Shown: piece after piece, positions 1 to 64,000 of the stretch | Layout: the number at the start of each line of letters is the position of its first letter | How positions within the stretch are numbered: the first letter of the stretch is position 1 | Source of the DNA: Candidatus Aegiribacteria sp. MLS_C | GTDB taxonomy: Bacteria > Fermentibacterota > Fermentibacteria > Fermentibacterales > JCC-6 | DNA length: 64,000 nt | NCBI GenBank assembly: GCA_002030045.1 | Contig: LQBI01000002.1 | Coordinates: forward strand, 186,001 to 250,000 | Direction of reading: 5' to 3' | Made by a program: the position numbers and the translations under genes | The notes under the pieces: model-generated | Databases searched by the model: none | Seen by the model: the letters and a program-made list of their open reading frames with translations, nothing else | Told to the model about the DNA's origin: nothing

Positions 1-168
1 GACCAGCTCGATCACACCTTCCTCAACGACATTCCCGGGTTGGAGAACCCCACCAGCGAGAACCTGGCGGTATGGATATGGAACAGGCTCAAAACCAGGC
101 TGCCCGAACTCAGCATGGTGGAGGTCGGCGAGACCCCCTCCACGGGATGCCGTTACAGGGGGGACTGA
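1..168 (+). CDS. queD: 6-carboxytetrahydropterin synthase (QueD), C-terminal part
   Basis: This is the last 55 codons of a gene cut by the left window edge. The frame reads [20 protein letters not shown] and ends [12 protein letters not shown]. This is the family signature of 6-pyruvoyl-tetrahydropterin synthase/QueD: a catalytic Asp-His pair, PTSEN, and the ExxxxGxxY tail. QueD converts dihydroneopterin triphosphate to 6-carboxytetrahydropterin on the way to preQ0 and queuosine. The stop lies 4 bp before the folE2 start, so the two are one transcription unit making consecutive steps. A QueD rather than eukaryotic PTPS role is inferred from the folE2 and queF neighbours. Confidence 0.85.
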
Positions 169-172
169 TGTA

Positions 173-973
173 ATGGTGGACGTCCAGAACCGCAGGGACG
201 GCAGGATGATCACTCTGGACGAGGCAGGCATCAGGGACCTGCTCTACCCCGTGACCATCCTGGACCGGGAGAGGGACAGGCAGAGGACCGTTGCACGCAT
301 ATCCATGTCCGTTGAACTCCCCCATCATTTCAAGGGCACGCACATGAGCAGGTTCATGGAAGTGCTGGGCCGGCACGACCGGGACTTCGACGGCAGGACC
401 ATCCCAGCGATCCTGGAGGAGCTTAAGCGGGTGCTGGACGCCAGGTCGGCGCGAATGACCATGGAGTTCCCATATTTCATGGAGAAGCGGGCGCCGGTCA
501 CGGGCGCCGCCGCCAGGATGGACTACCGGTGCCGTTTCCAGGGCGCCAGCGGCCCCGGGGGCGAGGATTTTGTCCTGACCGTCTCGGTGCCGGTCAGCAG
601 TCTCTGCCCATGCAGCCGCGAGATAAGCAGCTACGGCGCTCACAACCAGAGGGGCAGCATCACAATGGAGGTCAGGAGCATCGCCGGCGGGGACGGGCTC
701 CCGTCCATGGTCTGGATCGAGGAACTGGTCTCCGTGGCGGAGTCGTCGGCCTCCTCCCCGGTGTACGGACTGCTGAAGAGACCGGACGAGAAATTCGTCA
801 CCGAGAGTTCCTACGACAACCCGGTGTTCGTCGAGGACATGGCCAGGAACGCCTCGGTGCAGCTGATGTCCGACCCCAGGATCATCTGGTTCAGGGTAAC
901 CGCCGAGAGCCTGGAGAGCATTCACAATCATACGGCCTACGCGGTATACGAATGGAGCCGTAAGGACGGATAG
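173..973 (+). CDS. folE2: GTP cyclohydrolase I type 2 (FolE2/GCYH-IB)
   Basis: A 266-residue protein of the metal-promiscuous GTP cyclohydrolase family (COG1469). It converts GTP to dihydroneopterin triphosphate, feeding folate and queuosine synthesis. The near-invariant motif SLCPCSREIS, carrying the active-site cysteine, sits about residue 140-150. The N-terminal VELPHHFKGTHMSRF stretch is also typical. The length matches the family (about 260-300). The start ATG follows a purine-rich stretch in the end of queD. Together with queD upstream and queF about 3 kb away on the other strand, it suggests use in 7-deazaguanine synthesis; a folate role cannot be excluded. Confidence 0.93.
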   Translation: MVDVQNRRDGRMITLDEAGIRDLLYPVTILDRERDRQRTVARISMSVELPHHFKGTHMSRFMEVLGRHDRDFDGRTIPAILEELKRVLDARSARMTMEFPYFMEKRAPVTGAAARMDYRCRFQGASGPGGEDFVLTVSVPVSSLCPCSREISSYGAHNQRGSITMEVRSIAGGDGLPSMVWIEELVSVAESSASSPVYGLLKRPDEKFVTESSYDNPVFVEDMARNASVQLMSDPRIIWFRVTAESLESIHNHTAYAVYEWSRKDG

Positions 974-1050
974 AACCTCCGGAGATTGCACATCCTCATC
1001 TTCTTGACTATCGTCAACCTGCAGGAACGATCATTCAGAAAGGAGATTCA

Positions 1051-2289
1051 ATGAAGGTTTTTCTAGCTCTGATGGTTCTCTCCGCAGCTGTTCTGGCGCT
1101 TCCGGCGGAGGACTTCGACCTTGAGGCCATGGAGATGTCCGGTGAGAGCGGCCTCCTGTTCGACGCTCCCCGCTACGACCAGAAGGCCGATCCTCCCAGG
1201 GGCCAGGTGCTTCTCATCCCCGACTCCGGCGCTGATGTGGTGGCGATGTTCGATCCATACGACGGCACCTACTGGGGCGACTTCATAGTGGACGATTCAA
1301 CCGGCACCTACTACAACTTCGCCACTCCCATAAACGCCATGCAGATCTACGGCCAGTACATACTGGTCTCGGACCAGGTCTCGGACGCCGTCTGGGGCTT
1401 CGACGAGTACGGCAATTACCTGTACACCGTGGCTGACGGCACCTACCTCAACAACGTGAGGGGCATCGACTTCAGGGACGACACAGTGTTCGTCACCAGC
1501 GGCGACGACTACGTTGCCATGTTCGACGGCCCCGGTTCCTTCGTCGGCTACTTCATACAGGACGGCACCGATCCCTTCGACATCATGTTCGTCGACGAGG
1601 TTGAGTCGGGGTCCGCCCTCTACTGCGACATACAGGGCACCACCGACAACGTGAGGCACTACTACGCCGACGGCACCCTCTACCAGGAACTCTTCAATAC
1701 CTCATTCCCCGAGCAGGTGCAGGTGGACATCCTGAACACGGGTTACTACCTGGTAGCCTCATTCAGCGACAACATGATCTACCAGTTCACCATCGACGGG
1801 ACCATAACCGACTCGTGGAGCTTCAGCGGCGGCCGGGGCATCTTCCGTCTCGGCAACGGCAACCTGCTGGCCACCAACGGCACCGGCGTGCATGAGCTGG
1901 ATGCCGCCACCGGGGCCATAATCGAGACCGAGTACGCTGGTCAGGCCAGGTTCATCGAGCTGGTGGACCTTCCGGGCGTGGCCATAGGGGATACCCCTCC
2001 CTCGGTCTGGATACAGTCCCCAGGCATGAGCGTCTACCCCAACCCCTTCCATGACATGCTCAGCGTGAGCATCACGCTTCCGCAGGCCACCCAGGTCTCG
2101 CTGGAGGTCTACTCCATCGAGGGAAGGATGGTCAGGGAACTGGATGCAGGCTCCATGGGCGCCGGCCACCACCTGCTGACCTGGGACGGGACCTCCGACG
2201 GCGGCAGCCCTCTCGGCCAGGGAGTGTACTTCGTTCGGATGACCACTCCCGCAGGGGTGACAACCATGAAGGTCAACCTGCTTAGGTAA
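1051..2289 (+). CDS. secreted propeller-like protein with C-terminal sorting module
   Basis: A 412-residue exported protein with a clear signal peptide (MKVFLALMVLSAAVLALPA). The middle part has repeating short beta-type segments rich in Asp-Gly-Thr-Tyr (for example YDGTYWGDF, YADGTLYQEL), as in NHL/SMP30-like propellers; no catalytic motif is visible. The last ~85 residues are a FlgD-like module starting VYPNPFHDM, continuing YSIEGRMVREL and closing GVYFVRM. Such modules direct type IX export or surface attachment in FCB bacteria. A good Shine-Dalgarno sequence (AAAGGAG) precedes the ATG. A hairpin follows the stop. The function is unknown; 'surface protein' is the safe call. Confidence 0.8.
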   Translation: MKVFLALMVLSAAVLALPAEDFDLEAMEMSGESGLLFDAPRYDQKADPPRGQVLLIPDSGADVVAMFDPYDGTYWGDFIVDDSTGTYYNFATPINAMQIYGQYILVSDQVSDAVWGFDEYGNYLYTVADGTYLNNVRGIDFRDDTVFVTSGDDYVAMFDGPGSFVGYFIQDGTDPFDIMFVDEVESGSALYCDIQGTTDNVRHYYADGTLYQELFNTSFPEQVQVDILNTGYYLVASFSDNMIYQFTIDGTITDSWSFSGGRGIFRLGNGNLLATNGTGVHELDAATGAIIETEYAGQARFIELVDLPGVAIGDTPPSVWIQSPGMSVYPNPFHDMLSVSITLPQATQVSLEVYSIEGRMVRELDAGSMGAGHHLLTWDGTSDGGSPLGQGVYFVRMTTPAGVTTMKVNLLR

Positions 2290-2301
2290 CGGTACTTACC
2301 A

Positions 2302-2328
2302 GGGGACGGAGGTTCTTCCTCCGTCCCC
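2302..2328. terminator. bidirectional hairpin between convergent genes
   Basis: A perfect 11-bp stem (GGGGACGGAGG / CCTCCGTCCCC) with a 5-nt loop lies 12 bp after the upstream stop and 6 bp before the end of the convergent GH5 gene. No strong T-run follows on either side, so terminator function is inferred from stem strength and position. Confidence 0.6.
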
Positions 2329-2334
2329 CTACAT

Positions 2335-3957
2335 CTATTCCCTCAATGCCTCCTCCAGGACCATTACCATTCCCGTGTCCATGCTCCCGTCGTCCCGTTT
2401 GAATCCGAAGGACAGGTCTCCGGCGCCCCGGTAGGTCCACCATGTCCAGTGCAGGCCCAGCTGGTTCATGACCGAGAGCATGTCCCGGGCCAGTCGGACC
2501 CTGGAATCCTGCGGCGCTCCGTTTATCACCCCCAGCTCTCCCACGTAGAGCGGCGAGCCCTGCCTATGGGCGAAATCGGCGGCTGGGGATATCGCATCGA
2601 GGATCGCATCCCTGTCGAAGTACTCGTACTCGCCCCTCAGGTAGTCGGCCCTCAGCGTGACACTGCCCCGGTTCTCCGGGGCCCTGACCCAGCAGGAGAG
2701 ACGGAGGCTGTCCACCCCATCCAGTGAGACCAGGGGACCGGTGCGCTTCGTGGCCTGGTACCAGGAAGCCGAACCGGTACTTCCTTCCAGTACGGCGCTG
2801 CGGCCGCTTGTGCGGCCGCTTGTGCGGCCGACCTCCCCCCATTCGGCACGGAAGTCCCCCTCCGCGCTGTAGTACCAGGTGGAGGGCCAGGGGCCGCGGG
2901 CCGGCGAAGGCTCCTCGAAGTCGGGGTTCCAGACCTGGAAGGATGCGCCGTTGACTTCCAGCTCCAGGTCGTCGAACTGAACCATTCCTGTATTTCCCGA
3001 GGCTCCCAGCCTGAAACCGGCCCACTCGGCATCCTCATCGGGACGCAGCACGCCCGTGTCCAGCCTGGTCCAGTCGCCGGCCGGCGTCTCCAGGGCCGTC
3101 TCCTCCGAGGAGGAGACCGTCTTCACCGCCGTCAGGACCTCCCCGGGGTAGACCGTGCCCGGCGGCACCGGGGCGTCGTCACCCCAGGTGGCTCCCCAGT
3201 GGGTCACCGGGAAGGGTCTGTAGAAGTGGATGGTATAGACGACTCCCGGGTCGTCGTAGGGCCTGAACCCCTCCTCCCAGTACCCGACCATGTCCACGAA
3301 GATGATGTGGTCAGGGTCCTGCTCACGGATGGATGAAATGATCTCCCTCGAGAGCACCCACCACTGGACCCTGTGCGGGGGGCGCGGCTCGTTATAGATG
3401 TCGTACCCGGCGATCATCGGTTCTCCCGCGTACACCGCGGCGATCTCGCCCCAGAGGTCCGCCAGCATTCCGCCTCCCTCGTCCCAGACCCCGGTACCGG
3501 CGGCCCTGTCGTTTGGCGGGACCACGTGCATGTCCAGGATGAGGTACATCCCCTCCTCCCGGCACCACTCCAAGTAATCGTCCACCAGCGCGTACCCCGA
3601 GGTATCGGCGAACAGCTTCCAGTTGAGGCAGAGGCGCAGGGCGTTCGCCCCCATCTCCGAAAGCAGACGGACGTCCTCCCGGCCTGCGTAGGTGAACGGG
3701 CGCGAAGTGTCGTCACCGATCAGGTGGTAGAAGAGGTCCATGTTGACTCCCCTGAGCATGACAGGCCGTCCGTTGCCGTCGACTATTGAGCCGTCATCCA
3801 CGGTCAGCACGCCGCCGGCCGCAGCCACGGCCGCTGTATCAGCCGGAGTAGATGCCGAGGGAGCGCAGGATCCCGTGAAGAGGAATGCGGCACACGCCAT
3901 TGATAGGACTGCGGAGACGGTCTTCAGGCCGGTCTCCGACCTGCGGGGAATGGACAT
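2335..3957 (-). CDS. GH5-type glycoside hydrolase lipoprotein with inserted beta domain
   Basis: A 540-residue protein. The chosen ATG gives a lipoprotein signal (hydrophobic stretch, then TGSC with Cys31). GH5/clan-A landmarks run in order: RGVNMDLFYH (about 70-78), ANALRLCLNWKLF (about 105-116), YDIYNEPRPP with acid/base Glu190, IHFYRPF (about 243-249), and YVGELGVI with nucleophile Glu474, then WTWWTYRG. Between the HFY strand and the nucleophile lies an extra ~170-residue beta-rich segment (about 275-445). It resembles a carbohydrate-binding beta-sandwich and carries a local RTSGRTSGRS duplication. The substrate is probably a beta-1,4-glucan or mannan, undetermined. The start lies 5 bp after the queF stop, so it may be co-transcribed with queF. 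Confidence 0.82.
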   Translation of the reverse strand: MSIPRRSETGLKTVSAVLSMACAAFLFTGSCAPSASTPADTAAVAAAGGVLTVDDGSIVDGNGRPVMLRGVNMDLFYHLIGDDTSRPFTYAGREDVRLLSEMGANALRLCLNWKLFADTSGYALVDDYLEWCREEGMYLILDMHVVPPNDRAAGTGVWDEGGGMLADLWGEIAAVYAGEPMIAGYDIYNEPRPPHRVQWWVLSREIISSIREQDPDHIIFVDMVGYWEEGFRPYDDPGVVYTIHFYRPFPVTHWGATWGDDAPVPPGTVYPGEVLTAVKTVSSSEETALETPAGDWTRLDTGVLRPDEDAEWAGFRLGASGNTGMVQFDDLELEVNGASFQVWNPDFEEPSPARGPWPSTWYYSAEGDFRAEWGEVGRTSGRTSGRSAVLEGSTGSASWYQATKRTGPLVSLDGVDSLRLSCWVRAPENRGSVTLRADYLRGEYEYFDRDAILDAISPAADFAHRQGSPLYVGELGVINGAPQDSRVRLARDMLSVMNQLGLHWTWWTYRGAGDLSFGFKRDDGSMDTGMVMVLEEALRE

Positions 3958-3962
3958 CCGGA

Positions 3963-4373
3963 TCAGTCTTCCCCTCCCGGTCTCCTGTACTCGGCATCCA
4001 CCGAGATGGAGATCCCGCCCCTGATGCCGAAATCCGCGAGCACCCTGCACCACAGGGGCTCCAGGGCATCGACCAGGTCGTCGAGTATTCGGTTCGCCAC
4101 GTGCTCGTGGAATACACCCTCGTTCCTGAACGTCCAGAGGTAGAGCTTCAGTGATTTTGACTCCAGTATCCTTTCACCGGGCACGTACTCTATGGTGAGC
4201 GCGGCGAAGTCAGGCTGACCGGTCTTCGGGCAGAGGCAGGTGAACTCGTCGGTGGTCAGGGTGACCATGTACTCCCTTCCGGGATGATGGTTCGGGAAGG
4301 TCTCCAGTTTCCTTGTGGGGACGCTTGCCCCTCCCAGGACCGAGAGACCCTCCAGATCGCTCTCGTCAGTCAT
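3963..4373 (-). CDS. queF: NADPH-dependent 7-cyano-7-deazaguanine reductase (QueF, short type)
   Basis: A 136-residue unimodular QueF that reduces preQ0 to preQ1 for queuosine tRNA modification. The nucleophilic cysteine is in TCLCPKTGQPDF. The substrate-binding signature ESKSLKLYLWTFRNE followed by GVFHEHV is complete. The chosen ATG overlaps the stop of the upstream TPR gene as ATGA. A longer in-frame reading upstream exists, but it would run through the TPR gene and is not like the family. With folE2 and queD on the opposite strand, three pathway steps lie within 4.4 kb; queC and queE are not in the window. Confidence 0.93.
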   Translation of the reverse strand: MTDESDLEGLSVLGGASVPTRKLETFPNHHPGREYMVTLTTDEFTCLCPKTGQPDFAALTIEYVPGERILESKSLKLYLWTFRNEGVFHEHVANRILDDLVDALEPLWCRVLADFGIRGGISISVDAEYRRPGGED

Positions 4374-5104
4374 ACGTCCAGTTTCCTCCATTCCTCGTTG
4401 AACCTGGGATCCAGGACCGGACATGCCGTGTCCCTGACCGGACGTTTCCAGGGCCGGACATCCAGGCCCCCCGCCCGCCAGAGCCCGATTGCCTCCACTA
4501 TCAGGCGCCATCTCCATTCCGGTTCCGTATGTCCCCAGTCTTCCGCCAGTTCAAGCAGCCTCTCCGGGGACGATCCCCTCCAGGCCTCTTCGAGTGCGGA
4601 CAGACGGAGGGTCAGGAAACCCTCCTCGGACGGCGTTCCGGTGCGGTCGGCGATGCCCGACCTCCTGGCCGCCCTGCTGGCCAGGACCTGCCCCAGGGCG
4701 CCTCCGTCCGCGCAGAGCAAAGCACACTCATCATGGTCGCAACGGGCCTCTGCGAGCCTGTAGAGGGGGCCTGTCCTGAGCCTGGCAGCCCCTTCCGGGT
4801 CCCCTGTCTCAACGTGCATCAGCGCCGCCCTCCTGAACAGTTCCTCGGCTTCCTTCCAGTCGCCGGTCCTGCATGCAATGTCCGCCAGCATGGAGAGGGC
4901 GACGGGCCATCGCGGGTTCTCCTCGAAAAGCCTGCGGCAGGACTTCTCCGCCTCTTGAAGGTTGCCAAGGTCCACCAGCAGGCGGACCTCCCTCCGCAGG
5001 AGCTTCCTCCTGGCGGCGGGGTCCGTCTCCCCCCTCAGCCTGTTCCTCAGGGCGAGGAGCTGCCTGCCTGACATACCCGTTTCAGAGGGCAGCAGCGGCC
5101 CCAC
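4370..5104 (-). CDS. tetratricopeptide-like protein of unknown function
   Basis: A 244-residue, Arg/Leu/Glu-rich soluble protein. Residues about 40-100 read as two helix-turn-helix units of TPR type (LGNLQEAEKSCRRLFEENP and TGDWKEAEELFRRAALM). The C-terminal half is helical with no recognised motif. No signal peptide or membrane segment is seen. The start is uncertain: a GTG gives 244 residues, while an ATG ten codons later (5074) gives 234; neither has a strong Shine-Dalgarno sequence. It is translationally coupled to queF and sits 15 bp after the end of corA. A scaffold role is a guess from the repeats only. Confidence 0.6.
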   Translation of the reverse strand: MGPLLPSETGMSGRQLLALRNRLRGETDPAARRKLLRREVRLLVDLGNLQEAEKSCRRLFEENPRWPVALSMLADIACRTGDWKEAEELFRRAALMHVETGDPEGAARLRTGPLYRLAEARCDHDECALLCADGGALGQVLASRAARRSGIADRTGTPSEEGFLTLRLSALEEAWRGSSPERLLELAEDWGHTEPEWRWRLIVEAIGLWRAGGLDVRPWKRPVRDTACPVLDPRFNEEWRKLDV

Positions 5105-5119
5105 ATCCGGCAGAAGGTT

Positions 5120-6193
5120 TCACAGCCACTTCTTCCTCCTGAAGAAGAGGATCATGATGACCGCCACAAGGACCATCACTCCAAGGGTTGCGAAGTATCC
5201 GAACTCCCACTTCAGTTCCGGCATGTATCGGAAGTTCATTCCGTAGACCCCGGCTATGAATGTGAGAGGAATGAAAATGGTGGCGATTATGGTGAGCACC
5301 TTCATAACCTCGTTCATCCTGTTGCTCACGCTGGAGAGATAGGTGTCGTGCATTCCCGAAACTATGTCCCTGTATGTCTCGATGGTTTCTATCACCTGGA
5401 TCGTGTGATCGTACAGATTGCGCAGGAAGACCGATGTGGATTCACGGACCAGTTTCGAACCGCTCCTCTCCAGCAGGGCGATCTCCTCCCTGAGAGGCCA
5501 CACGGTCCTCCTTATATGCAGCAGTGCTCTCTTGAACAGGTGGATGTCGGAGAAGGTCTCCGGTTCGGGTTCCAGTATCACCCTTTCCTCGAGATCCTCT
5601 ATGCGGTCGCCTATGCTCTCCAGTATCAGGAAGTAGCTGTCCACCACGGCGTCCATCAGCGAGTAGGCCAGGTAGTCCGAGCCCGCACTCCGTATCCTCC
5701 CCTTGCCGTTCCTTATCCTCTCACGCACAGGGTCGAAGACGTCGCCCGGTCTCTCCTGGAAGGTGATGACGAAATTGGCGCCGATTATCAGGCTCACCTG
5801 CTCCGTGTCAATCGCCGACATCTCCCGGGAGTATTCCAGCATCCTGAGCACTACGAAGATGTAACCGTCGAAATCCTCGAACTTGGGTCTCTGAGTCGTG
5901 TTCACGATGTCCTCGATGGTCAGTGCATGTAGACCGAAGAGCTGTCCAAGACGCTCGATGACCTTCTCGTCGTGGATTCCCTCGACGTTGATCCATACCA
6001 GGTTCTTCGACCTGCAGAGGTCCGCGCACTCCTCGGGGGAGGACATCTCCTTCTCCTCGTGGAGGTCGTGATTGAACCTCATGTAGGAAATCCTGACCTC
6101 ATCCACCCTCTTCCTGCCGATGAAGAGAGGAGTACCCGGCGGCTGCGCGGCCTTCTCGCTGACCCTTCTGTCGATCTGCCTGTCTGCGGGCAT
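5120..6193 (-). CDS. corA: CorA-family magnesium/cobalt transporter
   Basis: A 357-residue inner-membrane divalent cation channel. The cytosolic N-terminal domain (about 1-290) includes LTIEDIVNTTQRPKFEDF, typical of CorA. The C-terminus has two transmembrane helices, with the selectivity signature YGMNF between them and a final basic tail (FFRRKKW). Length and order match the family. It is transcribed away from addB. A TATAAT sequence about 70 bp upstream (complement of 6262-6267) could be its -10 box, but no good -35 is seen at 17 bp. Confidence 0.95.
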   Translation of the reverse strand: MPADRQIDRRVSEKAAQPPGTPLFIGRKRVDEVRISYMRFNHDLHEEKEMSSPEECADLCRSKNLVWINVEGIHDEKVIERLGQLFGLHALTIEDIVNTTQRPKFEDFDGYIFVVLRMLEYSREMSAIDTEQVSLIIGANFVITFQERPGDVFDPVRERIRNGKGRIRSAGSDYLAYSLMDAVVDSYFLILESIGDRIEDLEERVILEPEPETFSDIHLFKRALLHIRRTVWPLREEIALLERSGSKLVRESTSVFLRNLYDHTIQVIETIETYRDIVSGMHDTYLSSVSNRMNEVMKVLTIIATIFIPLTFIAGVYGMNFRYMPELKWEFGYFATLGVMVLVAVIMILFFRRKKWL

Positions 6194-6410
6194 CGAACCC
6201 CCTTTCAGAACGGAACCCCGACCTGCAGGAGAGGCTGGGGAAGGTTTGCCTTACGGGACTGATTATAGTCAAAGAGCATCCGGTCCGGGCATCGGCGTTC
6301 TCCTGCCAGGCGCGGACGGACTTCTTCGGTGAAGAAGCGGCACATTGATGCCGGAGGGCATTCATGAGATAATTGTCCACAGTTGGACCACCCGAAACGA
6401 AGACTGGACC

Positions 6411-9278
6411 ATGGCATTCAGGACCTTATACGAAGGCCATTACAGGGCGCTGGAGAAGGACTTCCGCAGCTTGCTGGCCGGATTCGATCCCTTCGAGGAC
6501 CACCTCCTGACAGTGGTGTCCGCCGGCTCGGTCCAGCTTGAAAGGCTGATGCAGCTGGTGCTGGATGAGAGGCCCTCGGGAGTGGCGTCCGGCATGAGGT
6601 TCCTTCCGGGCATTACACACCTTGCCCGCAGTCTCAGTCCCCTTCCATTGCCGCCGGAGAGCGTAAGTCCCGCCGACAGGATGCTGTACTCCCTGGCAGC
6701 CATGGCGACGCTGGGTCCGGAAGAGCCTTTCCACCTGCTCAGGGACAACACGGAGACGGCCCGTTCACTGGGAGATTTCTTTGAGGAGCTGTACGAGCAC
6801 GGCATAACCCCCGAACTCTACAGGGTCACGCTGATGTCTCTCTCTCGGCAGGAGACGGCGACGGAGCGGACCATAGGACGGCTGTTCGACCTCTATGGAC
6901 AATACCGTGCCCCGGGTCATTCCGCCTGCACCGACATGGTCCTGGAGGGAGAGCCGGTTCTCCGCGGGGACGAGAGAATCATCTTCTACGGTTTCTACGA
7001 CCTCAACCCCGGGCAGCGAAGATTCCTAAAAAATGTCTTCGGACTTGCCGGGGACGTCTACTGGTTCAGTCCCGCCGTGGAGGGTTCCAGATGGGACCCG
7101 GTATACAGGAGGACAAGGAAACTCCTGGACGAGTCCGGAGCACTCTCGGCGGTTCGATCGGACATGGACACGGCAATGAACGATTTCGCCGGGTTCCTCG
7201 AAACCCTGGCGGGCACCGGCAGGACACCTGTTCCCCCCGAGGGGTTCCGCATTACTGCGGTGGCAGGCGAGATGGGAGCCTGCAGGACCGCTCTCAGGCG
7301 GGTGCGGGAACTGGAGCAGGAGGGCGTGCCCCTGTCACGGATAGCCGTGTCAAGGAGGAAGGGCGAGGGAGACTGTCTTGTCCGAATGGCCGTACACGAG
7401 GGAGTGCCGGTGGATGAACCTCTGAAGGCCGGTCTTATACAGATGCCCGAAGCGGGTTTCCTGATGGACCTGCTGCATGCCGTTTCCAGCGAGCTTCACA
7501 GGACGGGGCTGGAAAGGCTTGTATCCCGGGACCTCTTCAGGGATGAGCTGCGCACAGGTCCCGCCCGAATTTCCGACATCTGCATGGAATCGGGCATCAG
7601 GAGGGGCTTCGACGCATGGAGGGAATGGTACCGCGGCCATGATGGAGACCGTGGCGCTCCGCAGCTTCTCAGGGCCCTTGACTCTCTCCATTCGCGGTTT
7701 CCCCCTGCGGCTGCGCCGGCGGTCTTCCTGGAGATACTCGAAGGATTCGTGGAGGAGCATTCTGTCCTGGACAGCCAGGGGAAGCTGTGGGGCAGCCTTT
7801 TCGGGATCGACGGGTTCAGGTCTACGGACCCGGTGACCCTGGACCAGTTCACCTCAGCGCTGCGCATGCAGTACAGGTCGGCGGAGGTTGAGCTTCGGCC
7901 GGCGGACCCGGAGGGGTTCAGGGTACTGACCCCCGAGAGCCTGAGGGGAGGGCTCTACAGCGGCGTGATAATCATGGACATGGAGGAGGGGGTCTATCCC
8001 AGGTCCCAGGTGGAGGACCCCAGGTTGGGGGAGGAGCTGCGCTCCAGGCTACAGCTGGCCCTGAGGTCGCAGAGGGAGGAGGAGGATGCTTTCCTCCTCA
8101 GACAGGTCGGCGAGGCGGCGGACAGCACCCTGGACATCCTCTACCGTGAACAGTCCGAGGAAGGCGCCGAGATATCCCCGTCGCCCTTCATAGCGCCTCT
8201 GATAGCTTCTGGACGCGGTTCCGGCCAGGGCGGAAGGTGGTTCTCCAGGGAATCCTCCTCGCCTGCGGTCCAGCTCCTGGGCGGGACTCATCCGGGGCAG
8301 AGATCGGCCTTGGGGGCCCTTGCGGGAAGGATGCCCCGGGGGGAGGCCGCGGTGAGTTCGCTGCAGGCGGAGACCTCGAGGATGGACCTTTCCGGATTCG
8401 ACCGCTGGGACGGAATACTGGGCCGGGGGTTCCCGGCGCCGGTCAGTTACAGTCCCACGCTGCTAGAACAGTTCGCCAGGTGCCCCTTCGCCTTCATGGC
8501 GTCGAGGGTCTGGGGACTGGACCGGAGGGAGCCCGTCGAGGTGGGCAGCACACCGGACCCCGCAGCGAGGGGAGAAGTGGTGCACGAGGCCGTGGAGAGG
8601 GCGGTGGAGGTCTACGGGTTCTCACCGAGTCCCGGTGGGATGAGGGAGATCATGGAATCCGCCGCGCGAAGAAGGGCCCTGGAATCCCGGCTGGGTACCG
8701 GGTACCTGTTCGACCTCTTCGTGGAGAGGGAGACCCGGGCTGCTGTCTCCAGCCTCCAGGCGATGGCGGGAAGAGGATGGAGGTTCCTGAACAGCGAGGT
8801 CCGTCTGGAGGGAAGCCTGGGGGATATCCCGATATCCGGCAGGGTGGACCTGCTGCTGGAGGACCTAGAGGGTAGGATCGCGCTCATCGACCTCAAGACC
8901 GGCAGGCTCCCCTCCTCCTCCGACATCAGGAAGGGACTCTTCTACCAGCTTCCCTTCTACTACCTGCTGGCCCGGAGCGCTTACCCCGACCGGGAGATCG
9001 GGACGCTGGCCTACGCCTCGGTATCCGAAAGAACGCCTGGAAAGCTGGAGGAGTGGACCCCGGCCATGCTGGACGGGATCATGGACGATGTTACGGAAGG
9101 GGCATGCACACTGGTGCGCATGATCGGGGAGGGTCTCTTCCCTCCGGCGCCGACCTCGCGCTGCGAAGGCTGTGCGTTCAGGGACCTCTGCCGTCTGACG
9201 CCCTCGGAGAGGATAAGGCTGAAAGTGCAGTCCGATGAGAGGATGGGGTTCTTCAGAGAGAGGCTTGGGATCAGATGA
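6411..9278 (+). CDS. addB: AddB-like helicase/nuclease subunit (inactivated helicase, RecB-type nuclease)
   Basis: About 955 residues from the ATG at 6411 (ATG 6348 or TTG 6345 would add about 20). The N-terminal half is a superfamily-1 helicase fold without a recognisable Walker A: the expected place reads VVSAGSVQLERLM. The C-terminal third is a PD-(D/E)XK nuclease with GRVDLLLED and IALIDLKTG. It also has the four iron-sulfur cysteines of AddB: one in QFARCPFAF before the nuclease and three in SRCEGCAFRDLC after it. The stop overlaps the addA start by 4 bp. AddAB processes double-strand breaks for RecA loading. The AddB name rests on the Fe-S pattern and the partner gene. Confidence 0.85.
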   Translation: MAFRTLYEGHYRALEKDFRSLLAGFDPFEDHLLTVVSAGSVQLERLMQLVLDERPSGVASGMRFLPGITHLARSLSPLPLPPESVSPADRMLYSLAAMATLGPEEPFHLLRDNTETARSLGDFFEELYEHGITPELYRVTLMSLSRQETATERTIGRLFDLYGQYRAPGHSACTDMVLEGEPVLRGDERIIFYGFYDLNPGQRRFLKNVFGLAGDVYWFSPAVEGSRWDPVYRRTRKLLDESGALSAVRSDMDTAMNDFAGFLETLAGTGRTPVPPEGFRITAVAGEMGACRTALRRVRELEQEGVPLSRIAVSRRKGEGDCLVRMAVHEGVPVDEPLKAGLIQMPEAGFLMDLLHAVSSELHRTGLERLVSRDLFRDELRTGPARISDICMESGIRRGFDAWREWYRGHDGDRGAPQLLRALDSLHSRFPPAAAPAVFLEILEGFVEEHSVLDSQGKLWGSLFGIDGFRSTDPVTLDQFTSALRMQYRSAEVELRPADPEGFRVLTPESLRGGLYSGVIIMDMEEGVYPRSQVEDPRLGEELRSRLQLALRSQREEEDAFLLRQVGEAADSTLDILYREQSEEGAEISPSPFIAPLIASGRGSGQGGRWFSRESSSPAVQLLGGTHPGQRSALGALAGRMPRGEAAVSSLQAETSRMDLSGFDRWDGILGRGFPAPVSYSPTLLEQFARCPFAFMASRVWGLDRREPVEVGSTPDPAARGEVVHEAVERAVEVYGFSPSPGGMREIMESAARRRALESRLGTGYLFDLFVERETRAAVSSLQAMAGRGWRFLNSEVRLEGSLGDIPISGRVDLLLEDLEGRIALIDLKTGRLPSSSDIRKGLFYQLPFYYLLARSAYPDREIGTLAYASVSERTPGKLEEWTPAMLDGIMDDVTEGACTLVRMIGEGLFPPAPTSRCEGCAFRDLCRLTPSERIRLKVQSDERMGFFRERLGIR

Positions 9279-12200
9279 GCTTCGGCCGGCCTCCTGACCG
9301 CAGGATCAGGGACGCCATCCTGACGGAGACGGAGCGGAACGTCACGGTGCACGCGGGTGCCGGCACGGGCAAGACCACCCTCATGGTGGAGAGGGTGGTG
9401 GAGCTGGTGAAGTCCGGAGTGCCGGTTGACAGGCTTGCGGTGGTGACCTTCACCGATGCCGCCGCAGCGGAGCTGCGCCTTCGGATCAGGCAGCGCCTGA
9501 GGGAGGAGAGCGATGGGGGGTCGGCCCGGTGCCGCACGGCACTGGGAGGCATAGGTTCCGCCTGGATCTCCACCATCCACGGTTTCGCCTCCAGGGTGCT
9601 GAGGGAGTACTTCAACCTGACGGGTGTCGATCCCTCCTTCACCACCACCGAGACACACTTCACGCCTTCTGACCTGGACAGGGAGTGGGACGCATGGCTG
9701 ATGGACCTGGTTCCCGGACCGGAGGAACTGGAGGTGATGGGGGAGACAGGGACCGGGACGCAGAAGGGCATTGCCCTGGGGATCGAGCAGAGACGCTGGC
9801 TCAGTTCGGTGGACCATACCGGAGACGAGGAGACCGTCAGGGAGCTGGTTGAGGAATTCATGGCCGTTCACGGCCCCAGGGTGGAAAAGGTCCTTTCCCT
9901 CTGTTCAGATCCCGGTGACAAGCTCTTCGCGAGGGGTGTGGAGTTCCTGGAGGGACTGGAATGCCTTGCGGGTCAGCTCCCCCTGCCCGATCCCGTCCTG
10001 ATAGACTCCATCGGCAGGATGGTGCACCTGGGATGCGGCTCCGCCGCCGCCTGGGAGGACCTGGACCTTGCGAAATCAGTGCTGGGGGAAGCCAGGGACA
10101 GGTTCCGGGAGATGGCGGTCGTCCTCGGTTCCGGCAGGCTGACCCGCCTGACCTGGAAGGTCGCCGGGGTCTTCGCGGAAGAGCTGACCGGGAAATGGGA
10201 CGCCGACAGGAGCAGGCTCTCCTACGACGACCTGCTGCACTTCGCCCTCAGGGCCGTGGCCGGAGACGGTAGGCTGGCGGGGCTGCTGGCGGGCAGGTTC
10301 GACCACGTCCTCATCGACGAGTTCCAGGACACCAGCCGCGAGCAGACGGAGCTCTTCCTCGCCTTCATGCAGGAAGGAGGCGGGATCCCCGGAGGAAGGA
10401 TGACCATCGTAGCAGACGACAAGCAGTCCATCTACGGCTGGCGGAATGCCGACATCGAGACGTACAACCGGTTCAGGCGCGGGCTGGAGGAGGGTGGAGC
10501 CCTCTCGGCAAGCATCACCACCAACTTCAGGAGCACCGTAAGCATAGTCAGGTTCATCAACAGCTTCGGCCGCGTGCTCTTCTCGGACAGGAGGCCGGAG
10601 GAGGAGCCCTTCTCCTGCGATTACTCACCCATCGAGGCAAGACCCGGCGCTCCGGAAGGGGATGCGGTCAGGGTCCTCAGACTGCCCTCCCTGCCCGAGG
10701 GGTCATCGAAGAACCGGAGCGAAAGGTCATGGCTCGCTTCGGTACAGGCGGACTGGTTCGCAGGCGAGGTACTGCGGGGACTGGGAACGGGAGGGAGGCC
10801 GGAGGACTACGCCCTGCTCCTCAGGGCAGGGACACACACCCACGCGTTCGTGGATGCTCTGGAGAGGGCGGGGATACCCTACCGCGTCGGCGCGGCCAGG
10901 GACTTCCTCAGGAGACAGGAGATCGCGGACCTCAGGGAGATGGTAAGGTGTCTCCTTTATCCCGGTGACCGGATGGCCTGGGTCCATACCCTCAGATCGC
11001 TCTTCTTCGGGATTCCCGACGACCAGGTGACCGAAGCCCTCCGATCCGGCGCCGATGGCTACCTGTCAGCGACGGGCGGGCAGGGAACCGCCGTTTTCAG
11101 TGCAAACGCGGCCCTCAGAAGCCTGAGAAATGCCATCCTCGCGCTCCCGCTGGGGGATTTCCTGACGGAACTCCTCTACACCTCTCCGATGGTCCCGGTC
11201 ATCTGCGCAACCGGGCATCAGGTCAGCCGCAGGCTGGGGAACATCCAGCACCTCCTGGAACTCGTGGTGTCCGGAGTCGTCCATTCGCCCATGGAACTGC
11301 TGGAACTGCTGGACGAGAGGCTCTCCCCCAGGAAACCCGAGGAACCTCCGAGGGTCCCTGTGGAGGGCGGAGCGGTGACCCTCACCACCATACACTCGGC
11401 CAAGGGCCTGGACTGGAAGCACGTGGTGCTGGCATCGATGCCGGTCAGGAGGAAGGGCACTTCGGGCGCCGTGATATCCTACGACCACGGCCGCATGGCG
11501 GCCTTCGACTTCGGCATCTGCTCCGGTAACGGGGAAGGCTGCAGGGTCCGCTCTCCCTACTGGCCGCAGATAGTGGGGATCGAGAAGGCCAGGGAGCTGG
11601 CAGAGAGCCGCAGGCTGGTCTACGTGGCGGTCACCAGGGCAAGGGAGACGCTGACCATCCTGGCTGAGCCCGTGGAGAAGGGCGGCGACAGCGACGCCGC
11701 AATACTGTGGAGCGGTCTGGAACGCGCCCTGGAGGAGGATCCGGGTTGCATGGTCATCGAGGACCTGGTCCCGGAGGAGACCTCCGCTCCAGTCGTCCCC
11801 GCACCGGGAAGGACGCCCCCCTCGGGCGGGGCTGCCATCGAGACTCCCGGAGAGGAGCTTTTCCCCGTGGACCCCTCGCCTTCAGGCTGGCGGAGCAGGG
11901 GCGCCGAACTGGGAGACCTGGTGCACCGGGTCATGGAGAAGATGGACTTCGGCGATCCCGGGGGATGGCTCGAGAGGAACGGTGCAGGGCTGCGGGAACT
12001 CTGCGGGCCCGATCTCGACAGGGTCCGCGGGTTCTGTCTCTCCTTCTTCCGGATGGAGCTTCCCTTCGACCTGGCCGGGAGCAGAATACTCGGCCGGGAG
12101 TATCCCTACATCGTATCGACCCCGGCAGGACCCCGGCAGAGGTACGTCGATCTCCTCCTCAGGACGCCGGATGGGGTGCTGACAGTCGTGGACTACAAGA

Positions 12201-12355
12201 CCGACGACCTGGACCTGCCGGGATCGGAGGAGGTCGTGGCCGGTTACATGGAGACCCAGCGCGGTTACGTCAGTGACCTGGACCGGGCCTTCGGGGAGGA
12301 GGTCCGGGGCTATCTGGTCTTCCTTAGACATTGCCGCGCCATGGAAGTCCGGTGA
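9275..12355 (+). CDS. addA: AddA/RecB-like ATP-dependent helicase-nuclease
   Basis: A 1026-residue UvrD/Rep-type helicase. Walker A is HAGAGTGKTTLMVERV at about residues 25-40; motif Ia is VVTFTDAAAAELRLRI; Walker B is VLIDEFQDTSREQ; motif III follows in ADDKQSIYGWRNAD; motif V is TIHSAKGLDWKHVVL; motif VI is VYVAVTRARETL. The C-terminal nuclease has the His of GDLVHRVME and Asp-Lys of VVDYKTDDL. It is somewhat shorter than Bacillus AddA (about 1230). It is translationally coupled to addB. This is the motor and one nuclease of the complex that resects DNA ends. Confidence 0.93.
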   Translation: MSFGRPPDRRIRDAILTETERNVTVHAGAGTGKTTLMVERVVELVKSGVPVDRLAVVTFTDAAAAELRLRIRQRLREESDGGSARCRTALGGIGSAWISTIHGFASRVLREYFNLTGVDPSFTTTETHFTPSDLDREWDAWLMDLVPGPEELEVMGETGTGTQKGIALGIEQRRWLSSVDHTGDEETVRELVEEFMAVHGPRVEKVLSLCSDPGDKLFARGVEFLEGLECLAGQLPLPDPVLIDSIGRMVHLGCGSAAAWEDLDLAKSVLGEARDRFREMAVVLGSGRLTRLTWKVAGVFAEELTGKWDADRSRLSYDDLLHFALRAVAGDGRLAGLLAGRFDHVLIDEFQDTSREQTELFLAFMQEGGGIPGGRMTIVADDKQSIYGWRNADIETYNRFRRGLEEGGALSASITTNFRSTVSIVRFINSFGRVLFSDRRPEEEPFSCDYSPIEARPGAPEGDAVRVLRLPSLPEGSSKNRSERSWLASVQADWFAGEVLRGLGTGGRPEDYALLLRAGTHTHAFVDALERAGIPYRVGAARDFLRRQEIADLREMVRCLLYPGDRMAWVHTLRSLFFGIPDDQVTEALRSGADGYLSATGGQGTAVFSANAALRSLRNAILALPLGDFLTELLYTSPMVPVICATGHQVSRRLGNIQHLLELVVSGVVHSPMELLELLDERLSPRKPEEPPRVPVEGGAVTLTTIHSAKGLDWKHVVLASMPVRRKGTSGAVISYDHGRMAAFDFGICSGNGEGCRVRSPYWPQIVGIEKARELAESRRLVYVAVTRARETLTILAEPVEKGGDSDAAILWSGLERALEEDPGCMVIEDLVPEETSAPVVPAPGRTPPSGGAAIETPGEELFPVDPSPSGWRSRGAELGDLVHRVMEKMDFGDPGGWLERNGAGLRELCGPDLDRVRGFCLSFFRMELPFDLAGSRILGREYPYIVSTPAGPRQRYVDLLLRTPDGVLTVVDYKTDDLDLPGSEEVVAGYMETQRGYVSDLDRAFGEEVRGYLVFLRHCRAMEVR

Positions 12356-12368
12356 ACGCCAGGAGGCA

Positions 12369-12396
12369 TTGACAAGACCGCCCGTTATTGGTTAAT
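12369..12396 (+). promoter_or_regulatory. possible sigma70-type promoter
   Basis: TTGACA, a 16-bp spacer and GTTAAT lie about 45 bp before the start of the next gene. The -35 box is perfect and the -10 box matches four of six bases. This is a sequence match only. Confidence 0.35.
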
Positions 12397-12438
12397 TGGG
12401 AAAGTGAGAGTTCATTACTAACCGACAGGAGGATGGAC

Positions 12439-13159
12439 ATGAAGATTGCTGTTGTTCTTTCGTTCCTGGCCCTGTGCTCTCTGACGGCCCAGCCCGCCAC
12501 CGTGCTTGTATACAACGACACCTACGGGGGCTACGGTGACGCGGTCATCACCGCCATAGGGAACGTATGGCCCGGTGCGACGGTGGACGCCTATACCGGG
12601 GGTGAAGCGGGACAGATCGCCTTCAACGCCTCGCTAAACATGCGGAAGTTACGACGTAGTGATAATTGAAGCCTGGTACTACGATACCGACGACCTCTAC
12701 TGGGGCGGCGTAAACGACCTCTACGACACAGGCGGTGCCGTCATCTTCGCTTCAAGCTGGGAATGGGAGAACGGAACCAGCGGACAGCTCGCCCTGGCCA
12801 ACGCCATGGGAGTATCATCCACTGCACCCGACTTCAACTGGAGCCCTCACTACGTCTGGGATGCGGGGCACCCCATCGTCCAGGGCATAACCGACTGGAG
12901 CCAGTCGGATCCCGGCATCAACATCAAGAATACCTGGATGACTGTATCCGACGCCGTTCCGGTTACCGGATGGAACGCCTCGCCCACCCCCGGCCAGGCG
13001 GGCATCTGCGTGGCGAATGACGGAGTAAGCGTCATATCAGGCTACACTCCCGGGTACGCCAACGACGGAGTGAACATCTGGGAGAACATCCTGGGGTTCA
13101 TGTGGAGCGGGCAGGCCCTTCAGGAATCCACCTGGGGAGCCATCAAGGCCAGCTTCTAG
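12439..13159 (+). pseudogene. secreted Rossmann/ThuA-like protein, frameshifted
   Basis: An ATG with an ideal AGGAGG site opens a signal peptide (MKIAVVLSFLALCSLTAQPA) followed by TVLVYNDTYGGYGDAV. The frame stops at 12669, but a second frame continues the same protein as YDVVIIEAWYYDTDDLYW through to a TAG at 13157. One extra base near 12641 explains it: deleting the T of 'aacatgcgga' would read SLNSGSYDVVIIE without a break. The fold reads like a ThuA/glutamine-amidotransferase-type alpha/beta domain (GGAVIFASSWEWE, GHPIVQGI), a weak resemblance. The restored length is about 239 residues. It may be a true frameshift, an assembly error, or less likely a programmed slip. A strong terminator follows. 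Confidence 0.7.
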
Positions 13160-13181
13160 AGCCTCTGGGTCCAACTGCTGA

Positions 13182-13215
13182 GAAGCCGGGGAGGTTTTCC
13201 CCGGCTTCCTTTTTT
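13182..13215 (+). terminator. rho-independent terminator
   Basis: A 10-bp perfect GC-rich stem (GAAGCCGGGG / CCCCGGCTTC) with a 7-nt loop is followed by CTTTTTTC. It sits 22 bp after the stop of the frameshifted secreted gene and just before the end of the convergent propeller gene. Confidence 0.9.
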
Positions 13216-13228
13216 CAAGGGTCCTGCG

Positions 13229-13972
13229 CTAGAGGGAACAGAATGCCGTAGTGCCTCCCCAGCCGTCGGTAAGTGCTTCGTAATCCCCGGTTGAACCCTC
13301 GGTCTTCCAAAGGGTGCCCTCCCATATGGTGTAGACGGACCCACCGATGGCGGCCATCTCGGTGACCCCCTCGTAACCGCCGCCCAGGTCCTCGAAGTTC
13401 CCTGTGTAGACCTCCACCCTGTACATTGCATCTCCCTGCACCACGTAGAGGTAGTCACCGCTGCCGACCATGGCGGTGGTCCCGGCGTAGCTGGAGGGAA
13501 GCTCGGTGAATTCACCGCTGTACGGGTCGGTACGATAGAGCACGTCGTTCTGCAGTACCATCAGAGCGCCTCCGGCCCAGGCGAGCAGCTGAGTTCCGTA
13601 GTAGTCGCCCGGTATCGCCTCCCAGCTCCCGTCGTAGGGGTCCGCCTGGTAGATGATTCCGTCCTGGCAGGCGTAGAGGAAATCGTCCCCAGCGGTAAGC
13701 GCGCTGGCTCCCTGCCATGAGGAGGAGAGTGATTCCCACTCGCCCGTCTCGGGATCGGCCATATAGAGCATGTCACCCTGTATCGCGTAGAGGAAACCGT
13801 CGAAGGATGTCAGCATCTCTGTCCCCGTCCATGTGGAGGACAGCTCGGTCCATGATCCATCATCGGGGTCGATGCTGTAGAGATAGTCTCCGTCGATCGC
13901 GTAGAGCCATTCGGCAGAGGCGGCACCGGCCATGGTGACGAGAAGGGCCCCGGTAAGAAGCAGTACCTTCAT
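13229..13972 (-). CDS. secreted six-repeat beta-propeller protein
   Basis: A 247-residue protein. The chosen ATG has a GAGAGGAT site and starts a signal peptide (MKVLLLTGALLVTMAGAASA). The mature part is six tandem ~38-residue repeats of the form 'fLYaiqgd-lY-aDPytGeWe-LssSw-G-tamta', for example GFLYAIQGDMLYMADPETGE and DYLYVVQGDAMYRVEVYTG. That leaves only a few residues outside the repeats, so a compact six-bladed propeller is likely. There is no C-terminal sorting module, unlike other secreted proteins here. Binding or sensing is possible; nothing catalytic is seen. The lipoprotein gene upstream ends 41 bp before this start, so they may share a transcript. Confidence 0.75.
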   Translation of the reverse strand: MKVLLLTGALLVTMAGAASAEWLYAIDGDYLYSIDPDDGSWTELSSTWTGTEMLTSFDGFLYAIQGDMLYMADPETGEWESLSSSWQGASALTAGDDFLYACQDGIIYQADPYDGSWEAIPGDYYGTQLLAWAGGALMVLQNDVLYRTDPYSGEFTELPSSYAGTTAMVGSGDYLYVVQGDAMYRVEVYTGNFEDLGGGYEGVTEMAAIGGSVYTIWEGTLWKTEGSTGDYEALTDGWGGTTAFCSL

Positions 13973-14013
13973 TTCTATCCTCTCGTTAAGGGATTGCCGA
14001 TGCAATCGAGAAT

Positions 14014-14892
14014 TCAGTCAGGTTCCCATCCGTCCAGCAGGGCCAGCATCCACCAGACCGCCCTTCCCTTCTGGCGGCAGCTGTCGTAGGTGGTGTGACC
14101 GGCCTCGTCTCCGCTGAACTCCGGGTGTTCCCGTGGGACTGAGATACCGTTCCATGAATAGGTGGCCTGCTCCCACTGCGACGTGGACGGATCCTGCCAC
14201 CAGGCGTCGAGGTCCGCGAAGTCGAACAGTACCTTCCCGTTGTCCTGGCAGTACTGCCTTACCTGCTGGTTCCTCTGGTGGCGGTTGTAGCCCTCCTCCC
14301 CCTCGGCCTGGGCGTTACCCGTCATGTAGACGAAGGTTACCGAAGGGTACTCCGCCTCAAGCGTGGACATGGAGTCGAGGTATGCCTGTACCTGCCCCTG
14401 GTCGTAGTAGTCCATCTGCGTGCACCAGCACCACATGCACACGTTGATCGACGGGTTGGCGTCCAGAACGGCCCTGGTCATCTCCATGCCATCGTGGGTC
14501 TCCCAGAAGAGTTCCGGGGTGATGTAGGTCTCCGTCAGCTGGCCGTCGAAGATGCACAGTGCACCGGCCTGGACGGGAAGGTAGGAATAGCCGATCTCCA
14601 CCTGAAGATCCGGATCGTCGGACTCGAGCAGTTCCAGACCCGCGGTAAGCTGCTCGCCGTGGGAAGTGTGAGCGTAATGGACCTTCATGTTGTCCTGCGC
14701 GCCTGATATCCACTGGTCCGGTATGGAGTAGATGTCCGTGCAGGTATGGTCGATGAGACCCGCGAACTCATATCCTCCGCTTCCGCCGGAGGGACCGGCG
14801 GGGTCGCTCCCGGCACAGGCGGAGAACACCAGAAGGAACAGCATGCCGGCGGTCAGGCCGGGCACCCTGGAGCGGCTTATCTGACCATTCAT
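14014..14892 (-). CDS. lipoprotein, possible SGNH-like hydrolase
   Basis: A 292-residue protein with a lipobox (LLVFSACAG). The mature domain has conserved-looking blocks: HYAHTSHGEQLTAGLELLE near the N-terminus, SINVCMWCWCTQMDYYDQ, FVYMTGNAQAEGEEGYN in the middle and HTTYDSCRQKGRAVWWMLA at the end. The Ser in HTSHG, the GN of YMTGN and a late Asp/His are arranged as in SGNH/GDSL hydrolases, but the blocks are not canonical. The assignment is tentative. An AAAGGGG site precedes the ATG. It is followed at 41 bp by the propeller gene. Confidence 0.55.
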   Translation of the reverse strand: MNGQISRSRVPGLTAGMLFLLVFSACAGSDPAGPSGGSGGYEFAGLIDHTCTDIYSIPDQWISGAQDNMKVHYAHTSHGEQLTAGLELLESDDPDLQVEIGYSYLPVQAGALCIFDGQLTETYITPELFWETHDGMEMTRAVLDANPSINVCMWCWCTQMDYYDQGQVQAYLDSMSTLEAEYPSVTFVYMTGNAQAEGEEGYNRHQRNQQVRQYCQDNGKVLFDFADLDAWWQDPSTSQWEQATYSWNGISVPREHPEFSGDEAGHTTYDSCRQKGRAVWWMLALLDGWEPD

Positions 14893-15004
14893 AGAATACC
14901 CCTTTGCGATGGGTGGCGGAAGGAGCCGCCATTACGTGCATTACAATGCTCCAAAGATGTGTCGGAGTCAACGAGAGGGGGGCGACTTTCCCTCACCGGG
15001 CCGC

Positions 15005-15036
15005 AGAAAAGAAAGGGGGAGGGCGCGCCCTCCCCC
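15005..15036 (-). terminator. rho-independent terminator of the C25 peptidase gene
   Basis: On the minus strand a perfect 22-nt palindrome (GGGGGAGGG-CGCG-CCCTCCCCC) is followed by TTTCTTTTCT. It begins about 23 bp after the stop of the C25 peptidase gene. Confidence 0.85.
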
Positions 15037-15058
15037 CTGATCCGGAAGTAAGATGGTG

Positions 15059-17002
15059 CTACCTGATGACCATCACCCTGGACGTTGATACCTCGCCGCC
15101 GTTGTCCAGGCGGAAGAAGTACATGCCGGGGACAAGTCCTCCGGTATTCCAGCTCATGGTGGTGCCACCGCTGAGGCTTCCACTGTAGGGAGTGGCTACC
15201 AGGCGGCCCGTGAGGTCGAACACGTGGAGTTCAGCAGGTCCGGTGCCGTTCATGGTTATGACGGCGGTGGACCTCACGGGATTGTTCACCGTCAGGTTGC
15301 CGGGTACCGGAGAGGTCTCTCCGCCTTCCAGCCCTGTGCTGCCCCAGATGGCCATTGCTGCCGAGGGATCGCCCATGAGGTTGTAGCCCTCGTAATAGTA
15401 GTGGGTACGGCCGCCTCCGCTGTAGTACTCGAATACGGAGAGCTTGCCGCCGTTTAGGAAGCCCATGGGCCAGTGGATACCCTGACCCAGGAAGTAGTCG
15501 TACTCGCCCTTTTCCTGGATGTCGTCCTCGTCCCAGTACGAGGAGGGGACCGAGCCCCAGAACCAGAGGCCTCCCCTGTCGGCGGTCCTGGTCCAGGTCT
15601 CGCACCAGGCGGTACCGGTCTCGTAGTCACCCGTCAGGCACGCATGGGAGAGGACGCCGGGCAGCATGTCCCCATTGGTAAGCTGGTTGAAGTCGCTGGA
15701 GCCGAAGGACATGTCTCCCCAGCTCGTCTGGCTTCCGTGGCCGGAGAATGTGAGCATCGAGACACCGCCGTTTATGGATGCTATGGCATCGGCGGCAGTT
15801 CCTCCCTCGTGGGGGTAGACCTTGTCCCATGTATAGCCCAGGGGGTCGAGGTAGGTGTCTATGCAATAGTTGTGCGTGCCCTGTGATACGCTGTAGTTAT
15901 CGCTGCTTGCTATCCAGCAGGTGTTCTGCACCCAGGGCGTCGAACCGCTTACCGTCTGCTCGTAGTCGATGACCCTGTCGGCCATGAGTACCGTCTGGCC
16001 CACAGAGGTCACCGAGAACCTGCCTATGAAGGCGTCGGGCTGGTAGCCTCCGTCGTCGAGGGTAACGTAGTAGAGGTCGGTTACACCGCTGTACTCCGTG
16101 GCGCTGTTGCCGGGGAGATAGGGGGTGTCTCCCACCAGAAGAACATAGACGGGCGGGTTTGTCCAGTTCTCAATGGCGTCCAGTATATAGGCCTCTATCT
16201 CCGAGGAGGAGGACCCGGTAACGCTTAGGTCCACCATTGTCACCTCGAAGCCCTGGCTTTCCTTCCAGGTTACGAAATCGTTCATGCCTGTGGTGACGAA
16301 ATCCTCATGACCGACGATCAGGTAGGGAGCCGGAGGCGTGTCCGTTCCACTCTCGAAGGTGCCGTAGTTCACCGCCAGACCGGACAGTATCTGTTCAAAG
16401 GGTGGAGCGTAGTAGCGGCTTGCGCTGGCGTAGGTTGCCGCAAGGTTGCTGCCGTGGAAGTCGAGCGATATGGTGGCTTCTGAGAGGAGCCGGCAGCTGT
16501 TGTCGGAGGGGTCCCAGCGAAACGGCAGCACCTCGACCAGCGCCAGGTTCCTTCCCCTCATCTGTCCGGCGTGAACCACCCTCACCCACTCCTGCGGGAA
16601 GACAGTCCCCCGGGAATAGACCCCGGGATCCAGTTCCATGGTGAAAGCGTCACGGGGCCTGTTCTTGGGCGCCGACATGATACCTGGCTGTATGGGCCAG
16701 GCGGGCCCGGCGAGTTCGGTCACCGTCTCCCCTGAGATGGAGACCTCTACGGTGGCTTCTAAGGGGATCTCGATCCAGGTGCGGTAGACCGGGACCCTCG
16801 GAAGGGAGAACTCGCTGAGACTTTCCGATCCCTCCATCCAGACCATGGTAAAGTTCTCTCCCCTTATCGGGAGTGTTCGGAACACCGGTTGTGATGCCGA
16901 CAGGTCCAGTACGATACCCTCGGGTGAGGATTCGACGACTGTGAGGCCGGATGCCAGCAGACAGCCGGTTACCGCCATCAGGGTCAGTGCAAGGTACTTC
17001 AT
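15059..17002 (-). CDS. gingipain-family (C25) cysteine peptidase with sorting module
   Basis: A 647-residue secreted peptidase. A signal peptide (about 1-18) and a propeptide-like region (about 20-220) precede a caspase-like C25 domain. It includes YLIVGHEDF, VYVLLVGDTPYLPG, the catalytic His422 in TFSGHGSQTSWGD and Cys455 in LSHACLTGDY. YNLMGDPSAAMAIWG ends the catalytic part. The last ~85 residues are a FlgD-like module (LTVNNPVRS, FDLTGRLVATP, GMYFFRL). It should be exported, zymogenic and surface-bound or released. It is monocistronic with its own terminator; the divergent neighbour is the patatin gene. Substrate specificity cannot be read. Confidence 0.88.
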   Translation of the reverse strand: MKYLALTLMAVTGCLLASGLTVVESSPEGIVLDLSASQPVFRTLPIRGENFTMVWMEGSESLSEFSLPRVPVYRTWIEIPLEATVEVSISGETVTELAGPAWPIQPGIMSAPKNRPRDAFTMELDPGVYSRGTVFPQEWVRVVHAGQMRGRNLALVEVLPFRWDPSDNSCRLLSEATISLDFHGSNLAATYASASRYYAPPFEQILSGLAVNYGTFESGTDTPPAPYLIVGHEDFVTTGMNDFVTWKESQGFEVTMVDLSVTGSSSSEIEAYILDAIENWTNPPVYVLLVGDTPYLPGNSATEYSGVTDLYYVTLDDGGYQPDAFIGRFSVTSVGQTVLMADRVIDYEQTVSGSTPWVQNTCWIASSDNYSVSQGTHNYCIDTYLDPLGYTWDKVYPHEGGTAADAIASINGGVSMLTFSGHGSQTSWGDMSFGSSDFNQLTNGDMLPGVLSHACLTGDYETGTAWCETWTRTADRGGLWFWGSVPSSYWDEDDIQEKGEYDYFLGQGIHWPMGFLNGGKLSVFEYYSGGGRTHYYYEGYNLMGDPSAAMAIWGSTGLEGGETSPVPGNLTVNNPVRSTAVITMNGTGPAELHVFDLTGRLVATPYSGSLSGGTTMSWNTGGLVPGMYFFRLDNGGEVSTSRVMVIR

Positions 17003-17123
17003 GGTTTTCCTTTCGCGCTGGAGAAGGGAGTATTATGATAGTTCAGTTAAGGTATCTGAGGATGCTTCATCTACACAATGATAGAATACAGACAATGGTT
17101 CCCGACGTAAAGGCTTCGGCATC

Positions 17124-19241
17124 ATGTTCTTTCAATGTATTTTAATAGCCGTTTCGGTAATGTCGTCAAGGCCTGGCGGTGATAATGGAGGCGTTTCCCT
17201 GGTCCTTTCGGGAGGCGGCGCCAGGGGTTTCGCGCACGTGGGAGTCCTTATGGCGCTGGAGGAGGAGGGGGTGCCGGTGCGGGCGGTGGCCGGAACCAGC
17301 ATGGGGGCCCTTGTGGGAGGACTCTACAGCTGCGGCTATACTGCCGCAGAGATCGATTCAATAGTAAGAAACACCGACTGGGAGTGGCTGTTCTCTTCCA
17401 GACCGGACAGCAGGCTCACCATTCTTCCCCTCAGGCTATCCGAATCCCGGGACATCCTGACCCTCCAGGTTCGAGGCTTCAGTCCGTTCCTTCCCAGGAG
17501 CGCCATCTCAACCCAGAGGGTTGGATCCCTGCTGACCTCCCTAACAGCGCCAGTCCAGCTGGAGACCGGTCCTTCCTTCGATTCCCTGCCCGTACCTCTG
17601 CGAATAGTGGCATTCGACCTGGTGACAAGATGCAGGATTGTACACTGCAGCGGGACGCTGAGTACCTGCCAGCTGAGTTCCATGGCGGTGCCCGCGGTCT
17701 TCCCGGCGGTGAGGATGGGGACCATGCTGCTGGTGGACGGCGGGGTAGGCGATAACCTTCCTGTGGATGTAGCACGGGACGCATGGGATTATCAGGTGCT
17801 TGCGGTGGACATCTCCTCCGACGAGCCAGGCATCCCCGAGAATCCCACCCTCGTTCAGGTGGGGAGCCTTACCTACAGCGCTCTTTCCTCCAGGGTCAAC
17901 GGCCTGTACGCCGCGAAGCCGGACTACTATTTCAGGCCCGATCTGGCGGGGGCGAGGAGCTGGGAGTTCTCCAGCAGGACCGCCGACTCCCTGATCGATA
18001 TCGGTTACCGCCAGACCCTGGAGTACCTGAGACGCCATCCCGAGATACCGCGGGAAGCCCGTTCATCGTCCGACGACTGCCTGCCGGGGGGAGCTGTGGA
18101 AATAACAGGTGTCGTCTTCACAGGCCTGGAAAGGGTCTCTCCAGATGCAGTCGAGGACTGGACTCTCATTCGGCCGGGAGACACGGCCAGCCAGGCTGAC
18201 CTCCGCAGAGCGGCGGAACAGCTGTACGCCTCTGAACTCTTCGAACTTGTGGACTACACGCTGCAGAACGATGGTAAGGGGGGAGGGGCCCTGCTGGTCT
18301 ACCGTTTCGTGGAGAGGGAGCCATCGTCTATCGGAGTGGGCATGACCTACTGCAGCAGTTTTGGACTGGACGGCAGGATAACCTACAGGCACAGAAACTT
18401 CCTCAACGAAGGCGACCATTTCGTGATGAACCTCGGCGGAGGAGACAGGTACGCCTTCGGGGAGCTGAGGCTCCTCGAACTCTCACCGGGTAGGAGGAAA
18501 TGGTTCGGGGATTACTCGCTCACAGCATTTCAGACCAGGGTCCAGACCTATGAGAGGAACGGCTCCTCCTCGACTCCCGTCGAGACACGATACCTCTGCC
18601 GGGCGGCCGCCGGGTTCTCAAGCGGATGGTCCGGGCTAAGCGAGACTGGTCTGTCCGGTACTCTCCACAGGTACGGCTCCGAAGGACATCAGGGGTTCGG
18701 GTCCCTGTTCGTCTCACATCTCACGGAAACCGTCGACGACCTGCTTCAGCCGGCTTCAGGCATGCGGCTCGGCGCATGGCTTTCCTGGACGCCCTTCACT
18801 CCAAGGAGCCACCTTTCGTTCAATTACGATGTGCTTGCTGCATTCCCGTTCCTCAGGAAGGGAACCCTGATGCTGGTCTCGTGGGGCCAGCTGCTCGCAG
18901 GCAACACCTGGGACTGGCAGCGGAGCAGGATGACCGCGAACAGGAGCATACCGGGAGTGCCACTGTACGCGCTGCCCACCAGACAGAGGGTCGCTCTCCT
19001 GGGAAGGTTCAGGAGACAGCTGAACGGGCCATTCTTCCTTTGCCTCGAGGCCGGTTCCACTTTCGACTGGGAATCCCCGCCGGACCTGGACGAAGGCGAA
19101 TGGACCTTCGGAGCGGGGCTGTCCGCGGGACTGGCGACCCCGGTGGGACCTGCGGCCATAGGCTGGGGCTGGTCCGACAGGTTCCAGGGAAGATGGACCG
19201 TCTCCCTGGGATCCGGACCCACCTACGGACCCGGGAGGTAA
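17124..19241 (+). CDS. type Vd-like patatin phospholipase with POTRA and outer-membrane barrel
   Basis: A 705-residue protein. After a short N-terminal signal it has a patatin domain (about 24-230): oxyanion GGGARGFAH, nucleophile Ser59 in GTSMG and Asp205 in VDGGVGDN. Residues about 300-395 look like a POTRA domain (VEITGVVFTGLERVS ... LYASELFELVDYTL). From about 396 to the end it is a run of amphipathic beta strands (SIGVGMTYCSSFGLDGRITY, HRNFLNEGDHFVMNLGG, and late TPVGPAAIGWGWS) like BamA/TamA barrels. The order patatin-POTRA-barrel is that of PlpD, the type Vd autotransporter. It is predicted to place a lipase at the outer surface. The cupin gene follows after 2 bp. Confidence 0.85.
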   Translation: MFFQCILIAVSVMSSRPGGDNGGVSLVLSGGGARGFAHVGVLMALEEEGVPVRAVAGTSMGALVGGLYSCGYTAAEIDSIVRNTDWEWLFSSRPDSRLTILPLRLSESRDILTLQVRGFSPFLPRSAISTQRVGSLLTSLTAPVQLETGPSFDSLPVPLRIVAFDLVTRCRIVHCSGTLSTCQLSSMAVPAVFPAVRMGTMLLVDGGVGDNLPVDVARDAWDYQVLAVDISSDEPGIPENPTLVQVGSLTYSALSSRVNGLYAAKPDYYFRPDLAGARSWEFSSRTADSLIDIGYRQTLEYLRRHPEIPREARSSSDDCLPGGAVEITGVVFTGLERVSPDAVEDWTLIRPGDTASQADLRRAAEQLYASELFELVDYTLQNDGKGGGALLVYRFVEREPSSIGVGMTYCSSFGLDGRITYRHRNFLNEGDHFVMNLGGGDRYAFGELRLLELSPGRRKWFGDYSLTAFQTRVQTYERNGSSSTPVETRYLCRAAAGFSSGWSGLSETGLSGTLHRYGSEGHQGFGSLFVSHLTETVDDLLQPASGMRLGAWLSWTPFTPRSHLSFNYDVLAAFPFLRKGTLMLVSWGQLLAGNTWDWQRSRMTANRSIPGVPLYALPTRQRVALLGRFRRQLNGPFFLCLEAGSTFDWESPPDLDEGEWTFGAGLSAGLATPVGPAAIGWGWSDRFQGRWTVSLGSGPTYGPGR

Positions 19242-19243
19242 GG

Positions 19244-19603
19244 ATGGCGCTGATCAGGAGGGCCGGAGAGATAAGGGGAGCGAGGGAAACCGCCGCCGGC
19301 TACAGGAAGGTGGTCTCAAGGGTACTGGCGGACCAGGCGCAGGGATGCGGCGACCTTACCGTCAGGATGCTCTCCATCGGGCCCGACGGCAGGCTGCCGA
19401 GGGAGGAAAGGGGTCACCTGAGGGTGTTCGTGGTGATCCAGGGAGAGCTGCTGTTCATGGACGGAGACGGCGCCGTCCATCTCCTTGGGCAGGGGGACGT
19501 GGTCGTGGTGAGACCCCGCGAGAGGCACCACTTCCAGAACGAGTCCGGTTCCGCGGCCAGGCTCCTTGCCGCCGAGATCCAGGAGATCCAGGGACGGACC
19601 TAA
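19244..19603 (+). CDS. small cupin-domain protein
   Basis: A 119-residue protein with GGGAGGTAAGG just before its ATG, overlapping the very end of the patatin gene. The core is a single cupin barrel: LRVFVVIQGELLFMDGDG (motif 1, with Glu but atypical His) and GDVVVVRPRERHHFQNES (motif 2, His-His). It may bind a metal or sense a small molecule; no enzyme is suggested. Its last codons (Gln-Gly-Arg-Thr-stop) lie inside the left arm of the 29-bp inverted repeat described at 19589, so its C-terminus may have been rewritten by that repeat. Confidence 0.75.
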   Translation: MALIRRAGEIRGARETAAGYRKVVSRVLADQAQGCGDLTVRMLSIGPDGRLPREERGHLRVFVVIQGELLFMDGDGAVHLLGQGDVVVVRPRERHHFQNESGSAARLLAAEIQEIQGRT

Positions 19604-19743
19604 ATTCATCAAGTTACGGCTGCATGAACACTTCTCAGTGCGGTAACTTGATGAATTTAGGTCCGTCCCTGGGCACTGGGCAAGCCGGCTGCATGAACAC
19701 TTCTCAGTGCGGTAACTTGATGAATTTAGGTCCGTCCCTGGGC
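19589..19743. repeat. 29-bp perfect inverted repeat plus 58-bp tandem direct repeat at two gene ends
   Basis: Arm A (19589-19617) is the exact reverse complement of arm A' at 19643-19671 and again at 19712-19740. The two A' arms are part of a 58-bp perfect direct repeat (19617-19674 and 19686-19743, period 69). The 25-nt spacer between A and the first A' holds a small CACT/AGTG hairpin. Arm A carries the last codons and TAA of the cupin gene; the second A' carries, on the other strand, the last codons and TAA of metH. Both proteins therefore end in Gln-Gly-Arg-Thr. It could act as a terminator, a small palindromic mobile repeat, or be a fold-back assembly artefact. Confidence 0.9.
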
Positions 19744-22071
19744 CAGCCTCAGCGCTTCCCTGACAGCTCCCGGGGCATCCTTCGCATAACCGTCGGCCCC
19801 TATGGAAGCGGCGAACTCACCTGTGACCACTGCCCCTCCCACCAGGACACGGGTTTTCGATCCTTTCTCCCGCAGCAGCGCGATGACCTTTTCCATCTCG
19901 GGAGCGGTGGTGCTCATAAGTGCGGAGAGGGCCACTATGTCGGCGTTCGCCTCCTCCGCCCCGCGAACGATCTCCTCGCTGGCTACGTCCCTCCCGAGGT
20001 CCGTAACGCTGAACCCGGCGTTCCCGAGGAACATACCGACCAGGTTCTTGCCTATGTCGTGGATGTCGCCCTTTACGGATGCCAGCAGGACCGTTCCGCT
20101 GCCGCCGGTGGCCTCTCCCGGTCCAAGATGCGGCGCCAGCAGGCCGGTCAGTATTCTCGAAGCCTCCGCCGATGCTATCAGGTGAGGAAGAAAGAGCTTC
20201 CTCCTGGAGTAGAGGTCGCCTACCTGGTCCATAGCCGGACCAAGTCCACGGTTCAGTATCTCGCGGGCGTCCGTCCCGGTCTCCAGCAGCTCCCTGGCCG
20301 AGGCCTCGGTCTGCCTGCAGTCGCCCGTCACGATGCTTTTCCTGAGTATTCCCATGAAATCCGGGTCGCTTGACCGGGGATCCAGTTCCGGCATCTTCAT
20401 CTCCACCTTCTCCACCGCTCCTGTAAGCAGTCTTACGCCTCTGCGGGCCTCCAGGATCGCCTGGTCAAGCACATCGGCTATGGCGATGTCCAGACCCATG
20501 GTGCCCATTGCCGAAAGGAGTGCTGCGTTAAGCCCGCTCCTGCCGGGCATGCCGTGGGAGACGTTGGAAATGCCGGCCATGGTGAAGAGCCCCCTTCGCC
20601 TGTACAGGACCAGGGTCTCCAAGGTGATGGAGGCGTCGGCGCCGGTACCCACGGGTCTGACCACAGGGTCCGCAAGGACCCGTGCAGGAGGAAGACCGAA
20701 TTCCTCCAGGATCTCCAGGCCCCTTTCCACCATGGCGAGTCTCTCTTCGGGGGTCTCCCCCAGGCGCCTTCCGTCCATCGACAGAAGAACGGCGTAACCT
20801 CCGTGGCGCATCAGAGTACCTATCCGCGCAGCTATGTGCGCCTCGTCGCAGGTGAGGGAATTCAGGACTGCTATGCCGCCCATCTGGCGGAAAGCCCTCT
20901 CTATCATCTCCGGGTCGGAGAGGTCCACGGAAAGGGGTGGGCCGATGGAGAGCCTGCTGAAGACATCTTCCAGCAACCCATCGGGCACCATCCTCTCCAG
21001 TCCCAGGTTCACGTCTATCAGATCGGCCCTTCCCTGAGCCCTGGCAAGGGAGACCAGGGACAGTGAGTCCCCCTTCGCTATGGATCCCTGAAGGTTCCGC
21101 CTGCCCGTGGGGTTGATGGACTCCCCGGCGACCAGAAGTCCTTCTCCTATACGGACCGTCCTGTCCACGGAAGAGAGAAGCGGCAGCTTCTCCGGTCCCG
21201 GATCGGGAGCCGGTCTTATTCCAACGAGAGCGACGTATTCCCTAACGTGCTCCGGACCGGTGCCGCAGCAGCCGCCAAGGATCGAAGCGCCGCTCCAGGC
21301 GAAGTCCTCAAGCCACGCGGCGAACCTCTCGGGCCCCAGTTCCCACCTTCCTTCTGAAGGCAGGCCGGCGTTCGGTTCCGCAACGACCCTCCTTCGGGAG
21401 AACCGGAGCATCTCCTGGACCACCGGGAGCAGTTCCTCCGGCCCCTCGCCGCAGTTGGCCCCCACTGCATCCACCGGCAGCTGGTCCATCAGGACCGCCA
21501 GGGCGGTGGGGGATGTGCCGGCAAGTGTCATTCCGCTGGTCTCGAAGGTCATCTGAGCAGAGATGAACCCGTCGGGGCAGACGTCCCTCACCGCCAGTAC
21601 CGCGGCCTTCAATTCCCTCGGGTCCGAGAAGGTCTCCAGGAAGAAGATGTCTATCCCTGCAGAGACCAGGGCTTCAGCCTGTGCAGCGAACTGACGGTAG
21701 GCATCGTCCCAGGTGAGTCTGCCGGAAGGGTGGAGCAGACTGCCCGTGGGCCCTATGCTGGCCCCTGTAAGCGTCCTTCCGCCGGAGGCCCGCAGGGCGC
21801 ACTCCGCAAGCCTGCCGTTGATACTCGAAACGAGACCCGGGTCTCCCAGCTTGATGCCGGTCCCTCCGAATGTGCATGTCAGCAGGATGTCGGCACCCGC
21901 TTCCCTGTAGTCCCTGTGCATGCAGAGCACCGTATCGGTGTTCTCCACCGCCCAGAGCTCCGTACTCACGCCGGCGGGCATGCCTCTCTTCATGAGTTCA
22001 GTGCCCGACGCCCCGTCCAGGAAAACAACCCTTTCTCGAAGGAGTTCTCTCAGTCGCTTCGCCTGATCCAT
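19726..22071 (-). CDS. metH: B12-dependent methionine synthase without reactivation domain (MetH)
   Basis: A 781-residue protein. Domains in order: homocysteine-binding barrel (about 1-290) with zinc ligands in GANCGEGP and LGGCCGTGPEHV; pterin-binding barrel (about 305-565) starting VAGESINPTGRRNLQGSI; B12-binding cap (about 570-660); cobalamin Rossmann domain with lower-ligand His671 in DIHDIGKNL. It ends there; the S-adenosylmethionine reactivation domain found in E. coli MetH is missing and is encoded by the overlapping upstream gene. It transfers methyl from methyltetrahydrofolate to homocysteine. It is the last gene of the long lar-met run. Its final codons fall in the 19.6-kb repeat. 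Confidence 0.95.
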   Translation of the reverse strand: MDQAKRLRELLRERVVFLDGASGTELMKRGMPAGVSTELWAVENTDTVLCMHRDYREAGADILLTCTFGGTGIKLGDPGLVSSINGRLAECALRASGGRTLTGASIGPTGSLLHPSGRLTWDDAYRQFAAQAEALVSAGIDIFFLETFSDPRELKAAVLAVRDVCPDGFISAQMTFETSGMTLAGTSPTALAVLMDQLPVDAVGANCGEGPEELLPVVQEMLRFSRRRVVAEPNAGLPSEGRWELGPERFAAWLEDFAWSGASILGGCCGTGPEHVREYVALVGIRPAPDPGPEKLPLLSSVDRTVRIGEGLLVAGESINPTGRRNLQGSIAKGDSLSLVSLARAQGRADLIDVNLGLERMVPDGLLEDVFSRLSIGPPLSVDLSDPEMIERAFRQMGGIAVLNSLTCDEAHIAARIGTLMRHGGYAVLLSMDGRRLGETPEERLAMVERGLEILEEFGLPPARVLADPVVRPVGTGADASITLETLVLYRRRGLFTMAGISNVSHGMPGRSGLNAALLSAMGTMGLDIAIADVLDQAILEARRGVRLLTGAVEKVEMKMPELDPRSSDPDFMGILRKSIVTGDCRQTEASARELLETGTDAREILNRGLGPAMDQVGDLYSRRKLFLPHLIASAEASRILTGLLAPHLGPGEATGGSGTVLLASVKGDIHDIGKNLVGMFLGNAGFSVTDLGRDVASEEIVRGAEEANADIVALSALMSTTAPEMEKVIALLREKGSKTRVLVGGAVVTGEFAASIGADGYAKDAPGAVREALRLAQGRT

Positions 22072-22676
22072 CCGATCACTCCCGTCCCGCTCTTGACCGG
22101 TCTGAGCATGTAGGAATCATTCTCCAGCCTTACTCCCGCACGCTGACCGTCAAGGAGCTTCATTATCCTGTTCTGCGATGATAGGGCAAAGTCACCGAAA
22201 CCCGGTGCGAACCTTCCGGTGGCCGACAACCCGGGCAGCCTCTCGGCCAGCATCTTCTGCAATGCCCTGGAAACCTCCTCCACCATGCAGGACGCCGCCG
22301 AATCCAGGAAGAAGGCCCTGCTCATGAGACCTTTCTCCTGAAGGCCGCGGCACTCCTTCTCGGGAGCCGGCCCGATGGTCACCAGGAATACCGAGACCTT
22401 CTCCGCCCGTTTCATGAACCTTGCCAGGGATGTGCTTTCAAGGACGATCCCCCGGGCTTTCAACCCGTCACCGGTGATTTCCACATCATCCCTGGTAACG
22501 TACAGGGCCTTTGGCAGCGCCAGCACTGAGAGCTGTTCCAGGGCTTCCCCCGCATCACGGCCGAACCCTCCCCTCCTCGACGGAGGACAACCGCTCCTCG
22601 CAAGGACCCTGTCCTCGGATGGAAGGACGGTCTTCGGGTCGAAACGGACAAGGTCGGGGTTACCGGGATCCATCAT
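22050..22676 (-). CDS. stand-alone methionine synthase reactivation-domain protein
   Basis: A 208-residue protein resembling the C-terminal activation domain of MetH. The AdoMet-binding signature appears as RFAPGFGDFALSSQ and the tail as YMLRPVKSGTGVIGW. It would hold S-adenosylmethionine for reductive remethylation of oxidised cobalamin on MetH. It overlaps metH by 22 bp and its ATG overlaps the stop of the BHMT/MTHFR fusion gene as ATGA, so all three are translated together. Split arrangements are known in Thermotoga and clostridia. An alternative start three bases downstream also exists. Confidence 0.88.
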   Translation of the reverse strand: MMDPGNPDLVRFDPKTVLPSEDRVLARSGCPPSRRGGFGRDAGEALEQLSVLALPKALYVTRDDVEITGDGLKARGIVLESTSLARFMKRAEKVSVFLVTIGPAPEKECRGLQEKGLMSRAFFLDSAASCMVEEVSRALQKMLAERLPGLSATGRFAPGFGDFALSSQNRIMKLLDGQRAGVRLENDSYMLRPVKSGTGVIGWIRRSD

Positions 22677-24469
22677 CTTCCTACCCGCCAGACCTCGGCC
22701 AGTCTGGATGTTCCTCTGGCGGGTCCAGCCAGATAGACCCCCGCCGCTGTTCCCCTCATCGATCCCATCAGTTCCGCGAGCATATCCAGTGAGCAGGAGA
22801 GGACATCTTCGTCGTCCATGTCCCTTATCTCCGCCAGCACTTCTTCCGGTATGGATATGCCGGGCACTTCCGCGGCCAGGTATTCCGCCGAATACCGGTT
22901 CCTGAAGGGCATCAGTGCAGGTATGACCGGAAACTCCTCCAGCAGGTCGGCGGACTCCTCCAGGGTCCGCGCCGAGTAGACCGGCTGGCTGATGAAGAAC
23001 CTGCACCCGGCCTCCCACCGGCGCTCCATCTTCTCCCTGGCACCGGGATCACCCAGGGACACCGCGGTGCCCGGGAAGAAACCGGCACCCGAGCCAAGCT
23101 TCCTGCCGTTGAGGTCCACTCCCAGGGAAAGGTTGCGCAGAAGCTCCAGAGTCTGGTCCGTGGACAGGTCGTACACCGCGGTGGACTCCGGGTAATCACC
23201 CAGGGTCGGAGGGTCCCCGGATATCAGGAACACCGACCCCAGGCCGAAGCCCGACATGGCCAGCAGGTCGGCCTGGACCCTGGTGAGGCTCCTGTCCCTG
23301 AGGGCGAAGTGCACAAGCGGTTCCATTCCCAGCTTCTCTCTCAGGTAGAGACCCGAGATGGCGGGTGACATCCTGACCTTTCCCATGGGCGAGTCGGGAA
23401 TGCTCACCGTCAGTGGCGAAAAGCTGCGGAGTTTCTCTGCCCTCGAGGCGAATGCAGAGAGATCGCCACCTCTGGGGGGAAGAAGCTCCATGACGAGGGC
23501 GTCCCCGGCCGCCATGCCCGCCGCCAGGCCCGGAGGCTCACAGAGGACGGGTTTCTCGAAGGGCTCATCCTGCTCCTCTCCCCGTATGAAGGAGATCCTT
23601 GCAGGGGATGGGGTCTCTGACATCCTGGATGCAAGCATGGAAATGAACTCCGGTGTAGTCCCGCAGCATCCGCCTATCATGGCGGTGCCGTCACCGGCGC
23701 AGGACAGCATGCACCTGCAGAAATGGTCAGGGTTCCCGGGGAAGATGAATCGGCCTTCCGAGTACCTGGCGGTCCCTGAGTTCGGTTTCAGAATGACAGG
23801 GAATGGTGAACACGACCGCAGCCGGGAATGGATGTCCATGGCCTGAAGCGGTCCGGTCCCGTGGTTGGCTCCCAGCATCGCGATGTCCGTGTTCAGGAAG
23901 GCTTCTACCGAGTCCTCTATGGAGAAGCCGGCAGGGGTCAGCAGATCGTGGCCGTAGGTGAAACTTACGGCTACGGGAATCTCCCTCGAGAAGCTCCTGA
24001 CGAGATCGTACAGCATCCTGGCCTGTCTCGGGTCCACCTGGGTCTCCAGGAGTATAAGATCCGCACCGCCTCGAAGAAGACCCGAGATCTGCGGACCGAA
24101 GATTCCCGAGGTCAGCTCCATGTCGCAGGGTTCCATGCTGAACGACCTCCCTCCGGCGGGAGGTCCGACGGACCCCATTATCATGCATTCCGTGTTCCTC
24201 GCCGCCAGCCTGACGGCACGGAAGTTGATCTCCTCGCACCTCTCCGCCAGTCCCCTGGCGTCCAGCTTTGCCACGTTGGCGTCGAAGGTGTCCGTGGTGA
24301 GAGCGGAGGCTCCGGCCCCCGCGTATTCCCTGTGAATGCTGGCAACTATCTCGGGAGACCTTACGATCGCCTCAGACGCAAGGTACGAGGCGGGATATCC
24401 CAGCGAAAAGAGGTATTCGCCCATAGCCCCGTCAGCTATAAGAAAGCCATCCTCAGCCCGAACGTACAT
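22673..24469 (-). CDS. yitJ: homocysteine methyltransferase / methylenetetrahydrofolate reductase fusion (YitJ-like)
   Basis: A 598-residue bifunctional protein. Residues about 1-285 form a homocysteine S-methyltransferase barrel (DGAMGEYLFSLGY, GGCCGTTPEFIS). Residues about 310-598 form a MetF-type flavin barrel (ELLPPRGGDL, FLISGDPPTLGDYP, RFFISQPVYSARTLEE). The second half makes 5-methyltetrahydrofolate, the methyl donor for metH two genes on. The first zinc ligand, normally Cys in GANCG, reads GANHGTGP, so the site would be His-Cys-Cys. A true methyltransferase role therefore needs testing. It begins 60 bp after the epimerase gene. Confidence 0.9.
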   Translation of the reverse strand: MYVRAEDGFLIADGAMGEYLFSLGYPASYLASEAIVRSPEIVASIHREYAGAGASALTTDTFDANVAKLDARGLAERCEEINFRAVRLAARNTECMIMGSVGPPAGGRSFSMEPCDMELTSGIFGPQISGLLRGGADLILLETQVDPRQARMLYDLVRSFSREIPVAVSFTYGHDLLTPAGFSIEDSVEAFLNTDIAMLGANHGTGPLQAMDIHSRLRSCSPFPVILKPNSGTARYSEGRFIFPGNPDHFCRCMLSCAGDGTAMIGGCCGTTPEFISMLASRMSETPSPARISFIRGEEQDEPFEKPVLCEPPGLAAGMAAGDALVMELLPPRGGDLSAFASRAEKLRSFSPLTVSIPDSPMGKVRMSPAISGLYLREKLGMEPLVHFALRDRSLTRVQADLLAMSGFGLGSVFLISGDPPTLGDYPESTAVYDLSTDQTLELLRNLSLGVDLNGRKLGSGAGFFPGTAVSLGDPGAREKMERRWEAGCRFFISQPVYSARTLEESADLLEEFPVIPALMPFRNRYSAEYLAAEVPGISIPEEVLAEIRDMDDEDVLSCSLDMLAELMGSMRGTAAGVYLAGPARGTSRLAEVWRVGR

Positions 24470-24529
24470 GAATGCACCTCCGCCCCGAGGGATTCCTTCC
24501 GGGTGGTGTTCTCAGGCTGCGCCGGAGCC

Positions 24530-25465
24530 TCAGGCCCGGCGCAGCTGCATGAAAGATACTGTTTTTTCCAGACCCCTGCTGAAGGAGGTCACGGGAGAGT
24601 ACTCGAGGAGTTCCCGGGCGAGGGATATGTCCGCCCTGCTGTGCATGACGTCGCCGGGTCTGGATGGACCGTGCTCGGGTTCGATGCCGGTCCTTCCAGT
24701 GAGCTGCCCTATTTCCAGGGCAAGACCGTTCACCGTTATGCTGTCCCCGCATGCTATGTTCATTACGCTCCCGGCGGCTCTTGGAGCATCGGCCGCCAGC
24801 AGGTTGGCGTGGACGATGTTGTCTATGTAGGTGAAGTCCCTGGACTGAAGACCGTCACCGTTGACCACCGGCGGCCTCCCTTCGAGGTAGGAGCGGATGA
24901 ACAGCGGTATCACAGCCGAATACGGACTGTCGGGATCCTGGTAGGGTCCGAACACGTTGAAGTACCTCAGGGAGACCGTCTCCAGACCGTAGATATGGTG
25001 GAACACCTGCATGTACTTCTCCCCGGCCAGCTTGCTCACCGCGTAAGGCGACAGTGGCCTCGCGGGGAGGTCCTCGCTCTTCACCCGATGGGGGGAATCA
25101 CCGTAGATGGAAGACGAGGATGCGAAGAGGACCCTCCTGCATCCCGTGTCGAGTGCTGCGTGAAGGATGTTCAGCGTTCCCTGGACGTTCACCTCGTTGG
25201 TGGTTATCGGGTCGGATATGGACCTGGGCACGCTCGGGAGGGCTCCCTGGTGGAAGACCACGCTGACGCCGTCCATGGCCTTGCGGACGATATGGTAGCT
25301 CCTGAGGTCGCCCTCGATGACCCGGACGCGATGGCGTATATCGGCGATATTGGCCCAGTGACCAGTAGAGAAATTATCGAGGATGGTCACTTCGAAGCCT
25401 CTGGCAAGGGCCTCCCTGGCTATGTTGCTGCCTATGAAACCCGCGCCCCCGGTTATCAGGTACAT
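24530..25465 (-). CDS. NAD-dependent nucleotide-sugar epimerase/dehydratase
   Basis: A 311-residue extended short-chain dehydrogenase. The N-terminal NAD loop is ITGGAGFIGSNI; the catalytic Ser/Tyr/Lys are in ASSSSIYGD and SPYAVSKLAGEKY. VSLRYFNVFGPYQDP and GLQSRDFTYIDN are typical of UDP-glucose/UDP-GlcNAc 4-epimerases of the GalE/WbpP group. Which sugar it acts on cannot be told. Its ATG directly abuts the larB stop, so it belongs to the same operon although its chemistry has no obvious link to nickel or methionine. Confidence 0.88.
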   Translation of the reverse strand: MYLITGGAGFIGSNIAREALARGFEVTILDNFSTGHWANIADIRHRVRVIEGDLRSYHIVRKAMDGVSVVFHQGALPSVPRSISDPITTNEVNVQGTLNILHAALDTGCRRVLFASSSSIYGDSPHRVKSEDLPARPLSPYAVSKLAGEKYMQVFHHIYGLETVSLRYFNVFGPYQDPDSPYSAVIPLFIRSYLEGRPPVVNGDGLQSRDFTYIDNIVHANLLAADAPRAAGSVMNIACGDSITVNGLALEIGQLTGRTGIEPEHGPSRPGDVMHSRADISLARELLEYSPVTSFSRGLEKTVSFMQLRRA

Positions 25466-26224
25466 TCAGCCGTCTCTTCTAAGTATCCTGAGGGCCGCCG
25501 CGGCAGCCCCCAGACCGTTGTCTATGTTCATGACACATATCCCGGGACTGCACGAGTTGAGCATGGAAAGAAGCGCGGTGACACCCCCGAAAGCCGTACC
25601 ATAGCCTGTTGAGGTCGGGACAGCAACCACCGGACCGCGGTACAGGCCTCCCAGAACCGAAGGAAGGGCGGCGTCCATACCTGCGAAGACAAGGCATACC
25701 GAAGCTTCCCTCACTGCGGGCAGGGTCTCCGACAGCCTGTGTATTCCCGCTACTCCGATATCGTACAGCCTGACGACCCTGACCCGCATGGTCTCGAGGA
25801 CCACCGCAGCTTCCTCCGCGGCATGGAGGTCCGATGTGCCGGCGGAGACGACTGCCACCGATCCCTCCGACGGGTCCGGCTCGATCTTCGGGAACCCGGC
25901 CACGAAGATGCCGGCCCTGCTGTTGTAGTTTCCGCGGGGATACCTTTCCAGTAGAAGGGCTCCCCGGCGCTGGTCCAGCCTGGAGACGATTGCCAGTCCG
26001 GTCCTCTCAAGCAGGCTTCCGGTAACCTCAAGAAGTTCGTCCTGGGTCTTGCCCGATGCAAGGACTATCTCCGGCAGCACGGCCCTTATTCCCCTTCCCG
26101 CATCCAGCCTTGCGAAACCAAGATTGCGGGTGAGGCTCGAGTTGAGTATCGCCAGCGCCTCCTCGGGGGTAAGTCCCGCCCTGCCTATAAGGTCCAGAAG
26201 CTGTCCGGTCCGGTCGCTATCCAT
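25466..26224 (-). CDS. larB: nickel-pincer cofactor carboxylase/hydrolase LarB
   Basis: A 252-residue protein of the PurE-like LarB family. It carboxylates the pyridinium ring of nicotinic acid adenine dinucleotide and cleaves the phosphoanhydride, the first step of nickel-pincer nucleotide synthesis. Signatures are VVSAGTSDLHAAEEA, FAGMDAALPSVLGGLYRGPV, AVPTSTGYGTAFGGVTALL and CVMNIDNGLGAAAAA. The start overlaps the hydE stop by 8 bp. With larC in the same operon and larE divergent, the whole known pathway is present; no larA racemase lies in the window. Confidence 0.94.
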   Translation of the reverse strand: MDSDRTGQLLDLIGRAGLTPEEALAILNSSLTRNLGFARLDAGRGIRAVLPEIVLASGKTQDELLEVTGSLLERTGLAIVSRLDQRRGALLLERYPRGNYNSRAGIFVAGFPKIEPDPSEGSVAVVSAGTSDLHAAEEAAVVLETMRVRVVRLYDIGVAGIHRLSETLPAVREASVCLVFAGMDAALPSVLGGLYRGPVVAVPTSTGYGTAFGGVTALLSMLNSCSPGICVMNIDNGLGAAAAALRILRRDG

Positions 26225-27293
26225 GGTTCCGTTCCATCTCCATCATCCTCTCCCGGTAGTGCGGGGGATCCCCCGGGTCCTCGAGTATAAGCTCCCTTCC
26301 GATGGAACGGAATCTCCTCCCCAGCTCCCCTATTATCCGTTCCGGAGAGTCGTTCACCTCTGACTTGCCCGAGTAGAGGTCGTACCTTCCGCGGTAGACC
26401 GCAGGCGTCAGGTTGGGCATCACCACGTTGGCACCTGCCATCAGTCCTCTCTCCAGGCCGTCGGGAGAGAGGGTCTGGAGAGCGGTGGTGGCCGCGATGT
26501 TCACCCCTTCGGTCATCAGCCTAACAAGAGCTGTCATCCTCAGGGTAAGTACTGTCCGGGTCTCCGGATCAGGCGCGGGACCTGCGATCCCGGCCATGGG
26601 AGTGCCCGGGCTCTCCACGTAGGGACCCATTCCCACCATATCGATATCCATGTCCCTCATGAACAGCAGGTCGTCGGCCAGGTCCCCGCAGGTCTGGCCT
26701 GGAATGCCTATCAGGACTCCCGTACCCGTCTGCCAGCCTGATCTTCCGAGGTATTGGAGAGCCTCGACCCTCCTGTCATGGGAATGCAGGGCGTCGTCAG
26801 GATGAAAACGCCTGTAGAGAGAGGGAGAGGAGAATTCTATTCTGAGCAGGTAACGTTCGCCTCCGGAGGCCCTGAGCATGTCGTAGCCGTCCTCGGGCAG
26901 TTCGCCCAGCGAAAGCACCATCCTGGTCCCCGGAAGCTCCTCCCGGCACCATCGTAATACTGCGGCGACCCCTTCCAGATGGTCGATCCCCTGCATCTCG
27001 CCGGACTGGAGAAGGAAGGACCTGAGTCCCAGCCGGTATCCCCCGGCAAGGACGGAAAACACTTCCTCCGGCGCCATGGAGTACCGGTCAAGTCCCTGCC
27101 TGTCCCTGCGCAGACCGCAGTAGAGACAGTTCTTCCCGCATCGGTTGGATATCTCGATCAGACCCCTCATGTAAACGACGTCTCCGATGTCCCGGTGGAG
27201 ATCATCCCGAGCCGCGGCGAAGAGGTCCTGATCGGACCCGCCGCCTTCCAGCAGAAAGGCGAGTTCATCCCTTGAAGGATCCCTCGGAAGCAT
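26217..27293 (-). CDS. hydE: HydE-type radical SAM enzyme
   Basis: A 358-residue radical SAM protein. The [4Fe-4S] site is C52-x3-C56-x2-C59 in SNRCGKNCLYCGLRR. HydE-family landmarks follow: LRSFLLQSGEM, ERYLLRIEFSSPSLY, GTGVLIGIPGQTCGDLADD, VGMGPYVESPGTPM and GANVVMPNLTPAVYRGRYDLY. HydE makes an organometallic precursor of the [FeFe]-hydrogenase H-cluster, but no hydF, hydG or hydrogenase gene is in the window. It is tightly packed between a thioredoxin-fold gene (4-bp gap) and larB (8-bp overlap), which suggests a link to nickel-pincer chemistry or chance operon membership. BioB/PylB relatives are less like it. Confidence 0.9.
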   Translation of the reverse strand: MLPRDPSRDELAFLLEGGGSDQDLFAAARDDLHRDIGDVVYMRGLIEISNRCGKNCLYCGLRRDRQGLDRYSMAPEEVFSVLAGGYRLGLRSFLLQSGEMQGIDHLEGVAAVLRWCREELPGTRMVLSLGELPEDGYDMLRASGGERYLLRIEFSSPSLYRRFHPDDALHSHDRRVEALQYLGRSGWQTGTGVLIGIPGQTCGDLADDLLFMRDMDIDMVGMGPYVESPGTPMAGIAGPAPDPETRTVLTLRMTALVRLMTEGVNIAATTALQTLSPDGLERGLMAGANVVMPNLTPAVYRGRYDLYSGKSEVNDSPERIIGELGRRFRSIGRELILEDPGDPPHYRERMMEMERNHG

Positions 27294-27297
27294 CCTG

Positions 27298-27993
27298 TCA
27301 GCTGTTCCCGCCGAGGGAACCCTCCGATCGGTCGAGGGTCTCGGGAAGGTAGTGCCCGCCGTCGGGGCGGAATACCCTTATATCGGTGTAGCGCATTGCC
27401 CTGAGCTGCTGCAGCAGGTCCTCAACGATGCCGCTCAGATCTGCCCTGTCCCAGCCCAGGAAGAACCTGGCGGAAACCCTGGCCCTGGCGTCCAGTACCA
27501 GCAGAGCCGGAATCGTTCCGACGTTGAACCTCCTGGAGACCATTCCCCGGTCGTCCACCAATACCGGGAACTCGATGCCCCAGTCATCCATGGTGTCAGT
27601 CAGCCTGTCGATATCGGTCTCCCCGGTCCTCACGGCTGCAATCACCGCCAGGGGCTGTTCCCTGAACTCCTCATGCACCTGTTCCAGGCGCTGGCAGTAC
27701 TCGAGGTCCGAGAGGGTCTCGAGATTGCAGAAGTAGAGAACAACCACATGCCGGCTAAGCTGATCGTACAGGCTCAGTGGTTCCGATGTATTGATCCAGA
27801 TATGGTCCGAGGGAAAATCGCCCACGTCGGAGAGCACGTCGCTGCCCTGCGGTTCGGGACCCAGGTCGAAGATGAAGCCGATGAGGAATGCGACCAGCAG
27901 CATCACGGTGAGGAAGAGAACGGTGGATCTCGTCCTTCTCCTGCTCAGGGCGGACCAGGGCAGTTCTTCCGAATAATCCTCCGGTACGTTCAC
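27298..27993 (-). CDS. membrane-anchored thioredoxin-fold protein without CXXC
   Basis: A 231-residue protein. A GTG start with a GGAGG site overlaps the larC stop as GTGA. A short cytosolic segment rich in Arg precedes one transmembrane helix (about 25-45). The outer domain is thioredoxin/TlpA-like: VVVLYFCNLETLSDLEYCQRL, PLAVIAAVRTGE, FPVLVDDRGMVSRRFNVGTIPALLVLD with the cis-Pro loop. The usual active-site CXXC is replaced by two cysteines ten residues apart, so redox chemistry is doubtful. Because it sits between larC and hydE it may escort a metal or sulfur species, which is speculation. Confidence 0.75.
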   Translation of the reverse strand: MNVPEDYSEELPWSALSRRRTRSTVLFLTVMLLVAFLIGFIFDLGPEPQGSDVLSDVGDFPSDHIWINTSEPLSLYDQLSRHVVVLYFCNLETLSDLEYCQRLEQVHEEFREQPLAVIAAVRTGETDIDRLTDTMDDWGIEFPVLVDDRGMVSRRFNVGTIPALLVLDARARVSARFFLGWDRADLSGIVEDLLQQLRAMRYTDIRVFRPDGGHYLPETLDRSEGSLGGNS

Positions 27994-29171
27994 CGGGCAT
28001 CCTCCGCTTCGGATGCGAGCCTTGCCGCGGTGAGGACCCTGCTGACGGGAACGCCGTGCCGCCGTGCCGCTGCTGAGCACTCGCCGTACTCGGGTTCGGC
28101 GTGCAGCAGCTCCCCCGCCAGGTATGACCTCTTGACGCCGATTTCTCCGTACTCAGTGGATACTGCGGCATGCTCCCTCTTCAGGACGGCCCTGCCGAAT
28201 CGGCCTATCCGTGCTCCCAGGGTGGTGCTGTGCCTGAAGGCCGCGGACAGGACATCATCCAGCCGGTCTTCATGGCAGATGACCACCGCCTCCAGTGCCG
28301 GCCTGCCCTTCCTGCCGATGCACATAGAGGCGTAACAGTCTACTGCGCCGGCTTCGAGGACCTCCCTTGAGAGGTCGGGCCAGCGGCGGGGGTCCATATC
28401 GTCGATGACGGTTCTTACCTCGATGCAGCGGTCCTGGTCCCAGGGGGCTTCGGGGATGGTCTCCCCGACCGTGACCCTGATGAGGTTTGGACGGGTAAGT
28501 TCCCTGTCTCCCGCTCCGTAACCCACCTGTCCGACCCTGAAGGGAGGCGGAGTGGTTTCCCAGGCAGTAACTGCCGAAGCGAGGATCGCAGCTCCGGTGG
28601 GAGTGGTGATCTCGAAGGGTATGCCGCTTGGAGAGACCGGAATTCCCGAGAGTATTCCCAGCGTGGCCGGCGCCGGGACCGGGAGTATCCCGTGAGCGGA
28701 CTGCAGCGTACCGGTGCCGGTGGAGACAGGCGCCGAATGGACCTCCTCCACTCCGAGCAGGTGCAGTCCGCAGAAAGCTCCAGTTATGTCGATGATGGCG
28801 TCCATCGCACCCACTTCGTGGAAATGGACCTCCTCAACGCCAATGCCATGGACCTTCGCTTCCGCTGCGGCGAGTATTTCGAAGGCCCCTGAGGCACGGA
28901 CCTTCACATCTTCGGGAAGGTCCGACCCGGAAAGCAGGTCAAGTATGTCCGAAAGGTGTCTCGCAGGCTCCCCCTCAGGTGCCGTAACGTGCACCAGCTT
29001 CCCTCTCAGACAGCCGCGGACCACTTCGGTGCAGGAGATTTCCCAGCCGTCGAGGCCAAGGCCGCTCAGCATTTCCCGCAGGCTTTCCAGAGACACTCCG
29101 GCATCCAGCAGCGCACCGAGGACCATGTTGCCCGATACGCCGCACCATGGGTCGAATACCGCTATTCTCAA
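27990..29171 (-). CDS. larC: nickel-insertion protein LarC (single uninterrupted gene)
   Basis: About 393 residues from a TTG start preceded by AAGGGCGG. An upstream ATG at 29234 is also in frame but adds residues the family lacks. The N-terminus IAVFDPWCGVSGNMVLGALL matches the LarC opening. VEEVHFHEVGAMDAIIDI holds the metal-binding His-Glu cluster, and FEITTPTGAAILAS is also diagnostic. LarC inserts nickel into the pincer nucleotide in a CTP-dependent step. In Lactobacillus the protein is made by ribosomal frameshifting; here both parts are one open frame. It is first gene of the leftward operon. Confidence 0.93.
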   Translation of the reverse strand: MRIAVFDPWCGVSGNMVLGALLDAGVSLESLREMLSGLGLDGWEISCTEVVRGCLRGKLVHVTAPEGEPARHLSDILDLLSGSDLPEDVKVRASGAFEILAAAEAKVHGIGVEEVHFHEVGAMDAIIDITGAFCGLHLLGVEEVHSAPVSTGTGTLQSAHGILPVPAPATLGILSGIPVSPSGIPFEITTPTGAAILASAVTAWETTPPPFRVGQVGYGAGDRELTRPNLIRVTVGETIPEAPWDQDRCIEVRTVIDDMDPRRWPDLSREVLEAGAVDCYASMCIGRKGRPALEAVVICHEDRLDDVLSAAFRHSTTLGARIGRFGRAVLKREHAAVSTEYGEIGVKRSYLAGELLHAEPEYGECSAAARRHGVPVSRVLTAARLASEAEDAR

Positions 29172-29292
29172 TTGACCGCCCTTCTTCCCGTTCCTGTGGC
29201 GGGTCCACGGACGGGGAACGAACTCGACGAGCATTAATTACTTCATAATATAAGCCCTTCCCCGTTACCCCTGCTATAGGAGGTGCCCCATT

Positions 29293-30090
29293 GTGAAAGG
29301 TAGTCGCCCCTCGTTGAAAAGCAGCCTCAACTCGATACTGGGCGAGTACCGGAGCCTCGCCGTGCTCTTCTCTGGCGGAAGGGACAGCGAGGTGCTTCTG
29401 CGGGCGGCGGTCTCATCGTCGGACCCTGGAAGCGTCCTCTCCATCACAGCGGATTCCCCGCTACTGGCGGACTTCTACCGCCGCCGCATTCGGCAGGTAT
29501 GCGGTGAACTGGGTCTGGTGCCGGCCATGCTTCCCGTCTGGCGGAAGATGGAGCCTCTGCTGCGAAAGAACGGAACGGAGCGCTGCTACGTGTGCAGGAA
29601 GACCGTCTATGGTGTCCTTTTCCCCGAGGCCCTCGCCAGGGGTGCAGGCACCGTTGCCGACGGGACCACGGTGGACGACCTGGAGGAACGCAGACCGGGT
29701 CTGAGGGCTGCGGAGGAGGAGCACATCATGCATCCCTTCGTCCTGGCCGGCATGGGCAGGTCAGACGTGATTGAACTCGGTCGCTCCATGGGTATGCGGG
29801 ATGATGGCCCGCCTCCCGACTCCTGCCTGGCCACCAGGATACCGGAAGGTATGGAGCTGACACGGGAACTCCTGCGCCTGGTGGAGTCCGTGGAGGCCCC
29901 ACTTAGACCCATTGTGAGAGGCAGGTTCAGGGTAAGGGTAATGCCCGGGATTCTCAGGGTAGAGTACCAGACCGTCGACGGCGAGAAAGTGCTGTCATGT
30001 CTTCGGGAGATGGAGACGACAGCGGGAAGGGCGGGAATGGGGATAGAGACTGTCCTGACCGACGGTCAGTCCTCCTCGAGGTACCGATAG
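29293..30090 (+). CDS. larE: sulfur transferase LarE, three-cysteine type
   Basis: A 265-residue PP-loop ATPase that puts sulfur onto the pincer cofactor precursor. The PP-loop is AVLFSGGRDSEVLL (about 24-36). Cys98 and Cys101 in ERCYVCRK plus Cys178 in PPPDSCLATRIP give the three-cysteine set reported for [4Fe-4S]-type LarE proteins, rather than the single sacrificial cysteine of Lactobacillus LarE. GTG start with GGAGG at good distance. It is divergent from larC with 121 bp between the two starts, and its last 25 bp overlap the convergent DUF1847 gene. Confidence 0.92.
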   Translation: MKGSRPSLKSSLNSILGEYRSLAVLFSGGRDSEVLLRAAVSSSDPGSVLSITADSPLLADFYRRRIRQVCGELGLVPAMLPVWRKMEPLLRKNGTERCYVCRKTVYGVLFPEALARGAGTVADGTTVDDLEERRPGLRAAEEEHIMHPFVLAGMGRSDVIELGRSMGMRDDGPPPDSCLATRIPEGMELTRELLRLVESVEAPLRPIVRGRFRVRVMPGILRVEYQTVDGEKVLSCLREMETTAGRAGMGIETVLTDGQSSSRYR

Positions 30091-30746
30091 TAGCTGTGAA
30101 GCGTGTTGATGGCGGCCAGCGGGTTGTGTCCCGTAGGCCTGTCCTTCACCACCAGGACAGTGCACGGCGCTTTCGAATGCCCGAGGAAGAGGGAATCGTG
30201 ACCGACGCAAAGACCCATGACTATATTGAACTGGGTACCGGCCCTGTTCAATGCCTCGGCCTGCAGAATGGGGTTGCACATGGCTTCCGGATGCCCCGGC
30301 CTTATCTTCATGTCGTCAGGCACTCCCAGCTCCTCCTTGGGTACCATTCCGGCCTTGCATACCACGGAGACCACCTCGAAGCCCCTGCCCTCGAGGAATG
30401 ATGCGACCTTTCCCGCTTCCCTCTGAAGTCCTACGCAGAAGACGAGCCCCAGTCTTCTGTAGCCCATCTTAACGGCGAATTCGGCCACTTCCATCACCCT
30501 TGGCTTGCAGGGCCTCGGTGAATGCACGTCCTCACCCCTGCCGCAGTAACCCTCGCCCTCCTGTATCGAAGCCTGTTTAGCGAACTCACGCAGCGCCGGT
30601 TCGCCGTACCTCTGCCTGACCCACTCAACCAGGTCGCGATCCATCGTTGGGCATCCCTCGGGACCCGCACCTCCATCTATCCTGCATGCCCGGCGGTCGA
30701 CGGGCACAGGACACCGGGCACAGGAGGGGAGTGCCTTGACCTTCAT
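30066..30746 (-). CDS. DUF1847 cysteine-rich metal-binding protein
   Basis: A 226-residue protein matching the DUF1847 family. The N-terminus is cysteine-rich (SCARCPVP ... RRACRIDG ... EGCPT), likely a metal or Fe-S site. The body has an alpha/beta domain: YRRLGLVFCVGLQREAGKV, EVVSVVCKAGMVP, PEAMCNPILQAEALN and GLCVGHDSLFLGHSKAPCTV. The family has no settled function. Its ATG overlaps the stop of the PH-domain gene (ATGA), so these are coupled. It converges on larE with a 25-bp overlap. Confidence 0.88.
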   Translation of the reverse strand: MKVKALPSCARCPVPVDRRACRIDGGAGPEGCPTMDRDLVEWVRQRYGEPALREFAKQASIQEGEGYCGRGEDVHSPRPCKPRVMEVAEFAVKMGYRRLGLVFCVGLQREAGKVASFLEGRGFEVVSVVCKAGMVPKEELGVPDDMKIRPGHPEAMCNPILQAEALNRAGTQFNIVMGLCVGHDSLFLGHSKAPCTVLVVKDRPTGHNPLAAINTLHSYYRYLEED

Positions 30747-31246
30747 CGCTCCCGGATCCCGTTTTCGAGCATCTCCACGAACAGCCCTGGATTCCCCGGG
30801 GAGACGACCAGGATCCCCGAGACGGATTCTATGAGCACGCAGTTGCGGTGGTAGGTGACGTAGGCCCTGAAGCTGCCCAGACGGCCGCTCCTGAACCTTC
30901 CGGAGAAGCTGAAGAGCCCTCCGTTGCCCCAGGTCCTGATGGCGCCGGTCATCGCTTTCGGGTCGTGCTCCACCCTTCGAAGGACTCCCAGCGCTATGTC
31001 AGTGTTCCACAGAAGGCGCTTCACGGATATTCCCTCTCCGGTGATCCGGTAGCCCCTGACCGTAAGAAGCAGGGCCGGGGCCAGCACGGCCGGCGGGACC
31101 ACCAGGTAGAGCGCGGTCTGGAGAGGTGTCCGTACATCACCGAAGACTGCCATCCCTGCGAAGATACCTAACAGCAGCGCAGTAACCAGGAAGCTGATCA
31201 CCTTCAGATGAGTGCCCCAGGGGGCGTCGAAGCAGGTCCCTTCCAT
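30743..31246 (-). CDS. membrane protein with bacterial PH-like domain
   Basis: A 167-residue protein. Two hydrophobic segments lie at about 14-36 and 42-63. The rest reads as a bacterial PH (DUF304-type) beta domain: YRITGEGISVKRLLWNTDIAL, AYVTYHRNCVLIESVSGILVV and SPGNPGLFVEML. Such proteins sit in the cytoplasmic membrane and their role is mostly unknown. Translationally coupled to DUF1847 downstream. Nothing catalytic is seen. Confidence 0.7.
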   Translation of the reverse strand: MEGTCFDAPWGTHLKVISFLVTALLLGIFAGMAVFGDVRTPLQTALYLVVPPAVLAPALLLTVRGYRITGEGISVKRLLWNTDIALGVLRRVEHDPKAMTGAIRTWGNGGLFSFSGRFRSGRLGSFRAYVTYHRNCVLIESVSGILVVSPGNPGLFVEMLENGIRER

Positions 31247-31385
31247 TATGCACCTTCCGTCACGAACAACTGATTACGGGTAATCTAAGACCTGAGACCC
31301 TCCTCTCCAAGGAGCGGGCTTTTCCCGGGCCTGCGGGGAAGCTATCTCTTTCCCGAACGGCCGAACTGCACAAAGGGGTTTTCTC

Positions 31386-32272
31386 ATGTGGATCAGTAAG
31401 TATTTCGGTCTCGATGGGCGCGGGACTTCCGTGAGGAGGGAGGTCAGTGCGGGAGCCACTACTTTTCTGACCACGGCCTACATAATCGTGGTGAACCCGG
31501 CCATCCTCTCCGCGGCGGGGATTCCCAGGGGACCGTCCAAGGTTGCAGCGGTGCTGAGCGCCTTCTTCGGCACCAAGCTCATGGGGCTGTACGCCAGGAG
31601 GCCCTTCGCAGTGGACCCATACACGGGAGAGAACGCGTTCATTGCCTGCACCGTGACCGGCGTCCTCGGATACTAGCGGCAGACAGCACCGGGAGCTGTC
31701 TTTATCGGTGGTGTTCTCTTCACCGCACTGACACTGGCCGGAGCCGGGAGCTGGCTGGCTGAAGCCGTTCCCGCCGGGCTGAAGACAGCCTTCGCGGTGG
31801 GCATAGGCCTCTTCCTGTGCTTCATAGGCCTGAACGACACGGGGCTTGTGACCGCGGGAGTTACCGGAGCGCCTGCGGCCTTCGGTGACATAGGCAGCAC
31901 GCCCGTACTCCCGGCCTTTCGTGTGGGTGTGGAGCCCTCATGATAGGCATAGCGGTCACCACCACCGCCGCCTTCCTGCCGGGAACGGTCCCCGTTCCTT
32001 CCTCCATCTTGAGCATGCCGTCCTCCATCTTCGGCATCCTCATGAAGTTCGATTTGGCAGGCGATCTGTCGTGGGGCTTCATCTCCGTACTGCTTACAGT
32101 ATTCGTCATGGATTTCGTTGACACCATGGGAACACTGCTGGGTCTTTCCTGCAGGGCGTGTCTGCTGACCTGGCCGCTGTTCAAGACGGTAACCGGGAAG
32201 TACCGTCAGGTGCCGGCCGGACTCTGGGTGCTGGCCGCGCTGTCACTGCTCTACTACGCGTTCGGGGCGTGA
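31386..32272 (+). pseudogene. decayed NCS2/AzgA-type purine permease
   Basis: Three fragments of one AzgA-like transporter lie in order. The first (96 codons) has TTFLTTAYIIVVNPAILSAAG and GENAFIACTVTGVLGY, then TAG where relatives have Ser in GYSWQ. The same frame continues RQTAPGAVFIGGVLFTALTL, KTAFAVGIGLFLCFIGLNDT, to TGA at about 31940. A shifted frame then reads MIGIAVTTTAAFLPG and VFVMDFVDTMGTLLGLSCRA before jumping straight to what looks like the C-terminal helix. The functional family is about 430-480 residues; here the total is about 290, so a large internal part is lost. Stop, frameshift and deletion together mean true decay, not one sequencing error. Confidence 0.85.
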
Positions 32273-32338
32273 AGGGAGAAAAGGAGTTGACTTCGGTCCA
32301 CGACCTGTAGATTCTCTGTCAGGTCTGGAGGTAGTGTG

Positions 32339-35086
32339 ATGTACACGACCGACGGGAAAGGCGAAGGGACTCCCGAGGAACGGAAGGGCGAGCGCCTCCT
32401 GGGCGAAGGCAGTTACGAGAAGGCCGGAGAGCATTTCCTCGAAGCCTCGACGGCCCGGCCTGAGGAAAGGGGCCGGCTTCTTCACAGGGCCGCGGTGTCC
32501 TTCTGGAAAGCCGGGCTCTATGACAGGGCGGTAGAGGTATTCAGGAACGCCATCAACGAGTTCCACCGCCTGGGAGACACATCGGGCGAGGCCCGCAACC
32601 TCCTGGGCCTGGGAGCAAGCTACCACGGTCTCAACAGGATGTCAGAAGCGTACAAGGTCGTCCATGACTCACTTGAACGGGCCGAGTCGGCAGGTGACCT
32701 GAAGACGGTCACCGCGGCAACCTCCTGGCTGGGAATAATATGCAAGGACCAGGGAGACTTCAATCTGGCCCTCGAGCATCACCTGAAGGCCCTGGAGCTG
32801 AGCCGTCAGACAGGCAGTGACAGTGAACTCTCCTCCGCCATGAACAGCCTGGGTCTGACCTACTACCACATGGGTGACTACAGCAGGGCCATGGAGCAGT
32901 TCCGGGAGGCCCTCGGAATACAGAGGGAGCAGGAAGACTCCTGGGGGCTCCCGGATACCCTTAACAGCATGGGAATGGTCCTGAGGAGGATGGGCCGGCA
33001 TCAGGAGGCGATGGATCATTACCGGCAGGCCCTGGAGGCCAGGAAGAGGGTCGGAGGAAGGGCCAGGACCGCCAATGTGCTGAACAACATGGGCAACCTC
33101 TACGCCGAGATGGGGGATATCGACAGCGCCATCCATTGTCATGAGGAAGCCCTCTCCATCAGGAGGTCCATATCCAGCAGGAGCGGGACCGCCTCCTCCC
33201 TGCTTAACATGGGCGATGCCTACAGGCAGGATGGAAGGCTCTCCATGGCCGCGGAATGCCTGGAGGCCAGCCTGGGCTGCCAGCAGAACAACAGGCCGGA
33301 CGAGGTAATGCTGAGCACCCTGAGGATGCTGGCCCAGGTCAGGCACTCCATGGGGAACGACGAGGAAGCCTACAGGCTGGGCGAGAAGGCCCTTGAACTC
33401 TCCGCAGAACTCTACCGCGAACAGGTGGACAAGAGGCTCATGGAATCCAGGGAGATCCTCGAGACGGAGCACAGGGTGCGGGAGGCAAGGCTGCTGGTCT
33501 CGAAGAACAGGAAGCTCCAGGACCTCTCCCGAATGCTGTCCTCCCAGAAGGAGCAGCTCCAGCTGATACTTGACTACGTGCCGGCGGCGATCCTCTTCAC
33601 CGACGGGGAGGGAACGGTCATCCGCCTGAACCGCTACGCTGCGGCCCTGTGCGGCAGGGAACCAAGGGACGCCGTGGGCTGTAGCGCCACCGGGATCCTG
33701 GGATCCCTGGGAAGGACCATCCACCAGGTTTCGGGTGACCCCGAAGCACCCCCGGTTCCCATACTCGACCTGGAGGAGGATATCTTCCTTGAAGATGCGC
33801 CCCGAACCTTCCTCTGTCACAGGGTCCCGTACCGGGATGCCTCCGGCGAGATCACGGGGACAGTGCTCTTCGCGGTGGACATCACGGACAGGAAGAGGGC
33901 CGAGACGAGAAGGAAGGAGATCGAGGCCCTCTCCAGCAGGAACAAGAGGCTGGAGAGCCTGGGATACCTGGCAGGGAGCATCGCCCACGATTTCAACAAC
34001 ATTCTGCTGGGAATAATGGGCAACGTGGAACTGGTTCTGGGAAGGACCACCGACGCGTCGGACCGAAGCAATCTCGAGAAGGCCTCGGAAGGTTCCCGAA
34101 GGGCCGCGGCGCTCTGCGACCAGCTGCTGGCCTTCTCCGGGGGAGGCAATTTCACTCTCAAGCGGCTGGACCTGTCCTCCGAGGTATCATTCATTCTGAG
34201 ATCGATGTCCTTCGACCCGGACATGGGCATGCAGTTTTCCATGGACCTTGCAGAAGACCTTCCCGAGATAGAGCTCTCGCCTTCTCAGCTGAGGCTTACG
34301 ATCAGTAACCTCGTGGGCGTCATCGGTGAACGGATGGGAGATTCAAGGCAGCTCTCGGTGGCTACCGGAAGGGTCAGGGCCGACTCCGGATATCTTCGCT
34401 CCGTACTGCACGAAACCACTGCGGGGGAGGGGGAATACCTCTATCTTGATGTGGACGGCCCTTCCCCGGAACTCTCAACCGAGGAGTTCAGGGCGATGTT
34501 CGATCCTTTCACTACTTCCGACGTACTGAAGACCGACCTCAGGATGCCGGCGGTACACGGCATGCTGAGGTCCCTGGGAGGTTTCATCACCCCCGGTGAG
34601 CAGGGGGCGCCGGGATTCAGAGTCAGGGTGCATTTCCCCTGCGCACACGGCAGCGCTTCCGTGACCGAAGCGTACGGTTCCGGCGGGGCGCCGGCGGAGG
34701 AGAAGCCGGCCGGGGTCCGTGCAGGCGGAGCGGTCCTGATCGTGGACGACGAGGATTCCGTGAGGGAAACGGCAGAGGAGATGCTCGCCTCGATGGGCTA
34801 TGCGGTATCGACCTGCTCCGGAGGCCCGAGTGCGCTCAGAGTGCTGAAGGAAAGGGGCGGGGAGATAGGATGCATGCTCCTTGACATCACCATGCCCGAC
34901 ATGAGCGGCCATGAGGTGATAAGGGAGGTTTCGGCACTGTACCCCGATGTCAGGGTGATACTGACCAGCGGTTTCGCGGAGAGGATGGTCATTGAATCCA
35001 GGGACAATCCCTGCTACAGGGGATTCCTCAAGAAACCCTACTCCATGGACGAACTCAGGGAGGCCGTGGAGAAAGCCATTCGCTGA
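32339..35086 (+). CDS. TPR-PAS-histidine kinase-receiver hybrid with degenerate ATPase
   Basis: A 915-residue signalling protein; ATG with GGAGG. Residues about 1-370 are tetratricopeptide repeats (at least eight, for example MGDYSRAMEQFREALGIQRE). A PAS domain follows (YVPAAILFTDGEGTVIRLNR, about 418-520). The phospho-acceptor box is SIAHDFNNILLGI with His550. The ATPase domain is eroded: the N box reads NLVGVIGERM, the G1 box DVDGPSPEL, and the G2 box DLRMPAVHG in place of GLGL; only the FDPFTTS box is normal. The C-terminal receiver is intact (VDDED, phospho-Asp849 in LLDITMPDM, FLKKPY). It has no membrane segment. It may be a pseudokinase scaffold or be phosphorylated by another kinase. 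Confidence 0.85.
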   Translation: MYTTDGKGEGTPEERKGERLLGEGSYEKAGEHFLEASTARPEERGRLLHRAAVSFWKAGLYDRAVEVFRNAINEFHRLGDTSGEARNLLGLGASYHGLNRMSEAYKVVHDSLERAESAGDLKTVTAATSWLGIICKDQGDFNLALEHHLKALELSRQTGSDSELSSAMNSLGLTYYHMGDYSRAMEQFREALGIQREQEDSWGLPDTLNSMGMVLRRMGRHQEAMDHYRQALEARKRVGGRARTANVLNNMGNLYAEMGDIDSAIHCHEEALSIRRSISSRSGTASSLLNMGDAYRQDGRLSMAAECLEASLGCQQNNRPDEVMLSTLRMLAQVRHSMGNDEEAYRLGEKALELSAELYREQVDKRLMESREILETEHRVREARLLVSKNRKLQDLSRMLSSQKEQLQLILDYVPAAILFTDGEGTVIRLNRYAAALCGREPRDAVGCSATGILGSLGRTIHQVSGDPEAPPVPILDLEEDIFLEDAPRTFLCHRVPYRDASGEITGTVLFAVDITDRKRAETRRKEIEALSSRNKRLESLGYLAGSIAHDFNNILLGIMGNVELVLGRTTDASDRSNLEKASEGSRRAAALCDQLLAFSGGGNFTLKRLDLSSEVSFILRSMSFDPDMGMQFSMDLAEDLPEIELSPSQLRLTISNLVGVIGERMGDSRQLSVATGRVRADSGYLRSVLHETTAGEGEYLYLDVDGPSPELSTEEFRAMFDPFTTSDVLKTDLRMPAVHGMLRSLGGFITPGEQGAPGFRVRVHFPCAHGSASVTEAYGSGGAPAEEKPAGVRAGGAVLIVDDEDSVRETAEEMLASMGYAVSTCSGGPSALRVLKERGGEIGCMLLDITMPDMSGHEVIREVSALYPDVRVILTSGFAERMVIESRDNPCYRGFLKKPYSMDELREAVEKAIR

Positions 35087-35113
35087 GACACCCGGGCGGA
35101 GGCCAAAGCCTTC

Positions 35114-37546
35114 TCAGATCTTCTTCCTCCTGAGCATGTTCGCGTTTGTCACCACGGTTATCGAACTCGTGGCCATTGCGATCTCGGCCAGAACCGGGTG
35201 CATGTATCCGATCACTGCCAGGGGGATCATCACGATGTTGTAGAAAAACGCCCAGAACAGGTTCTGGCGTATCTTCCTGAAGGTTTCCCTGCTCAGCCTC
35301 ACCGCTCTGGACACACCCTCGAGGTCCCCCCTTATGAGGGCGATGTCACTGGTCTCGATAGCAACGTCCGTCCCTGTTCCCAGGGCTATGCCCACGTCCG
35401 CTGCAGCCAGTGCTGGAGCGTCATTGATGCCGTCGCCGACGAAGACCACCTTCCCGTACCGTTCCCGCAGCTTTTCTATCTCCCGCACCTTGCCTTCGGG
35501 CAGCACTTCGGCAACCACGCTGCCTATTCCGGCTCCGTCCGCCACCGCCCGTGCGGTAACCGCATTGTCACCGCTTATCATCACCACTTCGAGCCCCATG
35601 TCCCTCAGTTCGGCCACCGTTCCTGAAGCACCCTCCTTCAGCGTATCGGCGACGCCCAGCATTCCCGCAGGTCTTCCGTCCAGGCTGACTATCATCGCTG
35701 TCCTGCCCTGTTCCTCGATCCCTCTGACCTCGCTCTCCAGTCCGGACAGATCCAGGCCTCTCTCCCTCATGAGACCGATGGAGCCGACGATCAGCCTTCT
35801 GCCGTCAAGAAGGGCCTCAACGCCTCTTCCCCTCACCGCCCTGAAACCCTCGACCTCGCGAAGCGTCAGATCCCGCTCCTCCGCTTTCCTGACCACGGCA
35901 CCGGCCAGAGGATGTTCGCTTCCCCTCTCGATGGAAGCGGTTATTCCGAGCAGTTCATTCTCGCCGAAACCTTCACGGGGAACGATGTCCGTGACCACTG
36001 GGGATCCCCTTGTCAGCGTTCCGGTCTTGTCGAAGGCTATGACCCCTGCCTCCCTCATGGTCTGTATGGCGGCGCCCGTCCTGATCAGGATTCCCTTCTC
36101 GGCGCCCATTCCGCTGCCCACCATTATGGCCGTGGGAGTGGCCAGGCCGAGGGCGCAGGGACACGCGATGACGAACACCGAGACCATGGCCACCAGCGCC
36201 AGGGTAAGGTTACCCAGACCCGGTTGCACCCAGGGGAGGAATTCACCCGCCCGAAGGATGCCGCCCATGACTTCCGGCATCAGCATGTGAATAAGGAAGG
36301 TGAGCAGCGCGGTGAGCATGACCGCCGGGACGAACCAGCCGGTGATCCTGTCCGCAAGGGCCTGTATGGGAACCCTGGAGGCCTGGGCCTCCTCCACCAT
36401 TCTTATAACCTGCGCCAGGAAGGTCTCCTTTCCTATCCTGGTGGCCCTGACCCTTATGAGACCGTCACCGTTGACAGTGGCCCCGATGACCTGGTCACCC
36501 GGCCCCTTTCTGACCGGCATGGATTCGCCGGTGGCCATCGATTCGTCGATGTGGGACTCGCCGGAAACCACCTCTCCGTCGGTGGGCACCTTGCCGCCCG
36601 GCCGTACTACCATGATGTCGCCCCTCTGCAGCTCGTCCACCGGAACCTCCACCTGACGTCCCTCCCTCTCGACGGTGGCGGCGAAGGCTCCCAGTTCCAT
36701 CAGCTTCCTGATGGCCCTGGAGGCCTTTCCCTGGGCATTCTGCTCCACGTATCGGCCGGTGAGATGGAAGGCCATTATCATGGCGGACACTCCGGCATAG
36801 CTGGTTATTGGGAAGACCAGGGAGGCCGGTCCCGTCAGGAAGGAGATACCGCTCCCCAGCATTATCAGGGTATCCATGTTGGGATGCATGCCTGCGGCCG
36901 CCCTGAAACCGCTGAAGAAAGTGCTGCCCCCCGCCCATGCCAGGACCGGTAGGGCCAGTGCCATCATTCCCCACCTGTAGACATCCATGGAAGGCCATGC
37001 GACACCGAAAAGCATTTCGGGCACCATCCATACGACTGCCAGGGAGGTGAAGACCCATGCGGCGAGCATCCTCCTCCTGGATTCCCCGAGCTTCCTCTCC
37101 ATACGGTCTTCCGTGAGATCGCCGGCGGTCCCGGCGACATGGTAGCCCGCCTTCTCCACCATACCCGCTATCTCCCCGGGGGTAACCACCGTATCCACGA
37201 ACGTGACCGATGCCCTGTCGGTGGCGAGATTGACCGATGCCTGAAGAACGCCCTCCATGTTTTCCAGGGTCGATGCTATCGTCGCGGCGCAGGACGCGCA
37301 GGACATTCCCTCTATGTCCAGGGATATGGTCTCTGCGTGGACATCATATCCCGCTCCCCTCACCGCCTCTACCAGTGACAGAAGGTCGACCGGTCCATCA
37401 GTTGTGACCGTTGCCTTCTCCGAAGCCAGGCTGACAACGGCTTCCCTAACCCCTTCCACCTTCTGCAGCGCCCCGGTCACGTGCCTTACGCATGCCGCTC
37501 AGGTCATGCCCTCTATCGGCAGTACCAGCTTCCTTACGTCCTTCAT
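35114..37546 (-). CDS. copA: copper-type P1B ATPase (CopA) with in-frame UGA in first metal-binding motif
   Basis: An 810-residue heavy-metal pump if read from the ATG at 37546, which has GGAGAG five bases away. The first HMA domain reads PIEGMT-(UGA)-AACVRHV. The UGA at 37499-37501 replaces the first Cys of GMTCxxC (residue 16), so it is a candidate selenocysteine. Without readthrough, a GTG at 37480 would give 788 residues with a broken HMA. The second HMA is normal (IEGMSCASC). Pump motifs: GESMPV (actuator), [40 protein letters not shown]. It should export Cu(I). It lies 130 bp downstream of the giant C25 gene and has its own likely promoter. Confidence 0.9.
37465..37495 (-). promoter_or_regulatory. 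candidate SECIS-like stem-loop after the copA UGA
   Basis: Starting 3 nt after the UGA, the transcript can form a 7-bp stem GCA(U)GCGU / GCGCUGC with one bulged U, as in bacterial SECIS hairpins. The 16-nt loop begins AAGG and can pair GG/CC internally. An alternative shorter hairpin is UGCGU-AAGGC-ACGUG. The UGA-to-loop distance (11-15 nt) is short for known elements. This is a drawing by eye, not a folded prediction. Confidence 0.35.
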
Positions 37547-37590
37547 TCGACTCTCCAGTGTCAGATGGCTCTGCGTTCAGCTTTGAAGAC

Positions 37591-37619
37591 AGGATATGTC
37601 ATGAAGACCGCCGGGTCAA
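37591..37619 (-). promoter_or_regulatory. likely copA promoter
   Basis: TTGACC, a 17-bp spacer and TATCCT point towards copA, with about 45-50 bp to its ATG. A small GACA-N5-TGTC inverted repeat overlaps the -10 box and might be an operator, though it is short. It supports the ATG at 37546 as the real start, upstream of the UGA. Confidence 0.5.
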
Positions 37620-37676
37620 ATACCGCTGCGTGGATCGTGGAGGTCGCCTAAGGTGCCGGACCCCGGCGGGAAGCAA

Positions 37677-40600
37677 TCATCGGGTCAGGAGAGGTACCGT
37701 GAACCGGCGGTCCCCGGAGGGCATTCCGCGGACGAGGACTCCGTATATCCCGGAGGGAAGATGTCCGGTGTCCAGTGGTATGATGCTGTGTCCCGCCTCC
37801 AGTCCGCCGGTCTCCAGAGCCGCAGTGAGCCTCCCGTCCATGGAGTAGACCAGTGCTTCCAGTCCGCCGGGAACACGCGAGGGGAGTTCCAGTGACAGGA
37901 ATATGCATCCGGAGACGCTCCTGACGCTGCATGCCCCCTCTGCGGGGACTGTGACCGCCTGTCCTGCGACCGTCCGGTTGCCGGACTCGTCCAGCTCACC
38001 GTAGCGGTCATCGGGGTCCAGGACCACGGTCAGCGGCTCGTCGAAGGGTATTCCCCGGTCCAGGGGAATGGCCACCGTGAACAGTCCGTCCCTGAGATCC
38101 AGGAATGCGGACCCGCAGGGCGTACCGTCAGACTCGAGAACCCTTACCTCAACGGGCCGGGAGACCCTTTCCTCCCCTGCGGAACGGATGCCGCCGGAAC
38201 CGGTGATCTCCACTTCGGCTATCATTAACGGGCAGCCGTCCCCGAAGGTTGAGGTGTCTTCCGCGCGCCGGACCGATCCCAGGTGCAGTTCCAGCCCCGG
38301 ATCGAATGGTATGGAGTTGTAGAAGCCGCTCCTGAGTGCATTGTCCTGGTACATGTGCCACCCCCTGTCGTCGTAGAGGAATTCATCGAGGCTGTACAGG
38401 GTGGCTAACCCCGAGTAGTCCACATGAAGTACCTCGGGAACGCCGTTCCCGTCCAGGTCGCACAACGCGGGAGCGCTCCATCCGGCATCCCTTGACCAGG
38501 CGGGGAACCCGTCTATCATGGAGCTTCCCGTGGAGGGGCTGAATCCGCACAAGAGGGAAGAGTAGCACGAGAAGACCGGCATTCCCGGCGCGCCTGAAGC
38601 GGAGAGGAGCCCCGAAACCGGCTGCGACCTTACGTAGTGCCCTCCCTCCTCCAGTATCGGGTTGAACTGGATGGTGTCGCTCACGAAGGAGGTCTCGCCG
38701 GTGGCGAGGTCCCATGCGTAAAGCAGTCCCTCTTTCAGGAACAGGCCGTCGTTGAGCATGTAAAGGAGGTCGAGGTCGGAGTCTCCGTCGGGGTCGCCAA
38801 GGGCCGGCCCGGGGATGTTGCCCCAGAAGTCGCTGCCTGGAAGCCAGTCCGTGGACCATGCGAGGGTCATCCGGCCGGGTCCTCCGTCCAGCTGGTAGAC
38901 GAAGGCTTTCTTTTCCGTACCGCAGGGATCCACTGTGGAGGCGATGCCGGCCAGGTAGAACTCCCCGTCCTGCTCGGCAGAAGCGATGGTCCCGAAGACA
39001 CGGGCGTATTCGCCGCCTGTGTCAAGCTCGTACAGGTTCCTGCGGGCGATCACCGCCGGCTCGTCATGTTCGAAATCCACCACCGTGAGAGCGGTGCCCG
39101 CCCCTGTGCCGATGCTGGTGACGATGAGCTCCTCCAGCCCGTCGCAGTCGAAATCCACCGCCGTCGGCGAGTTGTAGAAGCAACTGAACAGGTCCAGCGG
39201 GAACTCCGGACCGAAGTCGGTCCACTGCCCGTCGGGGGTCATGCGCCAGACACAGAGCTGCGCATCAGTTCCGAAATGGCCCCTCGTCCTGAGCGCAATC
39301 TCCAGGGACTCCCCGCCGTCGGCCTGGAAGAGGACGGGAGTCCCGGCCACCACTGGGGATGCCGCCTGCTGGTTCACTCCGGTCTGTGCTATCTCGTCGC
39401 AGCTCCAGCAGCCTTCAAGCCGGCGGTATAGAAGGACGCCGACCCTCTCCTGTCCCTCTACCTCTATGCTCTTCTGGCAGGTGACCACGATCTCGTTGCC
39501 GGGGGTTCCGTCAACGTTTCCCACCGCGCAGCCGAGGGACCTGTCGAAATCGTATCCCGGAGGAGGTTCCAGTACCGTGAAGGACGCGTCCCTCTCTATC
39601 AGGTATACACTGCCGAAGGATGTCGCCACCACCAGCTCAGGGTATCCGTCCATGTCAATATCGGCCACGGCGGGTCCGCCTCCGGGCGACCCCGAAAGCT
39701 GCAGAGGCCACCCGGGCACTGCCGGTCTGGAGGTGTTGGCAGTCACTTCCGCGGGCTCGGATTCCCTGCCTATCTCATCGATGGCGGTCACGAGCACCAG
39801 GTATTCGCGGCCGGGCTCCAGTCCCTCCACGGTGGCCTGGTTGACCGGTAGAGGGAGGGGAAAGACCCTGCTGACGCTCCCGCCGTCCACCAGGTAGAGG
39901 TAGTAGGCCGTCGCCTCGGGGCATCCCTGGTGGTCCCAGACCAGGCTGACGGTCTCCTGGCCGGTCTCGTATATCCCTGCCCCAACCGGCGGCTGGATTG
40001 TGTCGGACTGCATGCCGCTGACCAGATCCACCTCCACCGTCCTTACCACAGAAGAACCCGCCTTTGAGAGCGCTACGATGTCGAAAGTACACCTCGGGAA
40101 TCCCTGCCGCAGCCAGCTGGACCGGGGTTCCACCGGCAGAACGGTCAGCCGGAGCTCTTCCTCGAGATCGATCACGCCCCCGGGTTCAAGCTGCGGGATG
40201 AACAGGGTATCCGCCCTGAAAGGTTCCGGAGGACTCAGGTTGCCCACCGTAAGCCTGATATCCCTTCCCTCCCCCAGGCCGCTGTTCACCAGCAGAATAT
40301 CGGAGATCCGCACCACGGCGCGGCCCCCGGTCGAGTTTTCCGCAAGGGGATCCATGCAGGTCACCTGGTACTGGTCGGAACATACCGTCAGCTTCAGATC
40401 GGAGACCCAGCGGCGGGGTCCGCCTCCTTCCATGGTGGAAAGGACCAGCCTGAACCCGATGTCCGAGTACTCAGGGACCCCCTTCTCTATCTCCACCACG
40501 AGGGGATCCAGCGACTCAACGGAGGAATCCGCCTCCACATCCGGGAAGAGGCAGGACCAGTCGTGAAGGGCCTTAACGTACTGGCCGCCTGATACGATCT

Positions 40601-42896
40601 CTACGGTGGCGGATACTCCGGCCGCTTCCCTCCCGCCGCTGTTCAGGACCGCGGGGTAGATTTCCACGGTCTCCCCGGGATTGGCCCGGCCGTCGCCTCC
40701 GTCCGGGATCGTGTAGCCGGACAGCGAGAGCACCGGTGCGGACGAGGGCAGCACGTCCACCTGGACGGACACGGGTACGTAATTGCATACCGTAGAACCG
40801 CCCACGCCGGAAACCGACCTGGGCTTGGAAGCCGTGACCCACAGGTCCCCGTCACTGCAGTCGAAGACGGTGACGTCCTCGAAGAGGGTCGTCCCCCCTG
40901 GACCCGTATACTGGACGCAGAACACCTCGCTTTCCTTGTAGAGGCAGACGGTGGCTCCCGGAACGGGATCGGAGCCGTCGGTAACGGTCACCAGAAGGTC
41001 CGACGGCGCTCCCTCCACCATGACCATCGGCGGGAGGGTTACCTCAAGCTGAGTCGGTGTGTCCCTCCAGACGCGCATCAGGGGAGATCCCAGGAGGTTC
41101 AGGAGAACGAAGGATATCCCGTCAACGTTCTTCGATATCCTGTGGGCCTCCCCGAGGTAGCTGACCGGCCAGTGGGCGGTTTCTATCCCGTGGAGACCGG
41201 AGGTGTAACCGGTGTTGAAGAGTGCGTCAGCAAAGACGAAATAGGTGACCTTCTGGCTGAAAAGTCCGTACCTGGCGTTGGCGATCACGGCAGCCAGACC
41301 AGTGCCAGGGGATGTGAGCATACCGGCTTCCGCGAAACAGTCGGCGCCGTCGAAATGGCCGGGGCCGCAGCCCAGGGTCCACAGTATGGAGGGAACCGAG
41401 GCGTTCGACATGGTGGCGAAGTCCGAGTCCCACATGTACTGTCCCAGGCTGTTCTTGCCCGCAGTGGCCAGCTTGTGGGTCTCGGAATGGTCAGCGTGGA
41501 GAATGAGGTTGAAACCCCTGTCGAAGGCCTCCAGTGCGTTTGCCCTGCAGAGGTCTCCAGCCGGGAGCGAATGAGGGTAGTAGAGCTCCTCCGGCTCGTC
41601 AAGGTAGAGGGGCACGGCCCCTGAGGATTCGAAGAGCGCCCTGAGCTCCATCATGTCATCGGCGGCGGTTCCGCATACATCGTTGGAGCCCATCATGAGG
41701 ATACTCCTGCCGAATCCTTCCGGAGGGTCCTCCGGCCTTTCGTATAGAAGGGTCTTGGCAAGCATTGTGTTGACGTCTACCGGGTCGTTAACCGGCCATC
41801 GGCCGACGCACAGGTCGAGGTATCCGTTCTGGTAGCCGGTGCTCCACAACCCGTCACCGCTGACCCAGTCCCCGTCTATGTCCCCGTAGTAGTCGTCAGA
41901 AGGCATCTGGAAGGTAGGGAACGGGTATGTAACGTATGCCCAGCCGTTGCACTGCCGCACGGGGACGACGCCGTCGTCGCCTCCCAGAAGAACCGCCTGG
42001 GTCCCCCAGTACTGGTGCGCGTCGCGGATGAAGTTCCTTATTCTCTCAGGCGTGTCGCAGCCCGAATAGTTCTCCTGTATCCACTGGACGGTCCGGACCG
42101 CGGTGGCGATTCCCTCCCTGTTCCTGATGCTCGCCAGTTCGGTGAAGGATTCCTCGAGGCTGGAGTCGGTTATTATCAGGAGGTCCACGCAGTCGCCCGT
42201 CGATGAGGGCCCGGCGGTGATCTCGAGGGGACGGCTCCGTCCGGCGAATGACACGGGCTGGGGGGACGAGTACAGGACCGTGTCCCCGGGATTGCATACC
42301 AGGGCCAGTATGCCTCTCTCACGCATCTCTCCGCTCCAGCGGTTCTCCCTGAGCGGGTGGAGCCTCTCCCTCGAACAAACGGAGGGGTGAATGGACACAT
42401 CCACTGAGGTGAGTACCTCCACGCAGCCGTCGGAAGGCCGGTACCGGACCGGGCTGGCGGTGAGGGTGGCCACCGAGAAGCCCATCGCCGATCCCTGGCG
42501 GGAAACGGATACCGGAGATGCCGGGAAGACGGAGTCCTCCCCGTAGATCCCCTGATCCGGCGGAATGAAGACGGAATCGTCGGTCAGGCCCCTCTGCCTT
42601 GGCATGAGCAGGTAGCTGCCGGGAAGGGGAACCCATGTCTCCCCGAATATCTCGAGGTGGTCCACCTCGGTGTCCGGAGGAAGCAGGTAGGTCCGGGAGA
42701 CCGCCGGCAGTAGCGGCTCACCCGGCATCCAGAGGCCGTCACCCCAGCCCCCGTAGCCATCAACGGAGAGCACGTGGTACTGAACGCCCTCCACTGACAC
42801 CGTGTCAACAGTGACTTCAGATGGATCGGCGCAGGGCTGGAGGTCGACCTCGATGGGCAACATGGCCAGCAGCATCGCCAGTGAAGCTGTATACAT
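37677..42896 (-). CDS. giant C25 (gingipain-family) peptidase with FG-GAP-like repeats and sorting module
   Basis: A 1739-residue secreted protein. Signal peptide about 1-14; propeptide-like region to about 230; C25 domain about 235-620, with FNLILHADHSETHKL (catalytic His near 470) and ILWTLGCGPGHFDGADC (Cys510). Then come beta domains, one CARDB-like (IPDGGDGRANPGETVEIYP), a fibronectin-III-like part (VEGLEPGREYLVLVTAI), and FG-GAP/VCBS-type calcium-binding repeats (VADIDMDGYPELVVAT, VDFDCDGLEELIVTS, GDPDGDSDLDLLYML, CDLDGNGVPEVLHVD). The C-terminus is a FlgD-like module (VYSMDGRLTAALE, SGIYGVLVR). It is probably a surface adhesin-protease. The start is the only plausible one before the divergent serpin. 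Confidence 0.85.
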   Translation of the reverse strand: MYTASLAMLLAMLPIEVDLQPCADPSEVTVDTVSVEGVQYHVLSVDGYGGWGDGLWMPGEPLLPAVSRTYLLPPDTEVDHLEIFGETWVPLPGSYLLMPRQRGLTDDSVFIPPDQGIYGEDSVFPASPVSVSRQGSAMGFSVATLTASPVRYRPSDGCVEVLTSVDVSIHPSVCSRERLHPLRENRWSGEMRERGILALVCNPGDTVLYSSPQPVSFAGRSRPLEITAGPSSTGDCVDLLIITDSSLEESFTELASIRNREGIATAVRTVQWIQENYSGCDTPERIRNFIRDAHQYWGTQAVLLGGDDGVVPVRQCNGWAYVTYPFPTFQMPSDDYYGDIDGDWVSGDGLWSTGYQNGYLDLCVGRWPVNDPVDVNTMLAKTLLYERPEDPPEGFGRSILMMGSNDVCGTAADDMMELRALFESSGAVPLYLDEPEELYYPHSLPAGDLCRANALEAFDRGFNLILHADHSETHKLATAGKNSLGQYMWDSDFATMSNASVPSILWTLGCGPGHFDGADCFAEAGMLTSPGTGLAAVIANARYGLFSQKVTYFVFADALFNTGYTSGLHGIETAHWPVSYLGEAHRISKNVDGISFVLLNLLGSPLMRVWRDTPTQLEVTLPPMVMVEGAPSDLLVTVTDGSDPVPGATVCLYKESEVFCVQYTGPGGTTLFEDVTVFDCSDGDLWVTASKPRSVSGVGGSTVCNYVPVSVQVDVLPSSAPVLSLSGYTIPDGGDGRANPGETVEIYPAVLNSGGREAAGVSATVEIVSGGQYVKALHDWSCLFPDVEADSSVESLDPLVVEIEKGVPEYSDIGFRLVLSTMEGGGPRRWVSDLKLTVCSDQYQVTCMDPLAENSTGGRAVVRISDILLVNSGLGEGRDIRLTVGNLSPPEPFRADTLFIPQLEPGGVIDLEEELRLTVLPVEPRSSWLRQGFPRCTFDIVALSKAGSSVVRTVEVDLVSGMQSDTIQPPVGAGIYETGQETVSLVWDHQGCPEATAYYLYLVDGGSVSRVFPLPLPVNQATVEGLEPGREYLVLVTAIDEIGRESEPAEVTANTSRPAVPGWPLQLSGSPGGGPAVADIDMDGYPELVVATSFGSVYLIERDASFTVLEPPPGYDFDRSLGCAVGNVDGTPGNEIVVTCQKSIEVEGQERVGVLLYRRLEGCWSCDEIAQTGVNQQAASPVVAGTPVLFQADGGESLEIALRTRGHFGTDAQLCVWRMTPDGQWTDFGPEFPLDLFSCFYNSPTAVDFDCDGLEELIVTSIGTGAGTALTVVDFEHDEPAVIARRNLYELDTGGEYARVFGTIASAEQDGEFYLAGIASTVDPCGTEKKAFVYQLDGGPGRMTLAWSTDWLPGSDFWGNIPGPALGDPDGDSDLDLLYMLNDGLFLKEGLLYAWDLATGETSFVSDTIQFNPILEEGGHYVRSQPVSGLLSASGAPGMPVFSCYSSLLCGFSPSTGSSMIDGFPAWSRDAGWSAPALCDLDGNGVPEVLHVDYSGLATLYSLDEFLYDDRGWHMYQDNALRSGFYNSIPFDPGLELHLGSVRRAEDTSTFGDGCPLMIAEVEITGSGGIRSAGEERVSRPVEVRVLESDGTPCGSAFLDLRDGLFTVAIPLDRGIPFDEPLTVVLDPDDRYGELDESGNRTVAGQAVTVPAEGACSVRSVSGCIFLSLELPSRVPGGLEALVYSMDGRLTAALETGGLEAGHSIIPLDTGHLPSGIYGVLVRGMPSGDRRFTVPLLTR

Positions 42897-43124
42897 CGCC
42901 CGTCCGCCCGTTCAGTTGGCTGTCCCGGCTTCCGCGCCGCGGACCCTGTGAGCCCTACCGCCTTCAGCCATAACAATAAGGGGCGGCGGTTCCCGGTGTC
43001 AAAACCCGCGGAGGAAAAACTCGGGGGAGTCCGGAGATTCCCCGAGGGTGGCGGCGGAGGGCCCGGACGGGAATATTCCAGACTGTGTCCAGTACAAAGG
43101 AATGACTTGAAGACGGGAGTTGTC

Positions 43125-44384
43125 ATGAGAAACTCAGCTGTCCTTTGTTCGCTTGTGATACTGCTGCTGGCTGCGTCCGCCGGCTGTTCCACCAACGGGA
43201 GCACTCCCCCCGACGGGTCCGGGACCATTGCTGGGTCCCCTTCCACGGAGGACCTTGTCCGAGGAGGCAACATCTTCGCAGTGGAACTGTACGGAATGGT
43301 CTCCTCGGATGAGGCCCCCGGGAACGTGTTCTTCTCGCCGATCAGCATATCCTCCGCACTGGCGATGACCTATGCCGGAGCCAGGGGCGAGACCGCACTG
43401 CAGATGGACCGCGTAATGCACTACGGCACGCCTCCGGAGGGAATAGCGGAAGTCTACGGTACCTTCATGTCCTCTCTCGGGTCGGGCCGGGCCGCCGCCG
43501 CGGGTGATGGAGAACCGCTGACCCTCTCCGTGGCCAACGGCCTGTGGGTGCAGGAAGGCTTCGATCTTCTCGGGGATTTCACCCGGGAGATGGAGGACTC
43601 CTTCGATGCCGCCGTCGAGAACCTTGATTTCGAGGACGACGAAGAGGGAGCAAGACGGAGGATCAACGGATGGGTTGCCGAGAAGACCATGGACAGGATA
43701 ACCGATCTTATCCCTCCGGGCCTTCTTGCGCCGGAGACCAGGGTGGTCCTCACCAATGCGGTTTATTTCAAGGCTTCATGGGACAAGCCATTCGAGGAGT
43801 CCCTCACCGGCGACGGCAGGTTCCTCCTGAGGGACGGAGGGGCGGTCGAGGTACCCATGATGCGCCAGACAGACTACTTCGACTTCGCGGCCACAGAAGG
43901 CTGCAGGGCGGTGGAGCTGCCCTACGCCGGCGGGAGCGCGTCGATGCTCATAATCCTTCCCGACGATGACATCCTGGAATTCCAGGAAGGACTTGATGCT
44001 GACCTGGTCCGGACGATCAGGGACAGGATGTCGATGGTCAACCTTGCCCTGACCATGCCCCGGTTCGAGTACTCGGCCACGATACAGCTGGGGCCGGTGC
44101 TCAGGTCCATGGGCATGGAGGCTCCGTTCACCGGCGGCGCGGACTTCAGCGGTTTCACGGGAGGGCCGGACCTTTACATCTCAGAGGTGATCCACAAGGC
44201 ATTCGTGAAGGTGGACGAATCCGGCACGGAGGCCGCTGCGGCCACAGCCGTCGTCATGAACTTTACCGCCATGCCTGTCCAGCCCGAGGAGATGAACATC
44301 AACAGGCCCTTCATATTCCTGATAATGGATTCAGAGACGGAAGCGGTACTGTTCATGGGAAGGGTGATGGATCCCTCCGTCTGA
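43125..44384 (+). CDS. serpin lipoprotein
   Basis: A 419-residue protein. The chosen ATG (GGGAG site) gives a lipoprotein signal with lipobox around ASAGC. The serpin fold is clear: NVFFSPISISSALAMTYAGA, NGLWVQEGF, VVLTNAVYFKASWDKPF, MMRQTDYFDF, AVELPYAGGSASMLIILP, and the C-terminal NRPFIFLIMDSETEAVLFMGR. The reactive-loop hinge is inhibitory in type (DESGTEAAAATAVV), with the scissile bond expected near NFTAM. It would trap serine or cysteine proteases in the periplasm or at the surface. It is divergent from the giant C25 peptidase gene, which suggests self-protection from, or control of, that protease. Confidence 0.95.
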   Translation: MRNSAVLCSLVILLLAASAGCSTNGSTPPDGSGTIAGSPSTEDLVRGGNIFAVELYGMVSSDEAPGNVFFSPISISSALAMTYAGARGETALQMDRVMHYGTPPEGIAEVYGTFMSSLGSGRAAAAGDGEPLTLSVANGLWVQEGFDLLGDFTREMEDSFDAAVENLDFEDDEEGARRRINGWVAEKTMDRITDLIPPGLLAPETRVVLTNAVYFKASWDKPFEESLTGDGRFLLRDGGAVEVPMMRQTDYFDFAATEGCRAVELPYAGGSASMLIILPDDDILEFQEGLDADLVRTIRDRMSMVNLALTMPRFEYSATIQLGPVLRSMGMEAPFTGGADFSGFTGGPDLYISEVIHKAFVKVDESGTEAAAATAVVMNFTAMPVQPEEMNINRPFIFLIMDSETEAVLFMGRVMDPSV

Positions 44385-44406
44385 GCAGGTTCACGAGGAT
44401 CAGCGG

Positions 44407-45186
44407 TTATGAGGGGGTGGAAAGCTCAAGAACCACCGGGGCGTGGTCCGAAGGACGGTCCCATCCCCTGGGTCCGGTGTCTATCCTGCATCCGGCAGCC
44501 ATTCCGGCCGCTGCCCCGTTGAGAAGGACCAGGTCCAGCCTCATTCCCATACCCCTCCTGAACGCGGCGGCTCTGTAGTCCCACCAGCTGAAAGCCCTGC
44601 CCTCCGGGTTGAAACGTCTGAAAGCATCAAGCATGCCGTCTGAGACGAGGTCCCTTATCCTGGACCTCTCCTCCGGATGGAAGCATACGGTGCCGTCGAG
44701 TGCTGCGGGATCGTACACGTCGTCGTCCCCGGGGGCGACGTTGAAGTCCCCCATGACTACGAGCGGTCCTGATCCCGAGAGTTCCCGGAGGTATTCCCTG
44801 AGACGGTCCAGGAACTTTAGCTTGTCGCGGAACCTGTCCAGGCCGACTTCCCCTCCGTTGGGCACGTAGACGTTGACCACCGTCAGGTCTCCGAAGCGGA
44901 CCATGATCAGCCTCCTCTGTTCGGACAGGAATCCGTCCGGAAGGCCCGTGCTCACCGATCCCGGTTCCTCCCGCGAGAGGACGGCCACGCCGTTCCATGT
45001 CTTCTGGCCGTGAAGGCTGAGGCTGTACCCCATCTCGAGGAACGCGCCGGCCGGGAAGAGGTCGTCCTGCACCTTGGTCTCCTGCATGCAGAGGACATCC
45101 GGAGCTTCCATCTCCAGCCACCTGAGCACGGTCTCCTCCCGAGCCCTTATTGAGTTCACGTTCCAGGTGGCCAGCTTGCGGACCAT
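44407..45186 (-). CDS. xthA: exodeoxyribonuclease III
   Basis: A 259-residue Mg-dependent AP endonuclease / 3'-5' exonuclease of the ExoIII family for base-excision repair. Motifs in order: LATWNVNSIRAREE, VLCMQETKVQDD (catalytic Glu), GVAVLSRE, VVNVYVPNGGEVG (Tyr), VVMGDFNVAPGDDD (Asp, Asn), FSWWDYRAAAF, and SDHAPVVLEL (final Asp-His). The chosen ATG has AAGGAG eight bases upstream; longer in-frame starts run into AT-rich promoter sequence. It converges on the serpin gene. A perfect palindrome lies 69 bp upstream of its start. Confidence 0.96.
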   Translation of the reverse strand: MVRKLATWNVNSIRAREETVLRWLEMEAPDVLCMQETKVQDDLFPAGAFLEMGYSLSLHGQKTWNGVAVLSREEPGSVSTGLPDGFLSEQRRLIMVRFGDLTVVNVYVPNGGEVGLDRFRDKLKFLDRLREYLRELSGSGPLVVMGDFNVAPGDDDVYDPAALDGTVCFHPEERSRIRDLVSDGMLDAFRRFNPEGRAFSWWDYRAAAFRRGMGMRLDLVLLNGAAAGMAAGCRIDTGPRGWDRPSDHAPVVLELSTPS

Positions 45187-45254
45187 GCACGGGCTCCTTT
45201 CGGCAAGCACCGCCGGGCAGGGCGGATCATGGTTCAAGGAGATTTGCAGGATAA

Positions 45255-45272
45255 CGTTTATACATATAAACG
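45255..45272. promoter_or_regulatory. 18-bp AT-rich palindrome, possible operator
   Basis: CGTTTATA-CA-TATAAACG is a perfect 8+2+8 inverted repeat in the AT-rich gap between xthA and the divergent DUF4097-like pseudogene. Its size and symmetry suit a dimeric repressor site. A TTGACA sequence about 25 bp to the right could serve a rightward promoter. Confidence 0.45.
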
Positions 45273-45361
45273 AATGGAAATTTGTCAAGGTATGTTTGAC
45301 ATATTGTAAAACCCGGCAATGTATCTGAATGGGAGAGACGATTTGTTGCAAGCAGATCGGT

Positions 45362-45880
45362 ATGAGAAATGTCCTTGCCGTCTTCGCTGCCTTTGTTGTG
45401 TTTGCAGGATAGGCCTCAGGTGATGAGACGTCCAGGCGGGAGACGCAGGCCTTCACCGTCGGGCCCGGCGATCTCGTAGAGCTTTACAGTATCAACGGTG
45501 ACCTGAGCGTACAGACATGGGGATCACCCGGGATCGAACTCTCCTACGTCATCACCGTATCCGATCCGTCCTTCCTTGAGCTGGTATCCGTCGTTCGCGA
45601 GACCGTTGGAGGCCTGGACTTCAGCGTTGAGTACGACGAGGAATGGAACGATATCGGTTGCAGGGTGGATTCCACCCTGAAGATGCCGGAGGGCACCGAC
45701 CTTGATCTCGAAGTAGCCTTCGTTAGCGGTAACGTGGACCTGCAGGGCGGGATCGAGATCGCCGAAGGGTTCGTCGCCACCGTCAGCGAGAACTACATCG
45801 GCAGGTCCTCGGAGTTCGGTTCCGGGGAACACTTTATAGACATAGGCACTGTATCTGGGAACGTCACCGTTATCGACTGA
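45362..45880 (+). pseudogene. secreted DUF4097-like beta-repeat protein interrupted by amber codon
   Basis: Reading from the ATG gives MRNVLAVFAAFVVFAG, a signal peptide, then TAG at 45410-45412 (codon 17), then an open frame of 156 codons starting ASGDETSRR to TGA. The downstream part has LVELYSINGDLSVQTWGSPG and LEVAFVSGNVDLQGGIEIAEG, like the right-handed beta repeats of DUF4097 adhesin-type proteins. There is no good Shine-Dalgarno sequence. A single base change inside the signal peptide probably killed the gene, unless it is a sequencing error. Confidence 0.7.
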
Positions 45881-46046
45881 CAGATGGGCAGGCATCCGCG
45901 AGGGAGTGGCCCGGGGAAGGTCATGAACCTCTTCGGGTCATACTCATCGAACGGCTTCGTCCGTTCCCGAACGCGTTCTTCCTCCGGTCTGTTATGTTCG
46001 GTGTCCGGATGTCGTCGTTTACCATTATTCTCTCGGGAGCTGAATC

Positions 46047-47432
46047 ATGTCCAGGCGTTCCCCGGATTCCTACAGGGAGATAATCTCCGTCTCACTTCCG
46101 ATCATCGCCGCCATGGCCGGCAGGACGATAATGATGTTCTGCGACAGGCTGTTCCTGGCCCAGCACAGCCAGCTCGAGCTACAGGCGGCGCTGCCGGCGG
46201 GCATACTCAGCTTCACCCTGATGAGCATCTTCTATGGTACTGTATCATACTCCGGAACCTTTGTGGCGCAATTCTACGGTGCCGAGGACAGGGAAGGATG
46301 CTCGCGTTCACTGGCCCAGGGTCTGTTCCTGACTATGTTCTCGGCTCCGGTCCTGGCCGCCATGGCCGTGCCCGGCAGCATCCTCCTCGAGATGGCGGGC
46401 CATGCCCCTGAGGTACTGGAACTGGAGAAGGTCTACTTCAGAATAATGATGTTCTCGGCGGCGGGTCCGATCTTCACGGCCGCCGCATCCTCTTTCTGGA
46501 ACGGCCGGGGAAGGACGGTCCACACGATGATGGCCGTAATGGCGGGTGCGGCTCTGAACATCGTGCTGGACTACCTGATGATATTCGGCAGGCTGGGTTT
46601 CCCCGAGATGGGCATAGAGGGGGCTGCGCTGGCTACCGCCGTCTCCTCCTTCGTTCCCGGAACCATACTCACGGTGGCCGCCTATACCGGCAGTACGGCG
46701 GCGGAGTACCGCACCAGGGAGCACTTCAGGTTCTCGGGTGCTCTCACGGCGAGGATACTGCGGTTCGGGTTCCCCGCCGGCCTTCAGATATTCATGGACG
46801 TGGCGAGCTTCACGGTGTTCGTGTTCGTCGCCGGAAGGCTGGGAACGGTTGACTTTACGGCAAACAACCTGGTGTTCAGCGTCAACAACCTTGCCTTCAA
46901 TCCGCTGATGGGTTTCGGTCTGGCCACGACGGTCATAGCGGGCCGATGCATAGGGATGGGCAGGAGCGACATGGCGGTGAGGGCAACGAGAAGGACTCTC
47001 TTCCTGGCCCTGCTTTACTTCGTCCCCCTGGCCGTCACCTTCGTGCTCTTCCCCGGGTTCTACACAAGGATGTTCTTCAGTCCCGATTCCGCCTGCACCC
47101 TGGAGGAGCTGGCTTCCACCGCGGGACGGCTGCTGGCGATCGTGGCGGCCTGGGGCATCTTCGACACCGTGAGCCTGATCTACAGCGGAGCCCTCAGGGG
47201 CGCGGGCGACACCAGGTTCGTCGTGATGGTCTCGGGATTCCTTTCATGGTTCTTCTGGATTCCCGGTGTCCTATTCCTCTACGCCGTGCACAACGCCGGG
47301 ATCGTCGCCCTCTGGCTATTCACAAGCGTTTACGTAGCCATCTTCGGACTGGTCTTCCTGCTTCGGTTCAGGACCGGGATCTGGAAGCACATAGACCTGC
47401 TGGGAAGGAACGGGACGGAAGCCGTACACTGA
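46047..47432 (+). CDS. MATE-family multidrug efflux transporter
   Basis: A 461-residue membrane protein with twelve predicted helices in two similar halves. Typical MATE stretches: ISVSLPIIAAMAGRTIMMFCDRLFL in the first helix pair region (shown in part), YCGTV-like SIFYGTVSYSGTFVAQFYGA, FWNGRGRTVHTMMAVMAG and SGALRGAGDTRFVVMVSG in the second half. It exports cationic or aromatic compounds by Na+ or H+ exchange. GGGAG precedes the ATG. Its stop abuts the stop of the convergent ABC permease gene with no space for a terminator. The substrate is unknown. Confidence 0.92.
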   Translation: MSRRSPDSYREIISVSLPIIAAMAGRTIMMFCDRLFLAQHSQLELQAALPAGILSFTLMSIFYGTVSYSGTFVAQFYGAEDREGCSRSLAQGLFLTMFSAPVLAAMAVPGSILLEMAGHAPEVLELEKVYFRIMMFSAAGPIFTAAASSFWNGRGRTVHTMMAVMAGAALNIVLDYLMIFGRLGFPEMGIEGAALATAVSSFVPGTILTVAAYTGSTAAEYRTREHFRFSGALTARILRFGFPAGLQIFMDVASFTVFVFVAGRLGTVDFTANNLVFSVNNLAFNPLMGFGLATTVIAGRCIGMGRSDMAVRATRRTLFLALLYFVPLAVTFVLFPGFYTRMFFSPDSACTLEELASTAGRLLAIVAAWGIFDTVSLIYSGALRGAGDTRFVVMVSGFLSWFFWIPGVLFLYAVHNAGIVALWLFTSVYVAIFGLVFLLRFRTGIWKHIDLLGRNGTEAVH

Positions 47433-48182
47433 TCAGTCCCACCTGAACATGCGCGATGCGAAGAACGCCCCGGCAAGGAGGGTCCCCGCCAGCACCGCGA
47501 TCTCCACCGGGTATTCCGCCAGGCGGCCACCCAGCCATATCCCCCGCAGGAGTCGAATGGAGTGGGTGAGGGGGAAGGCCTCCGCGACGGTCCTCAGGGC
47601 ATCCGGAAGAATGTCCTGCGGAAGGGCCGCCCCGGAGAGGAAGAGCATCGGGAAGTACATGATGTTGGCTATCACCGCACCGCTCCTCGCACTTGGGGCC
47701 AGGCTGGCGGGAATGAAGCCCAGTCCGGCCATGGCCCCGCAGCCGAGGAGGAATGCGACGGCCGCCTCCAGCGGGCTTCCCCAGAAGTGCATGCCGAAGA
47801 TAACCAGTCCGGCGAGCAGCAGTAGCGCGACCCCCATGGAGGTTATGACCAGTATCGAACCCATCTCCGCCATAAGGAAGGAGACCGGAGTTAGAGGAGT
47901 GGCCATGAACCGGCGGAGTATTCCCTTCTCCCTGTAGGAGGCGATGTTTACCGTGAGGTTCATTATACCGGTGGTCAGTATGACTATTCCTATGAATGCG
48001 GCGGCGGAGTAGTCGATATAGCCGAAGAACTGCTCCGGGAAGGGCTGGTTGCCCCAGATGCTGCCGAAAAGCAGCATCAGCAGGAGGGGGAATACCAGCG
48101 TGAAGAAGAAGGCCGAAGGTTCCCTCAGGTAGAGTTTCAGCTCGACTGAACCCAGTTTCCATGCTCGGAAGACGTTATTCAT
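47433..48182 (-). CDS. ABC-2 type transporter permease
   Basis: A 249-residue membrane protein with six hydrophobic segments, like DrrB/YhhJ-type ABC-2 permeases. The opening ELKLYLREPSAFFFTLVFPLLL and the family region FLSGAALPQDILPDALRTVAEAFPLTHSIRLLRG (quoted here as known features, the key bases being LPxxLPxxLR and PLTH) are typical, so it is a drug or lipid exporter. The chosen ATG overlaps the end of the ATPase gene by 8 bp. Partner of the upstream ATP-binding subunit. Confidence 0.92.
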   Translation of the reverse strand: MNNVFRAWKLGSVELKLYLREPSAFFFTLVFPLLLMLLFGSIWGNQPFPEQFFGYIDYSAAAFIGIVILTTGIMNLTVNIASYREKGILRRFMATPLTPVSFLMAEMGSILVITSMGVALLLLAGLVIFGMHFWGSPLEAAVAFLLGCGAMAGLGFIPASLAPSARSGAVIANIMYFPMLFLSGAALPQDILPDALRTVAEAFPLTHSIRLLRGIWLGGRLAEYPVEIAVLAGTLLAGAFFASRMFRWD

Positions 48183-49101
48183 CGGTCTCACCGTACTCCC
48201 TGCCGGTGACGACCATGAAGACGTCCTCAAGGGTAGGTACCTCTGTATGCAGGTCCCCCAGACTGGCCCCCGCCCCGGAGAGGGCCTGAATGACCGGGAC
48301 CACCACGCCTGCGTCCCTTAGGTCCATGACGCAGGTATCACCCTGCATGCAGGCGCCCAGGACGCCTTCCACCTCAAGGGCATCCCCCGGTTCGAACCCC
48401 TGACCGCAGCCGAGTATCAGCCTCATTCCAGGACAGTGTTCCCTGACCAGCGCGTCGGGAGTGTCAAGGGCCACCACCCTTCCCCCGTGGACGATTGCCA
48501 CCCTGTCGCAGAGCTTCTGCGCCTCGTCCATGTAATGCGTGGAGAGCACCACAGTCCTTCCGCTGCCTCTGATACCGTCCACCAGGCTCCACAGGTCGCG
48601 GCGGCCCCTCGGATCAAGACCGCTGGTCAGCTCGTCCAGCATCACCAGCTCCGGGTCATGGACCATGGCGAGGGCTACGAAAAGCCTTCTCTTCTGTCCT
48701 CCCGACAGATCGGAGAAACATGCGTCCAGCTTTTTTCCGAGACCCACCTTCTCCAGGAGTCCCATCCCGGGTTCCTCGACTCCGAAGAGGGAGCTGAACA
48801 GCCGAAGGGACTCCCCAACCTTCATCCTCTCCGGCAGCTCCGATTCCTGCTGCTGGAGCCCGACCCGGGTGTGGAGTTCCCGGGAATCACCGACAGGATC
48901 CAGCCCCAGAGTGGAGAGACTGCCCGAGTCCGGTCTCCTCATGCCCGCTATGCAGTCTATGGTGGTGGTCTTTCCCGCGCCGTTGGGGCCCACCAGGCCG
49001 AACACCTCCCCGCGGTGGACCGAAAGGTCCAGTCCGTCCAGGGCGACTGTGTCCCCGTAGCTCTTGCGCAAGTCGACTGCGGAGATGACGATATCTTCCA
49101 T
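48175..49101 (-). CDS. ABC transporter ATP-binding protein
   Basis: A 308-residue DrrA/CcmA-type ATPase. Walker A is GLVGPNGAGKTTTI; the Q-loop region is LQQQESELPERM; the signature is LSGGQKRRLF; Walker B/D-loop reads LVMLDELTSGLDPRGRR, where the usual Pro after Glu is Leu; the switch His is in VVLSTHYMDEAQ. A C-terminal ~80-residue extension resembles the regulatory tail of exporter ATPases. The start used is an ATG with AAAGGGG upstream; a longer reading to 49134 is possible. It powers the adjacent ABC-2 permease. Confidence 0.93.
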   Translation of the reverse strand: MEDIVISAVDLRKSYGDTVALDGLDLSVHRGEVFGLVGPNGAGKTTTIDCIAGMRRPDSGSLSTLGLDPVGDSRELHTRVGLQQQESELPERMKVGESLRLFSSLFGVEEPGMGLLEKVGLGKKLDACFSDLSGGQKRRLFVALAMVHDPELVMLDELTSGLDPRGRRDLWSLVDGIRGSGRTVVLSTHYMDEAQKLCDRVAIVHGGRVVALDTPDALVREHCPGMRLILGCGQGFEPGDALEVEGVLGACMQGDTCVMDLRDAGVVVPVIQALSGAGASLGDLHTEVPTLEDVFMVVTGREYGETDE

Positions 49102-49238
49102 TGGTCCCCTTTGCGTAGCAGACGTAAAATACATACAGAATCCCTGACTGACAAATCAGCCTCCCTGTAAGGCCGCGGGCATGCACCTGTGAGCCGCTGG
49201 GACTATATTCAGGCCCTGTGGTTACCGTGGCCTGAAGT

Positions 49239-50174
49239 ATGTTCGACATGGAAACTGGGAGGCGCATTACGATGCACAATGATGGATGGTCTCCGGCGTT
49301 CCTGGTCATCGGGGCCATGAAGGCCGCCTCCAGCTGGCTGCACGGCTGCCTCATTCGACATCCTGAACTGGCGGGTCCCATCGGCGAGAAGGAACTGCAT
49401 TTCTTTGACGAGCCGGCGAACTACCGCAGGGGCCTGGAGTACTACAGGTCGCTGTTCCCCGATCTTCCCGGCAGGGGTATGGGGGAGTCCACCCCCGCCT
49501 ACCTCCATGCACCGGATGTCCACAGCAGGGTCCACCGGGCTTTCCCTGACGTACGGATACTCGCCTCCCTGCGTGATCCGGCGGACAGGGCCTTCTCCCA
49601 CTACCGGTACTCACTCTTCGCCGCAGGCAGACTCTCGGTATTCCCCACCTTCGAGGATGCCCTGGACGGTACCGACGAACTGCTGGACTTCGGCAGGTAC
49701 GGGGCCCATATCTCCAGGTGGCTGACCCTCTTTTCCGGGGAAAGCATTCACCTGGTCCTGTACGAGGACATCAAGGAGGATCCCCTGGGTATCATGGAGG
49801 AAGCCTACCGTTTCCTCCGGTTGAAGGACACCGGTTTCAGGACGGACCATGCCACGGAGAAGTTCCACGTGACCGGCTCATGGAGACTGAAGGTCGCTAA
49901 TCCGGGCCTTTACAGGCAGGCTCTGAAGGTGAGCATGGCCCTGCGTAAGCTCCCTCTTCTCGACCGGATGCTAAGGAGGACAGGCATGATACGCTCGATC
50001 AGGAACATGCTGAGGAAGGGTTCCGAGAGAGTGAGGGACTTGAATTTCCGGGAACCCGTATACCTGCCAGAGACCAGGGCGAGGATCATCGAGGAGATGA
50101 GGGAGGACATCGGAGTTCTTGAGGGGATCCTTCGAAGGGACCTGAGTTCATGGAAGACCGTGGAGAGGGTTTGA
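49239..50174 (+). CDS. sulfotransferase
   Basis: A 311-residue PAPS-dependent sulfotransferase of the heparan N-sulfotransferase type. The 5'-phosphosulfate loop is LVIGAMKAASSWLHGCL, with Lys present but SGTT replaced by AASS. GEKELHFFDEP and GESTPAYL follow, and the 3'-phosphate site is ILASLRDPADRAFSHYRYSL. LVLYEDIKEDPLG and a basic C-terminal region complete the fold. It would sulfate a surface glycan or lipid; the acceptor is unknown. The ATG at 49239 is used; one at 49272 has a GGGAGG upstream and is equally possible. Confidence 0.88.
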   Translation: MFDMETGRRITMHNDGWSPAFLVIGAMKAASSWLHGCLIRHPELAGPIGEKELHFFDEPANYRRGLEYYRSLFPDLPGRGMGESTPAYLHAPDVHSRVHRAFPDVRILASLRDPADRAFSHYRYSLFAAGRLSVFPTFEDALDGTDELLDFGRYGAHISRWLTLFSGESIHLVLYEDIKEDPLGIMEEAYRFLRLKDTGFRTDHATEKFHVTGSWRLKVANPGLYRQALKVSMALRKLPLLDRMLRRTGMIRSIRNMLRKGSERVRDLNFREPVYLPETRARIIEEMREDIGVLEGILRRDLSSWKTVERV

Positions 50175-50220
50175 CGCTGGCAGGGATTCGATAGTGCAAG
50201 GGGTCCTACCCCGGGATACC

Positions 50221-50772
50221 TCAGATTTCCAGTGGCTTCCAGTTCAGGGTCAGCGTTCCCCACATATGTTCCATGTCAGGAAAATGCATCGTGAAACGTA
50301 CATCGATCAGGTCGGCGGGGTTCACACCAAGTGCCAGGCTGTACCCCAGTCCCTGCTTCTCCAGGTCCATCCTTTCGACACTCTCTCCCGTGAGGTTCTC
50401 AGTCCATTCCATGTACACGTAGTAGTAGCCGATACCGGCGGAGACGCTGAAAGCGGCCAGGTCCGCGACCAGGGCGGCGGTCCCGGCAACCAGGTCGCCG
50501 TCCAGGACATCGTATTCGGGGAAGCCCTGCGAGTCCTCGCCCGGCGGATGGCCCATGTCAAGCGCCAAACCGAAGCCAACTTCGGCCGAAAGGATGCTTC
50601 CGAAACGATGTTCGCCTGTTCCGCCGTAGTATATCCCCGGTCCCGGAGAAACCGGCGCACCATCGATGTCGCCGGGCAGGAGCACACCCAGACTGGGTCC
50701 GACCTTCAGTTCCACTCCGGCCGAAGCGGACATGATGAGGATAGGAATTAAGACAATCCCGTACTTTTTCAT
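50221..50772 (-). CDS. small outer-membrane beta-barrel-like protein
   Basis: A 183-residue protein with a signal peptide (MKKYGIVLIPILIMSASA). The mature part alternates hydrophobic and polar residues in about eight strands (VELKVGPSLGVLLPG, SILSAEVGFGLALDMG, FSVSAGIGYYYVYMEW, LGYSLALGVNPADLIDVRF) and ends in a strand close to an aromatic-containing terminus (WGTLTLNWKPLEI). This resembles small OmpW/OmpX-type barrels. No specific family is recognised. Isolated between the sulfotransferase and a lipoprotein gene. Confidence 0.6.
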   Translation of the reverse strand: MKKYGIVLIPILIMSASAGVELKVGPSLGVLLPGDIDGAPVSPGPGIYYGGTGEHRFGSILSAEVGFGLALDMGHPPGEDSQGFPEYDVLDGDLVAGTAALVADLAAFSVSAGIGYYYVYMEWTENLTGESVERMDLEKQGLGYSLALGVNPADLIDVRFTMHFPDMEHMWGTLTLNWKPLEI

Positions 50773-50875
50773 GCCGGAAGAATAATCAAGATGAAATGCT
50801 CAGGAAACTCCATCTCCAGTTGATTCGGCTCCGGCTTTTTCATATCTTGAAAGGCATCCGGAAGGAGGGAATGCC

Positions 50876-51994
50876 ATGGCCGTAGAGGAAAGGCATTTGA
50901 AGGGAGCGCTGGGTGGCCTGGCCGCGCTGACGGTTCTGACCCTTTTGACGGTCTCCTGCGGCGACGGGTCGACTTCCCCGGAGACCGGCTACCAGGTCAT
51001 ACCCGCCGAATCTCCGCAGCCGGCGGGCGGAAGGCTGCTGGGCATCGGCATCACCGAGAGCGAGGAGGGTTTCGAGACGTCGTTCAACAGGGCCATGGAG
51101 GCCGGACTGCAGGTTACCGAGATACTCCTGCCCTGGGACTCCATCGAAGTGTCAGAGGGAGTGTACCAGGACCCCATGGGCGGCGTGCTCCAGGCCATAG
51201 CATGGTTCGGCTTGTTCGACGTGGATGTCATGTTCAACATGGCCGTGCTGAACACCGTTCAGAACACGGTACCGGAGCACCTGTCGGGCTATGAGTGGGA
51301 TTCGCCGGAGATGGTCACGGCCTTCAACAGCATGGTGGACTGGGTGATGTCCCGGGTACCCTCGAACGTCACCGTTCTCTGCATCAACATAGGCAACGAG
51401 GTGGACCTGTGCCTTCCCGACGGGGAATGGGACGCCTACTGCGGTTTCGTCGATGCCACCGCTGAACACATAAGATCGAACTATCCCGCCGTGACCGTGG
51501 GAGTGAAGAACACCTTCACCAACGGGGTGATGGGTCCGGACCTCCAGCATGTTCAGCAGGTGAACCAGTATACTGACGTGGTGATGCTCACCTACTATCC
51601 TCAGGATGCCTCTTTCCAGGTACTCGACCCCGGGGATGTGCACGCCCACATGGACCTCATCGAGGATGCGTTCCCGGGAAGGGAGATATGGCTGAACGAG
51701 GCCGGCTACCAGTCGGGTTCGGAGTACTGCGGGAGTTCGCTCACGAAGCAGGCCGAGTTCTACCACGAGTTCTTCACCGCGTGGGACGGCCATTCGGACA
51801 GTATCAGGCTGGCTCTCTTCATATGGCTCCACGACATATCCGATGAACAGCTCCAGGAGTTCGAAGACTACTACGGGTTGTCCGACCCCGGCTTCCTGGA
51901 GTACCTGGCCACCCTTGGCCTTTGCTACCACGATGGCAGCACCAAGTACGCCTGGCTCCAGCTCCTGGAGGAGACGGGGGCGCGGGGCTGGTGA
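50876..51994 (+). CDS. TIM-barrel lipoprotein, probable clan-A glycoside hydrolase
   Basis: A 372-residue protein. N-terminal helix and lipobox (LTVSCGDG). The body looks like a (beta/alpha)8 barrel of glycosidase clan A. WDSIEVSEGVYQDPMGG is the classic strand-2 sequence. TVLCINIGNEVDLCLP carries the expected acid/base Glu, and EIWLNEAGYQSG the nucleophile Glu. VVMLTYYPQ and FIWLHDIS fill other strand ends. It is not close enough to name a family (GH53 or GH39/GH5-like). With the GH5 lipoprotein at 2.3-4.0 kb, it suggests use of external polysaccharides. Confidence 0.7.
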   Translation: MAVEERHLKGALGGLAALTVLTLLTVSCGDGSTSPETGYQVIPAESPQPAGGRLLGIGITESEEGFETSFNRAMEAGLQVTEILLPWDSIEVSEGVYQDPMGGVLQAIAWFGLFDVDVMFNMAVLNTVQNTVPEHLSGYEWDSPEMVTAFNSMVDWVMSRVPSNVTVLCINIGNEVDLCLPDGEWDAYCGFVDATAEHIRSNYPAVTVGVKNTFTNGVMGPDLQHVQQVNQYTDVVMLTYYPQDASFQVLDPGDVHAHMDLIEDAFPGREIWLNEAGYQSGSEYCGSSLTKQAEFYHEFFTAWDGHSDSIRLALFIWLHDISDEQLQEFEDYYGLSDPGFLEYLATLGLCYHDGSTKYAWLQLLEETGARGW

Positions 51995-52116
51995 AGGGAC
52001 CGGTTGCAGGCTAAGGTCCGACTGACAAATTCCATCCCCTGGTTCGAGGACCTTCGCGGGGCCCCGTCCAGGAACGGGAGTGGATCGCATCCATTCGCCA
52101 CGGGCTGGACCGGGAT

Positions 52117-53614
52117 TCAGTCGATCCTGTCCAGCCACTGCTCCATGTCGAAATCCGCCGAGTTCCTGGAATAGAACTCGAGTTTCTCGGGTGAGATCAG
52201 CAGGATGTCTGGCCCGATCTCCTCTATGTAACGGTCCAGGGTGCCGTTCCTTATGGCTTCGAAAGCCCTCTGGTTGACCACCCCGTCGAGATTCACGACG
52301 CTGTGCCGCGGAGGGCTGAAATACGAGAGGTAGCCGGCGTCGGTTGCTCCTATCACCAGCGGGTCCTCGGAACCGGTGCCCAGCTCCAAGGCCGATCCCA
52401 TCAGGTCGTCCGACTGCTGTGGGTAGTAGAACCCGTTTCCCAGCGTATAGAGGTTAAGTGCCAGCGCAGCCAGGAGAACTGCCGACATGCCCGCGGTCCC
52501 GGGGCGGCGGTCCCTGACCAGGTTGAGAAGCAGGAGAAGGAGGATGAACGGGAACACGGACATGTGCCAGACGGCGGATGCGATCCTGACGAACGTGTAG
52601 AAAGCAAGCAGCAGAACGGCGGGCAGCCACACGAAGACGGGGAACGCCCACCTCCTCCTGTTCCTGAACGAAAGCCATGCTGCTGCGGCTGCTGCGGCGA
52701 AGACCAGGAAGTCGCACCACAGGGGCACTATGGTCTCGAAATCCCCGGTCCTGTGGACCAGCGGCGAAACGAAGACCACCGCCAGCTTGTGGAACAGCCT
52801 TCCGGCATTGTAGAACCAGAACTTCGCCGACAGGGGAGAGACCATCGTGTGCCACCTGAAGTACGAGAGTGCGGTGCCGGACGACTGCACCGGCGACCCG
52901 AACCGTGTCCAGCACCAGATCAACCAGGGCGATGCCATCAGAAGGCTGACCAGTCCGGCGAGAAGGGTCCTGACGGCAGCCTTCACCGACCTTCGCCTCC
53001 AGAGGGACGAGGCCAAGGCCTGCGGCTATGAAGAACACCGAGTCCGTCCTGGTCAGGAAGAGGAGGCCGGAGACGATGCCCAGGTGCACGTAGGGAACGA
53101 TTCCGGGCCTGTGGTCATATGCGGTCCTGTGCAAACTGATGAAGAAGAGCACGAGACATAGGAGGAACAGCGGGGTCTCCAGGCCGCTGAGGTTCAGAAG
53201 GACCAGCCAAGGCAGGATCAGGTACAGGGCCATGCCCAGGTCCTGCAGTTCCTCCCGGAATCCGAGCCGCCGCAGGAAGCGCCTCAATAGAAGGGAAGCG
53301 GAGGCATTGATGACTGCGGATACCAGTAGCACCAGCAGTATGAGTCCCCCGAGGCCCGGTCGGAAGAGGACGTTCAGCCCTACGAGCAGCGCCATCCAGA
53401 GGGGATGGTACCCGTTGGTGGGCTCGCCGGCGCTCAGGACACTGCCGTTGCCTTCGGCGATGTTCCGGGAGATCTGGAGGTAGTAGAAGACATCGTCGGG
53501 CATCAGGCGCTGGATGTCCGGATAGAGGTTGAAGAAGAAATACAGGGCCACCGCCAGCTGGAAGACGGTCCCGGCCGCGAAGAAGAGCCTGCCCCTGCCG
53601 GTTCCCGGGATCAC
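52117..53614 (-). pseudogene. GT-C membrane glycosyltransferase (family 39-like), frameshifted
   Basis: Two overlapping frames make one ~498-residue membrane protein. The first (from 53614) has helix 1, then the acidic loop MPDDVFYYLQISRN with the catalytic-type Asp pair, several helices and VSGLLFLTRTDSVFFIAAG. Near 53018 the coding moves to the second frame, which continues ALASSLWRRRSVKAAVR, more helices (MSVFPFILLLLLLNLV) and a soluble tail to 52117. Deleting one G of GCAGGCC restores AAALASSLW. The full length is one base over a multiple of three. Such enzymes move a sugar from a polyprenyl phosphate to protein or lipid. It may be a true frameshift or an assembly error. Confidence 0.75.
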
Positions 53615-53936
53615 TCCGGCCCTCCCTGAAGGAAACCCGTTACTTTCATGCGTTCAATTTCCCCGGGCAGGCAGCCATGGCCATTCCAGATGCTCCGTCG
53701 GCATGAATTCATCAGTTACCGCCATCCTCTGACGCGCATCCGTGATTTGGGTTCTTGCCGGATCCGTCATCCCGGGACATTGCCCCGCGGTCGGCGGAGT
53801 ATCGCCTGTCCGGTCCGGACTTGCCCGCCCAGTATAAGACAAAGGCGGTGAGCCGTAAAGAAAACCAGCCAGGTCCCGGACGCCCCGGGGACCAACATCC
53901 CGATCCCTCTCGGCCCTGCAGCTGGATCGACTCAGC
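53615..53936. other. intergenic gap without recognised gene
   Basis: About 320 bp between the frameshifted glycosyltransferase and a secreted protein gene. I see no coding frame with family features. It holds a 10-bp palindrome ATGAATTCAT near 53704 and GC-rich short inverted repeats, none followed by a T-run. Confidence 0.5.
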
Positions 53937-55346
53937 TCAGCGCAGGATGGTCAGGCGGGCGATGTCCCGGTCCGTTCCGTCAAATGCAAGGACACTGTAG
54001 ACTCCCGGGGGAAGGTCCGAGACATCCTCCTCGAACAGCGTGGACCAGCCTTCCCGGGACTCCGGAAGGCATTCTCTCACCAGCCGTCCGGCAACATCGA
54101 AGAAGTACAGTCCCACGGGCATGCCGGAAGCGGATGCCACCGTCAGGCTGATGCTCCGGTCCGCCGGGTTGGGAGATACGCCGGTAATGGTGAGCGGCCC
54201 CGGGCTTTCCGGTCCCTGACCTCCCGTCCCGGTGGAGTCCCCGTACCACGCAAGCCTGAGCTGGCCTATGGTCTCCTCGTTGTAGACTATGAACGGATTC
54301 CCGTTGCCGTCCAGGGCGATGTCCGGCTGAGTCCCCACCACGCCCAGGGAGTCCAGTGTCATGGTGTTCCAGGAGGAGCCCGATCCCCAGGCATATCTGA
54401 GGTCGTCGTTCTGGGAATCGTGGTAGGCCACATGATTGACACCTGCGGCGTCCACGGCCAGGGCGCAGTAGTATCTGGCCTCATGGGCCGGATCGATCTG
54501 ATCTGACTCCCATGTGGAACCGTTGTAGGTCTGTATCATGAGGTCGTTCAGCGACTGGTACACGATCCGTGGAAGACCGCTGCCGTCCAGGGCTATGTCG
54601 GTGTCGTCGCCGTCGGAGTCTCCCAGGTTCGTTCCGGTCCATGATGATCCGGTGTAAGTCGTGTGGTAGAGCCTTATGTAGGGATCCTGGTTCCCCTCCC
54701 AGCCGGTCCAGATGTTGTACTGCGCGAGATGGGGCACGCCGGAGGAACTGAGAGCAAGTGAAACAGCCGTGCACAGTGCCCCGTCGCCGAACCACCATAC
54801 TATCTCGTTCTCCCAGTATGAACCGTTCTGGTAGATATGGTGGAGATCCTTTTCCGCCATGGCGTTCCCTTTGTAGTAGATGACGTGAGCGTTGCCGTAA
54901 CTGTCCGTCTCGAGATCGTAGAGCTTTCCCCAGTCGGTGTCCGTAAGGAAATCCTCTATCTGCCAGCCGCCGCCTCCATCCGGGGTCGCAAGGCTCAGCG
55001 TGTACGGATGCGAACCGGTCTGGTAGACGATAAGCGGATCGTTCCCGTCAAGGGCGAGGAAGCAGTACTCGAAGTCATCGTAGGATTCAATGGTACTGTA
55101 TCGCCAGCAGAAGCCGTCGAAGTTGGCGTACTCGACGCTCCTGATCTGGGTTGAGGCATCGGTCCGCATCCAGGCCACATGCGGATAGCCCTGTAGATCG
55201 ATCCTGATGGTGGGGTCCGTCTGGAGTATCCCGGTGTCTATGGTGTCGATGTTCCAGCAGTCCCTGGAGCCGTTCATGTACCATCCGGCTCCCTGTGAGA
55301 GCACCGGACCGGCCGTCAGAAGAATGATCGCTATCGTTCTCGCCAT
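53937..55346 (-). CDS. secreted propeller-like protein with sorting module
   Basis: A 469-residue exported protein. Signal peptide MARTIAIILLTAGPVLSQG. The middle has about seven or eight repeats with the theme 'iaLDgnGnPhivYq', for example IRIDLQGYPHVAWM, IALDGSGLPRIVYQ, LAVDAAGVNHVAYHD and IALDGNGNPFIVYNE. This is as in BNR/sialidase-like or FG-GAP-like propellers without Asp boxes. The end is a FlgD-type module: ITGVSPNPADRSIS, FFDVAGRLVREC and GVYSVLAFDG. No catalytic residues are seen. It is probably a surface or secreted binding protein. Confidence 0.78.
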   Translation of the reverse strand: MARTIAIILLTAGPVLSQGAGWYMNGSRDCWNIDTIDTGILQTDPTIRIDLQGYPHVAWMRTDASTQIRSVEYANFDGFCWRYSTIESYDDFEYCFLALDGNDPLIVYQTGSHPYTLSLATPDGGGGWQIEDFLTDTDWGKLYDLETDSYGNAHVIYYKGNAMAEKDLHHIYQNGSYWENEIVWWFGDGALCTAVSLALSSSGVPHLAQYNIWTGWEGNQDPYIRLYHTTYTGSSWTGTNLGDSDGDDTDIALDGSGLPRIVYQSLNDLMIQTYNGSTWESDQIDPAHEARYYCALAVDAAGVNHVAYHDSQNDDLRYAWGSGSSWNTMTLDSLGVVGTQPDIALDGNGNPFIVYNEETIGQLRLAWYGDSTGTGGQGPESPGPLTITGVSPNPADRSISLTVASASGMPVGLYFFDVAGRLVRECLPESREGWSTLFEEDVSDLPPGVYSVLAFDGTDRDIARLTILR

Positions 55347-55935
55347 TGTATCCCCCCAGTCACATTAAACGATGCTGCATTTCAAGATAACCTCACGGCA
55401 GGAATTCGGCAAGACACGGCGGGAACAGACAGATGACGGCTTCTTCCGGATTATCGGGTATAACACCTTCCATGGGGGGACCGTAAGGGAGAGATATTCG
55501 TCTCGGATAAGAGGTAGCAAACTAGCCTTCATACCCCCGACTCCATATCTTACATGCTTTTATCGACAACTTCAGGGAAGTTCGAAGGCACCTCTGCGGG
55601 CACATCTCCTGATCCTTCGATCGTTGCTGAAACAGCCTTGAAATCCCGGGAACAGCATCAGTAATGGCAGGGAAACTTGCCGGGTGGCGGTGAAGCATCC
55701 CACCCCCAGATCGAGTCAAGATCAAGCACGAATATCCCTCCGGAGGCTGGTTAGGTGAGGGACCATGCCTATAGACTCCGCCTCATTGATGCAGGCTGCT
55801 GCATCCTTCCGGCATAAGAGTTCCAACCAAGTAAGGATGACTGGCCGTCTGTCCGGGGGTTGGGACACCTTCATATGCTGGATGCAAGTGCTATCCCGGA
55901 AGGATCCATACTAGCCCGCAAAACTCACCAGCATA
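55347..55935. other. gene-poor stretch before IS1380 remnant
   Basis: About 590 bp with short open frames only and no recognisable protein similarity. Composition becomes more AT-rich from about 55.35 kb. It marks the left edge of the mobile-element mosaic. Confidence 0.5.
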
Positions 55936-55964
55936 TTGAGAGAGGCCCTTCAAAGTAGTATAAT
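55936..55964 (+). promoter_or_regulatory. promoter of the IS1380-like transposase
   Basis: TTGAGA, a 17-bp spacer and TATAAT lie about 43 bp before the transposase ATG, followed by an AAGGAGGG ribosome site. Five of six and six of six consensus bases at ideal spacing. Confidence 0.7.
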
Positions 55965-56006
55965 AGTCTCTGTAAGAAGAACTTACCAACTACCAAGGAG
56001 GGCCCC

Positions 56007-56655
56007 ATGTCTAAACAGTCTGTTTCAAATAATACACAACTTTCATTCGAATTCCAAGGGCTGGATAAACGGAGATTCGTTACTGATTTCGAAGGAGGCA
56101 ACATTACCTCCGACGGAGGTGCCGTTCTCCTTCGTGAAGTTGACCAGAGGCTTGGTATATGTGAGAGACTTGCCGACTGCTTCATGGATTACCGGGAAAA
56201 GCATCGCATTGATCATTCCATTGTTGAACTGCTTCGCCAGAGGATATTCGGGATAGCACTGGGCTACGAAGATCTGAACGATCACGATGAGTTACGTACT
56301 GATCCCGGCTATGCGGCGATAGTCGGGAAGTCTGACCCCACCGGTTCGGACCGTTCCAGGGATCGCGACCGCGGTTATGCGCTTGCTGGCAGCAGTACGT
56401 TGAACCGCTTCGAGTTGGGTTCGGAGGACGGGAGTGCTTCTAATCGCTACAGGAAGATCGTTGGGGAGTTCTCTGAGATCGAGGATCTCGTAACGGAACT
56501 GTCCCTTGAGCAGATGGCTCTTGAGGGAGCGCCACCGGTGCTCTTCATAGACGCGGATGCCACTGATGATCCTCTCCATGGGAGACAGGAGGGCCGCTTC
56601 TTCCATGGATACTACGATTCTTACTGTTACCTTCCCCTTTACATCTTCGCAGGAG
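56007..56655 (+). mobile_element. IS1380-family transposase, 3'-truncated
   Basis: About 216 residues of a group-1 DDE transposase: FEFQGLDKRRFVTDFEGGNI at the start, TSDGGAVLLREVDQRLGI, SSTLNRFELG, and the first catalytic Asp in VLFIDADATDDPLHGRQEG, then FHGYYDSYCYLPLYIF. IS1380 proteins run to about 430-470 residues; here similarity ends at about 56655, where the sequence switches to the inside of an unrelated minus-strand gene. The remaining Asp/Glu residues are gone, so it is inactive. The open frame runs by chance to 56777. Promoter and ribosome site are intact. Confidence 0.85.
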
Positions 56656-56891
56656 GTCGAAGTGTCCCAACCGTAGCTGATATAGTAGTCACGAAGCTGG
56701 ATCGCGCCAGTTCTGATATCCCAAATAACAGGCATGTATGTAAGAGTATCGAACTCCGTACTAGAAATATTGTCTAGGTAGATGAAGTTGTTGCCGTGTC
56801 TTTCATAGAAGTTCGTTGCATGAGACGGTAGAGTTACGAGGACAGCAAGGATAAAGATGTACTTGAAATACGCAGTTTTGTAAACAGTCAT
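56652..56891 (-). pseudogene. 5' fragment of a secreted protein cut by the IS1380 junction
   Basis: About 80 codons remain: an N-terminus with a hydrophobic signal (YKTAYFKYIFILAVLVTLPS), then NFYERHGNNFIYLDNISS and PVIWDIRTGAIQLRDYY. After GWDTSTS the frame enters the antisense of the transposase and loses sense. The gene was broken by insertion followed by deletion, since neither the rest of the gene nor the right IS end is present here. No family recognised. Confidence 0.6.
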
Positions 56892-56993
56892 AATACCCCC
56901 CCTATTTAATTAAACTGTCGCTATTCAAGAATACCTCATTGCCAACCCTGCTGCAAGTGGTTAACTTCAATATAGAAATGGAGCGTTACTTGT

Positions 56994-58622
56994 ATGAGGC
57001 ATTCTATTCCACATCTGGTAATGATAACAGCTCTAGTCACTGCAGATACCCTTAACGTCCCTTCGGAATACTCAAGTATATTCTCTGCAATTGGCGCGGC
57101 TCAGAACGGTGACACTGTTTTAGTTGCACCGGGTAATTACAATGGCGGCTTTGGCTTCCAGGGCAAGAACATTGTTGTGAGAAGTAGTCTGGGCATGTGG
57201 CACACCTATCTAGAGTCACCCTTTGCTGATTGGCACTGCGTGATGTTCACAGAGGGAGAGGACAGCACTGCAGTTCTTGAGGGTTTCAGCATCACCAACG
57301 GTAACTTCGATGGAGATGGTTCCTTCACAAAGGATCCTCCGGATCATGGCGGTGGGATATACATCACAAACTCTTCGCCAACAATCAGGGACTGTAGAAT
57401 TATCAACTGTTTTGCCCGAAGCGGAGCGGGAATATACGTTTCAAATTCCAGCTCATTGATTGAGAATTGCACACTGAGCGGCAATCATGCTTACGATGGA
57501 TCAGGTGGTGGCATGTCTGCTGGAGGTATTAGGATTACGGATAGCCCTTTCCGTGTTTATTCCTGTACTATCAATGGCAATGAGAGTGATGTCAGCGGTG
57601 GTCTGTCTATTACACATCAAAATACCGAAATCATCAATAACACGATCGTTGAAAACATTGGAGGAACAGGACAGGGGGCAGGGGGAATCGGGATAAACAG
57701 TCCTAGCACTCTACTATATGGGAACTATATCGCATTCAATGACGGTGCAACTGGTGGAGGGGTAAGTATATCGGGTGGATCTCCTGTCCTGATGGGGAAC
57801 GTTATCGTTGAGAATACTGCTGGCCATGGTGGAGGGATACATGAAACCTCAATCGGAACTGTAGTCCTTAACAACAATACTATTGCTTTCAATAAAGCGA
57901 ATACTACAGATGGTTGGGGTGGTGGTTTGTTATCATGGAAAGATTCAATCAACATTAGTAATTGTGTATTCTATGGGAATACAGGCGCTTATGGTTCTCA
58001 ATTATGTGTTGCCGGGGGATGGATAATCACAATTACTGATATCAGCTACAGTAATGTTCAATATGGCCAGAATATGATATATACTGATTCCTTCAGTGTT
58101 CTCAACTGGGGTTCCGGCAACATCGACACCGATCCCCTGTTCGAGACAGGACCTCTGTGTGATTATCACCTGTCATTGAGCTCCCCTTGCATCGATGCGG
58201 GTAATCCTGCTTCCGAGTACAACGATCCAGAAGATCCCTTCAATCCGGGCAATGCCTTGTGGCCCGCGATGGGTAATCTTCGGAATGACATGGGAGCCTT
58301 CGGAGGTGGAGGAGTCAACTACTGGTTGTCTTTGGAAGAGGAAGAAACATCATTCGAAGTGGGAACTTTGCCTTTGCATACTTTTCCCAATCCTTTCAAA
58401 TCATCGTGTACAGTGTCCTATCAGTTGAGTGAACCTTCAAGGGTGAGTTTATCTGTTTTCGATATATCGGGAAGACTGGTCAAGACTCTGGCTGATGAGT
58501 ATGTTCTTTCAGGACAGCACACTGAGTGTTTTGATGCGTCTGATCTCTGTCCGGGAGTGTATCTGATAAGGATCGTTGCTGGTGGTGCCTCGGCTTCGCA
58601 GAGATGTGTGGTCGTGAGATAG
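56994..58622 (+). CDS. secreted right-handed beta-helix protein with sorting module
   Basis: A 542-residue protein, with start ATG after an AT-rich gap. The N-terminus is hydrophobic (IPHLVMITALVTADTLNV). The repeats are of parallel beta-helix/polymorphic membrane protein type: GGGIYITNSSPTIRDCRI, GAGIYVSNSSSLIENCTL, GGVSISGGSPVLMGNVIV, GGGIHETSIGTVVLNNNTI and others at ~25-residue spacing. The last ~85 residues are a FlgD-like module (LHTFPNPFKSS, FDISGRLVKTL, GVYLIRIV). Codon use is more AT-rich than the flanking genome, suggesting acquisition. It is probably a surface polysaccharide-binding protein or adhesin; no lyase motif is evident. Confidence 0.82.
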   Translation: MRHSIPHLVMITALVTADTLNVPSEYSSIFSAIGAAQNGDTVLVAPGNYNGGFGFQGKNIVVRSSLGMWHTYLESPFADWHCVMFTEGEDSTAVLEGFSITNGNFDGDGSFTKDPPDHGGGIYITNSSPTIRDCRIINCFARSGAGIYVSNSSSLIENCTLSGNHAYDGSGGGMSAGGIRITDSPFRVYSCTINGNESDVSGGLSITHQNTEIINNTIVENIGGTGQGAGGIGINSPSTLLYGNYIAFNDGATGGGVSISGGSPVLMGNVIVENTAGHGGGIHETSIGTVVLNNNTIAFNKANTTDGWGGGLLSWKDSINISNCVFYGNTGAYGSQLCVAGGWIITITDISYSNVQYGQNMIYTDSFSVLNWGSGNIDTDPLFETGPLCDYHLSLSSPCIDAGNPASEYNDPEDPFNPGNALWPAMGNLRNDMGAFGGGGVNYWLSLEEEETSFEVGTLPLHTFPNPFKSSCTVSYQLSEPSRVSLSVFDISGRLVKTLADEYVLSGQHTECFDASDLCPGVYLIRIVAGGASASQRCVVVR

Positions 58623-58633
58623 GGCTTTTATAG

Positions 58634-58967
58634 TGTGACCAGCCCCCATGTTTCCCTCCACTTTCTAAGAAAGCTTCGGGACGGTTTCACGTGTGCATAT
58701 TGCATGGTTCCATGCCCTTGGGTCAAGGGCACTCTTCGTCTCAGGAGCAGGAGGTCTGTACTCCAGTGAGCTATGCGGCCTGAAGCGGTTGTACTCCTGC
58801 CTCCACATCTCAACAAGCACCTTCGCCTCAGTCAGCGTATCGAAGATCTCGCAGTTCAGCAGCTCATCCCTGAGCTTGCCATTGAAGGATTCGATGTACC
58901 CGTTCTCCCGGGGTGATCCAGGTTCAATGAACAATGTCTTGACTCCAAGATCTCTAAGCCTGCCAGC
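58634..58967 (-). mobile_element. IS3-family transposase C-terminal fragment
   Basis: About 100 codons of an OrfB-type integrase core: RDLGVKTLFIEPGSPRENGY, IESFNGKLRDELLN with the catalytic Glu, and RQEYNRFRPHSSLEYRPPAP. The N-terminal part is missing; at about 58965 the sequence changes abruptly. TGACCAGCCCCCATG near 58636 looks like the outer terminal repeat of an IS3 element and lies just 13 bp after the stop of the beta-helix gene. An inactive remnant. Confidence 0.85.
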
Positions 58968-58989
58968 GCATGGGTGCTTTCGAACTCTT

Positions 58990-59160
58990 CGAACTCGTGG
59001 GTAATCGCCGATCTGGAGGGCAAACAGAGGTTACAGCAGGCCCTGTTCCCGGAGGGTTTGAGGTACATTCCGGAGAAGGATTATTGGAACCCATGTAATG
59101 CAAAAGCCTTCAACGTTATGGAGACGCTGAAGGCCGATTCATCAAAGGTGGCTGGCGGGC
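58990..59160 (+). pseudogene. possible recombinase C-terminal remnant
   Basis: A short frame reads LEGKQRLQQALFPEGLRYIP, then EKDYWNPCNAKAFNVMETLK. This resembles the extreme C-terminus of large serine recombinases, though the match is short. It lacks any start or upstream domain and follows directly on the IS3 junction. It runs into the copied tRNA-Gln 3' end at 59149. Confidence 0.4.
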
Positions 59161-59168
59161 AGGGATTC
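59149..59168. repeat. 20-bp copy of the tRNA-Gln 3' end
   Basis: Identical over 20 bp to 61872-61891, the 3' end (CCA, acceptor strand and part of the T arm) of the tRNA-Gln gene. It is followed by CCTTCGACAAGCTCAGGG, a near-palindromic motif. Such tRNA 3' copies are usual at integration sites. A degenerate third copy lies at about 61738-61755. Confidence 0.8.
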
Positions 59169-59186
59169 CCTTCGACAAGCTCAGGG

Positions 59187-59283
59187 TAAACTCACCATTT
59201 CGGTCTTCGACCGAAGGTTCTCATCCTTAAGCAAACCATATACAAAAACGACCCTCAAGGGGCCGTTTCAGTTTATGGCTGGC
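59187..59283. repeat. 97-bp direct repeat, left copy (tRNA-Gln downstream flank)
   Basis: Ninety-three of 97 bases match 61783-61879. It includes a degenerate copy of the tRNA terminator hairpin and the last bases of the tRNA, then diverges. With the right copy it frames a ~2.5-kb segment carrying two genes. Confidence 0.85.
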
Positions 59284-59341
59284 CACCTGTCTGAGAGTTG
59301 GAACACTTTTGCCCTGTGGATCTCAAGACTAGGTTACGGAA

Positions 59342-60487
59342 TCAGGCGAGGCTACTTACTTCAGATAAAAGATCATCCATAGACAAAGCGGAAATATTCC
59401 TATCGATAGCAAACGACCTTGGACCAGGATGGACGATATAGAGATGACGGAGTCCAAGGTCCTCGATCGCTACTCTCATAGATTTTGATGTTGTTACATT
59501 CTTGGTGAATTTGATTTCGAAGCCTACCGGATTGTGCTGAGGAGAGATCAGGAGATCCAGTTCCGCGCCACCATGAGTAGCCCAGAAATAAACCCGCCTT
59601 CTATTTGTAATGGATAGAATCTGTTCGATTACAAATCCTTCCCAGGATGCGCCTGCCTTGATATGAGACAGAAGCTGCCTTCTGGTTTCCAAATTCAATA
59701 GATAATGGAGCATGCCTGAATCGCGAACGTAAACCTTGGGTGATTTCACCTGTCTTTTCTTGATGTTGATGTGCCACGGCTGCAATTGACGCACAACGAA
59801 AGCGCCGGAGAGGATATCAAGATAGTTCCTGGCTGTTTTCTCGTCTTTACCCAATGACCTTGCGAATTCTGCAGCATTCCAGACCTGACCGTGGTAATGT
59901 GCGACCATTGTCCAGAAACGTCTAAGACTCTCCGGATTCAGCCTGAACCCGAACTGCATTATATCACGCTGCAGAAAAGTCCTGGCAAAAGCCTCCCGCC
60001 AGCGATAGCTTGCCTCCGTGCTTTTAGCCAGGAATGAACGCGGAAACCCTCCTCGCAGCCAGAGAGTTTCCCAGTCTTCCTGAATTTCAGTCAGGTCAAA
60101 GCCGCTCATATCTACAAAAGCGGTCCTGCCGGCAAGCGTTTCCGAAACGTTGCGAATTATTCTGGGAGATGCGCTTCCCAGAATAAGGTATTTTGCTTTG
60201 TGTGATTCATCATCAACCAGTACTCTGAGGATCTCGAAGATCTCGGGCATCATCTGAATCTCATCGAGTATTACCAGTCCGTTCAATTCCTTGAGAGCAA
60301 GCTGCGGATTGGCTAGTCCCGCTCGATCGGCTGGGTTCTCCAGGTCGTAGTAGTTGACCGGAGTCGGAGAACCAATAGTCCTGGCAATTGTAGTCTTGCC
60401 ACACTGACGAGGCCCCAGGAGAGTGGTAATAGGATTCTCACCGATGCTTCTTTCGATACGTGATATCAGTTTATTTCTTTTTATCAT
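59342..60487 (-). CDS. AAA ATPase with DUF4143 domain
   Basis: A 381-residue protein of the AAA_14/DUF4143 family. Walker A is TLLGPRQCGKTTIAR; Walker B is GLVILDEIQMMPE; sensor region ILGSASPRI. The DUF4143 helical part spans about 200-340 (RTFLQRDIMQFGF, NYLDILSGAFVVRQLQPWHI, VYVRDSGMLHYLL). A C-terminal segment resembles a restriction-like fold (GGAELDLLISP, VGFEIKFTK). The family is widespread and often on mobile DNA, sometimes linked to toxin-antitoxin or defence loci; no partner is seen here. It lies inside the direct-repeat-flanked segment. The role is unknown. Confidence 0.9.
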   Translation of the reverse strand: MIKRNKLISRIERSIGENPITTLLGPRQCGKTTIARTIGSPTPVNYYDLENPADRAGLANPQLALKELNGLVILDEIQMMPEIFEILRVLVDDESHKAKYLILGSASPRIIRNVSETLAGRTAFVDMSGFDLTEIQEDWETLWLRGGFPRSFLAKSTEASYRWREAFARTFLQRDIMQFGFRLNPESLRRFWTMVAHYHGQVWNAAEFARSLGKDEKTARNYLDILSGAFVVRQLQPWHINIKKRQVKSPKVYVRDSGMLHYLLNLETRRQLLSHIKAGASWEGFVIEQILSITNRRRVYFWATHGGAELDLLISPQHNPVGFEIKFTKNVTTSKSMRVAIEDLGLRHLYIVHPGPRSFAIDRNISALSMDDLLSEVSSLA

Positions 60488-60586
60488 AAAGCGAATATAT
60501 CCTTGAAAATCCGGATGTCAATTCCTGTATTTCATGGATAAATATTCGATTCTCACTTCTTATGCCGAGTAGTATTTCGAACCATT

Positions 60587-61639
60587 TTACAGTTTTAGCA
60601 ACCTTACGCCAGATGATATATCACCAGAAGACAATTTAGCAGTATAGATACCATCAGGAAGCTCAACTCCTGAATCTGATCTCCCATTCCAGGAATAGAC
60701 CACTTCTCCATTATTGAAGAATGGCTCAAGTTCGATGATCAATCTTCCAGACAGGTCGAAGATTCGGAGATTTGATGAATTGATTATTAAGCTTGGAACA
60801 GAGATTTTCACTGAAGTGGAAAACGGATTAGGGGAAACTCTAGGTATAAGATCAGAGACAGAGCCCGATGACTCTTCGATACCTAAACCATAGTATACAA
60901 GGAAAATCGAATCAGAATCAGCATCACTCAACCAGAAGAATTCATCTGTCGTACTAATCCAGTAATCTGCAATTCCGATAACATTGTTGATATCAGCGTA
61001 ATGCCAATCGAAAGCTGAAGTGAAGCCGCTTAGATCGTAAGCTCGGACATGGTCGTAAATATCACCGCAAGCTATCCAAAGAGAACCGTAGCCAATCGAT
61101 ATTGCAGCATCATAGAAAGGAAATGGAACCTCCGATAAGTCTGCAATCATTTCCATCTGATCAAACACAAGTGGAGGGTATACAGCATATGCTGCATCTA
61201 CAACATCATCAGTAAGCAACAAGGCTTCTTGAAGATACGGATCAACATTGTTGTTAAAACCAAGTCCCCTGATCGAGATAATTCCTGAATCTGAGAAATC
61301 GAATGAAGTGAGATAGATACCATCGTCAGACATGGCATGAATTATTGCTGTTCCTTCGTCTGCATAGTACAAAACACTATCGCCCCAGGCCAGGCCAGTT
61401 GGTGTAGTAGTCCCTACAACCGGATATTGGCTCAGAATATTACCGCTATGATCCAGTTCGTATATCTGCAGCGTACTATCATCGATCGCCCATACACTAC
61501 TACCATTGCTGCTTCCAAGTCCTACTACATCATCGCCTGGTGCTGAAAAAGAATATACAATATCCTGCCCAAAGATTACCCCTTTTACTGATAGCAATAA
61601 GAGGAATAAAAGTACGTATCCACATCTCATATCTACCAC
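60587..61639 (-). CDS. secreted protein with sorting module, AT-rich
   Basis: A 350-residue exported protein. Signal peptide (YVLLFLLLLSVKGVIFG). The body looks like a small propeller (LGSSNGSSVWAIDDSTLQIY, GLAWGDSVLYYADEGTAIIH, SIGYGSLWIACGDIYDHV). The C-terminus is the FlgD-like module: RVSPNPFSTSVKISV, IFDLSGRLIIEL and GIYTAKLSSG. Base composition is far more AT-rich than the core genome, yet it carries the same sorting module, so the donor is a relative or the gene has ameliorated little. It lies inside the repeat-flanked segment. Confidence 0.75.
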   Translation of the reverse strand: MVDMRCGYVLLFLLLLSVKGVIFGQDIVYSFSAPGDDVVGLGSSNGSSVWAIDDSTLQIYELDHSGNILSQYPVVGTTTPTGLAWGDSVLYYADEGTAIIHAMSDDGIYLTSFDFSDSGIISIRGLGFNNNVDPYLQEALLLTDDVVDAAYAVYPPLVFDQMEMIADLSEVPFPFYDAAISIGYGSLWIACGDIYDHVRAYDLSGFTSAFDWHYADINNVIGIADYWISTTDEFFWLSDADSDSIFLVYYGLGIEESSGSVSDLIPRVSPNPFSTSVKISVPSLIINSSNLRIFDLSGRLIIELEPFFNNGEVVYSWNGRSDSGVELPDGIYTAKLSSGDISSGVRLLKL

Positions 61640-61782
61640 ATCCTAGCAGTCTATAATTCTAATCTAATTCTACTAGAGTGTTTAGGACTCAGCAAGTTAG
61701 AATGATCGAAAACCATTGAAGGGTGCATTTTCTTGTATGGCCAGGGCAGGGATTCACTTCGACTCGTTTCACTCGCTCAGTC

Positions 61783-61879
61783 TAAACTCACCATTTCGGT
61801 CTTCGATCGAAGGTTCTCATCCGTAAGCAAACCATAAACAAAAACGACCCTCAAGGGGTCGTTTCAGTTTATGGCTGGC
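61783..61879. repeat. 97-bp direct repeat, right copy (tRNA-Gln downstream flank)
   Basis: Partner of 59187-59283 with four mismatches. Its right end enters the 3' end of the intact tRNA-Gln gene. Just left of it lies ACTTCGACTCGTTTCACTCG, a variant of the dispersed near-palindromic motif found by the left copy. Confidence 0.85.
61836..61862 (-). terminator. rho-independent terminator of tRNA-Gln
   Basis: On the minus strand, a 7-bp stem ACGACCC / GGGTCGT with a 5-nt loop is followed by TTTTGTTT, about 10 bp after the tRNA 3' end. Confidence 0.85.
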
Positions 61880-61945
61880 GGGCAGGGATTCGAACCCCAA
61901 TAAACGGATCCAGAGTCCGTTGTCCTACCGTTGGACGACCCGCCA
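61872..61945 (-). tRNA. tRNA-Gln (anticodon CTG)
   Basis: A full cloverleaf on the minus strand. The 7-bp acceptor TGGCGGG/CCCGCCA is perfect; D arm GTCC-AACGGTA-GGAC; anticodon stem ACGGA/TCCGT with loop CTCTGGA, so anticodon CTG reads CAG; T loop TTCGAAT. Discriminator G and CCA are encoded. It has a consensus promoter and its own terminator. It is the likely integration target for the neighbouring island. Confidence 0.97.
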
Positions 61946-61956
61946 GCAGAGGCGAA

Positions 61957-61986
61957 ATTATAGGCGCTTGAGAAGGTTGCTGTCAA
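61957..61986 (-). promoter_or_regulatory. consensus sigma70 promoter of tRNA-Gln
   Basis: TTGACA, an 18-bp spacer and TATAAT, both hexamers perfect, with the -10 box 11 bp before the tRNA 5' end. Confidence 0.88.
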
Positions 61987-61996
61987 GCACGGTCCA

Positions 61997-63511
61997 TTAT
62001 TGGCCGACCAGGATAATGCTCTTGGAGAGGATACTCCCTCCATCGCCTGTCAGTATGCGGTAGATGCCCGCAGGCAGTCCTTCCAGGCTCATAATTGCCC
62101 TGTCTTCTTCGTATTCTGCACTTACAGGTACGGACCTACCGGCCAGGTCGTACACACCTATTTCTCCGACAGCCGGGTCCGTGACGACGAACAGGATTCC
62201 TGTTGTCGGGTTGGGATAGGCGACAAGGTCTCCGGCCTGGACAGATCCGGTCTCGATGCCCTGAGGGGAATGGTTCGGGAAGATGTCTTCCCAGCTTATC
62301 ATCTCCGGCTCCTGAAGGTATGACGGGGTCGCGGCTGTCGAGAAGGATATTCCCATCTCAAGGGTCTCCGGCATGAAGAGCATGGTCTGCAGGGTCCCTC
62401 CCTGTCCCGGCGTGGCCGGCCAGCCGACGGCGCCCATGAAGTTCCAGAAGCGCTGGAGATCGACGTCCGGGTTGGCGGTGAGTGAATCCATGAGGTAGGA
62501 GTACCGGAAGCAGCTGACCGGGGGGATGAGAACCCTGTGGTGATTGGTCACTATCATCCTGTCGGGCGAGATGGCCGGTTCGTCGTCGGAATGGCGGAAG
62601 GCGAAACCGTTCTTGTTGCTCACCTCCACGACCACCGCGTTCGAGTCCTGCCCCGCAAGGGCGCGGTCCCCGACTACGTGGATATCGTAGGAGTTGCCCC
62701 TGTTCCAGCATGTGAGGGCCTCCTTCATGTCCTCGATGTCGCACTGGCCGCTGCCGTCGAAATCGGTATTGGAGAATCCCAGGGCGAGGGCCATGCAGAT
62801 GGGCACGAAGGGGGATGCGTACTGCGTGGTACCCTGGTTGTTGCCCATGTTCAGGCAGGCGCTGACCCCTGATGCGTTCATTCCAGATAGGCTTCCAGCG
62901 AAACCGGGGAACCCTATGGATACCCATTCCTGTCCATCATCGGGGTCGAAAGTCAGGAGGATGCTGTTGTCCAGCACGGTCCCTTTTGTGTCCACGTAGT
63001 AGTCCAGGTTGCGGGAGATCGCGGGAGCGCCACCGAGGCAGGTGTCTTCAGCCGTAGCATCGTTCCATGCGCTGACGCTGGAACACAGCAGCAGGTCACC
63101 TTTCTTGAGAGCGGCGATGTCGGGGATCGAGGAACATACGCAGATGTCTATGTAGTCAAGATCCCTGCCGAGCTGGACAGAGTAGAGACTGATGGTGTCG
63201 GCGATACCCGATATCATGCCCTGGGTGTAGTCGAGGAATTCCTGGGGAACCTGGAAGTAGGCCTGGAAGAAGACCCTGGCGCTCTCGAAGTTGCCTACCC
63301 CTCCGGCCATCTCGAGGAAGTAGTCGTGGAAGACGTCGGAGATGTCGGGACCTAGCAGATAGCCATGTGCCCTGCCCATGTCCTCCCAGCTGCCCCAGAG
63401 GTTCAGGATCCTTACGTCGCCGATGTACTCGATGGTGCCGCAGACATCCGAATAAGCGGCTGCGGCCAGGACGATGCATATTCCCGTGAGTGTGCTGGAC
63501 AGCTTCATCAA
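61997..63511 (-). CDS. secreted C45-like (AAT family) hydrolase with sorting module
   Basis: A 504-residue exported protein (signal about 1-20, ending AAAAYS). The N-terminal part GSWEDMGRAHGYLLGPDI and the block LLCSSVSAWNDAT, followed by GGAPAISRNLDYY, match the acyl-CoA:6-aminopenicillanate acyltransferase/C45 group. There an autocatalytic cut exposes a Cys (here probably the one in LLCSS) as N-terminal nucleophile. GFPGFAGSLSGMNASGVSACL and IVTNHH also fit. FDGSGQCDIEDM is a possible calcium loop. The C-terminal ~85 residues are the sorting module (VAYPNPTTGILFV, VYDLAGRSVPV, GIYRILTG). Probably an amidase acting outside the cell. An ATG one codon downstream (63508) is equally possible. 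Confidence 0.78.
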   Translation of the reverse strand: MMKLSSTLTGICIVLAAAAYSDVCGTIEYIGDVRILNLWGSWEDMGRAHGYLLGPDISDVFHDYFLEMAGGVGNFESARVFFQAYFQVPQEFLDYTQGMISGIADTISLYSVQLGRDLDYIDICVCSSIPDIAALKKGDLLLCSSVSAWNDATAEDTCLGGAPAISRNLDYYVDTKGTVLDNSILLTFDPDDGQEWVSIGFPGFAGSLSGMNASGVSACLNMGNNQGTTQYASPFVPICMALALGFSNTDFDGSGQCDIEDMKEALTCWNRGNSYDIHVVGDRALAGQDSNAVVVEVSNKNGFAFRHSDDEPAISPDRMIVTNHHRVLIPPVSCFRYSYLMDSLTANPDVDLQRFWNFMGAVGWPATPGQGGTLQTMLFMPETLEMGISFSTAATPSYLQEPEMISWEDIFPNHSPQGIETGSVQAGDLVAYPNPTTGILFVVTDPAVGEIGVYDLAGRSVPVSAEYEEDRAIMSLEGLPAGIYRILTGDGGSILSKSIILVGQ

Positions 63512-63527
63512 TGAACCCCTTTGTTAT

Positions 63528-64000
63528 CTATGGAAGCGGCACTATGGCATACTGAGCCTCGGTGAGGTCGATAGTCACCGGTTCATCGGTGGTTATCAGG
63601 ATGGTCTGCTGCCAGGTCCCGATGGTCTCTCCTCCCTGTTCGAAGCTTACTCGAAGGAGGAACTCCCCGGCTCCAAGCTCGACCTCGTTCCTCAGGAAAG
63701 GATCCAGAGGTATTCCACTTATCGAAACAGTGTCCTCCCCGGAGGGTATCATGAGTTCCACCGACCATCCCTGGACCTGGTCCACCAGGGGCTGCAGTAT
63801 GAGGATTCCCGTGCCCCGGTATTCGTAGGTGATGTTCATCATGTCGGGATAGACCACGGCGGCCTTTACGTACTGCAGGGGCGGCATGCTACTGGTCAGC
63901 GGTTCCCAGCCTGTCCCGGTCCATACCTCCATCCAGTAGTACAGGTTGCGGTCGGCGCCGGGGAACCAGCCCTTTACCGGTCTTACCGGAATGCCCACGG
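63528..64000 (-). CDS. transglutaminase-like protein, C-terminal part
   Basis: The gene enters from the right window edge; 157 codons are visible. The first residues GIPVRPVKGWFPGADRNLYY then WMEVWTGTGWEPL match the end of a transglutaminase-like core: GIPaRxVxGxxxg, an acidic/aromatic strand, and GWxPlD. The catalytic Cys would lie upstream, outside the window. The expected His of the triad would be at or before NLYYWMEV, where Tyr replaces it, so activity is doubtful. The remainder is a beta domain. Its stop is 17 bp before the C45-like gene, so the two are likely one operon. Confidence 0.6.
   Translation of the reverse strand, partial: VGIPVRPVKGWFPGADRNLYYWMEVWTGTGWEPLTSSMPPLQYVKAAVVYPDMMNITYEYRGTGILILQPLVDQVQGWSVELMIPSGEDTVSISGIPLDPFLRNEVELGAGEFLLRVSFEQGGETIGTWQQTILITTDEPVTIDLTEAQYAIVPLP

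Follow-up and report, generated by a model that had tools for sequence, protein, structure and literature searches.

A candidate selenocysteine at the first metal-binding cysteine of a CopA-type copper ATPase in Candidatus Aegiribacteria

Introduction

Cation-transporting ATPases that contain selenocysteine (Sec) are already listed among selenoproteins in Table 3 of PMC5029168, where they number 32. A UxxC motif is given for the Sec cation-transporting ATPase in PMC2398784 and in PMC13188914, the latter giving it together with TIGR01525.

We analyzed a 64,000-nucleotide stretch of Candidatus Aegiribacteria sp. MLS_C (contig LQBI01000002.1, positions 186,001 to 250,000; hereafter the window), which belongs to an assembly of 2.98 Mb that is 97.65% complete. 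A sequence-only reading of the window had proposed Sec in the first CxxC motif of a copper ATPase gene, copA, and knew of no Sec-containing CopA of this kind. The second of these statements is overtaken by the sources named above, in which the family already appears as UxxC ATPases.

Results

The window copA gene lies at positions 35114–37546 on the minus strand, and profile and domain matches identify it as a P1B-type heavy-metal (copper) ATPase. TIGR01525 matched it with 613.6 bits (E 3.8e-184; cut-off 346) and the copper subfamily TIGR01511 with 534.5 bits (cut-off 397). Its domains comprise two copies of PF00403 (HMA), PF00122 (E1-E2 ATPase) and PF00702 (hydrolase/HAD), and the translation contains the CPC motif, as IACPCALG, and DKTGT. 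The gene spans 811 codons, or 810 residues with UGA read as Sec. From the ATG at 37546, the frame reads through PIEGMT to an in-frame TGA at 37499–37501 (minus strand), continues with AACVRHV and a total of 794 sense codons, and ends at a terminal TGA at 35116–35114. Alignment and translation place the in-frame TGA, proposed as Sec-16, exactly at the first Cys of the GMTCxxC motif in HMA1 (approximately residues 5–70, with GMT-U-AAC; 37337–37534, minus strand; best PF00403 stretch, residues 9–68). HMA2 (approximately residues 72–138; 37133–37333, minus strand) retains an all-Cys GMSCASC. A ribosome-binding site, GGAG, was read by eye at 37553–37556 (minus strand), about 7 nt before the ATG. 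These features agree with the sequence-only reading, including its promoter-like sequence upstream of the ATG, which is present as a weak sigma-70-like match (TTGACC-17-TATCCT; 37591–37619, minus strand; 9/12 positions, one found against 0.6 expected in shuffles). A standard ORF call moves the start to the GTG at 37480, which trims the protein by 22 residues and hides the metal site. Upstream of copA lie a large C25 (gingipain-family) peptidase gene with FG-GAP repeats (37677–42896, minus strand) and, beyond it, a gene for a serpin-family protease inhibitor (42948–44384, plus strand).

A recent nonsense mutation offers another account of the in-frame TGA: a TGC or TGT codon would have been changed to TGA, HMA1 would be lost, and translation restarting at a GTG or a later codon downstream would yield a working CopA that carries HMA2 only. 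The first in-frame GTG past the UGA (37478–37480, minus strand; 18 nt after it) is available for such a restart, and homologues with a single HMA domain exist, L019 among them, so HMA1 may be dispensable. This account has to contend with an ATG and ribosome-binding site placed just 15 codons before the UGA, and with an HMA1 that shows no sign of decay in its PF00403 match and fits the HMA profile better than HMA2 does. Moreover, of the 179 single-base changes in copA that would produce a nonsense codon, only one gives TGA at the HMA1 first Cys. We regard a nonsense mutation as improbable.

The genome carries the complete set of Sec genes looked for, namely selA (511 bits), selB directly adjoining it, selD, and a tRNA-Sec with anticodon tca (UCA). 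SelB retains its C-terminal winged-helix domains. A lack of Sec machinery, which the sequence-only reading had named as a refutation, is therefore not observed. The selD gene (L158, G000:C32:128345-129268) has an in-frame UGA of its own, in the context YGPCAG-UGA-AGKLNP, and among 42 genomes searched around the window genome a single in-frame TGA is present in nearly all selD genes of its order. In this lineage the selD UGA is followed after about 21 nt by a hairpin with an AGGYU loop and paired changes in its stem, as read by eye. Judged from these genes, SelD of the order is a selenoprotein itself, and Sec decoding is established in the order because UGA-containing selD occurs across it. Formate dehydrogenase was considered as a further selenoprotein and rejected, the one match being below cut-off and without UGA.

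The same genomic setting bears on two further explanations. The UGA could be read as some other residue, by a suppressor tRNA or under a reassigned code; no support for this was found, and it would have to accommodate a dedicated UGA-reading tRNA-Sec in the genome, a copA gene that itself terminates at TGA, and Cys at the position in nearly all homologues. The chance that it is correct is negligible. An error of base calling or assembly at one position, with TGC or TGT read as TGA, draws on the fact that the TGA rests on a single assembly. Such an error, like a nonsense mutation, would have to strike one out of 179 possible single-base nonsense changes, at the one residue where Sec and Cys are known to replace each other, and in a Sec-decoding genome; we consider it very improbable.

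Homologues were compared at the critical codon. In those from named genomes, the HMA1 first-Cys codon is TGC or TGT in nearly all, and Candidatus Aquicultor primus copA has TGA at this position. Across 134 homologous loci, all TGA stops within the aligned part fall at the HMA1 first Cys and come from nine Aquicultoria genomes; six other loci have one TAA or TAG each, mostly at a domain or alignment edge. UGA/Cys exchange in relatives, one of the signs by which the sequence-only reading was to be judged, is thus seen exactly at the HMA1 first Cys in nine Aquicultoria genes, and the 134 loci show no random stops in the region. The recurrence of the UGA at this residue in another clade, together with the UxxC motif of the literature, again speaks against a nonsense mutation in the window gene. 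One CopA homologue (L021, from G042) has Phe (TTT) instead of the HMA1 first Cys, giving GMSFASC, and its genome has selA. No close orthologue of the window copA was found in 18 same-genus genomes.

A search of 36 Aquicultoria genomes recovered nine copA genes (L126–L128 and L130–L135) with exactly one TGA, always as GMT-UGA-ASC. A selA match was present in seven of the nine genomes; incompleteness may explain its lack in the other two (G060 and G067, 1.8 and 2.0 Mb). Pairwise identity at synonymous codons averaged 0.49 over the nine genes and rose to 0.86–0.88 in ten-codon windows starting at codon +5 or +6 past the UGA, the top of 494. Most of the genes have a stem CGCCG/CGGCG with the GG-containing loop CGUGGAAA, 17 nt downstream of the UGA; L131 and L126 vary from this common stem-loop. 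The Aquicultoria HMA2 has almost the same peptide as the HMA1 region, in partly other codons and without the stem. Because this signal after the UGA lies at the RNA level, in codon conservation and a stem-loop, Sec insertion at the HMA1 first-Cys residue is well supported in Aquicultoria as a reading of the genes. The A. primus copA is divergent from a CsoR-type repressor gene (L045:2365-2640).

A comparable signal was sought after the window UGA. The bSECIS rule given in PMC13188914 places the apical loop 16–37 nt after the UGA, with G in the first two loop positions; the same source describes certain bacterial selenoprotein genes that depart from such rules. In the expected bacterial SECIS region (37442–37498, minus strand), folding stability did not exceed that of dinucleotide shuffles (z −0.53 to +1.18). 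The best rule-fitting hairpin, CGCU-GCAGAA-GGUG, has −8.6 kcal/mol and is not above background, 38% of random window TGAs scoring as low. Another hairpin, UGCGU-AAGGC-ACGUG, can be drawn, but its distance from the UGA is just 11 nt. Nothing in copA corresponds to the AGGYU hairpin of the lineage's selD. Two stem-loops had been proposed after the UGA: they can indeed be drawn, but as a SECIS they are not convincing, rising above neither shuffles nor random TGAs. Scored in the same way, the UGA in this genome's selD gave −9.1 kcal/mol, at the 35th percentile of background. Because this true site ranks so low, the hairpin score does not discriminate, and RNAfold z-scores and the bSECIS-rule score were set aside as proof. 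The SECIS of the window copA is the weak point of the Sec reading, and the lack of a good SECIS here counts in favor of a nonsense mutation.

In the ATPase tree (FastTree, local support only), the window copA groups with Cys homologues of Halanaerobium, spirochaete and other origin, outside the Aquicultoria Sec clade. A common origin with the Aquicultoria Sec-CopA was rejected, as the starred branches of this tree force two changes. Because the nine Aquicultoria genes are not its sister group on this tree, Sec at the HMA1 residue of the window gene and of these nine probably arose at least twice. In a tree of HMA1 only, Aquicultoria HMA1 is nearest to that of the window gene but without resolution, so a domain swap may have occurred.

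Further cases were sought with the pattern GMT/S-UGA-xxCV. Across the 42 genomes it returned Sec copA genes only. Among 2.9 million viral contigs, none of its 76 hits was an HMA-like match, and no CopA relative was found. The plasmid search returned at least 5000 records with homologues below 60% identity. No further Sec-CopA was present in 395 Desulfobacterota genomes, which yielded one stand-alone Sec HMA protein only. This small protein (L202, G436:C289:987-1009) reads VSGMT-UGA-QHCVARV, has a hairpin UUGCC-CGGGU-GGCAA just past the UGA, and by its sequence is a probable Sec CopZ/MerP-like protein.

Discussion

We propose that UGA codon 16 of the window copA is read as selenocysteine in HMA1, with a probability of roughly 80%. 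This reading is favored because the UGA/Cys pair is exact, the Sec machinery is complete, and the UGA is conserved in a distant clade. SelB and tRNA-Sec would decode the codon in the window organism with the help of a local SECIS after it, and the product would be a copper(I)-exporting P1B-type ATPase, with copper as its likely substrate. The HMA1 site would become Sec-x-x-Cys (GMTUAAC) in place of Cys-x-x-Cys, while HMA2 and the membrane CPC site would stay cysteine. A selenolate in HMA1 would have a higher affinity for soft metals (Cu+, Ag+, Hg2+) and oxidize more readily, and might thereby tune regulation or metal loading rather than transport proper. To our knowledge, Sec as a metal ligand rather than a redox catalyst has been little studied. 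A more specific scenario, in which Sec arose independently in the window lineage and SelB works with a SECIS that is non-canonical or very weak and differs from the selD element, is doubtful.

Comparison with known systems places the locus among several relatives. Ordinary CopA proteins (copper P1B-1 ATPases) share its domain order and its CPC, DKTGT and HP motifs, but have Cys where the window copA has UGA. Sec also occurs in the HMA motif of stand-alone proteins: the UxxU metal-binding (seleno)protein of NCBIfam NF041115, MerP-like selenoproteins and L202 are all small and separate, outside any ATPase. The Aquicultoria Sec-CopA resembles the window copA in its two HMA domains, its GMT-UGA-[AS]xC in HMA1 and its all-Cys HMA2, yet is 43–46% identical, occupies a separate branch of the ATPase tree and, unlike the window gene, has a clear SECIS-like hairpin and, at L045, an adjoining CsoR-type repressor gene. 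ABB15669.1, as described in PMC2398784, PMC5029168 and PMC13188914, belongs like the window copA to the TIGR01525/COG2217 family and has UxxC with Sec first; it comes from a different bacterial lineage, and its motif suggests the same residue and domain. Taken together, the window copA is a further example of an already known kind of Sec pump and not a new kind; it would extend Sec-containing copper pumps to one more lineage and suggests that Cys has been exchanged for Sec repeatedly at a single metal-binding residue.
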